34,753 bases of DNA from Treponema sp. (GTDB taxonomy: Bacteria; Spirochaetota; Spirochaetia; Treponematales; Breznakiellaceae), in NCBI GenBank assembly GCA_031265825.1, contig JAISCD010000095.1, positions 1-34,753 on the forward strand. The letters are read 5' to 3'. Both the position numbers and the translations under genes were made by a program. Under the pieces are notes generated by a model. That model was not told the DNA's origin. It saw only the letters and a list, made by a program, of their open reading frames with translations, and ran no database searches. Shown here in pieces: positions 1 to 34,753 of the stretch. Position 1 is the first letter of the stretch. The number at the start of each line of letters is the position of its first letter.

Positions 1-130
1 AGAAAGGCATGAGGCGCCGCCGGTGACAGACACCGCGCCCGCGTCCGCTACGCCTTCGGTGTCAGACAGCGTCCGCTCGCCGCCGTTTACTTGTCATATG
101 ACTGACACCGGCAACAGGCGGGGGCCTGGA
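1..130. repeat. Three degenerate GTGTCTGACAC palindromes
   Basis: The stretch ahead of the first gene holds GTGACAGACACC (23-34), GGTGTCAGACAGC (59-71) and ATGACTGACACC (108-119). They are variants of the odd palindrome GTGTC-A/T-GACAC that recurs in almost every intergenic gap of this window and builds the array at 20817-22868. I see no gene in positions 1-171. Confidence 0.6.
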
Positions 131-171
131 GCCGTTTTTTCATAACAGACCGCGTGGGCGGTATTATTTCC

Positions 172-200
172 TAGACAAAAGAGGCAAATTACAGTATATT
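172..200 (+). promoter_or_regulatory. Candidate sigma-70-type promoter of wbaP
   Basis: TAGACA (172-177), a 17-bp spacer and TATATT (195-200) form a good sigma-70-type match. Transcription would begin about 7 nt later, at or next to the ATG at 208, and there is no Shine-Dalgarno sequence at a usable distance. The mRNA may therefore be leaderless. This rests on sequence inspection only. Confidence 0.45.
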
Positions 201-207
201 ACAAGTT

Positions 208-1650
208 ATGTCATTGACCGAGTTTGAGGTTTGGTACCGCACACGATACCGCAGAACAAGTTCCGCGCTGACGACCGCGTCCTTCATCATCGCGGACCTC
301 ATAGGCGTTATGCTCTCCTTCGGTGCGGGATTCTTCCTCGTGAATGCGTATGATATAAACCTAATAACGTTCAAAGCCTTCGTTACTTACTGGCCCTACT
401 TGCCTGTCTTCATCTTGTTTTTCCAATCAAACGGTCTCTACCCGGGCGTCGCGCTTGCACCCGCAGAGGAATTGCGGCATTTCACCATCAGCTCCTTCCT
501 CGCCCACGGCTTTATCATCATGTCCCGCTATATAGAAGATAAGGAATGGGACCCCATATCCATCGCGCTTATCATTAGCTTCTTGCTCTCCCCATTCATC
601 TTACTCATCTTCCGAGACCTCATGCGCCTCGTCCTAGATAAAACCAAGCTGGGCGGCATACCAGCCGTCGTCTTCGGGAGCGGCGCAGTCGGCAAGCTCG
701 TCGTAGATCAACTTCTCAAAAACCGCAAGACCGGTTATATCCCGGTTCTCATCCTCAATGACGAGAAGACAGCCATAGATGATTATCGGGGCGTGCCAAT
801 CATTCACGACATTCACATCGCGCCCAAAATCGTCAGGCGGTTTAATATAAAAAATGCTATCATCGCCATGCAGGACGCAAATGAGGACGACCTAAAACGC
901 CTCTTGAACGATGCCGTGTCCGTATTTCGCTACAGCGTGATCATCCCGAATTTCTTCAACGTTACTAATATCTGGATGTCGGTGCGCGACTTTAACGGGG
1001 TACTCGGTTTCGTTACCAGCCACCGCTTGCGGATGTTTTGGAATTGGGGTGTTAAAAGATTCATGGACTTGACACTTGTTCTTATCGGCGGCACATTACT
1101 CCTGCCTTTCTTGCTCATCATCGGGTTGTTGGTGAAGGCGACTTCACGGGGGCCGATCTTGTATGGACATACACGTCTCGGTCTCAATGGCAAGAAGTTC
1201 AAGGCGTATAAGTTCCGCTCCATGGTTATAGATTCGGACGAACAGTTGAAGAGATTGCTCGATTCTGACCCGCGTATCCGCGAGGAATGGGATGCGTCTC
1301 ATAAGTTAAAGGACGATCCGCGCATTACAAGATTGGGGAGGATTCTTCGCAAGTTGAGTTTCGACGAATTCCCCCAGCTTCTCAATGTGATAAAAGGGGA
1401 GATGAGCTTGGTGGGACCTCGCCCTATCGTGGACGGCGAGGTGGAGAAGTACGGAGAAGATTTTAAGCGAATCTTCTCGGTGAAGCCGGGGATTACCGGT
1501 CTATGGCAGGTTTCGGGTCGGTCCGATGCTGATTATGCGGCGCGGGTCTCTTTCGACTCTTATTATTTGCAGAGTTGGTCGATTTGGCTAGATTTATGGG
1601 TGCTCTACCGGACTGTGGGCGTCGTGATTAAGGGTAAGGGCGCATATTAG
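208..1650 (+). CDS. wbaP: Undecaprenyl-phosphate sugar phosphotransferase (WbaP-type)
   Basis: This membrane enzyme (480 aa) would transfer a sugar-1-phosphate from a nucleotide sugar to undecaprenyl phosphate, the first step of a surface glycan. Residues 1-135 carry about four hydrophobic segments. A Rossmann-like CoA_binding_3-type region follows (about 145-245), then a membrane segment near 288-310 and the bacterial sugar transferase domain (about 283-478). The hallmarks are KFRSM, the acidic pair D386-E387 in SFDEFPQ, VGPRP and [11 protein letters not shown]. The length and the five-helix layout are normal for WbaP/WcaJ proteins; the sugar (Gal or Glc) cannot be told. The next gene follows after 8 bp, so the two are probably co-transcribed. 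UppP, encoded at the far end of the window, acts on the same lipid carrier. Confidence 0.9.
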
Positions 1651-1658
1651 GAGGTATT

Positions 1659-2417
1659 ATGAAAAAACTATTCTTGGTGTTGTGCGCCGTCTATTCGGCG
1701 GGCGTGGTTTTTGGTCAGACACGAGCGTTGTCTGATGTATTTCCATTTTTGGACGCGAGGCAAAAGACCGCAGTCTTCTCAAAAGAGGGGATCGCTTTAT
1801 CTAGTAAAGAAGGGAAGCTGTCTTTGCACCCGGTTTCCGCGGGTTTAAATATGACGGAGGGTATTCAGAAGCGGAATTTTCCTTATGTAACAGAGTATCT
1901 TGTGGTCCTACCTTTTCAAAATGTGCGTCTTCTGGACGTCTATAACGCGCTTAGTCAGATTCGGGGGTTGAAGGGGCGGCTGTATAACTCGGCTACTAAA
2001 GGGCAGGCAGTTCCGCTCTTCGAGGATGCTACTCGTATAATGAGCGATAGGAAGACGACGCCTATTCCTGATCCCGCTCGTGCGGCGGTTGTACCCCAGT
2101 CGGAGACGATCTTCCTTAGGTTGCGGGACGCTAACTTCGGCAATACGTATTATCGCGCGGATATTGTTACGACTTCGCGTTCTATCTTGTGTACGTTGAC
2201 TAACATTAGGAGTTTCAACTTCTTCTTCGTGCCGGTCATCAAAGAAAACAACTTTTCCGCCCAGCTCTACGTCGAGCCGGTGAAGGAGGGGGTTCTGATT
2301 TATAGCATCGCGGGCACGAATGTGTCAGATTTTGTCGCGAGATACGTGGATATGAATTCCGCTATCAAGAAGCGGCTGGATGTGCTGAATGTCTGGATCG
2401 TCGACGGCATTAAATAA
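1659..2417 (+). CDS. Secreted protein of unknown function
   Basis: This 252-aa protein begins with a clear Sec signal peptide (MKK, hydrophobic core, likely cleavage near VVFG-Q at residues 16-20). The start is fixed by a perfect GGAGG 5 nt upstream. The mature part is mixed alpha/beta with no motif I recognise; it has no lipobox cysteine and no membrane segment, so it is probably periplasmic. It starts 8 bp after wbaP and is probably co-expressed, which hints at an envelope role, but the pairing alone does not define function. Confidence 0.75.
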   Translation: MKKLFLVLCAVYSAGVVFGQTRALSDVFPFLDARQKTAVFSKEGIALSSKEGKLSLHPVSAGLNMTEGIQKRNFPYVTEYLVVLPFQNVRLLDVYNALSQIRGLKGRLYNSATKGQAVPLFEDATRIMSDRKTTPIPDPARAAVVPQSETIFLRLRDANFGNTYYRADIVTTSRSILCTLTNIRSFNFFFVPVIKENNFSAQLYVEPVKEGVLIYSIAGTNVSDFVARYVDMNSAIKKRLDVLNVWIVDGIK

Positions 2418-2440
2418 CTTCGCGGATTATATGGAGGCTA

Positions 2441-2590
2441 ATGTTGAACTTTAGAGGTATAATAATAATCAAGCAAGAAGAAGAATGGTTTGTCGCAACT
2501 TGTCTTGAAAACGATATAGCCTCACAGGGAAAAACAATAAATGAGGCTGTTGCAAATTTAAAAGAAGCAATAGCATTTTATTATGAATAA
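2441..2590 (+). CDS. Small HicB-like (UPF0150-type) protein
   Basis: This 49-aa reading frame has GGAGG 4 nt before its ATG. The sequence EEEWFVATCLENDIASQGKT, followed by NEAVANLKEAIAFYYE, matches the core of HicB-like antitoxin domains: a beta strand ending in aromatic-V-A, then SQGxTxxEAxxNLxEAI. The family normally runs about 65-75 aa; this one stops right after the helix, where the methyltransferase gene begins (8-nt overlap, ATG at 2583). No HicA-like toxin lies on either side, so it is an orphan antitoxin-like domain or a relic. It is AT-rich like the methyltransferase, which suggests the two arrived together. Confidence 0.65.
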   Translation: MLNFRGIIIIKQEEEWFVATCLENDIASQGKTINEAVANLKEAIAFYYE

Positions 2591-3590
2591 AATATTTTGC
2601 GCGGATTGCAGGGATTTTCTTGGCGGCGTTCCGTCTGAGTCGGTAGATTTGGTAATAACTAGTCCGCCGTATTTTCAGCAGAGAGAATACGGCGGTGGCG
2701 GCATTGGAAACGAGGAATATATTGACGACTACATAGAAAATATAATGGCGATCTTTCGCCAATGCGTCCGCGTTGTAAAAACAACCGGCGCTGTAGTGTT
2801 TAACATCGGCGATAAATACATTAACGGTAATTTAATATTAGCCCCCTACCGCTTTGCGCTCTGTGTTCAAAAAGAACAATTAGCAAAACTTATCAATGAA
2901 GTAACATGGGTAAAGATAAACCCCACTCCCAAGCAAGACACTAAAAAACTTATTCCCGCAACCGAGCCTTTTTTTATCTTTGTTAAATCAAGCGACTATT
3001 ATTTCAATAAGGACGCTTTCCTTGAGTATAAGGATGTGTTATTTAACGGCAAAAGAAAAAACGCAGGCAACGATGTGGGAAAGAAGTATTATGAATTGAT
3101 TGAAAACTCCGATTTATCGGACAAACAGAAGGAAACAGCGCGTAACGAATTGCAGGATGCAATAAACGAAGTAAAACAGGGAAAGCTTCATAGTTTTAGA
3201 ATGAAAATAAAAGGCGTACACGCTCTTCCGTATGGTGGGCAAGGCGGCGGACGCTTGCTGCAAATTGAGACAAAAGGATTTACCATCATAAAACTTTATG
3301 GTCATTCTATGCGGAGAGATGTTATTGAATCGACCGTAGAAACCATAAAAGGCAATATTCATCCAGCCGTATACCCTGAATTCATCGTTCAGGAATTGAT
3401 AAAACTGCTCTCGAAGGAAGGGGATGTAGTGCTTGACCCGTTCTTGGGTTCAGGCACAACGGCGGTTGCCGCACAGCGCTTGAAGAGAAAGTATATTGGT
3501 ATTGAAATTAAACGCGAGTATGCGGACTACGCTGAAGAACGCCTGAGTAAACAACAGAAAAAATCACGGAACGATATGTTTGAGATATAA
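2583..3590 (+). CDS. DNA methyltransferase, N6-adenine/N4-cytosine (beta-type)
   Basis: This 335-aa SAM-dependent DNA methylase has catalytic motif IV TSPPY at residues 26-30 and SAM-binding motif I DPFLGSGTT at residues 285-293. Motif IV preceding motif I is the order of the beta class. TSPPY (rather than DPPY) leans towards N4-cytosine, but this does not decide the base. The middle holds a lysine-rich target-recognition region. No restriction endonuclease is encoded beside it, so it is probably an orphan methylase. The ATG lies inside the end of the HicB-like gene and has only a weak ribosome site, suggesting translational coupling. Base composition is clearly lower in GC than the flanking wbaP and pepF, a sign of transfer. 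Confidence 0.88.
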   Translation: MNKIFCADCRDFLGGVPSESVDLVITSPPYFQQREYGGGGIGNEEYIDDYIENIMAIFRQCVRVVKTTGAVVFNIGDKYINGNLILAPYRFALCVQKEQLAKLINEVTWVKINPTPKQDTKKLIPATEPFFIFVKSSDYYFNKDAFLEYKDVLFNGKRKNAGNDVGKKYYELIENSDLSDKQKETARNELQDAINEVKQGKLHSFRMKIKGVHALPYGGQGGGRLLQIETKGFTIIKLYGHSMRRDVIESTVETIKGNIHPAVYPEFIVQELIKLLSKEGDVVLDPFLGSGTTAVAAQRLKRKYIGIEIKREYADYAEERLSKQQKKSRNDMFEI

Positions 3591-3626
3591 CGCTAAAAAT
3601 ACTACACATAACAGGAGGATTAAATT

Positions 3627-5444
3627 ATGGAGAAAAATGACATGGCAAAGAAGATACCTGAGCGAGGGGAAATCGCTCATAAGGATTTGTGGGATTTATC
3701 CAAGCTTTTCCAAGACGACGAGGCATGGTATAAAGGGCTGACGGAGTATGCGGAAAAGGCGAAAAAGATTCCTGCTTTTCATGGCACCTTGGGACAGAGC
3801 GCCGAAAAATTGGCGGATTGGCTTGATTTTTCTAAAGAGTTTGGCGTTTTGGAGGAGCGGCTCGCTTATTACAGTGAACTGCGGCAGACTGAAGACGAAG
3901 GTGGAGCCGCGGCTCGTGCCATGAGCGGTCGGTTCTTGATCGAGGCGTCAAAGGCGCAGGCTTCGGGCGCTTGGTCTGTCCCTGAGATACAGGCTATTCC
4001 TGACGAGGCAATAGCGCGGTTTCTGAAACATCCTCGTTTGGGCGAATACGTCGTCTTCTTGAGAAAATTGCTCCGTTATAAGCCGTATATCTTGGGTGAA
4101 AAGGAGGAGCGCCTGCTTGCTATGAAGAGCGAGAGTGAAACTGTTTCGCGCACGGCGTTCTCGGTTCTTACCAATGTGGATATTGACTTTGGTTTTGTAG
4201 ATACGCCTGAGGGAGCGACGCCTTTGTCCCAGTCAACGTTCTCGGTTCTGATGGAAAACAAGGATAGGGACTTGCGCCGCCGCGCTTACGCCGCGTTTTA
4301 TCGACAGTTCGATGGGCATAAGAATACGCTTGCCGCTCTTTACGCGGGGCAGGTTAAGCAAAATGTGGTCAACGCGCGGATTCGGGGTTATTCATCCGCG
4401 CGCGCGGCTTCTCTTTTCGGCGACAATGTGGGGGGTGCGGTCTACGATAACCTTGTCGGTGTTATCGGGGATAATCTTGCGCCCTTGCATCGTTATTACG
4501 CTTTGCGCAAGAAGGCTCTCAAGTTGTCGGAACTACGTCATTACGACGTTTACGTGCCGATTGTGGATGCGCCGAAAGAGGGCAGGACGTGGGAACAAGC
4601 GGTTGATATGGTGTCAGAGGCGCTGGCTCCGCTTGGCGCGGAATACGTCGATGTTTTACGCGGAGGGCTTTTGGGGCGTTGGGCTGATCGCTATGAGAAC
4701 AAAGGCAAGCGGGCGGGCGCGTTCTCTGCGGGTAGTTACACAGGGGAGCCGTATATTCTAATGAACTACAAGGACGACTCTATCCGCGACATATTTACTA
4801 TGGCGCACGAGGGCGGTCATTCCATGCATTCGTTTTATTCGGCGAAAAGCAATCCGTTTATGTCTTATAATTACACTATTTTCGAGGCTGAGGTCGCTTC
4901 GACGTTTAATGAGGAGCTGCTTTTTCGTTATTTAAAAGATAATGCGGAGAAAACAGGCGACCACGCCTTACTTGTCTATATCGTGAATAAGCGGGTTGAC
5001 GATATTCTTGCCACGCTTTATCGGCAGACTATGTTTGCGGAGTTTGAGAAGCGGACGCACGAGTTGGAAGAGAGCGGCTCTCCGCTTACCTTGGATATCT
5101 TGCGCGCTGAATACCGCGGGCTTTTAGAGAAATACTTCGGCGGTGTGTGTGTGTTTGAATCAGAGAGCGACCTTGAAGGTTTGCGTATTCCGCATTTTTA
5201 CAATGCGTTCTACGTCTATAAGTATGCGACCGGTATTTCCGCGTCTCTGGCGCTTGCGGAGCGGGTGCTTAAAGGCGGCAAGGCGGAGAGGGACGATTAT
5301 TTTGCCTTCCTCGCTTCAGGCGGCTCGCGTTTTCCCATAGAAAGCTTGAAAGTCGCGGGCGTGGATATGTCTGTTCCTCATCCGGTTGAATCGGCTTGCG
5401 CGATCTTTAACAATCTAGTCGGTGAATTGGCGTCTTTGTTATAA
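3627..5444 (+). CDS. pepF: Oligoendopeptidase F (M3 family zinc peptidase)
   Basis: This is a cytoplasmic metallopeptidase of 605 aa that cleaves short peptides. The zinc site HEGGH lies at residues 394-398, and the third ligand is probably E422 in the FEAEVAST segment about 25 residues on, as in M3 peptidases. The N-terminal helical domain starts with KDLWDLSKLF, typical of PepF. Length is normal. The start has a strong AGGAGG 8-9 nt upstream; an in-frame ATG six codons later (MAKKIPERGE) is a weaker alternative. It stands alone: the gene before it is AT-rich foreign DNA and about 280 bp of repeats follow. Confidence 0.93.
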   Translation: MEKNDMAKKIPERGEIAHKDLWDLSKLFQDDEAWYKGLTEYAEKAKKIPAFHGTLGQSAEKLADWLDFSKEFGVLEERLAYYSELRQTEDEGGAAARAMSGRFLIEASKAQASGAWSVPEIQAIPDEAIARFLKHPRLGEYVVFLRKLLRYKPYILGEKEERLLAMKSESETVSRTAFSVLTNVDIDFGFVDTPEGATPLSQSTFSVLMENKDRDLRRRAYAAFYRQFDGHKNTLAALYAGQVKQNVVNARIRGYSSARAASLFGDNVGGAVYDNLVGVIGDNLAPLHRYYALRKKALKLSELRHYDVYVPIVDAPKEGRTWEQAVDMVSEALAPLGAEYVDVLRGGLLGRWADRYENKGKRAGAFSAGSYTGEPYILMNYKDDSIRDIFTMAHEGGHSMHSFYSAKSNPFMSYNYTIFEAEVASTFNEELLFRYLKDNAEKTGDHALLVYIVNKRVDDILATLYRQTMFAEFEKRTHELEESGSPLTLDILRAEYRGLLEKYFGGVCVFESESDLEGLRIPHFYNAFYVYKYATGISASLALAERVLKGGKAERDDYFAFLASGGSRFPIESLKVAGVDMSVPHPVESACAIFNNLVGELASLL

Positions 5445-5505
5445 CAGGCGAAGATTTCCCATAAAGCCGAAAAAATAAAAGAAGTACAGAAGTACAGAAG
5501 TATAA

Positions 5506-5608
5506 GAAGGGGGGCGCTATTTCCAAAACGGAGATGTTTATCGGCAACCTTTGTGTCGCGCCCCCCTCCGCTCCAGCCCGCCTGCGGCGGTCTTCCGCTA
5601 CCCCCCAA
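5506..5608. repeat. G6CGC dispersed element, copy A
   Basis: This is one of four copies of a 103-130 bp element (others at 16975-17086, 26069-26173 and 26587-26716). It runs from GGGGGGCGC through a TTTCC-AAAC block to the complementary GCGCCCCCC, then a second hairpin region ending GCGGTCTTCCGCTACCCCCC. Paired G6CGC/GCGC6 runs and end-to-end symmetry (GGGGGG at one end, CCCCCC at the other) suggest a non-coding MITE-like element. The lead-in at 5480-5503 holds short AGAAGTAC direct repeats. Confidence 0.65.
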
Positions 5609-5650
5609 TACAACTAAAGCATTACCACGAAGTCAATATCAGTCAAAGTC

Positions 5651-5730
5651 GGTGTCTGACACCAAGACGGCAATAACGTGTCTGACATTATTCTCTTAAC
5701 AGCGCCGCTATGGTCAGCAGGTGTCAGACA
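5651..5730. repeat. Three GTGTCTGACAC palindromes beside the GrpB-family gene
   Basis: GGTGTCTGACACC (5651-5663, a perfect odd palindrome), GTGTCTGACAT (5678-5688) and GTGTCAGACA (5721-5730) lie within 80 bp. The last overlaps the 3' end of the GrpB-family gene: read on the minus strand, its GTCTGA supplies the TGA stop codon at 5724-5726. Confidence 0.75.
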
Positions 5731-6293
5731 TCAAGGCTATTTTGCCCTGCCCTACGGTTCTTCTTCCATTCTTTTGCTTTTTCAAATGTATTTAACAAAT
5801 ATTCTTCTTTGTTTTTAGTATATTTTTCTCTATTATCTTTGTTCTTTTCCATTAGTTCTATTTTCAGTTCTTCATATTTTTTCGCTTCTTCATGGTAATT
5901 ATTCAAATAGTCTCTAAAATCAAGTTGATTATTCCATTCTACATTATCATATTTTACAACATGAATATGATGGGTTCTCGTGTCTTTCTCGAAGTCTCCA
6001 ATTACAAATAATTTATATTCATCCATGTCATTATTCGGACGATGTATTATGCCATTGTCATTTAATTCATACATAATATCTTCCAACAAGTTGAAATCAT
6101 TGATTCCTACAACAATATCTATTATAGGTTTTGCTTTAATTGTTTTAATTGCCGTACTTCCAATATGTTGAATATCAATAGCGTTATCACCAAAAATACT
6201 TTTTAATAATTTTATTATTTCACAGGCATTTTCTTCCCATAATACGTCATGATCATATAATTCAACCACACCTCGTTTTAAACCCAATTTCAT
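5724..6293 (-). CDS. GrpB/UPF0157 family nucleotidyltransferase-fold protein
   Basis: This 189-aa protein belongs to the GrpB (UPF0157) family. The diagnostic stretch is IQHIGSTAIK (residues 41-50) followed by AKPIIDIVV (54-62), the helix-strand motif of the nucleotidyltransferase superfamily. The substrate is not known for most members. The C-terminal third is lysine- and glutamate-rich and helical. A purine-rich GAGATGG precedes the ATG. The gene is strikingly AT-rich against its neighbours, so it is probably a recent acquisition. Its last codons run into a GTGTCTGAC palindrome, so the final residues (SLDV) and the stop may be repeat-derived. Confidence 0.85.
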   Translation of the reverse strand: MKLGLKRGVVELYDHDVLWEENACEIIKLLKSIFGDNAIDIQHIGSTAIKTIKAKPIIDIVVGINDFNLLEDIMYELNDNGIIHRPNNDMDEYKLFVIGDFEKDTRTHHIHVVKYDNVEWNNQLDFRDYLNNYHEEAKKYEELKIELMEKNKDNREKYTKNKEEYLLNTFEKAKEWKKNRRAGQNSLDV

Positions 6294-6359
6294 ATTTCCA
6301 TCTCTTATTTATTTAAGATACGTATCAATCACACCATTCGGGAGTCAACGGCTTCGTCA

Positions 6360-6424
6360 GGTGCCAGACACACCCGCCGGGAACAATGCCCTGTATGAAG
6401 TATTTAAACACCCTTCGGATGCGC
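6360..6424. repeat. Degenerate palindrome plus hairpin-tail repeat fragment
   Basis: GGTGCCAGACACAC (6360-6373) is a decayed GTGTCAGACAC palindrome. TGAAGTATTTAAACACCCTT plus CGG (6395-6417) is a partial copy of the hairpin-tail repeat seen at 16891, 17236, 25868, 26751 and 29157. It overlaps the end of the trmJ-like gene and provides that gene's stop codon. Confidence 0.7.
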
Positions 6425-7129
6425 CTGCGCTAACCTTGAACTTTTGGCGAAAATGTCCACCAAATAGCTACCTTCTTTTATGGAAAGCCCCGCACGTGAA
6501 ATCACATCGCGGAAGAATTTCTCCTGATACGCCCTGTCCCTCTGTTTATAGAAGCCGAGTAAGGCAAGAGCATCGGTTATTGAGGCGGCGGCGGCGGTAA
6601 TTTTTGACATATCCATAGGCGTCCATTCACCCGGAACCGGTCTACAGGCGCCCAGAGAACGGAACAATTCGTAGGCGAAGATTTGAACCGCATGGGAGAG
6701 ATTAAGCGAGGGGAACTCTTCGGCAGTGGGGATGTGGGAAGAGAGACCGCAGAGGGCAAGCTCCTCATCTTCAAGCCCGGTACGTTCATTCCCGAAGACA
6801 AACGCGGCTGTACCACCACGGTTTTGAACGAAACAAGCGGCTTCTTCGGGAAGCATGGAAAGCCCTCGCTTATGCCCGCGCCGCCGCGTTACGCCGATGA
6901 CCACGCCGCAGTCTGCGAGTGCGGGCGCGAGTTCGTCAAAATTATCCGCCGCGTCCCACACGTCAGTAGCGTGAACAGCGCGGGCGCGGATAACCGCATC
7001 GTCCAACACACACGGTTTGACCAGACGAAGCCGTGATAGCCCGCAGTTCTTCATTGCGCGGCACACTGCCCCGACATTGCCAGACTCTTCAGGACGAACT
7101 AAAACAATAATGACGTCAGATAGATTCAT
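6404..7129 (-). CDS. trmJ: tRNA/rRNA 2'-O-methyltransferase, TrmJ type (SPOUT)
   Basis: This 241-aa SPOUT-class enzyme probably methylates the ribose of a tRNA anticodon-loop residue with SAM, acting as a dimer in the cytosol. Three SpoU motifs are intact: PEESGNVGAVCRAMKN (13-28), FVFGNERTGL (110-119) and PSLNLSHAV (140-148), which form the trefoil-knot SAM site. The TrmJ C-terminal extension is present and length is normal. The last residues, AHPKGV-stop, are encoded by the hairpin-tail repeat (CACCCTTCGG on the plus strand), so the native C-terminus was probably replaced. No Shine-Dalgarno is evident before the ATG. It may instead be a related 23S rRNA methylase. Confidence 0.87.
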   Translation of the reverse strand: MNLSDVIIVLVRPEESGNVGAVCRAMKNCGLSRLRLVKPCVLDDAVIRARAVHATDVWDAADNFDELAPALADCGVVIGVTRRRGHKRGLSMLPEEAACFVQNRGGTAAFVFGNERTGLEDEELALCGLSSHIPTAEEFPSLNLSHAVQIFAYELFRSLGACRPVPGEWTPMDMSKITAAAASITDALALLGFYKQRDRAYQEKFFRDVISRAGLSIKEGSYLVDIFAKSSRLAQAHPKGV

Positions 7130-7195
7130 TGGTAAAAATGGAGTGATTGATGTGATGAACGATGTTTACTAACGACACCGAGCCTCAACCCTCTA

Positions 7196-8092
7196 TTACT
7201 CCCACAGGCTTGTCGGGTAAATGCCATCCCGCGTTAATTCGGCGATGCGTTGGACAGCCGTAGCTCGATCTTCCTTGTAAGTAACGCCGAACCATGAGGT
7301 TGACGTTTCCAAGACCCTCACGTCGAGCGTACCTGTTCGGATAAGGTGATCCACAAACGAAGGGATATAACACTCGCTCTTGGGATTTTCCCCTTGTTCC
7401 GTGAGGAAATCGTCAAAATACCGCTTCAGTTCAGGCAGAACGCTCGGCTGAAACCCCCAGAAATTCATGGATACCGGCGTATCCGCGGGCAATTCTCGTT
7501 TGACTCCATCCACGGTGTAGAGAATCTTCCCATCTTCAGCCGCGATGTCCTTCAACTCGTCAACGGACGTTAGGTAGCCGTCTTTGACCCCGCATACGCC
7601 TCGCGTAACGCTCCCCTGGGGGCTTAAGGTTTGGTCAAGCCTATAAGGAACGATGGCGCCTTCTTTCGCGGCGTTTGACAGGAATCTTCCCAAGACGACA
7701 TACGCTTCTTTTCCGTAGAAGTCGTCAGAATTGATAACCGCGAAAGGCGCGTCCAGCAAACCCTCCGCGCAGAGAAGGGCGTGCGCGGTTCCCCAAGGCT
7801 TGGCTCTATCTTTTACCACAGCCGCCATGCCTGAGGGAATACGGCTGTCCAATTCCTGATACGCTATCTCGTATGGGAAAGAATCCTTGAAACGATCAAG
7901 CGCCGTCGCTTGAAAGTCCTTTTCAATGTCCCGCCTTATTATAAAGACGACCTTGCCAAAACCTGCTCTGAGAGCGTCGAATACGGAATAATCCAACAAT
8001 ACTTCGCCGTTCTCACCAAGTCTATCCATTTGTTTAAGACCACCATAGCGGCTTCCCATGCCTGCCGCCAGCACTACCAAGATTGGTTTCAT
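7196..8092 (-). CDS. Sugar-phosphate nucleotidyltransferase family protein
   Basis: This 298-aa enzyme would couple a nucleoside triphosphate to a sugar-1-phosphate for glycan synthesis. The signature LAAGMGSRYGGLKQMD (residues 8-23) carries the phosphate-binding GxGxR and Lys20. NSDDFYG further on is the metal-binding acidic pair. The closest characterised relatives are glucose-1-phosphate nucleotidyltransferases, but the sugar cannot be named. I chose ATG at 8092 because AAAAGGAG lies 5 nt upstream; an in-frame GTG two codons earlier overlaps that spacing. A strong promoter lies directly upstream (8120-8148). Copies of this gene's 5' end occur at 8966-8984 and 10421-10440. Confidence 0.82.
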   Translation of the reverse strand: MKPILVVLAAGMGSRYGGLKQMDRLGENGEVLLDYSVFDALRAGFGKVVFIIRRDIEKDFQATALDRFKDSFPYEIAYQELDSRIPSGMAAVVKDRAKPWGTAHALLCAEGLLDAPFAVINSDDFYGKEAYVVLGRFLSNAAKEGAIVPYRLDQTLSPQGSVTRGVCGVKDGYLTSVDELKDIAAEDGKILYTVDGVKRELPADTPVSMNFWGFQPSVLPELKRYFDDFLTEQGENPKSECYIPSFVDHLIRTGTLDVRVLETSTSWFGVTYKEDRATAVQRIAELTRDGIYPTSLWE

Positions 8093-8119
8093 GTCCACTC
8101 CTTTTCAAAAAGCGATTAG

Positions 8120-8148
8120 ATTCTATAGTATATAAGCCGCCTTGTCAA
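8120..8148 (-). promoter_or_regulatory. Strong sigma-70-type promoter of the nucleotidyltransferase
   Basis: Read on the minus strand: TTGACA (8148-8143), a 17-bp spacer and TAGAAT (8125-8120). The predicted start near 8113 gives a leader of about 20 nt with AAAAGGAG. A copy of the same block lies 882 bp away at 9002-9030, ahead of the first paralogous barrel gene. Confidence 0.7.
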
Positions 8149-8236
8149 GAATAAAGCACGAAACGGCTTAGTTTACGCCTGTTACACCATGCGCGATGGA
8201 CGATCACGCGGTATCAATCGTTAGACAGGCGGGGTT

Positions 8237-8845
8237 CTATTTGAATGCGACTTTAAAGAACAGGGCATACGATAGACTTGTGTCGTTTTCGATTATATTC
8301 ATCGTCAACGCGCCTCCTAAAAGCGCGGTGAAACCCGTCATAGTCGTGTCAAAATCACAAGCGGCGGAAAGCTTGCCGCTAAAGCCCACGTCTGAATTCT
8401 CTGTAATGTATTGATTGTTTTGATCATACAATATACTCATTTGGCTTAACCCTAAATCAAGCCCAAGTTGTAAGTACTTTTTACTTGGCAGGGGGTAATA
8501 CCGTGCGCCAATACCGTACGTCTCAATAGCAATCATTGGAATCATGTTGTTTTGCGTGTCAACATAAATATCGCCAATGCCAGATATTGTTCCGACAAGG
8601 TACAAATCCTGCATTAAAGCCCACCCGATTGTTAAAAACTGAAAGTCAGCAGTTACACGTGTATCCGTGGTTTCCTTAAAGTGGTCTGTTATCGCCTTCG
8701 TATCGCCATTAAAATAACTAGCGCCGCCAAAACCAAGACCAACGTCCATGTAAAACCCTCTTCTCCTCTCTTCTCGCTCTTGCGCGAATACAAGAGAAGA
8801 AGAACCCAAAACCAAGATCAATCCAAACGAAAACAATCTTTTCAT
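8237..8845 (-). CDS. Outer-membrane beta-barrel protein, paralog 1
   Basis: This 202-aa protein has a signal peptide (MKRLF, hydrophobic core, SLVFAQ at residues 17-22). The mature part alternates aromatic and polar residues in amphipathic strands (GFYMDVGLGFGG, YGIGARYYPLPSKKYLQLGL) and ends in an aromatic-rich last strand, ALFFKVAFK. That is the pattern of an 8-strand outer-membrane barrel about 180 residues long. Function is unknown. It is very close to paralog 2, and more distant from 3 and 4. AAAGGAG precedes the ATG. Unlike the other copies it sits about 160 bp downstream of a duplicated nucleotidyltransferase promoter (9002-9030). Confidence 0.8.
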   Translation of the reverse strand: MKRLFSFGLILVLGSSSLVFAQEREERRRGFYMDVGLGFGGASYFNGDTKAITDHFKETTDTRVTADFQFLTIGWALMQDLYLVGTISGIGDIYVDTQNNMIPMIAIETYGIGARYYPLPSKKYLQLGLDLGLSQMSILYDQNNQYITENSDVGFSGKLSAACDFDTTMTGFTALLGGALTMNIIENDTSLSYALFFKVAFK

Positions 8846-8965
8846 AAAAACTCCTTTTCTACCTTTTATTTACCATGACACCAATATGCCCTCATCAAGA
8901 TTCAATCCTACTTAATAGTATTTACTTTTATAAATATATTTTTCGGATATTCTTTAGAAGAAATT

Positions 8966-9093
8966 TGGTTTCATGTCTACTCCTTTTCAAAAAGCGATTA
9001 GATTCTATAGTATATAAGCCGCCTTGTCAAGAATAAAGCACGAAACGGCTTAGTTTACGCCTGTTACACCATGCGCGATGGACGATCACGCGG
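8966..9093 (-). repeat. 128-bp duplicated block: nucleotidyltransferase 5' end plus promoter
   Basis: Positions 8966-9093 repeat 8084-8211 with one mismatch (c at 8094, t at 8976). The copy holds the ribosome site, the ATG and the TTGACA/TAGAAT promoter of the nucleotidyltransferase. Only about five codons remain (M-K-P-N-F-F, then TAA), so it is a 5' gene remnant. The 882-bp spacing equals one barrel-gene unit, which points to unequal recombination. The copied promoter faces paralog 1. Confidence 0.9.
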
Positions 9094-9097
9094 GGTT

Positions 9098-9706
9098 TTA
9101 TTTGAATGCAAGTTTAAAGAATAGCATATAGGATAAACTTGTGTCGTTTTCAATTATATTCATCGTCAACGCGCCTCCTACAAGCCCGGTGAAACCCGTC
9201 ATAGTCGTGTCAAAGTCATAGGCGGCGGAAAGCCTGCCGCTAAAGCCCGCGTCTGAATCCTCTGTAATGTATTGATTGTTTTGGTTATACATTATACCTA
9301 TTCCACTCAGCCCTACATCAAGCCCAACTTGTAAGTACTTTTTACTTGGCAGGGGGTAATACCGTGCGCCAATGCCGTACGTGGCAATAATAATCATTGG
9401 ATTTTGGTTATTTTGCGTGTCAAAATAACTATCGCCAATGCCGGACATTGTTCCGACAAGGTACAAATCCTGCGTTAAAGCCCACCCGATTGTCAGAAAC
9501 TGAAGATCAGCAGTCGCGCGTGTATCCGTGGTTTCCTTAAAGTGGTCTGTTATCGCCTTCGTATCGCCATTAAAGTAACTGACGCCGCCAAAACCAAGAC
9601 CAACATCCACGTAAAGTCCTCTTCTCCTCTCCGTTCGCTCTTGCGCGAATACAAGAGAAGAAGAACCCAAAACCAAGATCAATCCAACCAAAAACAACCT
9701 TTTCAT
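9098..9706 (-). CDS. Outer-membrane beta-barrel protein, paralog 2
   Basis: This 202-aa sister of paralog 1 has the same signal peptide (VFAQ end), the same conserved blocks (YFNGDTKAITDHFKETTDTR; RYYPLPSKKYLQVGLDVGL) and the last strand MLFFKLAFK. Differences cluster at a few predicted loop or strand positions (for example SGIGDSYFDTQNNQNP and SGIGIMYNQNNQ), as expected for surface variation. AAGGGA precedes the ATG. The gene ends 58 bp before nothing recognisable except the 128-bp duplication at 8966-9093. No ligand can be assigned. Confidence 0.8.
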   Translation of the reverse strand: MKRLFLVGLILVLGSSSLVFAQERTERRRGLYVDVGLGFGGVSYFNGDTKAITDHFKETTDTRATADLQFLTIGWALTQDLYLVGTMSGIGDSYFDTQNNQNPMIIIATYGIGARYYPLPSKKYLQVGLDVGLSGIGIMYNQNNQYITEDSDAGFSGRLSAAYDFDTTMTGFTGLVGGALTMNIIENDTSLSYMLFFKLAFK

Positions 9707-9764
9707 AAAAATCCCTTCTTTACCCTTTATTTACCATGACACCAATACGCCCTCATCAAGGCTT

Positions 9765-10361
9765 CTATTTAAACGCGACTTTAAAGAACAGGGCGCACAA
9801 TAAACTCCTATCGTTTTCTATTATATTCATCGTCAACGCGCCTCCCAAAAGCCCGGTGAAACCTGTCATAGTTTTATCAAAGTCATAAGCGGCGGAGACT
9901 CTGCCACTAAAGCCCGCGTCTGAATCGTATTCATGGTCTTGATCATACAGTATATCCATTCGGTTTATTCCGACATCAAGCCCAAGTTGTAAATACTTCT
10001 TACTTGGCAGAGGGTAATACCGTGCGCCAACACCCCAGGTGATAATCGTTATTTGACTCTGGTTCATTTGTGCGTCGAAGTAGCCATCGCCAACAGTGGA
10101 CATCGTCCCGACAAGGTATATACTTTGCGTTAAAGCCCGCCCGATTGTTAAAAACTGAAGGTCAACAGTCGCGCGTGTATCCGTGGTTTCATTAAAGTGA
10201 TCCGCGGTCGCCTTCGTATCACCGTTAAAGTAACCCATGTCGCCAAGACCAAAACCGATGTCCACGTAAAGTCCCCTTGCCTTTTCTTTTTGCTCTCGTG
10301 CGGATACCAGAGAAAAAGAACCCAAAAACAAGATCAATCCAAACAAAAATAACCTTTTCAT
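9765..10361 (-). CDS. Outer-membrane beta-barrel protein, paralog 3
   Basis: This 198-aa paralog has signal peptide MKRLF...SLVSAR and the same barrel framework (YFNGDTKA, ATVDLQFLTIG, RYYPLPSKKYLQLGLDVG, ALFFKVAFK). It differs more than paralogs 1 and 2 do from each other and lacks the NQYIT loop, having EYDSD instead. The signal peptidase site reads VSA-R rather than VFA-Q. Only 58 bp separate it from paralog 2, so they may share a transcript. The ribosome site AAAGGGG is weaker than that of paralog 1. Confidence 0.78.
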   Translation of the reverse strand: MKRLFLFGLILFLGSFSLVSAREQKEKARGLYVDIGFGLGDMGYFNGDTKATADHFNETTDTRATVDLQFLTIGRALTQSIYLVGTMSTVGDGYFDAQMNQSQITIITWGVGARYYPLPSKKYLQLGLDVGINRMDILYDQDHEYDSDAGFSGRVSAAYDFDKTMTGFTGLLGGALTMNIIENDRSLLCALFFKVAFK

Positions 10362-10388
10362 AAAAACCCCTTTATACTTTTATGTCCC

Positions 10389-10404
10389 ATGGCGCAGGCG
10401 CCAT
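10389..10404. repeat. Perfect inverted repeat ATGGCGC-AG-GCGCCAT
   Basis: A 7-bp perfect inverted repeat with a 2-nt spacer lies 28 bp upstream of paralog 3's ATG. It could be an operator or a hairpin in the leader. It is followed at 10421-10440 by 20 bp identical to positions 8049-8068 inside the nucleotidyltransferase gene (CGGCTTCCCATGCCTGCCGC), a second remnant of that gene within the paralog array. Confidence 0.6.
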
Positions 10405-10467
10405 CACCAAGATTCAATAACGGCTTCCCATGCCTGCCGCAGTCGTCTACACGGATACAAGCGGCTT

Positions 10468-11067
10468 TCATTTAAACGCAAGTTTAAAGAAAAGAGCATA
10501 CGCTAAACTTGTATCGTTCTCAATTATATTCATCATCAACGATCCTCCCAAAAGCACGGTCAAACCCGTCATGGTCGTGTCAAAGTCACAAGCGACGGAA
10601 AGTCTGCCGCTCAAGCCCCCGTCTGAACTGTCTGGAATGTCTTGCATATAATACGTTGTAACCATTCGGCTTAGCCCTACATCAAGCCCAAGTTGCAAGT
10701 ACTTTTTACTTGGCAGGGGGTAATACCGTGCGCCAACGCCCCACAGGTTAATAGTTATTTGACTTCTGTGCAGTTGCGCGTCAGCATAATCATCATCAAC
10801 GGTGGACATTGCCCAGACAAGGTATACATCCTGCGTTAAAGCCCACCCGATTGCTAAAAGAAACGAGTCAGTAGTTTCACGACTTTTCGCAATGTTGTTA
10901 AAGTAATCTGCCTTCGCTTTAGTATCGCCGTTAAAATAACTGACGCCGCCGAGACCAAGACCAACATCCAAGTAAAGACCTCTTCTCCTTTCCGTTTGCT
11001 CTTGCGCGAATACAAGAGCAGAAGACCCAAAAAACAAGACCAAGCCAACCAAAAACAACCTTTTCAT
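10468..11067 (-). CDS. Outer-membrane beta-barrel protein, paralog 4
   Basis: This 199-aa protein is the first and most divergent copy in transcription order. The signal peptide ends ALVFAQ and the framework blocks (GLYLDVGLGLGGVSYFNGDT; RYYPLPSKKYLQLGLDVGLS; ALFFKLAFK) are kept. The segment after YFNGDTKA has changed to KADYFNNIAKSRETTDSFLL. A 21-bp tandem array (11121-11349) lies just upstream and may hold its promoter or operators. The ribosome site is poor (GGGG). Function is unknown; the family looks like treponemal small barrel proteins. Confidence 0.78.
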   Translation of the reverse strand: MKRLFLVGLVLFFGSSALVFAQEQTERRRGLYLDVGLGLGGVSYFNGDTKAKADYFNNIAKSRETTDSFLLAIGWALTQDVYLVWAMSTVDDDYADAQLHRSQITINLWGVGARYYPLPSKKYLQLGLDVGLSRMVTTYYMQDIPDSSDGGLSGRLSVACDFDTTMTGLTVLLGGSLMMNIIENDTSLAYALFFKLAFK

Positions 11068-11120
11068 AAAAACCCCGTAGTGTTTATTTCCGTCAATACA
11101 CTTTATAGCGCACGACTAAA

Positions 11121-11349
11121 CCTAATCTGAAGCAAACGAGTACTCGGATGAAGCAAATTAGTACTCGGACGGAACAGCCTAGTACTCGGACGAAGCAGAT
11201 TAGCACTCCGACAGAGTAAATTAGTACTCTGATGTAACAGACTAGTACTCGCGCAGAACAAACGAGTACTCGGACAGAACGGATTAGTACTTGGACGGGG
11301 TAAATTAGTACTCGGATGAAACAAAACAGTACTCGGATAGATGGCTTAA
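11121..11349. repeat. 21-bp tandem array (GTACTCGGAC type)
   Basis: Ten units of exactly 21 bp begin at 11140 and repeat GTACTCGGACRGAACARAYTA with scattered changes; one decayed unit precedes them (11121-11139). AGTACT is regenerated at most junctions. The array fills nearly the whole gap between paralog 4 and the polyprenyl synthase. A reading frame on the minus strand gives heptads such as RPSTNLL, but it has no ribosome site. The core ACTCGGAC is shared with the 21-bp array at 19433-19663. Confidence 0.85.
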
Positions 11350-11398
11350 TGTGGACGTCAGATACATACTTTCATTATTTAACAAGGTGAGATAATCC

Positions 11399-12373
11399 CT
11401 ACGTGTCCCGAATCAAAAGCCGTTTGGCGATTTTCTCAAGCGCCCGCTGTCCTTGTCCTTTGGGGAGGAGGCTGATCTCTCTCAAGGCGCGGTTCGTGTA
11501 GACTTCGGCGAATGAATACGCAACATCCACGCCCTTCGACGCCTTGACAAGGCTCATGATCTCATTGCCGTCTTCCACAGTAAAAGAAGGCTTGGAAAAC
11601 AACGCCTTCAACCCGCCCGTTTCGTCTCTGGAGACAGCCGCAATCAAAGGGAGGGTAACAAGTCCTTCTTTTATGTCGTTGCCCAAGGGTTTGCGGAGGG
11701 TGGAAGGATCGCCCGCGTAGTCCAGAATGTCATCGATGATCTGAAACGCCATACCGATGTTATAACCCGCACGACGGAGGCGCTCAGTCGTCTGACGCGC
11801 CGCCTTCGCTTCGTCTGCGCCGACATGACAGGCGAGTGTGAAGAGGATAGCCGATTTACCCATGATCTTTCGCAGATAACGCCGAAGCCCCAAGTCAGAT
11901 ACGAAGCGGCTGGCGTGTTGTTCGATCTCCATCGCGCACATACGGGACATAAGCCGCGCTAAATATACGGCGTTCTGCGGTGATGTATACTCCGCGGCGA
12001 GAAGAAAGCATTTTGATAAGAGATAATCGCCGATAAGAACCGCGTCTTGCTTGCCGAAACGGGCATGAACCGCGGGTAGCCCTCGTCGTAGGGGCGAGTC
12101 GTCTATCACATCATCGTGGATGAGCGTTGCTGTGTGAAGCATTTCGAGACAAGCCGCCAATTTGTAGTGCTTTTCTTGCTTTCTCCCGAAACCAGCCGCA
12201 ATGAGCAAGAGTCCTGGGCGGAGGAGTTTCCCGTTACCGTCAAATAATCCTGAGAGTCCTTCTTTGACAACGGGGTTTTGCGAAGCGCAAGTCTCCTCAA
12301 TGATAGCAGAAACTTTTTTAAGATCGCCTGCCGTTTCTGGGAAATCAGTCCAAAACGAGGGTTCGTGATTCAC
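11399..12373 (-). CDS. Polyprenyl diphosphate synthase
   Basis: This 324-aa enzyme extends an allylic diphosphate with isopentenyl diphosphate units, making the side chain of a quinone or another polyprenoid. The first aspartate-rich motif DDVID is at 87-91, within HDDVIDDSPLRRG; the second, DDILD, is at 214-218. GKLLRPGL near residue 48 is the usual substrate-binding stretch. The length fits trans-long-chain synthases (ispB/hepT type); product length cannot be read. The start is GTG at 12373 with GAGG 8 nt upstream. It follows the NDH-2 gene by 76 bp on the same strand, which supports a quinone role. Confidence 0.9.
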   Translation of the reverse strand: MNHEPSFWTDFPETAGDLKKVSAIIEETCASQNPVVKEGLSGLFDGNGKLLRPGLLLIAAGFGRKQEKHYKLAACLEMLHTATLIHDDVIDDSPLRRGLPAVHARFGKQDAVLIGDYLLSKCFLLAAEYTSPQNAVYLARLMSRMCAMEIEQHASRFVSDLGLRRYLRKIMGKSAILFTLACHVGADEAKAARQTTERLRRAGYNIGMAFQIIDDILDYAGDPSTLRKPLGNDIKEGLVTLPLIAAVSRDETGGLKALFSKPSFTVEDGNEIMSLVKASKGVDVAYSFAEVYTNRALREISLLPKGQGQRALEKIAKRLLIRDT

Positions 12374-12449
12374 GTTTATTCCTCAAGAGAGGGAGCGGAT
12401 TTCTCAACGCCGACAACGCCGATCAACCCGCTCTCCATTCTCTCATTTC

Positions 12450-14450
12450 CTATTTCTTTGATGGATTCCCGAAATAGAGATACAGTCTGCGCGCCAGCTT
12501 CGTACCATTCCACCACTTCTTAAAACAGGGAACGACCCAGCAATCAAGCCCGAAGGCGCGTCCGCCACCACCGAGGAACAGGAAACCCGCAAATATGAAC
12601 CAGAGTTTGTACCATTCAAACATACCCGTGAACGTGAACATGAGGCACATGACGATGGAGAAGGCAGCCGCCCACCACGTAAACAGACCGCCGATAAGAC
12701 AAAGCCCGATGCCCATCTCAAACAGAACCACGAAGAGCTGGAAGCCTTGGAAGGGGATGTAAGCCATGACGCCGTCCATGAAAGTCTCCCTAACCCAGGT
12801 CGCTATCGCGCCGTTGCTGTCAAAAATCGGCTTGGTGAAGTCCCAAATCGTCCCGAATTGAGACGCGCTCGTTGCTACGTCCGCACCCGCGCCGCTTGCC
12901 GCCGTCACGGCGGCTTCAGCCACGCCAGACGCCGCGCTTACCGCCTCCGCCGCGCCGCTCGCCGCTGTCGTAGCCGCGTCAGACGCCGCACTCACTACGT
13001 CCGCCGCGCCCGCCTGCGTTACCCACGGTGAGAACATCCACCCGGATTTGGTGCCTGTCGCCCACGCCAGCCAGCCTTCTCCTATCTTGTTGACGCCTTC
13101 AAACACCCACATGAGTCCCAGCCAGAGGCGCAGAGGCAGGAGCCAGTACCCCCGCGTCTTGTATGCGCCAAAGCCGCGGACAAACGAGCGCTGGTCCTTC
13201 CTATCCAAGAATTCGTGTTTAATGTATTCCCAACATTGGTTGATGCCCGCTACCCCGATGAGGTAATGCAGATTCACGAAATGCTTCATTGCCTGAGCGA
13301 AGATGCCGGACATTTTTATGTTCATGGCGTTTGAAACCGCGTATTTACCGCCCACGCTCACCATGAAGCCATGGTAATCGGACTTGAACTTCTTATGCGG
13401 GTATTTCTCGCTTTTTTCAATGTCCGCGATGATGTTTTCAGCCGCGCAGATGCCTGTTTGCAAAGCGGTTTCCACGATTTGCGGCAGAGGCTTTTCGCCT
13501 TCGATAAACCAGAGGTTGTCGCCAACCGGGAATACGTCCGGGTAATCAACCGAGCGCATTTCACTCGTGACCAATAATCGTCCACGCCGATTGCGTTTAC
13601 CAGCCTCTGGGTTTTTGCCAAAGGGACCAGTCGATAGCCCAAGCGAGTCCGCGAATTGATTACCACTGACACCCGCCGTCCAGATGAAGGTGTTTGTTTG
13701 TATGGATTCACCTGTCTTCAATTGCACAACGCCCGGTTCCGCGCCTGTGATAGCCGTACCGGTGAGTAGTTCCACGTCATGTTTCTTCAGATAAGCCGCG
13801 ATTTTATCTCGCAAGTCCTCCTCGAAGAAGGGAAGGATGCTCGACATCGCTTCGATAATGACGATACGGACGTCTTTCGGGTCAATGAGCCACTTTGCGG
13901 ACATAGCGTCCCGCCATTCGAGCAGTTCGCCCGCCATTTCCACGCCGGTAAAGCCTGCGCCCGCGACGACGAAAGTCAACATCTTCCTGCGTTTTTCTCG
14001 ATTCGGCTCCGCAACGGCTTTTTCAAAAATATCGTCAACGTGAAACCGTAGTTTCATGGCGTCGTCAAAAGACCAAAGAGTGAAACAGTTCTCTTTTATG
14101 CCCGGAATACCGAAAAACTCCGGTTCCGCGCCCGCGCCCAACACAAGGTAGTCGTAAGGATAGACCGTAGTCTCAGACTTCGCCTCTTTTTTGGCGAAGT
14201 CAATAGAGACGATAGCGTCCATCTCCACTTGAACCTTTGAAACGCCGAAAACTTTTGCGTAAGGAATACGTACCGAGTCTGGCTCCACGCGATGTCCCGC
14301 GACCTCGTGAAGTTCCGTCATCAAGGTATGGAACGGGCGCTTATCAATCAATGTAATAGACGCCTCGCCATCTTTCTTGAAGTGCTTTGCTAGTTTTTTT
14401 GCCGCGGCGATACCAGCATACCCACCGCCAATAATAAGAATGTTCTTCAT
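12450..14450 (-). CDS. ndh: Type II NADH:quinone oxidoreductase fused to a DoxX-like membrane domain
   Basis: Residues 1 to about 420 are an NDH-2-type FAD enzyme: FAD-binding GGGYAGIAAAKKL (8-20), NAD-binding GAGFTGVEMAGEL (near 166-178), PVGDNLWF, and the late PQIVETALQTG stretch near the flavin. It would pass electrons from NADH to quinone without pumping protons. Residues about 435-666 form a DoxX-like part with four predicted membrane helices (LPLRLWLGLMWVFEG; FQLFVVLFEMGIGLCLIGG). Between the first and second helices lies an unusual Ala/Ser-rich insert (about 477-527) with AASGxAEAVSAAS repeats. AGGAG precedes the ATG, and a palindrome pair lies just upstream. It is probably co-transcribed with the polyprenyl synthase. 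Confidence 0.88.
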   Translation of the reverse strand: MKNILIIGGGYAGIAAAKKLAKHFKKDGEASITLIDKRPFHTLMTELHEVAGHRVEPDSVRIPYAKVFGVSKVQVEMDAIVSIDFAKKEAKSETTVYPYDYLVLGAGAEPEFFGIPGIKENCFTLWSFDDAMKLRFHVDDIFEKAVAEPNREKRRKMLTFVVAGAGFTGVEMAGELLEWRDAMSAKWLIDPKDVRIVIIEAMSSILPFFEEDLRDKIAAYLKKHDVELLTGTAITGAEPGVVQLKTGESIQTNTFIWTAGVSGNQFADSLGLSTGPFGKNPEAGKRNRRGRLLVTSEMRSVDYPDVFPVGDNLWFIEGEKPLPQIVETALQTGICAAENIIADIEKSEKYPHKKFKSDYHGFMVSVGGKYAVSNAMNIKMSGIFAQAMKHFVNLHYLIGVAGINQCWEYIKHEFLDRKDQRSFVRGFGAYKTRGYWLLPLRLWLGLMWVFEGVNKIGEGWLAWATGTKSGWMFSPWVTQAGAADVVSAASDAATTAASGAAEAVSAASGVAEAAVTAASGAGADVATSASQFGTIWDFTKPIFDSNGAIATWVRETFMDGVMAYIPFQGFQLFVVLFEMGIGLCLIGGLFTWWAAAFSIVMCLMFTFTGMFEWYKLWFIFAGFLFLGGGGRAFGLDCWVVPCFKKWWNGTKLARRLYLYFGNPSKK

Positions 14451-14463
14451 AACCTCTCCTAAT

Positions 14464-14520
14464 AATAACGATCGTTATTCAGAAAGTTTTGCGATGAATT
14501 TCCAAATAACGCCTATTATT
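14464..14520. promoter_or_regulatory. Candidate operator pair upstream of ndh
   Basis: AATAACGATCGTTATT (14464-14479) is a perfect 16-bp palindrome beginning 14 bp upstream of the ndh ATG. AATAACGCCTATTATT (14505-14520) is an imperfect second copy, 41 bp away (about four helical turns). The arrangement looks like tandem binding sites for a dimeric regulator. It does not match the Rex, FNR or Fur consensus as I know them. Confidence 0.5.
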
Positions 14521-14770
14521 CACTATTCAATCTCAAACTTGTTAATTACCCCGACGAACAAGCGTCAAGGGACTGTCCTTAACCAGCTCTAGAGACTTCC
14601 GCCTCGCCCTCTTCGTTATTGTTTTGCAATCATTACATTTTTGACTCGTATATCAAGGATAATCGCGTTTTTAATTTCACCGATATTGCTTCCCAAGACA
14701 TTATCATACTATATATTCTAAAGAATAGCAATACAGTCTTGTAAGATAATTTTCTAGGCGAGGCGACAGA

Positions 14771-14993
14771 TGTCTGACACCAAGCAGAGTTAAACAAGAT
14801 TCATTTATCGATAAAGCCGGGTAAAGACGGCACTTTATCGGAAATAATGCAACGGATAAAGGGCAATTTCGCTAAGGCGTGGAACAAGGCGCAGGGGCGG
14901 AAGGGACACGTATGGGGGAACGGTTTTATGCCTGTGCGAGCTTGGCGTTTACGGCGATATTTGTTATTATTTAAGAACACAATTATCCCTTAA
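14771..14993 (+). pseudogene. Y1 (REP-associated) tyrosine transposase relic abutting a GTGTCTGACAC palindrome
   Basis: A 71-codon frame (14778-14993) reads NKIHLSIKPGKDGTLSEIMQ, then RIKGNFAKAWN and GRKGHVWGNGF. This is the middle of a Y1_Tnp/RAYT transposase: NHIHLL..., LSxIMQxIKGxFAxxxN and GHVWGxRF. The first histidine of the catalytic HUH pair is replaced (NKIH), the N-terminal third is missing, the catalytic tyrosine helix is not seen, and the frame degenerates after GHVWG. An in-frame TGA lies within the palindrome TGTCTGACACC (14771-14781), exactly where the intact part ends. Positions 14521-14770 hold nothing I recognise. Confidence 0.75.
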
Positions 14994-15071
14994 GCTACTT
15001 TTTGCATTCAAGTCATCAAAGAAGTAAATATAAAAACGTGGGTTTTGTGTTTAAAACTCAAGGAGGAAATT

Positions 15072-16040
15072 TTGAAAAGATTGAGAATCTTCTTATTATT
15101 CGTGGTTCTTTTAATGAACTGCAAAGCGGAAAAGCAAGCGACTGCGGTTGGCGTATTTGTACCCGGTGTTATGGCGGGCAGTCCCATCTATGAAATGATG
15201 GCGCAAGGCGTTCAAAAGGCGTGCGTTGAAAAGGATATACCCGTTACGGTTGTGGAAGCCGGCTATAATCAGGCGGAATGGGAATCATCCTTAACGTCAA
15301 TGTCTGCGACCGGGAAATACGCGCTTATCGTATCGTCAAACCCCTCGCTCCCCGACATCGTAACGTCTATATCCGCAAAGTTCCCAAAACAAAAATTCCT
15401 TTTGCTTGACGGAGAACTTGTCGGTAATCCCTCTGTCTATACCCTGCGCTACGACCAGCAGGAACAGTTCTTCATGGCGGGTTCCATCGCGGGCTTGGTA
15501 ACCGTGGAACGCGGAGGGGAAAAGAAGGTCGGACTTTTGGCTGGACAGGAGTACCCGGCGATGAATGAAACTATTCTCCCCGCGTATCTTGAAGGGGCAA
15601 GGGCGGTTGACCCTGACTTCAGCGTTGACTTTCGCGTGCTGGGTAATTGGTTTGACGCGGGGAAAGCGGCTGAAATCGCTGTGGATATGATTAACCGCGG
15701 CGTCTATGTCATCCTGTGCGTGGCGGGCGGCGCGAATGAAGGCGTTGTGCAGGCGGCGGCTGAACGCGGCGCAAAGGTAGTCTGGGCCGATACCAATGGT
15801 TACGGCATCCGACCGGGCGTTGTTGTTGGAAGTTCCGTCATTCATCAGGACAAAGCGGCTTATGAGAAGACTCGTCTCTTCTTGGAAGGCGATCTACCCT
15901 TCGGTAAGGCGGAAACGGTCGGCGTGAAAGAAGGATACGTCGAATTCGTGCAGAACGACCCTAATTATATCGACGCTGTAAGTGAGACGGTTCGCGCAAA
16001 GCAGATGGAAATAGTGGAAGAGCGGTTGAATAATAGGTAA
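15072..16040 (+). CDS. BMP-family nucleoside-binding lipoprotein (PnrA/TmpC-like)
   Basis: This 322-aa substrate-binding lipoprotein of an ABC importer probably takes up purine nucleosides, as PnrA (TP0319) of T. pallidum does. Start: TTG at 15072 with AAGGAGG 6 nt upstream; no ATG is available in this frame nearby. The signal peptide ends in the relaxed spirochaetal lipobox LLMNC. BMP landmarks are GVFVPGVMAGSPIYEMMAQG, a LLDGE strand, QEQFFMAGSIAG, VGLLAG, DPDFSVDFRVLGNWFDAGKA and VVGSSVIHQDKAAYE. The next gene encodes a cognate permease; no ATPase is in the window. Confidence 0.87.
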   Translation: MKRLRIFLLFVVLLMNCKAEKQATAVGVFVPGVMAGSPIYEMMAQGVQKACVEKDIPVTVVEAGYNQAEWESSLTSMSATGKYALIVSSNPSLPDIVTSISAKFPKQKFLLLDGELVGNPSVYTLRYDQQEQFFMAGSIAGLVTVERGGEKKVGLLAGQEYPAMNETILPAYLEGARAVDPDFSVDFRVLGNWFDAGKAAEIAVDMINRGVYVILCVAGGANEGVVQAAAERGAKVVWADTNGYGIRPGVVVGSSVIHQDKAAYEKTRLFLEGDLPFGKAETVGVKEGYVEFVQNDPNYIDAVSETVRAKQMEIVEERLNNR

Positions 16041-16072
16041 CCGTTCGGGAAAGCCGAATCTATTCTTTTCAC

Positions 16073-16909
16073 ATGACCGTAATCCTTGGCGTAGCCGTTT
16101 CGATAACTCCCCTCCTCTTTGCGTCTCTGGGCGCGCTTTTGACGGAATTCGCGGGCGTTCTTGGTATATTTATCGAGGGCTTTATAAACCTAGGCGCGTT
16201 TCTCTCCTATTTTTTCATGGTAAAGACAGGTTCTATACTCATAGCGAGTTGTTTGACGGCTCTCCTCTGCGGGGGCGCGGGCTGGGTGTTAGCGCGTTTT
16301 GTCGCGGTTAGTGGGGCGAATCCTTTTATCGTTGGGCTTGCGGTGAATCTCGCGGCGGACGGGCTAACATCTGCGCTTTCCCATGCGTGGTTTGGGACGC
16401 GGGGGGCGTTACGGGCTACCGCAGGCTTGGGCGCGGCGGGGTCTCTGCCGTTTTTCGCGTGTATAGCTGTCGGGTGTTTTGCGGTCGCATGGTTCGTAGT
16501 TTATCGGACGCGGATAGGGCTACGGCTTCGCGTCGTTGGGGTTTCCGCGGGGTTCGCGCGGGAGCGGGGACTTGACGCGCCGCGGTTTGTGGAAGGCGCG
16601 TGGGCGGTTGCCGCGGTATTTGCTGCGCTTGCCGGTGCGTGCCTCACGTTCAGAGTGGGCGCCTATACGCCGAGCGGGGCGGGGGGGCGAGGGTGGATAG
16701 CTCTCGCCGCGGTTTTTCTGGGTTTCAGGCGTGTCTGGGGAACTGCGCTTGCGGCGTTGGCGTTTGCGCTTGCGGAGCGTGCGGGTATAATGGCGCAGGG
16801 TTTGAGTGTCTTGCCAGCGACCGCACTCTTGGGCTTGCCTTCTCTGCTGGCTTTTCTGTTCTACGTGTTGTCTTGCGTCCTAAGGAAGGGACACCCTTCG
16901 GGTGTTTAA
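16073..16909 (+). CDS. ABC transporter permease, YufQ/PnrE-like (BPD_transp_2)
   Basis: This 278-aa polytopic inner-membrane protein has about eight hydrophobic segments. LLTEFAGVLGIFIEGFINLGAF matches (in parts) the LxExxGxxNIGxEGxMxxGAF signature of branched-chain/nucleoside permeases; NPFIVGLAVNLAADGLTS is the second family block. It lies 33 bp after the nucleoside-binding lipoprotein, as in the YufN-PQ/PnrA-E systems, but the ATPase and partner permease are absent here. The C-terminus HPSGV-stop is written by the hairpin-tail repeat (CACCCTTCGGGTGTTTAA), so the tail is probably truncated or replaced. No good ribosome site precedes the ATG. Confidence 0.83.
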   Translation: MTVILGVAVSITPLLFASLGALLTEFAGVLGIFIEGFINLGAFLSYFFMVKTGSILIASCLTALLCGGAGWVLARFVAVSGANPFIVGLAVNLAADGLTSALSHAWFGTRGALRATAGLGAAGSLPFFACIAVGCFAVAWFVVYRTRIGLRLRVVGVSAGFARERGLDAPRFVEGAWAVAAVFAALAGACLTFRVGAYTPSGAGGRGWIALAAVFLGFRRVWGTALAALAFALAERAGIMAQGLSVLPATALLGLPSLLAFLFYVLSCVLRKGHPSGV

Positions 16910-16965
16910 ATACTTCACAATGGTTATTGTTTGAAAGGGAGCGCCGCTGTCCCCGTCTTGCTTTG
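16891..16965. repeat. Hairpin-tail repeat at the permease 3' end
   Basis: The hairpin CACCCTTCGGGTG is followed by TTTAAATACTTCACAATGG, then TTATTGTTTGAAAGGGAGCGCC and a GCTGTCCCCGTCTTGC tail. The same modular order occurs at 25868 and 29157. The hairpin may act as the transcription terminator of the permease gene, although no T-run follows. Confidence 0.75.
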
Positions 16966-16974
16966 CCCGCCGTG

Positions 16975-17086
16975 TGTGGGGGGTGTCGGAAGACCCCCGA
17001 AGGGGGGCTGGAGACAGGGGGGCGCACCACAAGGGCGTCTGTGTGCCGCCCTCCGTTTAGGGAAAGACGCGCCCCCCCTCCCCCTA
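16975..17086. repeat. G6CGC dispersed element, copy C (reverse orientation)
   Basis: Reverse-complement orientation relative to copy A. GGGGGGTGTCGGAAGACC at one end, an internal GGGGGGCGC, CTCCGTTTAGGGAAAG and then GCGCCCCCCC at the other end. The GTTTAGGGAAAG block is shared with copy D at 26690-26700. Confidence 0.65.
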
Positions 17087-17088
17087 TG

Positions 17089-17154
17089 AAAGTGAATAGT
17101 TAGCAGTTAGCAGTTAGTAGTTAGCAGTTAGCAGTTAGCAGTGAATAGTTAGTA
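17089..17154. repeat. GTTAGCA heptamer tandem repeat
   Basis: About nine 7-bp units (GTTAGCA with GTTAGTA and GTGAATA variants) lie immediately beyond element copy C. It is a short microsatellite that is not a multiple of three, and no gene reads through it. It is followed by a GTGTCAGACA palindrome at 17157-17166. Confidence 0.8.
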
Positions 17155-17156
17155 GG

Positions 17157-17603
17157 GTGTCAGACAATGAGTAGGCAAAGAGCAAAGACAAGATGTGCGA
17201 CAGGGTCAGATAACGAGAAGGTTCCGTTTGCAAAGCAAGCGCACCCTTCGGGTGTTCTAAAGCCGTCCTGTCGGAGACAGCGGGTCCCCCTTTCTAACAA
17301 TACCCATTGTGAAGTATTTACACGCCTCGCGTACGGAGTGTCAGCGCACCTTCCAAACAACGCGCAGGCTCCACTTGTTTACAAGCGTAGCCGTCAAGAC
17401 TGGGACAGCGGCGCTCCCTTTCTAACAATACCCGTTGTGAAGTATTTAAACACGCCTCGCGTGCGGGGACAGCGCACCTTCCAAACAACGCGTAGGTTCC
17501 GCTTGCAAAGCAAGCGTAACCGTCAAGACGGGGTCAGCGGGTCAACCTTTCGTACAACAACCCGTGTGAAGTCGTCTAACAGGCTATGCCTGCCCGAAGG
17601 GTG
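17157..17603. repeat. Hairpin-tail repeat cluster between permease and prs
   Basis: At least three copies of the hairpin-tail repeat lie head to tail: CACCCTTCGGGTG at 17241-17253, AATACCCATTGTGAAGTATT at about 17299, AATACCCGTTGTGAAGTATT at about 17426, and a GTGAAGTCGTCTAACAGGC copy ending in CAGGCTATGCCTG at about 17581-17593. GCAAAGCAAGCG and CGTCAAGAC-GGG spacers are also reused. Open frames across it are repeat artefacts; I see no gene. Confidence 0.75.
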
Positions 17604-17632
17604 TTGCAATTTATTGGGGATAGTCGTATATT
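17604..17632 (+). promoter_or_regulatory. Candidate prs promoter with a repeat-derived -35 box
   Basis: TTGCAA (17604-17609), a 17-bp spacer and TATATT (17627-17632) lie 41-69 bp ahead of the prs ATG. The -35 box belongs to the hairpin-tail repeat (GAAGGGTGTTGCAA), so the repeat may have supplied part of the promoter. Confidence 0.5.
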
Positions 17633-17672
17633 AACTGCGTTAATTTCTATTTTCCTTCATAAAGGAGTCGAT

Positions 17673-18773
17673 ATGAACTTTATTATTACGGCAACGCGGT
17701 CAATGCGCGCCTATGCGGTGCAGGTAGTGGAACAGCTCTTAAAACTTCCCGAATTCAACAACACCAAAGACGCGAAAGACGTCAACGCTGTTCAAATATT
17801 GAAGACAGATATTTTCGCGGACGGCGAGATGGAAGTAGTCATAGAAGAGTCTATCCGCGGCAAGGATGTTATTCTTTTTACGAGTTGCGCCAGAAACGAG
17901 GCGGATATAGACGTAAACACGGCGAAGATCGAGTTGTACCATACGATAGACGCTCTGAAACGGGGGCAGGCGAGGAAGATCATCGTGTTTGAGCCTTATG
18001 TGTCCTGTTCCCGCTCGGACAGAACCGCGCGGCGGAGTTCCGTGGGGTTGTGGTGTCATCTCAAGACGTTGGCAAGCATGGGTACGGAGCATTTCATAAC
18101 CTACCAGCTTCATTCTGATAAGTCAAAGTCAATGCTTGACCCGAATATATGTGTCATTGACGATATTCCGGGGCATACTCTCCTGAAACGTCATCTGTGC
18201 GACGTCTACATCCGTAATAGGGAATTCTTAGTGAATGAAGTGAGACCGCGTTGGGCGTTCTGTTCCGTAGACGCGGGCGGGGAAAAGCTGGCGCGGGACT
18301 TTGCTAATGCGTTTGGCACGCCTTTAGTGGTGGCGCACAAACAACGCGACTACACAAAGGTAAACACGGTAGACTCCGTCAACATCCTATCTGCGGAACC
18401 GTTGGAGGGTAAGGTCTTGTGGATAGTCGATGATATGGTAGACACGGGCGGGTCTGTAAAGAGCCTGATTCGGGCGTTGTACGCGCTTAAACCAAAAGAG
18501 GTGAACATCATCATCATGCACGCGCTGTTCTCTAGCCCAGCGTCTACGATGTTGAACCAGTTTATCGCCGAGGGTTTACTCAACCGTATAGTGGTAAGCG
18601 ACACCGTTTACCACCCCTGCTTTACGAATCAAATAAACAACCTCGAAGTTGTCCCTTCAGCAAATCTCTCCGCAAAAATCATCAGAAACATCGTTATGAG
18701 TAGACCTATGGGTAAGCTCTTCAAGGCGTTCAACGTCGAAAAATACCTCAATTCCCAACAGTCACAGGCATAG
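17673..18773 (+). CDS. prs: Ribose-phosphate pyrophosphokinase (PRPP synthetase)
   Basis: This 366-aa enzyme makes PRPP from ribose 5-phosphate and ATP for nucleotide, His and Trp synthesis. FADGEMEVVIEESIRGKDVI is the N-terminal family block; CSRSDR marks the ATP/metal flexible region; DAGGEKLARDFA follows; VDDMVDTGGS (252-261) is the PRPP-binding loop. It is longer than the usual 310-320 aa, with extra residues near the N-terminus and C-terminus. Start: ATG at 17673, with AAAGGAG 5 nt upstream. The stop TAG lies inside a repeat hairpin, CAGGCATAGCCTG (18765-18777), so the last codons are probably repeat-derived. Confidence 0.93.
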   Translation: MNFIITATRSMRAYAVQVVEQLLKLPEFNNTKDAKDVNAVQILKTDIFADGEMEVVIEESIRGKDVILFTSCARNEADIDVNTAKIELYHTIDALKRGQARKIIVFEPYVSCSRSDRTARRSSVGLWCHLKTLASMGTEHFITYQLHSDKSKSMLDPNICVIDDIPGHTLLKRHLCDVYIRNREFLVNEVRPRWAFCSVDAGGEKLARDFANAFGTPLVVAHKQRDYTKVNTVDSVNILSAEPLEGKVLWIVDDMVDTGGSVKSLIRALYALKPKEVNIIIMHALFSSPASTMLNQFIAEGLLNRIVVSDTVYHPCFTNQINNLEVVPSANLSAKIIRNIVMSRPMGKLFKAFNVEKYLNSQQSQA

Positions 18774-18940
18774 CCTGTTTAACGACTTCACAACGGGTGT
18801 TGTAGGCGAGGCGTGTCTGACACCCCCGAATAGCGAGAATGTTACGCTCATTCCGTAACGTCTTTACGGGGTCAGACACCACCCGCCTGTGGGCTTGACC
18901 AATAAATGACGGATCGTCAAAGACGTCTGACACCACACCA
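18765..18940. repeat. Hairpin-tail repeat and three GTGTCTGACAC palindromes after prs
   Basis: CAGGCATAGCCTG (18765-18777) with the TTTAACGACTTCACAACGGG tail is followed by GTGTCTGACACC (near 18811), GGGTCAGACACC (near 18870) and CGTCTGACACC (near 18928). I see no recognisable gene from here to about 19126; the open frames lack ribosome sites and known motifs. Confidence 0.7.
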
Positions 18941-19125
18941 CTCAGGCGTGCCATGCCCGTTGTATGACTATCACGTCTTTCCGTACTTGATTGAACGTCT
19001 CTTGAAACTTTCCGAGCGAGGATCATCTGCCATTCCGAGTGGGAGGATAGCCTGTCACCCAGCATCGCATAGCTTCTGCGGTTCGTCGAGTTTGCGAAAG
19101 GGAGAATGGCGATGTTTGCGGTGTT

Positions 19126-19432
19126 TTACAGGAGTCGCGCGTGGGCTTCTTTAGGCATGAAGTCATCGGTTGTGTCGCTTGTTAAGGGCAAAGTTTGGGT
19201 TCGAGCGCCGCCACCACCCTTGGTCAGCGTCAAGATGTGGGTAGCGCCGGCGTAGGCGACGGTGGCGTTTGCCGGCGTGGTCGCTTCCTGTACGAGCGCG
19301 GTTGTGATGTCTTGTTCTGCGGCTTGCGCTCGGTCTGTCTCTGTCGCAAGTGCTGTCTTAGCCAACATAAACCACTCGTCTGTCGCGCCCCATCCCCGGT
19401 GTAGAAAATCCTCTATAACCCAAGAACGATGC
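19126..19432 (-). pseudogene. Fragment resembling a phage tail-fibre-like protein
   Basis: The minus-strand frame reads GATDEWFMLAKTALATETDR, AQAAEQDITTALVQEA, an ATHILTLTKGGGGARTQTLP strand-like part and TTDDFMPKEAHARLL-stop. The AxETxRAxAAEQ coiled-coil type and the LPLTS...FMPKEAxxxL ending resemble segments of phage tail-fibre proteins. It has no start or signal of its own: upstream it runs straight into the 21-bp array (19433-19663), where the frame becomes RVRAS heptads. I read it as a truncated relic. Family assignment is tentative. Confidence 0.4.
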
Positions 19433-19663
19433 ACTCGGACACGGGAACGCGAGGCTCGGACACGGGGATAAGAGGCTCGGACACGGGAACACGAGGCTCG
19501 GACACGGGAACGAGAGGCTCGGACACAGGAACAGAAGGCTCGGACACGGGAATGAGACACTCGGACGCGGGAACGCGAGGCTCGGACACGGGAATGAGAG
19601 GCTCGGACGCGGGAACAGAAGGCTCGGACACGGGAATGAGAGGCTCGGACACGGGAACGCAGA
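19433..19663. repeat. 21-bp tandem array (GCTCGGACACGGGAAC type)
   Basis: Eleven 21-bp units repeat GCTCGGACACGGGAAYGMGAG with few changes. Because 21 is a multiple of three and the unit lacks stops, several frames stay open (VSEPLIP heptads on the minus strand, GSDTGTR on the plus). It shares phase, length and the CTCGGAC core with the array at 11121-11349. Confidence 0.85.
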
Positions 19664-19686
19664 TGTCGTACAAGCGCGGATCAGTG

Positions 19687-19937
19687 TCAAACTATCGTTA
19701 AGTATACCACAGCCTTAGAACAAGTCAAGAGAAAATGGACTTCCAGAATGCGCCGCGCGATGTCTATGTAGGCGAGCGCGAAGAAGTAAGGCGCGTGCTG
19801 GAGCGCCGAGCCGTTCTCTCGTACCGTCGCGTGGCACAGTGCCGCACTCCGCTCTTCGTAGGGGATGTGCTGGAGCGAGCCGTCCTCTCGCACCGCCGCG
19901 CGGCATAGCGCCACACTCTGCTCTTCGTAGGGACGCA
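19687..19937 (-). pseudogene. Short fragment with DUF4116-like helical repeats
   Basis: The minus-strand frame from ATG 19937 reads two near-identical units, YEEQSVALCRAAVREDGSLQ and YEERSAALCHATVRENGSAL, each followed by QH-P. This is the pattern of DUF4116-type repeats (about 23 residues, LxxAAVxxNGxALxxxP), normally found in long arrays. After two units the frame continues into unrelated sequence. The ATG is provided by the palindrome TGTCAGACATG. No ribosome site is seen. It is probably a relic rather than a working gene. Confidence 0.45.
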
Positions 19938-20081
19938 TGTCTGACACCAAAGGCAGATGCTACTTACTTAACTATGTGGAGGAGTCGTTCTGGATATGTG
20001 TTATAAGGAATAAAGACGGTAATTTTATAGAGTAGGGGATGGGGCGACATTTCCATTACGGAAGGTAAATCTCATAAAAAT

Positions 20082-20129
20082 ATAACCACAGACTAACTCG
20101 GCAAGATGAATAATACGGTCTGTGGTTAT
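20082..20129 (-). terminator. Hairpin terminator downstream of the 20171-20638 gene
   Basis: ATAACCACAGAC (20082-20093) pairs with GTCTGTGGTTAT (20118-20129), a perfect 12-bp stem with a 24-nt loop. On the minus strand it is followed by ATTTTTAT, fitting a rho-independent terminator 41 bp past the stop codon. Confidence 0.6.
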
Positions 20130-20170
20130 CTGAACCCTCTACAGATAGTGGCTTTTAGTTTGAAAAACGA

Positions 20171-20638
20171 TTAGTACCTTGGAGGGCGGTGTCTACCCCA
20201 GTTGTTGTGGTGGGGATAGAAACCGTTTCGCTCAGGGGAGAAGATTTTGTTTCCATCTCTGGAATGATTCCGCGAGTCGAAACTCATCCTTCCAAAATAA
20301 CCGTTATTCTGGAAATCGGCTCTCATTTCATAGTCTTTGCCGTTAAAGGCGACCTTGAGCGTTCTGATGAACTTCATATCGCCACCCGGCGGCGCGAATA
20401 CATAGCCTTCGATTTGAACTGACGCTCCTTCTTTGAAACCGTCCACGAAACCGACTAGTTTATCGAGATCGCCGCCTGTAAAATACACAGTATCTGCGCT
20501 TTGAACGACGATTCTGCCTTGTGCAAAGGCAAGGGTACCGCTTATCGTAACCTTATCAGGCATTGCAAATGTAGTTTGTGCAAAGGCGACGCCTAAATTA
20601 GCCGCTACAAGAATTGCGATAATGACGAGTCTTTTCAT
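20171..20638 (-). CDS. Small secreted protein of unknown function
   Basis: This 155-aa protein has a signal peptide ending VAFAQ (residues 17-21) and AGGAG 7 nt before the ATG. The middle (KVTISGTLAFAQGRIVVQSA to SVQIEGYVFAPP) alternates hydrophobic and polar residues like a small beta barrel or OB-fold. The tail is rich in Asn, His, Arg and Tyr (YPHHNNWGRHRPP), unusual and possibly metal-binding. I do not recognise a family. An inverted repeat (20665-20686) lies in its leader and a terminator follows, so it is probably a single-gene transcript. Confidence 0.75.
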   Translation of the reverse strand: MKRLVIIAILVAANLGVAFAQTTFAMPDKVTISGTLAFAQGRIVVQSADTVYFTGGDLDKLVGFVDGFKEGASVQIEGYVFAPPGGDMKFIRTLKVAFNGKDYEMRADFQNNGYFGRMSFDSRNHSRDGNKIFSPERNGFYPHHNNWGRHRPPRY

Positions 20639-20664
20639 ATTTTATTCTCCTGTAAAATCCTGCT

Positions 20665-20686
20665 GGAACTTCCTGTGGGAAGCTCC
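20665..20686. promoter_or_regulatory. Inverted repeat in the leader of the 20171-20638 gene
   Basis: GGAACTTCC-TGTG-GGAAGCTCC forms an inverted repeat with one mismatch, 27 bp upstream of the ATG. It could be an operator or an mRNA hairpin. Confidence 0.4.
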
Positions 20687-20816
20687 ATTATTCTCAAATA
20701 ATATTAAAATCTTTCTTAAGAAGAATAGTTACAAAGCGCTTATATAATAACCAAGCGAGATACACACTTCGTGTGTTTAAAACGTCTTGCTCTGCTTCGC
20801 CTGCGGGGTGGCTTCG

Positions 20817-22868
20817 GTGTCAGACACGCCCGTTACGAAGTTATCTCACCGACTTCTGGTGTCAGACATATCCCGCTAGGCTTCAGGTATCAGACATACA
20901 CCGTTACGAAATCGTCTCCCCGCCTTCAGGTGTCAGACACGCTCGTTAAGCAGTCGTCTAACCGACTTCAGTGTCAGACACCCCGTTAGGCTTTAGGTGG
21001 CAGACACGCCCGTTGAGAAACCGCCTCTCCGACTTCAGATGTCAGACATATCCCGTTAGGCTTCAGGTGTCTGACACCCCGTTGGGAAGTTATCTAACAG
21101 GCTTCAGGTATCAGACACGCCCGTTGAGAAACCATCTCCCCGCCTTCAGTGTCAGACATACCCCTGTTAGGCTTCGGTGTCAGACGCGCTCATTACAAAG
21201 CCATTTCGCAGGCTTCAGGTATCAGACATATCCCGTTAAGCAGTCGTCTCCCCGACTTCTGGTGTCAGACATATCCGTTGGGAAGTCATCTCATCGGGCT
21301 TCAGATGGCAGACACCCCCGTTACGCAGCCACCTCCCCGCCTTCAGGTGTCAGACATATCCCATTAAGCAGTCGTCTCCCCGACTTCTGGTGTCAGATAT
21401 ATCTCGCTAGGCTTCGAGAGTCAGACATGCCCGTTGAGAAACCGCCTCCCCGCCTTCAGTGTCAGACATACTCCTGTTAGGCTTCAGTATCAGACATATC
21501 CCGTTAGGCTTCGGGTATCAGACACTCCTGTTAGGCTTCGGTGTCAGACACGTCTGTTAAGCAGTTGTCTAACCGAGGCTTCAGGTATCAGACATGCCCG
21601 TTGAGAAGCCGTCTCCGACTTCGAGTGTCAGACATATCCCGCTAGGCTTCAGTGTCAGACACCCCCGTTGGGAAGCCATCTCGCAGGCTTCAGTGTCAGA
21701 CACCCCCGTTGAGAAGCCGCCTCCCCGACTTCAGTGTCAGACATATCCCGCTAGGCTTCGGTATCAGACATACCCCGTTAAGCAGGCATCTGTAGGCTTC
21801 AGGTGTCAGACACCCCCCGTTAGGCTTCGGTGTAAGCCATCTCCCCGACTTCGGTGTCAGACATATCCCACTAGGCTTTAGGTGTCAGATACGCCCCGTT
21901 GAGAAGCCGTCTCCGCCTTCAGTGTCAGACATATCCCGTTAGGCTTCAGGTGTCAGACACGCTCGTTAAGCCGTCGTCTCACCGCCTTCAGTGTCAGACA
22001 TACCCCTTAGGCTTCAGTATCAGAGACGCCCGTTGAGAAACCGCCTCCCCGACTTCAGTGTTAGATATATCCCGCTAGGCTTTAGTGTCAGACACCTCCC
22101 GTTAAGCAGTCGTCTCACCGACTTCGGTGTCAGACATATCCTGCTAGACTTCAGATGTCAGACACACCCGTTGGGAAGCCATCTCCCCGCCTTCGAGTGT
22201 CAGACATATCCCGCTAGGCTTCAGTGTCAGACACCCCCATTACTAAACCGCCTCCCCGCCTTCAGATGTCAGACATATCCCGCTAGGCTTCAGTATCAGA
22301 CACTCCTGTTAGGCTTCAGATGTCAGACATATCCGTTGAGAAGCCGTCTCACCGACTTCAGGTGTCAGACATATCCCGTTAGGCTTCAGTATCAGACCCA
22401 CCCGTTGAGAAACCGCCTCCCCGACTTCAGTATCAGACACGCCCATTGGGAAGCCATCTCCCCGCCTTCGGTGTTAGACATATCCCGCTAGGCTTCGGTG
22501 TCAGACACGCTCGTTGGGAAGCCGCCTCCCCGACTTCAGGTGTCAGACACCCCGTTAGGCTTCGGTGTCAGATACCCCGTTGGGAAGCCGCCTCCCCGAC
22601 TTCAGGTGTCAGACATATCCCGTTAGGCTTTAGGTGTCAGACACACCCCGTTGGGAAGCCGCCTCCCTGACTTTAGATGTCAGACATATCTCGTTAAGCA
22701 GTCGTCTCCCCGACTTCAGGTGTCAGACATATCCCGCTAGGCTTCAGATGTCAGACACGCCCGTTGAGAAGCCACCTCCCCGACTTCAGATGTCAGACAC
22801 CCTGTTAGGCTTTAGGTGTCAGACACGCCCGTTAAGCAGTCGTCTCACCGCCTTTAGGTGTCGGACAT
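20817..22868. repeat. 2.05-kb array of about 59 GTGTCAGACAC-headed units
   Basis: By hand I count about 59 contiguous units, each opened by GGTGTCAGACA or a close variant. There are two classes. Short units (about 27 bp, about 25 of them) continue TATCCCGCTAGGCTTCA. Long units (about 42 bp, about 33) continue CGCCCGTTGAGAAGCCG, then TCTCCCCGACTTCA. They often alternate, giving a higher-order period near 70 bp. There are no unique spacers. Reading frames across it are open only because the units lack stops. The long unit's CGTTAAGCAGTCGTCTAAC also occurs in the hairpin-tail repeats near 26965. No gene lies in 20639-22929. Confidence 0.93.
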
Positions 22869-22917
22869 ATCTGTGCCTGTGCGTGATTTTTATCTTTCCT
22901 ATTCCGAAAAATAGTAT

Positions 22918-22923
22918 TATAAT
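22918..22923 (+). promoter_or_regulatory. -10 box of the beta-CASP gene
   Basis: A perfect TATAAT ends 6 nt before the ATG at 22930, so the predicted transcript starts at or beside the start codon. The -35 match is poor (TTTCCT at 22895-22900), and no Shine-Dalgarno is present. This is a candidate leaderless mRNA. Confidence 0.4.
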
Positions 22924-22929
22924 AGCGCT

Positions 22930-24345
22930 ATGAGTATAACATTTTATTCACTTGGAGCCGCGGGTGAAGTAACCGGTTCCAAGCACGTCATTGAAATTGA
23001 CGGAAACTCCTTTCTTATAGATTGCGGGGCGTTTCAAGGCGCTCGCGCCGAGTCTGACCGAAAGAATCGGGCACAGAATATAGCGCCAGATCGTATCTCC
23101 GCCGCGATTTTAACGCATGGACACCTTGACCACTGCGGGCTTTTTCCTCTTTTAGTCAAGAACGGATACCGAGGCGACATCTTCACTACACCCGCAAGCA
23201 GGGACATCGCCAGCCTGATTATGATGGATAGCGCCAACATCCAAGCACGGGACGCCGAGTTTCTACGGAAACAGGCAAACAAACGAGGTGAGAAGTTCAA
23301 CTGGACGCCGCTATTTGACGAGAAAGACGCAATTCAAGCGACCTCTCAGATGCTCGGTGTGTCTTACAACCGCCCTATGTTCATTAATAACGACGTGACG
23401 ATTGAATTCTTTGACGCGGGACATATCCTCGGCTCGGCAATGGCGCTTTTCACCGTCAAGAACAACGGTAAAGAGACGAGAATCCTCTGCTCAGGAGACC
23501 TTGGACGCAAGGGTAAACCGATCATCCGGGACCCATCTACAGAAATACCTGCTCCTGATTACCTTGTTTTGGAAAGCACCTACGGCAACCGCAGACACGA
23601 TTCCACAGACAACGCGATGGAAAAACTAGCGGAAGTCGTCAAACGCACCTTGGCAAACAAAGGACGCATCATCATCCCGTCATTCGCCATTGAACGCACT
23701 CAGGAACTCGTTTACTACTTCCATTTGCTCGTGGACGCGGGCGTAATTCCTGAAATCCCGATTTATGTAGATTCGCCTATGGCAACCAACGCTACAACGA
23801 TCTTCCAAGTTCACCCTGAATGTTACGGCGAAGATATACGTGAGGCGTTCATAAAACACCACAAAAACCCTTTCGGTTTCAACAGCCTCCACTTTACAAC
23901 GAGCGTTGACGAGTCCAAGGCGTTGAACAACCACCCCGGACCGCTCATTATTATAAGCGCGGACGGGATGTGCGAAGCAGGGCGGATACAACATCATCTC
24001 TTCAATAGTATTTCCGACCCGAACACGACCATTCTTACGGTAGGATATATGGCGGAAAATACGCTGGGACGTAGGATACGCAATCGTGAAAAAGAGGTGA
24101 AGATTCACGGGCAATGGTTCACGCGCAGGGCAGAAGTCGAGGAAATCAATGCGTTTAGTGCGCACGCGGATTACTTTGAAGCGGTTGAGTGGCTTAAGTC
24201 TATTGACGTTTCCCATTTGAAGAAGATTCTGCTCGTACATGGTGAACCTAAGCCGCAAGCCGCTTTCAAAGCGTATCTGGCGGATAATGGCTTTCCGCAG
24301 GTAGACATCGTGGAGTATGGGCAGACCTATGACTTGAGCAAATGA
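22930..24345 (+). CDS. Beta-CASP metallo-beta-lactamase-fold RNA-processing nuclease
   Basis: This 471-aa protein is of the Ysh1/CPSF73-like bacterial family (COG1236-type), expected to cut RNA with two zinc ions. The metal motif HGHLDH is at 63-68; further landmarks in order are FDAGHILGSA, SGDLGRKG, ESTYGNRRH, PSFAIERTQEL, VDSPMA, SADGMCEAGRIQHHL (the beta-CASP region) and FSAHADY near the end, carrying the last conserved histidine. Length is normal and all motifs look intact. It begins about 60 bp after the 2-kb repeat array. Confidence 0.92.
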   Translation: MSITFYSLGAAGEVTGSKHVIEIDGNSFLIDCGAFQGARAESDRKNRAQNIAPDRISAAILTHGHLDHCGLFPLLVKNGYRGDIFTTPASRDIASLIMMDSANIQARDAEFLRKQANKRGEKFNWTPLFDEKDAIQATSQMLGVSYNRPMFINNDVTIEFFDAGHILGSAMALFTVKNNGKETRILCSGDLGRKGKPIIRDPSTEIPAPDYLVLESTYGNRRHDSTDNAMEKLAEVVKRTLANKGRIIIPSFAIERTQELVYYFHLLVDAGVIPEIPIYVDSPMATNATTIFQVHPECYGEDIREAFIKHHKNPFGFNSLHFTTSVDESKALNNHPGPLIIISADGMCEAGRIQHHLFNSISDPNTTILTVGYMAENTLGRRIRNREKEVKIHGQWFTRRAEVEEINAFSAHADYFEAVEWLKSIDVSHLKKILLVHGEPKPQAAFKAYLADNGFPQVDIVEYGQTYDLSK

Positions 24346-24386
24346 TGGGGCATCTTGTGTTCGTGATCGCCGACACTGTGTTCCTC

Positions 24387-24415
24387 TTGCGTAAAGCGTT
24401 GACTTGTGGTATAGT
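24387..24415 (+). promoter_or_regulatory. Candidate promoter upstream of the small membrane protein
   Basis: TTGCGT (24387-24392), a 17-bp spacer and TATAGT (24410-24415) put the start of transcription at about 24422, the ATG itself. There is no ribosome site, so this may also be a leaderless transcript. Confidence 0.45.
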
Positions 24416-24421
24416 AAGCCC

Positions 24422-24724
24422 ATGACTAATTCATTACAAAAGAGATTTTGGCTCATTGTTCTGACGGCTTGTTTGACGGTGATCGCTATCTTTGCCGAGT
24501 TTTTTATATGCACTCACCTTGATCACGATTGCGTCGGAGACGCTTGTTCTATCTGTTTGCAAATAGAAGTAGCGCAACACTTGCTTGAGAAGTTGGGACG
24601 CCTCGGCGCTATGGCGCTTCTCGCCTTTGCTCTTGGCAATTACACAAAAATCCTCGTCAAACTTTCCGTAGTCTTCTGCTCATCAATCACGCCCGTGTCC
24701 TTAAAAATAAAAATCAATACTTGA
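24422..24724 (+). CDS. Small membrane protein next to the zinc uptake locus
   Basis: This 100-aa protein has an N-terminal transmembrane segment (FWLIVLTACLTVIAIFAEFF), a short His/Cys-rich outer stretch (CTHLDHDCVGDACSICLQ) and a second hydrophobic segment (GAMALLAFALGNYTKILVKL). Three cysteines and two histidines in the outer stretch could bind metal, fitting its place just ahead of a ZnuA-like gene. I do not recognise a named family. I chose ATG 24422; an in-frame ATG 18 bp earlier falls inside the promoter. Confidence 0.65.
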   Translation: MTNSLQKRFWLIVLTACLTVIAIFAEFFICTHLDHDCVGDACSICLQIEVAQHLLEKLGRLGAMALLAFALGNYTKILVKLSVVFCSSITPVSLKIKINT

Positions 24725-24879
24725 ATAGCCTGTTCTAAAAACCAAAGCTCGTTTGTTTCCTCTTTATTATAGAAGAAGGAGCGTTTGATCTATTCAAGGC
24801 ATTGCAAGCTTGCGCCTGAATGTTCGGCGTCTGCAAACGGTCGCAAGTCCAACAATACTTGGTTAATAGGAGAAATTAT

Positions 24880-25869
24880 ATGAAACGATTGTACAACCGG
24901 ATTCTAGTCGGAGTCTCGGCGCTTTTTGTGTTGTTTTTGCTGTGCTTTTCTAGTTGTGTGAGGAAAGGCAATCCTGTAGAGGTTGCCGCGGATGGGAAGG
25001 TTGTGGTGACGGCGACTATCTTCCCGCCTTATGACTTTGTTCGTCAAATAGCCGGCGACAAGGTCAGCCTGAAGATGCTCTTGCCTCCGGGTGCGGAGAG
25101 TCACTCTTTCGAGCCTACGCCCCAAGACATCATTGCCATTCAGAGGAGCAAACTCTTTATATATGGGGGCGGCGAGTCGGACGAGTGGGTCGAGCGCATT
25201 TTAGAGTCTATGGATGTAAGCGCTATGAAACTTGTCTCGCTCATGGATTGCGTTGACGTAGTGGAGGAGGAGATTGTCGAGGGTATGCAGGCGGAGAAGG
25301 AGGCGCAATCTGCGTTCAAAAGCATTGGCGTTACAACAAGTCCTGAATACGATGAACACGTTTGGACGTCTCCCAAAAACGTCGTGCGTATTGTGCGGGT
25401 GATTACCGATGCGCTTTGTGAAATAGACGTTGCCAACGCCGAGGTTTACCGCCAGAATGCTGTCGCGTATACTGCTAAACTAGACGCGCTTGACGAGGAG
25501 TTTCAGGCTGTCGTTACTAATGGCTCGCGGAGAACCATTGTCTTTGGTGATCGTTTCCCTTTTCGTTACTTTGCGGATGCTTATGGGCTTGCTTATTTTG
25601 CCGCGTTTCCGGGTTGTTCCACCGACACCGAGCCGAGTGCGGCGACTGTCGCCTTCTTGATTGACAAGGTCAAGACTGAACAAATTCCGGTTATCTTCCA
25701 TATTGAACTCTCAAACGAGAGGATGGCTGACATTATCGCGGAGTCAACAGGCGCGGAGAAGCTGTTACTCCACGCCTGTCATAACATATCTAAAAGGGAT
25801 TTTGACGCGGGTAAAACCTATTTGGACTTCATGCAAGCCAATGTAAAGAGTCTCCAGACAAGCCTCTAA
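24880..25869 (+). CDS. znuA: Zinc/manganese-binding lipoprotein of an ABC importer
   Basis: This 329-aa cluster A-I metal-binding lipoprotein delivers Zn2+ or Mn2+ to the ZnuB-ZnuC importer. The ribosome site AGGAG fixes the start at 24880. The signal peptide ends in FSSC, a relaxed spirochaetal lipobox. Likely ligands are His75 (ESHSFEPTP), His160 (DEHVWTSP), Glu276 (FHIELSNE), and Asp224 in FGDRFPFRYFADAYGL where many family members have His. There is no long His-rich loop. The stop codon TAA abuts a hairpin-tail repeat, and about 1.16 kb of repeats separate it from znuC, which is normally adjacent. Confidence 0.9.
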   Translation: MKRLYNRILVGVSALFVLFLLCFSSCVRKGNPVEVAADGKVVVTATIFPPYDFVRQIAGDKVSLKMLLPPGAESHSFEPTPQDIIAIQRSKLFIYGGGESDEWVERILESMDVSAMKLVSLMDCVDVVEEEIVEGMQAEKEAQSAFKSIGVTTSPEYDEHVWTSPKNVVRIVRVITDALCEIDVANAEVYRQNAVAYTAKLDALDEEFQAVVTNGSRRTIVFGDRFPFRYFADAYGLAYFAAFPGCSTDTEPSAATVAFLIDKVKTEQIPVIFHIELSNERMADIIAESTGAEKLLLHACHNISKRDFDAGKTYLDFMQANVKSLQTSL

Positions 25870-26062
25870 CACCCGAAGGGTATTTAAATACTTCGCAACG
25901 GGTGTTGTTAGAAAGGTGGTGCCGCTGTCCCCGTCCTGATGGAACCACACTTGCAAGCAACAGGCAAAGCCTATTTAAGGACTTCACAACGGGGTGTTAT
26001 TAGAAAGGGGGAACCCACTGAACCCGTCTTGACGGTACACTTATAAGGAAGTGGAGACTATG
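25868..26062. repeat. Two hairpin-tail repeats after znuA
   Basis: AACACCCGAAGGGTATTTAA plus the ATACTTCGCAACGGGTGTTG tail (25868-25912) is followed by GCCGCTGTCCCCGTCCTGATGG. A second unit opens with CAGGCAAAGCCTATTTAAGG near 25961 and carries the same ACTTCACAACGGGGTGTTAT tail and AACCCGTCTTGACGG ending. The two units show that the hairpin part is exchangeable while the tail is kept. Confidence 0.75.
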
Positions 26063-26068
26063 CAAGGT

Positions 26069-26173
26069 TAGGAGGGGGGCGCTATTTCCAAAACATTGTG
26101 GCACACAGTCGCCTTTGAGACGCGCCCCCCTGTCTTCAGACCCGCAGGGCGGGTCTTCCGCCACCCCCCTATT
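26069..26173. repeat. G6CGC dispersed element, copy B
   Basis: TAGGAGGGGGGCGCTATTTC, CAAAACA, CGCGCCCCCCTGTCTTCAGA and GCGGGTCTTCCGCCACCCCC follow in the same order as copy A. It lies directly before the CTAG hairpin array; copy D lies after that array in the opposite orientation. Confidence 0.65.
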
Positions 26174-26181
26174 ATTAGGGG

Positions 26182-26526
26182 CTAGTAACCGTGGGTCGGT
26201 TACTACTAACGTGGCGGCACACTTTAGTAATGTGTGTAGGACACACGCTAGTAGAGTGTGAGAGGCACACCCTAGAGAGTGCGTGGGACACACATTAGAG
26301 AGTGTGTGGGACACACCCTAGTAGAGTGCGTGGGACACACGCTAGTAGAGTGTGAGAGGCACACCCTAGTAGAGTGCGTGGGACACACGCTAGAGAGTGC
26401 GAGGGACACACCCTAATAATAATTGCGTGGCGTGTGTTACTAATATGCGTGGTCAGTTGTTACTAGGAATCGAGTGATGATTCTAACTAGGAATCGAGTG
26501 GCGATTCCTCTAGGAATCGGATGGGG
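26182..26526. repeat. 24-bp CTAG-anchored hairpin array
   Basis: About 13 units of 23-24 bp each open with CTAG (or CTAA/TTAG) and carry a short inverted repeat. Examples: CTAG-TAACC-gtgggtc-GGTTA; units with GTGTG...CACAC arms; and CTAG-GAATC-gagtggc-GATTC at 26463, 26487 and 26510. The arms change while spacing and the CTAG anchor stay. No coding frame with a start or ribosome site was found. Confidence 0.75.
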
Positions 26527-26586
26527 AGGCGTCTGGGATGCTTGCCTGTTTGCACGGACGCGGCGGGGCTAAAGACACGCCGCGTG

Positions 26587-26716
26587 GATGGGGGGTAGCG
26601 GGAGACCCGCCTCTCTAAACTCCCTTGCATGGGGGCGGGGCTCCCGCGCAGGGGGGCGCGACAAAGGGTTTATGATGAGCCTACCTCTGTTTAGGGAAAG
26701 CGCGCCCCCCTCCTAA
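26587..26716. repeat. G6CGC dispersed element, copy D (reverse orientation)
   Basis: GGGGGGTAGCGGGAGACCCG, then an insert of about 25 bp relative to copy B, GGGGGGCGCGACAAAGGG, and CTCTGTTTAGGGAAAGCGCG followed by CCCCCC. Its orientation is opposite to copy B, so B and D form inverted ends around the CTAG array. Confidence 0.65.
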
Positions 26717-26750
26717 TACTAAAGAATCTACCACTTCTACTAAAAGCCAC

Positions 26751-27018
26751 TAGGGAGTTGTTTAACAGGGCTACGCTAAACGCTTGCCTGTTCCAAACAA
26801 CATTCTTTAAGAAGTTGTTAAACACCCTTCGGGTGTTGCTTACAAGTGTGGTTCTGTCAGGACGGGGTCAGCGGCACTACCTTTCAAACAACACCCCTTT
26901 AAGAAGTTGTTAAACACCCTTCGGGTGCGGGGTCAGCGGTACTACCTTTCGGATAACACCCGTTAAGCAGTTGTTAAACAGGCGTGCCTGTAAGAAGTAT
27001 TGAAACACCCTGCGGGTG
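26751..27018. repeat. Hairpin-tail repeats forming the znuC leader
   Basis: Three to four units alternate CGTTAAGCAGTTGTTAAACA-type tails with hairpins CACCCTTCGGGTG and CAGGCGTGCCTG, plus GGGGTCAGCGGNACTACCTT spacers. The last hairpin, CACCCTGCGGGTG (27006-27018), ends 2 nt before the znuC ribosome site. I see no gene or clear promoter between 26717 and 27030. Confidence 0.75.
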
Positions 27019-27030
27019 AGAGGAGAAGAT

Positions 27031-27765
27031 ATGAATAAGATGAATGATGACATATTAACTTGTCAGAATGCCGCGTTTGGCTATGATGGACGCATCGTTG
27101 TCAACAATATTAGCTTTGCCGTTCAGAGCGGCGGTTACCTTTACATTATAGGCGAAAACGGCTCCGGTAAAAGCACGCTCGTCAAGGGCATTCTGCGCCT
27201 TATCAGCCCCTTACAAGGACGAGTATACTTCTCGCCGCATATAAAGACAAGGGAAATCGGTTACCTTTCACAGGCGTCCGCCGTGAAGAAAGACTTTCCC
27301 GCCAATGTTTCAGAAATCGTCCTGTCTGGACTAGTGGGCGCTATGGGCTTACGCCCCTTCTACTCCCGCGCGGATAAAGCCATCGCGGAAGATAATATGA
27401 AGCGACTCGACATCTACGACCTAAAAGACTGTTGCTTCAGAGAACTATCAGGCGGACAACAACGCCGAGTACTCATCGCCCGCGCACTCTGCGCGTCCCA
27501 CAAACTACTCGTGCTAGACGAACCCACCGACAGCCTCGACCCACTAGCAACACAGGAACTATACAACCTACTCGCAAAACTAAACCGCGAAACAGGCATT
27601 ACTATAATCACCGTAACACACGACGTGCATGCCGCGGTCAAATACGCAAGCCACATCTTGCATATCAAATACAATCAATATTTCTTCGGCACCCTGTCTG
27701 AATACACCCGTTCAGACTACGCAAAATCATTCTTTATAGATAATAGAGGAGTTGAAAATGACTAA
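27031..27765 (+). CDS. znuC: ABC transporter ATPase for zinc/manganese uptake
   Basis: This ATP-binding subunit (244 aa) powers metal import. Walker A GENGSGKST is at 41-49, the signature LSGGQ at 139-143, and Walker B VLDEP at 161-165, followed by the H-loop in TVTHD. I chose ATG 27031 because AGGAG lies 5 nt upstream; an in-frame GTG at 27016 falls inside the repeat hairpin. The 3' end overlaps the permease start by 8 nt, so the two are translationally coupled. Confidence 0.93.
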   Translation: MNKMNDDILTCQNAAFGYDGRIVVNNISFAVQSGGYLYIIGENGSGKSTLVKGILRLISPLQGRVYFSPHIKTREIGYLSQASAVKKDFPANVSEIVLSGLVGAMGLRPFYSRADKAIAEDNMKRLDIYDLKDCCFRELSGGQQRRVLIARALCASHKLLVLDEPTDSLDPLATQELYNLLAKLNRETGITIITVTHDVHAAVKYASHILHIKYNQYFFGTLSEYTRSDYAKSFFIDNRGVEND

Positions 27766-29158
27766 CAGTATCTTTTCCACATTGACTGAAATGTTTAACT
27801 ACACATTTCTCGTCAGAGCGTTTGTAGTTGGCGCGCTCGTTTCGATCTGCGCCGCACTACTCGGTGTGAGCCTCGTCTTAAAACGATACTCCATGATTGG
27901 AGACGGACTCTCACATGTCGGTTTTGGAGCGCTTGCCATAGCAACCGCACTTAACGTCGCGCCGCTTACCGTCTCGATTCCCATCGTCTTATGCGCCGCC
28001 TTTCTGCTTCTGCACCTAGGGGAGAAGCGCGTGATTAAAGGAGACGCGGCTATCGCCCTCATCTCCACAAGCTCGCTGGCACTCGGCGTGGTGATAATAT
28101 CACAGACAACAGGAATGAACACCGATGTGTGCAACTACTTGTTCGGCAGTATACTCGCAATGAACAAAAACGACGTATACTTAAGCGTCGCCCTGTCAAT
28201 AGCAACGCTCGTTCTCTTCGTCCTGTTTTACCACAAGCTATTCGCCTTGACGTTTGACGAAACCTTTGCGAAAGCCACCGGGCTGAAAACGGGGTTGTAC
28301 AACATGCTCATCGCCTTCCTGACTGCGATTACTATCGTGATTGGTATGCGAATGATGGGGGCGATGCTCATCTCCGCGCTCATCATTTTCCCGGCGCTTA
28401 CTTCAATGCGGCTATTCAAGAACTTTAAGAGTGTGAGTATCTGTTCCGTGTGCGTGTCAATCTCTTGTTTCTTTATCGGCGTGGTCATTTCCTATGTTTA
28501 CGCGACGCCTACAGGCGCAAGTGTCGTCATGCTCAACATTGCCGCATTCATGCTGTTTTGGTTAATCAATATCATCACAAAACATAAAGGAAGCGTAAAG
28601 AAACTAGGCGCGGTTGCGTGTGTTTGTACTGCTCTTTTTTCTGCCTGCGGCAACGCGAAACAGCAACAGCAGTCTTTTTCGTTTTCATCCCTAGAGAGCA
28701 AGAGTGCGGAGACGCCTTCTGTAGATTTGTCTCAAGGCACGGTAGAAGCAAAGCGGAAAGAACTAAGTTTACCGCGGGACAGCGGCGTTATTGAAATAAA
28801 AGAAAAAATGTTTCTGGCGCAGACTAACGATGTTTATCTAAACGCCGAAGATTATCTAGGCAGGACGATAAAGCTGGAGGGGTTGTTCAAGCGGGAAGAT
28901 TCTGAATATGGGGATTATTGTTTTGTGCTGAGATATGGACCGGGTTGTTGCGGCTCTGATGGAAACGCTGGCTTTGAAATAGCCTGGGAACCGCGTGATG
29001 AAATGCTTGTTAAATACCCCAATGTTGACGATTGGGTAGAGGCTACGGGCGTCTTAAAAACCTACGAAGACGACAGCTATCCCTTCCCGCTTTTATACAT
29101 CGCCTTATCAAGTCTTAACGTCTTAGACAAACGCGGCGCAGAGTTCGTAACCCAATAA
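27758..29158 (+). CDS. znuB: ABC-3 metal permease fused to a lipoprotein-like DUF1980-type domain
   Basis: Residues 1-275 are a ZnuB-type ABC-3 permease with about eight membrane segments (VSLVLKRYSMIGDGLSHVGF is the family block). At about residue 280 the frame runs on into VKKLGAVACVCTALFSACGN, a signal peptide with lipobox Cys297, then about 50 linker residues. It ends in a C-terminal domain (about 345-466) with YLGRTIKLEGLF, YGPGCCGSDG (393-402), WVEATGVLK and LSSLNVLDKRG, which matches the soluble half of YcgQ-type DUF1980 proteins. Other bacteria encode these as separate proteins. The start is ATG 27758, with AGAGGA 7 nt upstream. The stop abuts a repeat. Confidence 0.88.
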   Translation: MTNSIFSTLTEMFNYTFLVRAFVVGALVSICAALLGVSLVLKRYSMIGDGLSHVGFGALAIATALNVAPLTVSIPIVLCAAFLLLHLGEKRVIKGDAAIALISTSSLALGVVIISQTTGMNTDVCNYLFGSILAMNKNDVYLSVALSIATLVLFVLFYHKLFALTFDETFAKATGLKTGLYNMLIAFLTAITIVIGMRMMGAMLISALIIFPALTSMRLFKNFKSVSICSVCVSISCFFIGVVISYVYATPTGASVVMLNIAAFMLFWLINIITKHKGSVKKLGAVACVCTALFSACGNAKQQQQSFSFSSLESKSAETPSVDLSQGTVEAKRKELSLPRDSGVIEIKEKMFLAQTNDVYLNAEDYLGRTIKLEGLFKREDSEYGDYCFVLRYGPGCCGSDGNAGFEIAWEPRDEMLVKYPNVDDWVEATGVLKTYEDDSYPFPLLYIALSSLNVLDKRGAEFVTQ

Positions 29159-29334
29159 CACCCTTCGGGTGTTGGACGACTTCACAAGGGGTGTTATCCG
29201 AAAGGGTGTGCCGCTGTCCCCGTCTTGCACGCGAGGCGTGTTTAAGGACTTCACAACGGGGTGTTGTTAGAAACAGGCACAGCCTGTTTAAGGATTTCTT
29301 AACAGGTGTTGTTAAAGAGTTGGTGTCAGACATC
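29157..29334. repeat. Hairpin-tail repeats and a GTGTCAGACA palindrome after znuB
   Basis: AACACCCTTCGGGTGTTGG starts at the znuB stop codon. It is followed by ACTTCACAAGGGGTGTTATC, GCCGCTGTCCCCGTCTTGC, a second unit (GGACTTCACAACGGGGTGTT), a third with CAGGCACAGCCTG, and GGTGTCAGACA (near 29322). The first hairpin may end znuB transcription. Confidence 0.75.
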
Positions 29335-29345
29335 GTAGGCGATTC

Positions 29346-29380
29346 AAAAAAAACGCCCTGACGTTCAAGTCAGGGCGTTT
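29346..29380 (-). terminator. Rho-independent terminator of the 29392-30468 gene
   Basis: AAACGCCCTGAC (29351-29362), loop GTTCAA and GTCAGGGCGTTT (29369-29380) form a perfect 12-bp stem. Eight A residues at 29346-29353 become the U-run on the minus strand. This is the clearest terminator in the window. Confidence 0.9.
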
Positions 29381-29391
29381 AATAACAACGA

Positions 29392-30468
29392 TTAGCTCAC
29401 ATACTCGTTAAGAGGCTTAACCCTGTATTGCAGGATAGGCATCTTATCCGTAGTCACATAGCCAGCCGAGGCGTTTATTACGTCGGGAAGCCTGCCGACT
29501 ACAGTGGCGCAGGTTAGTTCAACCGTGGCGGGACGATTGATAATCACTTCCGTCTCTGGTTCTCCAATAAGCGTCCAATCGTTTTGGTCGAATTCGTCAG
29601 GCGCATATACCTTACCGATACATTCAGATTCAATAACCACCCCTTCCTTAGTTTTAGTAGTTACAACCGCGGACATCCCCGTTGCATACCCCGCAGGCAC
29701 AGTCATGTTCAAAGTAGAACTCTCCAAGTCCTTACAGTATGTTTGAGGAACAGTCTTTTGCGTCTGCCTAACTACGGTGAAACCAAGTTTGTCGCAGAGC
29801 CAGCCGTTGACATTCCACATATACGACGGCAAATAAGAGCCAGATTCGATACTCTTTTGCCTTTCATCGTCGCTAACCTTATCAGCAGAAGCGATCTCCC
29901 TATCAAACGTGGCTAAGTCAAGTCCCGCTCCATGCGCCTTTGCAAGAGCTATGCCATAATCTTCGACGTTGTAACTAGACTTTCCTGTTATCTTAGTAAT
30001 TTTGTGAGTAGCCCCAGAGAGGACAGTTATCAAATTACCCCAAAAGACATCCTGATAACCCGAACCGCAAATGGTACAGTTGTTCTTCTTTGCAAGCTCG
30101 TCGATTTCCTTGGTCAGTGTAGGGGAAGAATTTTGAGGATAAAAGGCTTCCTCACAGGTTGAGATTGCGTTCACCCCTGTCTTTGCACAGGTCAGGAATG
30201 GAACCCGAAGGTCTTGGATAAGACTCATGGTAGTAACAATACAAACGTCAGGCTTGTCTTTGACAAAGACTGCCTCCGCCTCTTTAGCGTCTTGGACAAC
30301 CACGCCCTTTTTGCCGCCTCCTATGATGTCGCCAATATCCTTGCCAATCACTTCGGGACGCACGTCAAATGCGCATACAATCTCCGCGCCTTTTTCGTAC
30401 ACATAGCGCATCGTATAGACCGACATCTTGCCGCAACCATACTGGGCGACCTTTAATTTTCTATTCAT
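29392..30468 (-). CDS. 2,4-diaminopentanoate dehydrogenase-like oxidoreductase
   Basis: This 358-aa NAD(P)-dependent dehydrogenase has the dihydrodipicolinate-reductase-type fold. KVAQYGCGKMSVYTMRYVYE (6-25) is the Rossmann entry, and GKDIGDIIG matches the block typical of the diaminopentanoate dehydrogenase (Ord) family in ornithine fermentation. GSGYQDVFWGNLITVLSG is a second family block. Length matches (about 350 aa). No ornithine-pathway partners (OraS/E, OrtA/B) are in the window, so the substrate is uncertain. GGAGG lies 7 nt before the ATG and a strong terminator follows, so it is monocistronic. Confidence 0.8.
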   Translation of the reverse strand: MNRKLKVAQYGCGKMSVYTMRYVYEKGAEIVCAFDVRPEVIGKDIGDIIGGGKKGVVVQDAKEAEAVFVKDKPDVCIVTTMSLIQDLRVPFLTCAKTGVNAISTCEEAFYPQNSSPTLTKEIDELAKKNNCTICGSGYQDVFWGNLITVLSGATHKITKITGKSSYNVEDYGIALAKAHGAGLDLATFDREIASADKVSDDERQKSIESGSYLPSYMWNVNGWLCDKLGFTVVRQTQKTVPQTYCKDLESSTLNMTVPAGYATGMSAVVTTKTKEGVVIESECIGKVYAPDEFDQNDWTLIGEPETEVIINRPATVELTCATVVGRLPDVINASAGYVTTDKMPILQYRVKPLNEYVS

Positions 30469-30554
30469 AAAACCTCCATAAATAGTTGATTCATCATTAT
30501 ATTATTGCACATATTTTCATTTGTCAAGATTTTTTTAGATTTTTATAGAAATAC

Positions 30555-30584
30555 TTGACACAATTAAAGATTCATGTTTATAAT
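30555..30584 (+). promoter_or_regulatory. Promoter of methyltransferase cassette 1
   Basis: TTGACA (30555-30560), an 18-bp spacer and a perfect TATAAT (30579-30584). Transcription would start near 30591. The ATG at 30574 lies within the spacer, so it cannot be on this transcript. The block is nearly the same as 31574-31603. Confidence 0.75.
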
Positions 30585-31488
30585 AAATAAACAATCTTAT
30601 TGGAGATTGTACTTTAATAAGTTGAGGAGAAAACAATATGTTTACTACCCCCCCCCCCAGAAGATCTTTATCTTTGGATCTAGTTCTACTGGCAAAAGAC
30701 TTTTACCGATAATAGAAAAGCGGTATTCGGTTATCGGGTTTTTGGATAACGCCAAAAACCGATGGAATGAGAAAGTAGATGGCTATACAATATACCCGCC
30801 GTCACACATTAACAATGAGAAATATGACAGTATTATCATTGCTGCAACAACCGGGTATGAACCGGTAACAGAACAATTGGTTGCAATGGGCGTTGATAGA
30901 GGAAAAATAAATACGGAATATGTGGTTGTTCCTGTAAAAAGTCGCATAACATTTTTGGAAAAACTTGGTGAGATATTTACTGAAAAGCGTATTGACGGCT
31001 GTGTTGCGGAAGGCGGCGTTTTTCAAGGTGAGTTTGCCAAAGAAATCAACAGGGTATTTCCAACAAAGAAGTTGTATTTGTTTGATACCTTTTCAGGCTT
31101 TGACAAAAGAGACATTGATACGGAACAACAAAACCAGTATTCAGAATTCGGCGAATCGCATTTAAGTAATACAAGTGAGGAACTTGTAATGGGAAAGATG
31201 AAGTTTCCCGAAATGTGTATAATAAAAAAAGGCTATTTCCCCGAAACAACCGCAGGAGTTTCTGAAAAGTTTTGTTTTGTGAATCTTGATTTCGATCTAT
31301 ATCAGCCCATACTTGCGGGAATTGAATATTTCTACCCACGCATGGTAAAAGGCGGCGTAATACTAATCCACGACTATTTTTCTGAAGGCTATAAAGGCGT
31401 GAAAGAAGCCGTCAAAGAGTTTGACAGAAAGAACGGAATAAATGTTTTCCCCATCGGCGATGGAATAAGTATAGGAATATATTGTTAG
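30574..31488 (+). CDS. TylF/MycF-like methyltransferase, cassette 1 (poly-C; apparently phase-OFF)
   Basis: The frame encodes an N-terminal Rossmann-like part (KIFIFGSSSTGKRLLPIIEK, GFLDN) and a C-terminal TylF-type SAM-dependent O-methyltransferase (VAEGGVFQGEFAKEINRVFP, FVNLDFDLYQPI, KGGVILIHDYF), probably acting on a sugar. As given the frame opens at ATG 30574, but that ATG is inside the promoter. The ATG with a ribosome site (GAGGAGAAAAC, ATG 30638) is followed by 11 C residues (30648-30658), and in that frame translation ends after 24 codons at TAA 30710-30712. With 9 or 12 C residues the whole gene would be in frame. The gene is AT-rich. I infer slipped-strand phase variation. Confidence 0.8.
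   Translation: MFIINKQSYWRLYFNKLRRKQYVYYPPPQKIFIFGSSSTGKRLLPIIEKRYSVIGFLDNAKNRWNEKVDGYTIYPPSHINNEKYDSIIIAATTGYEPVTEQLVAMGVDRGKINTEYVVVPVKSRITFLEKLGEIFTEKRIDGCVAEGGVFQGEFAKEINRVFPTKKLYLFDTFSGFDKRDIDTEQQNQYSEFGESHLSNTSEELVMGKMKFPEMCIIKKGYFPETTAGVSEKFCFVNLDFDLYQPILAGIEYFYPRMVKGGVILIHDYFSEGYKGVKEAVKEFDRKNGINVFPIGDGISIGIYC
30648..30658 (+). repeat. 11-C homopolymer tract in cassette 1
   Basis: Eleven consecutive C residues start 10 nt after the first base of the ATG at 30638. Tracts of this length slip readily in replication. The tract is followed by AGAAGATCTTT, exactly as in cassette 2. Confidence 0.95.
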
Positions 31489-31489
31489 A

Positions 31490-31551
31490 ACGGCGTAAAG
31501 CAAAAGACGGCGCAGGGTGTCCGAGCCTTTACGCCGTCTTTTGAAATTTTT
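31490..31551 (+). terminator. Overlapping alternative hairpins after methyltransferase cassette 1
   Basis: Stem A: ACGGCGTAAAG (31490-31500) with CTTTACGCCGT (31527-31537). Stem B: AAAAGACGGCG (31502-31512) with CGCCGTCTTTT (31532-31542), followed by GAAATTTTT. The 3' arms overlap, so only one stem forms at a time. Stem B plus the T-run looks like a terminator. Confidence 0.6.
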
Positions 31552-31573
31552 GTCCATTTTTACAAATGGACGC

Positions 31574-31603
31574 TTGACACAATCAAGATTTCATGTTTAT
31601 ATG
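31574..31603 (+). promoter_or_regulatory. Promoter of methyltransferase cassette 2
   Basis: TTGACA (31574-31579), an 18-bp spacer and TATATG (31598-31603). Around it, ACACAATCAAGATTTCATGT is nearly identical to the cassette 1 promoter; the -10 box is weaker here. Confidence 0.65.
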
Positions 31604-31637
31604 TAAATAATCATTTTATAGGTTTAAGGAGAAAAAT

Positions 31638-32327
31638 ATGTTATACCCCCCCCCCCAGAAGATCTTTGGTTTTGATTTTGGAAACCCGTATGAATACGAA
31701 AATGGTTTCTATTTAACAAGCGCACCGCCGCGTATTGCAAAGAGCATCGCTCATTATGAATTATATAAAAAAATTGTCAATTTACCCGGAGAGGTAGTTG
31801 AATGTGGGGTTTTTAAAGGAATGTCATTAATTCGCTTTGCGACATATCGAGAAATTATGGAAAGCCAATTTTCCAGAAAAATAATTGGATTTGATGCGTT
31901 TGGCAAATTTCCCGATAACGTATCAATGGCGGTGGATAAAGACTTTATAAAAAACTTTGAAACCGATGCCGGCGATGGAATATCAAAGGAAGACTTGGAA
32001 GATATTTTAAAATATAAAAACTTTCAAAATATCTTTCTTATAAAGGGATTGATACCTGATACGTTTTCTGAATATTTTGGGAAAAAATCGGCGACTCAAA
32101 TTGCTTTATTACATATTGACGTTGATGTATATGAAGCGACAAAAGCCTGTTTGGATCATTTATATGACAGAGTTGTAAAAGGTGGAATTATTGTATTTGA
32201 TGATTATGGAGAAGTTGACGGCGCGACAAAGGCGATCAATGAATTTATAAGCTCCCTTGGAAAGGATGGTAGTATCATCCAAAAATCGCCTTATAATTAT
32301 GTTCCAACATTTATGATAAAAGAATAA
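31638..32327 (+). CDS. TylF/MycF-like methyltransferase, cassette 2 (poly-C; phase-ON)
   Basis: This 229-aa SAM-dependent O-methyltransferase of the TylF/MycF type, probably modifying a glycan or other secondary product, has VVECGVFKGMSLIRFA (SAM site), KIIGFDAFGKFPD, LLHIDVDVYEATKACLDHLY (metal and catalytic acidic residues) and KGGIIVFDDYGEVDGA. Here the ATG with ribosome site AAGGAGA is in frame across 11 C residues (31646-31656), giving an N-terminus MLYPPPQKIF. Loss or gain of one C would stop it early. It shares its promoter, leader, C-tract and the next 10 nt with cassette 1, but the protein body differs. The gene is AT-rich, so probably acquired. Confidence 0.87.
   Translation: MLYPPPQKIFGFDFGNPYEYENGFYLTSAPPRIAKSIAHYELYKKIVNLPGEVVECGVFKGMSLIRFATYREIMESQFSRKIIGFDAFGKFPDNVSMAVDKDFIKNFETDAGDGISKEDLEDILKYKNFQNIFLIKGLIPDTFSEYFGKKSATQIALLHIDVDVYEATKACLDHLYDRVVKGGIIVFDDYGEVDGATKAINEFISSLGKDGSIIQKSPYNYVPTFMIKE
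31646..31656 (+). repeat. 11-C homopolymer tract in cassette 2
   Basis: Eleven C residues start 8 nt after the first base of the ATG at 31638; at this length the gene is in frame. The flank AGAAGATCTTT matches cassette 1. Confidence 0.95.
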
Positions 32328-32347
32328 TTATAAATCAAGAATATTAT

Positions 32348-32388
32348 GCGTAAAGCAAAACGTAGCATAAATGACTGTTTATGCTACG
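32348..32388 (+). terminator. Hairpin after methyltransferase cassette 2
   Basis: CGTAGCATAAA (32361-32371), loop TGACTG and TTTATGCTACG (32378-32388) form an 11-bp perfect stem, without a following T-run. It is preceded by GCGTAAAGCAAAA (32348-32360), identical to 31493-31505 after cassette 1, so the two genes share a 3' flank as well as a 5' flank. Confidence 0.6.
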
Positions 32389-32412
32389 GCGGCGCGGACG
32401 GATTATTAAACT

Positions 32413-33516
32413 ATGGAAAGAAAATACAGACGTTACCTTATTATCGCAGGGATTTTACTCTTTGTCATTTACATTTTCGCGGCCGCTCAGCCTGTTCCAC
32501 AAGAGACTATCCTCTCTTCTCGGTGGATACATTCTCTTGTCTCCACCTACCCTATGCCTTCACGAGAGAGAGAAACGGAAGACATTCAACAAGATGAATT
32601 GATTCCGTTTCAACTTGGAAACTACTTTGGATATGTTGATAAAGACGGCAATTTCACTATAAACCAGATAAAGCGGGGCTATATATCCCTATCAAAGCAA
32701 AACTGGGCAGAATATACCGCGATTCCCGAAAGAATAACCGTCCGTAACTCTAAAAACGAGCAAGTTCTTTCTATAGATACAGACATGGGCTATCCCTTGT
32801 TTCTGGATAACAGAGTGTTTCTCATAAACAGAGAACAAAACGCCGTTTACAGCATCAACGAACAAGGCGAGACTAATTGGTCTTATGCTTTCGCGTCCCC
32901 GCTTACCTGTATTGATGCGGCATCTGGGTTTTTGCTCGTCGGGTCTTTGGACGGCAAAATAGAAGTGCTTGACGACAACGGAATATGTATTTTCTCCTTT
33001 GAACCGAGCGGTTCCCGCCTATCAATCATTGTGGGATGCGCTTTTTCAAGAGACGGTTCAAAGATCGCCATCATATCCGGCATTGACGAACAACGCTTCT
33101 TATTTATGGAAAAACTTGGCGATACGCTTGAGAACGAATACCGTGTAATTTATCACGAATTTTTGGGGCGAGGGTTTAGACGACCCGTGCACGTTACCTT
33201 TGTTGATGATGATAACAAGGTCGCGTTTGAACGACAGGCGGGTCTTGGACTCTACGACATACCGACGCGCGCGTCCATCGCCTTACCGATGAAAGGCGAA
33301 GTGGTAGCTATCGACGAAGACGGTAGCGGCGGACAACTTTTCGTCATTACTTCTCAATCGTCAGACGATAAATATCTGACGACCATTCAGTTTCCCGGAA
33401 CCGTCATCGGACAATCCCACTTCAAGAGTAAATACATATTCATGGATAGACAAGGAACGACTCTTTACATCGGCGGTGGCACAACCCTTGCCGCCTTTGA
33501 AATAAGCAAGAAATAG
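32413..33516 (+). CDS. Membrane-anchored beta-propeller-like protein of unknown function
   Basis: This 367-aa protein has one N-terminal transmembrane segment (YLIIAGILLFVIYIFAAAQP, residues 8-27), then an outer part with repeated strand-turn blocks that resemble WD40/PQQ propeller blades. Examples: NEQGETNWSYAFASPLTCID, GFLLVGSLDGKIEVLDDNG and CAFSRDGSKIAIISG. No catalytic residues are evident; a scaffold or sensing role in the periplasm is possible. No clear ribosome site precedes the ATG. The gene is convergent with uppP, with only 20 bp between the stops. Confidence 0.75.
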   Translation: MERKYRRYLIIAGILLFVIYIFAAAQPVPQETILSSRWIHSLVSTYPMPSRERETEDIQQDELIPFQLGNYFGYVDKDGNFTINQIKRGYISLSKQNWAEYTAIPERITVRNSKNEQVLSIDTDMGYPLFLDNRVFLINREQNAVYSINEQGETNWSYAFASPLTCIDAASGFLLVGSLDGKIEVLDDNGICIFSFEPSGSRLSIIVGCAFSRDGSKIAIISGIDEQRFLFMEKLGDTLENEYRVIYHEFLGRGFRRPVHVTFVDDDNKVAFERQAGLGLYDIPTRASIALPMKGEVVAIDEDGSGGQLFVITSQSSDDKYLTTIQFPGTVIGQSHFKSKYIFMDRQGTTLYIGGGTTLAAFEISKK

Positions 33517-33536
33517 GCGGAAATACGACTTCCAAG

Positions 33537-34313
33537 TTAAACGCCGAAAACTAATACCGCGATTCCCAGAACCCCTGTATATAATGCGAAGCCCCACAAC
33601 CGATGTCTTTTCACCAAGTTAAGCATAAGGCGCACGGAAAAGAAACCGACGACCGCGGCAGTAAACATCCCTACTAAAAGAGGAACAGTTTCTACATGGA
33701 CGATGCTTCCGCTGGCAAGATCTCTCACCTGCAAGACCAACGCCCCCAGAATTGCGGGAATAGACAGAAGAAAGGAAAACCGAGCGGCAAAGTCCTTGTC
33801 GAGCTTAAGAGCGAGCGCGCCTGACAAGGTAAGACCCGAACGGGAAATGCCCGGTATGATAGCGACAGCCTGCGCCACCCCGACCACCAAAGCGTCTATA
33901 ACGCCCATTTGACGAACCCTCCGCCTAGCGCCGCCCCTCTTCACGAGGAAGTCAGACGTAAGAAGCGCCAGCGCTGTAAGCAGAAAAGCCCATCCCAAGA
34001 AGTCAGTTGATGTAAACGCCGCCTCTATCGCATCTTTAAAAACAAGAGCGACCACCACAAGAGGGACAGTCGCTACAATCAAAAAGCCGCTCAATGGCTG
34101 GAAAGGGCGTTTGATTAACGCCCACACGTCTTTCCAAAGAACCATGAAGACCGCAACCAAGGTCCCGACGTGAACCATGGCGTCGAAAAGCAGAGTCCCT
34201 TCCGATATACCGAAGACTTTCTGCAAAAGCGTCAAATGTCCGGAACTACTCACCGGTAAGAATTCAGTAATGCCCTGCACCGCCCCAAGTATTATCGCCT
34301 GTAGTACACTCAT
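33537..34313 (-). CDS. uppP: Undecaprenyl-diphosphatase (BacA/UppP)
   Basis: This 258-aa polytopic membrane enzyme recycles undecaprenyl diphosphate to the monophosphate used for peptidoglycan and by WbaP. EFLPVSSSGHL (17-27) holds the catalytic Glu17 and Ser22-24 region; PGISRSGLTLSGALAL is the second active-site block. Length and the number of hydrophobic segments (about eight) are normal. AGGAAAG precedes the ATG by a few nt, and the upstream gene ends 8 bp before it, so they form an operon. Confidence 0.95.
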   Translation of the reverse strand: MSVLQAIILGAVQGITEFLPVSSSGHLTLLQKVFGISEGTLLFDAMVHVGTLVAVFMVLWKDVWALIKRPFQPLSGFLIVATVPLVVVALVFKDAIEAAFTSTDFLGWAFLLTALALLTSDFLVKRGGARRRVRQMGVIDALVVGVAQAVAIIPGISRSGLTLSGALALKLDKDFAARFSFLLSIPAILGALVLQVRDLASGSIVHVETVPLLVGMFTAAVVGFFSVRLMLNLVKRHRLWGFALYTGVLGIAVLVFGV

Positions 34314-34321
34314 TTGCTTTC

Positions 34322-34753
34322 CTATTCGTCGTCGTAACCATCGAAGTCGACGCTCAAGTTTGGCGTATCAGCCACCACGCCGCCCAGATTATTTCTCAAA
34401 GCCTCCGACAGAAAAGCCTCGTCAAAGAAACCAACCAAATCATCCGCCTGACTGCGAGTAAAATACGTCCGAATACGCAAAGACGACTTCTTATTACTCT
34501 CACTCTCGTTCAGAACATCCAAACCTTCCCTTTGTAGCACGCTAAAATACGGTGCTTCCCGTCCTGATGCCTTATCTTTCTTAAATAAATACCCGATTTC
34601 AAACGAAGGATAAGACTTGGATTTGGTGGCGAAAGCAAACGTCCACCACATCGTCGAGCCTGTCACCTTACCATAAGCCGAAGAGGTTTTGAAATTATTC
34701 TTGGGCAAGTTTTTTGCGGAGTAGGCATCTTTATATTGAGCAAGGGCTGACAT
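34322..34753 (-). CDS. Hypothetical protein, possibly cut by the window edge
   Basis: A 143-aa frame whose ATG is the last three bases of the window, so the start may be real or the gene may extend beyond the edge. The sequence is soluble, Lys- and Ser-rich, with an acidic tail (DFDGYDDE) and no signal peptide or motif I recognise. It is co-oriented with uppP, 8 bp apart, so probably co-transcribed. Confidence 0.65.
   Translation of the reverse strand: MSALAQYKDAYSAKNLPKNNFKTSSAYGKVTGSTMWWTFAFATKSKSYPSFEIGYLFKKDKASGREAPYFSVLQREGLDVLNESESNKKSSLRIRTYFTRSQADDLVGFFDEAFLSEALRNNLGGVVADTPNLSVDFDGYDDE

What the first reader, a model, noticed from the sequence alone, without database searches (positions are those of the whole stretch)
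30555..32388. Twin poly-C methyltransferase cassettes with shared 5' and 3' flanks
Two different TylF-like methyltransferase genes carry nearly the same module in order: TTGACA-18-TATAAT-type promoter, AGGAGA ribosome site, ATG, exactly 11 C residues, AGAAGATCTTT, a divergent gene body, and GCGTAAAGCAAAA followed by a hairpin. Homopolymers right after a start codon are the classic sign of slipped-strand ON/OFF switching, known for surface-modifying methyltransferases in Campylobacter and for poly-G tracts in Treponema. Shared flanks around unlike bodies suggest an exchangeable phase-variable cassette family, which I have not seen described for this lineage.
Basis: partly seen in the sequence, partly recalled or inferred. 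Interest (0 to 1): 0.87.

Follow-up and report, generated by a model that had tools for sequence, protein, structure and literature searches.

The report
Poly-C switches on sugar methyltransferase genes
In an uncultured Treponema (closest relatives are Treponema metagenome bins, probably from termite guts), two neighbouring sugar-methyltransferase genes each carry a run of 11 C's just after the start codon that very probably flips the gene on and off, and the genome holds about a hundred such runs, a dozen or more inside sugar-coat-type genes, so this is a known kind of switch, abundant in a group where I found no earlier description.

Summary
Both C11 tracts are real (30648-30658, 31646-31656), with a shared leader (71% identity, E 5e-11) and a shared 13-nt 3' motif followed by different hairpins. 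Two corrections: 7 nt (TTTACTA) and 5 nt (TTATA) separate ATG from the tract, and the frames differ. As assembled, gene 1 (PglD-like N-terminus plus TylF methyltransferase) is OFF: 24 codons, while its 275-codon body is intact and in frame at 9 or 12 C. Gene 2 (TylF; best solved relative CalS11, TDP-rhamnose 3'-O-methyltransferase) is ON at 11 C.

The tracts belong to a genome-wide class. The 1.8 Mb draft holds 62 exact C11 runs against 4 exact C8 runs. At least 13 tracts lie inside genes, mostly methyltransferases, glycosyltransferases, acetyltransferases and similar; 5 are in frame and 8 out of frame, as random switching would give. Tract positions recur in a congener at ~88% DNA identity.

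The 'exchangeable cassette family' is not supported: the AGAAGATCTTT flank occurs nowhere else in this genome or close relatives, other tract genes have unrelated flanks, and the two bodies are distant homologues. A local leader duplication fits better. Verdict: slipped-strand contingency loci, a known mechanism, apparently undescribed in this lineage. Read-level length variation was not testable.

The parts
30555..30584 (+). Gene 1 promoter-like site, TTGACA-18-TATAAT
   Evidence: consensus scan 12 of 12; prediction only
30554..30676 (+). Gene 1 leader: copy 1 of the shared 5' module (promoter, ribosome site, ATG, tract, AGAAGATCTTT)
   Evidence: 71% identity to the gene 2 leader, E 5.2e-11; alignment; repeats D1, D2
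30625..30630 (+). Gene 1 ribosome-binding site AGGAGA
   Evidence: sequence
30638..30640 (+). Gene 1 start codon ATG, followed by TTTACTA
   Evidence: sequence; out of frame with the body at 11 C
30648..30658 (+). C11 tract 1; gene OFF at 11 C, in frame at 9 or 12
30658..31488 (+). Gene 1 body: PglD/NeuD-like N-terminal stretch and TylF-family O-methyltransferase, intact
   Evidence: Pfam TylF 2.8e-14, PglD_N 2.7e-4 below its cut-off; solved relatives 4cdz, 5i10, MycF-type 4x7u
31493..31505 (+). Shared 3' motif GCGTAAAGCAAAA, copy 1
   Evidence: exact, two copies in the window
31501..31543 (+). Hairpin after gene 1
   Evidence: fold z -3.20
31574..31603 (+). Gene 2 promoter-like site, TTGACA-18-TATATG (weak -10)
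   Evidence: sequence and alignment; not reported by the scan
31573..31674 (+). Gene 2 leader: copy 2 of the shared 5' module
31627..31632 (+). Gene 2 ribosome-binding site AGGAGA
   Evidence: sequence
31646..31656 (+). C11 tract 2; gene ON at 11 C (also 8 or 14)
31638..32327 (+). Gene 2: TylF-family sugar O-methyltransferase, 229 aa, in frame
   Evidence: ORF; Pfam TylF 7.3e-22; CalS11 6.5e-16
32348..32360 (+). Shared 3' motif GCGTAAAGCAAAA, copy 2
32361..32388 (+). Hairpin after gene 2; a terminator-like site only when read on the minus strand
   Evidence: fold z -3.13; scan

Best explanation
The two genes are simple-sequence contingency loci. The C11 tract, a few bases inside each coding sequence, gains or loses C's by slipped-strand mispairing during replication and so puts the start codon in or out of frame with a sugar O-methyltransferase. 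Gene 1 (ON at 12 or 9 C) and gene 2 (ON at 11 C) switch independently, giving up to four combinations of methylation of, most likely, a surface or flagellar glycan or its sugar-nucleotide precursor. They are two members of a genome-wide set of about 100 C/G tracts, mostly of 10-12 nt. The shared 5' leader most likely arose by duplication of one leader, tract included, onto the neighbouring paralogous gene; gene 2 orthologues elsewhere start M..KEIFGF without a tract. Shown: tracts, frames, intact bodies, genome-wide class, tract positions kept in a congener. Inferred: slippage, switching, the glycan target, direction of the duplication.
For: Tract next to ATG and ribosome site; gene 1 OFF with an intact 275-codon body, gene 2 ON. 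C/G run lengths are bimodal in the own genome: 7:8, 8:2, 9:1, 10:18, 11:56, 12:15, 13:1 in 228 kb of stretches taken around tracts, and genome-wide 62 exact C11 against 4 exact C8. At least 13 intragenic tracts: 5 in frame, 8 out, including a Methyltransf_23 paralogue pair with one ON and one OFF copy. Functions are mainly envelope-sugar type: TylF, Methyltransf_23, hexapeptide transferase, GT8-like, GINT1_N; cytidylyltransferases carry tracts at their 3' ends. Tract positions are kept between species G000 and G009 at 88-89% DNA identity. Copies of tract-bearing repeats inside the genome differ in length, e.g. C10/C11 at 95% flank identity and C11/C12 at 84%. Solved relatives are sugar O-methyltransferases.
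Against: No read-level or same-species length variation could be tested; no second assembly of the species was available. The genome is a 57%-complete draft, so some calls rest on partial contigs. Many tracts are intergenic, so the tract class may partly be a mutational feature of the genome rather than an adaptation. In the Methyltransf_23 pair both copies have C12, and the frame difference comes from a one-base indel beside the tract. The hexapeptide-transferase tract encodes poly-glycine in frame in both species. Surface targeting is inferred from families only; the window neighbours are not an obvious glycan cluster.
Confidence: 0.75

Rival explanations
1. An exchangeable cassette family: leader, tract and 3' motif form a mobile module that picks up different gene bodies.
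For: Shared leader and shared 13-nt 3' motif around bodies only 26% alike; the pair is absent upstream of the same gene in congener G011; close gene 2 orthologues are sporadic, in 4 of 200 family genomes counting the own one.
Against: The flank is joined to no other gene in the own genome, and no relative among 59 matches it with fewer than 3 mismatches. The other tract genes have unrelated leaders. Only the two adjacent genes share it, which a local duplication explains. No recombinase or attC-like site was demonstrated.
Confidence: 0.12
2. The tracts are a neutral by-product of a genome-wide bias towards C/G runs of about 11 nt; gene 1 is simply a frameshifted pseudogene.
For: About 100 tracts, many intergenic or inside repeated elements; many neighbouring genera have few.
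Against: Gene 1's body has no other stop or frameshift. Intragenic tracts fall mostly in sugar-modifying and envelope-type genes. Tract positions persist across species. A random tail of runs would fall off with length, not peak at 11.
Confidence: 0.18
3. The tract lengths are assembly or sequencing artefacts.
For: Some very long poly-C runs sit at contig ends (98, 19, 18 nt) and look artefactual.
Against: The two window tracts lie inside a 34.7 kb contig with unique flanks; 10-12 nt runs are short enough to be spanned by single reads; orthologous tracts occur in an independent assembly; ordinary C8 runs are rare in the same genome.
Confidence: 0.03
4. The tracts act through RNA polymerase or ribosome slippage (a fixed mixture of products) rather than heritable switching.
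For: Long C runs could also slip during transcription or translation; general knowledge, not tested here.
Against: Runs of A/T are the usual substrates for such slippage (general knowledge); homopolymer G/C tracts of this length are established sites of heritable length change in Campylobacter (PMC6321876) and T. pallidum (PMC7864442).
Confidence: 0.07

Closest known systems
Poly-G/C contingency genes of Campylobacter (the phasome), including SAM-dependent methyltransferases
   Same: Homopolymeric C/G tracts inside genes for methyltransferases, sugar transferases and flagellar glycan modification; frame-based switching at similar lengths (PMC6321876).
   Different: [quoted passage not shown] here the coding strand often carries C and lengths peak sharply at 11. 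Different phylum; no variation demonstrated here.
Poly-G promoter tracts of Treponema pallidum (tprE, G, J, tprL, tp0126)
   Same: Treponemes; poly-G tracts of variable length controlling expression (PMC7864442).
   Different: Those best studied act on transcription of outer-membrane protein genes; the two genes here carry the tract inside the coding sequence after ATG.
Homopolymeric tracts in cultivated treponemes (T. pedis, T. medium, T. phagedenis, T. denticola)
   Same: G/C tracts present and linked to some pseudogenes (PMC8049484).
   Different: 15-100 G plus C tracts per genome counted at 7 nt or more; here about 100 at 9 nt or more in a 57%-complete draft, peaked at 11.
TylF/MycF/NovP/CalS11 sugar O-methyltransferases
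   Same: Both gene bodies match the family; CalS11 is the best solved relative of gene 2.
   Different: Antibiotic-pathway enzymes there; no antibiotic cluster seen here, and gene 1 has an added PglD-like N-terminal stretch.

Membership tests
Simple-sequence contingency (phase-variable) locus | Homopolymer of mutable length class (8 or more C/G) inside the coding sequence or promoter | tested here: met
   C11 a few bases after ATG in both genes
Simple-sequence contingency (phase-variable) locus | Change of tract length switches the frame between ON and OFF with the rest of the gene intact | tested here: met
   Frame analysis: gene 1 in frame at 9/12, gene 2 at 8/11/14; bodies open
Simple-sequence contingency (phase-variable) locus | Tract length varies within a population or between isolates | not testable with these tools
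   No reads or second assembly of the species; only length differences between repeated copies in the genome
Simple-sequence contingency (phase-variable) locus | Measured switching of expression or phenotype | not testable with these tools
   Needs culture or reporters
TylF-type O-methyltransferase (PF05711) | Profile score above the curated cut-off | tested here: met
   53.5 and 78.3 bits against a cut-off of 23
TylF-type O-methyltransferase (PF05711) | Methyl transfer to a sugar hydroxyl | not testable with these tools
   Inferred from MycF, NovP and CalS11 relatives
Exchangeable cassette family | Same flanks around several unlike genes | tested here: not met
   Only the two adjacent, distantly homologous genes
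T. pallidum-type poly-G promoter switch | Tract in the promoter or upstream of the transcription start | tested here: not met
   For these two genes the tract is downstream of ATG; some intergenic tracts elsewhere in the genome may be of this type

The most novel reading that the evidence does not exclude
Some treponemes of this family (at least this species, to a lesser degree congeners G009 and G011, and the separate genus of G024) run a genome-wide contingency system whose tracts are held close to a set length of 11 C/G, acting both inside envelope-sugar genes and in front of repeat-bearing intergenic units, so that surface chemistry is reshuffled in a symbiont rather than a pathogen.
Probability: 0.35. 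Interest if true: 0.68.

Novelty: new member of a known kind. Interest (0 to 1): 0.5.

Why it matters
Contingency loci are studied mostly in pathogens, where immune escape is the usual explanation. A treponeme, probably a termite-gut symbiont, with about a hundred C11-type tracts, many in sugar-modifying genes, would make it possible to ask what else drives surface switching: phages, protist partners or competitors. The tracts also warn that automatic annotation will call many of these genes pseudogenes.

Tried and rejected
Exchangeable-cassette reading: searched the flank in the own genome and 59 relatives; only the two known copies. C47 hit to gene 2's 5' end: chance match in an unrelated gene. 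Alternative start for gene 1 at 30574 (in frame, 304 aa): rejected because it overlaps the -10 box and has no ribosome site. Integron attC sites in the 3' hairpins: considered from the inverted repeats after the genes; by eye the window repeats lack the usual AAC/GTT core, and no integrase search was made. Homologues of gene 1: none examined has a C/G tract at the start of the match. Taxonomy look-up by bin name failed. Literature on phase variation in termite treponemes: one irrelevant hit; other searches gave pathogens or nothing. The open library does not cover most subscription journals, so absence of a paper is weak evidence.

Full report
What is there. The window is contig C98 of a 1.81 Mb, 57%-complete draft genome. 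The nearest relatives of gene 2 lie in Treponema metagenome bins. That these are termite-gut bins is my reading of the isolate codes and was not checked. Two genes on the + strand lie between a diaminopentanoate-dehydrogenase-like gene (29392-30468, minus) and an unnamed conserved gene (32413-33516, plus) followed by bacA. Each has a TTGACA box, an AGGAGA ribosome site, ATG, a short spacer, C11, AGAAGATCTTT, and a TylF-family body; each ends with GCGTAAAGCAAAA and a hairpin.

Correction of the frame. The spacer between ATG and tract is TTTACTA in gene 1 and TTATA in gene 2. With 11 C gene 1 gives a 24-residue product; its body of 275 codons is intact and would be in frame at 9 or 12 C. Gene 2 is in frame at 11 C and gives 229 residues. 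An in-frame ATG for gene 1 at 30574 overlaps the -10 box and lacks a ribosome site, so I do not think it is used.

Gene functions. Gene 1 matches TylF (2.8e-14) and weakly, below the curated cut-off, the PglD N-terminal domain at its very start (also NeuD at 7.9e-4, far below its cut-off). Gene 2 matches TylF (7.3e-22). Solved relatives are sugar O-methyltransferases: CalS11, NovP, MycF. The two bodies are 26% identical over 159 aa. So 'unlike bodies' means distant paralogues.

Genome-wide class. The genome holds 105 C/G tract starts of 9 or more nt, a few of them very long runs at contig ends that look artefactual. In 228 kb of tract-centred stretches the length distribution is 6:91, 7:8, 8:2, 9:1, 10:18, 11:56, 12:15, 13:1. 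Runs of 9 or more are over-counted by the way the stretches were chosen, but 7 and 8 are not, so the gap is real; genome-wide counts agree: 62 exact C11 against 4 exact C8. Among 59 relatives G024 (56 against 10), G009 (27 against 17) and G011 (20 against 12) show the same excess; G019 has many C11 (61) but far more C8 (329), an ordinary tail; most others have 0-5 C11. So the excess is patchy across the family.

Other tract genes in the same genome. Tract just after ATG: gene 1 (out), gene 2, three Methyltransf_23 genes at L099 (out), L137 and L158 (out), and a GH71/GH99-like protein at L120. Tract inside the gene: two hexapeptide transferases (L083 in; L324 out, the latter by eye), a radical-SAM-like gene by eye (L324, out), a GT8-like gene (L147, out; below the curated cut-off), a citrate-lyase-ligase-type gene (L144, out; one gene is assumed), a PTS EIIBCA permease (L160, out) and GINT1_N (L116, in). 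That is 5 in frame and 8 out of 13, close to the one-third in frame that random lengths give. Tracts at the 3' ends or junctions of genes: cytidylyltransferases (L161 twice, L137), a HAD/nucleotidyltransferase junction (L084), a GT2-like gene (L147) and an ornithine-cyclodeaminase family gene (L148).

Conservation. The L083/L084 pair has syntenic counterparts in G009 (L258/L257) at 88-89% DNA identity, with G11-G12 tracts at the same places and slightly different edges. A similar gene in G010 (L270) also carries a tract at its 3' end. Copies of repeated tract elements inside the own genome differ in tract length (C10/C11, C11/C12) with 84-95% identical flanks. This is indirect support for mutable tracts.

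Relatives of the two genes. Gene 2 orthologues in two other genera (75-77% identity) start with M..KEIFGF and have no tract; a third is truncated. The K-I-F codons within AGAAGATCTTT are native to gene 2's family and also fit the PglD-type start of gene 1. I infer that one leader with its tract was copied onto the neighbouring gene at this short match. The pair is absent upstream of the same conserved gene in congener G011.

Mechanism. Slipped-strand change of the C tract with frame-based switching is the best reading; each gene would switch on its own. Shown: anatomy, frames, genome-wide class, positional conservation. Inferred: slippage, heritable switching, and a surface or flagellar glycan as target.

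Known work. T. pallidum has variable poly-G tracts in promoters and some genes (PMC7864442; 76% of 17 tracts tested varied). Cultivated treponemes have 15-100 G/C tracts of 7 nt or more (PMC8049484). Campylobacter carries poly-G/C tracts in many SAM-dependent methyltransferase and flagellar glycan genes (PMC6321876). I found no paper on this in termite treponemes, within an open-licence library only. The finding is therefore a new member of a known kind.

Noticed in passing
L094, L095, L096, L100, L103, L104, L107, L133, L135, L154 (own genome): Many intergenic C11 tracts lie about 60-160 nt from arrays of 21-nt tandem repeats (7-codon units); the genome is unusually rich in 21-nt minisatellites, also in the window at 11128-11316 and 19434-19659.
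   Followed up: partly
about 70 tract flanks of the own genome: The base after the C tract is A or G in 70 of 71 cases and is followed by an AT-rich block at about +5 to +22; TATAAT-like boxes are common there, so some intergenic tracts may be promoter elements.
   Followed up: partly
L089, L091, L092, L093, L112, L117 and 13 others: A family of 19 tracts (C9-C12, mostly C10) sits in an intergenic repeat, typically with GGTCTTCCG before the tract and GTGGTGCGCCCCC further upstream.
   Followed up: no
L160 (G000 C109): A PTS EIIBCA sugar permease has a G11 tract between the EIIB and EIIC domains and is out of frame as assembled.
   Followed up: partly
L084 and L257: A tract at the junction of a HAD hydrolase and a nucleotidyltransferase-like gene, kept in two species; some tract lengths would fuse the two proteins.
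   Followed up: partly
L256, L265, L293 (G009, G011): C/G11 tracts near signal peptides or inside large putative surface lipoproteins of congeners.
   Followed up: no
G000 contigs C4, C23, C27, C75, C81, near contig ends: Poly-C or poly-G runs of 14-98 nt, probably assembly artefacts.
   Followed up: no
L004 1160-1200, L005 505-540: CATAACAG...CTGT-type inverted repeats after the gene 2 orthologues; a resemblance to integron attC sites was considered but not tested.
   Followed up: no
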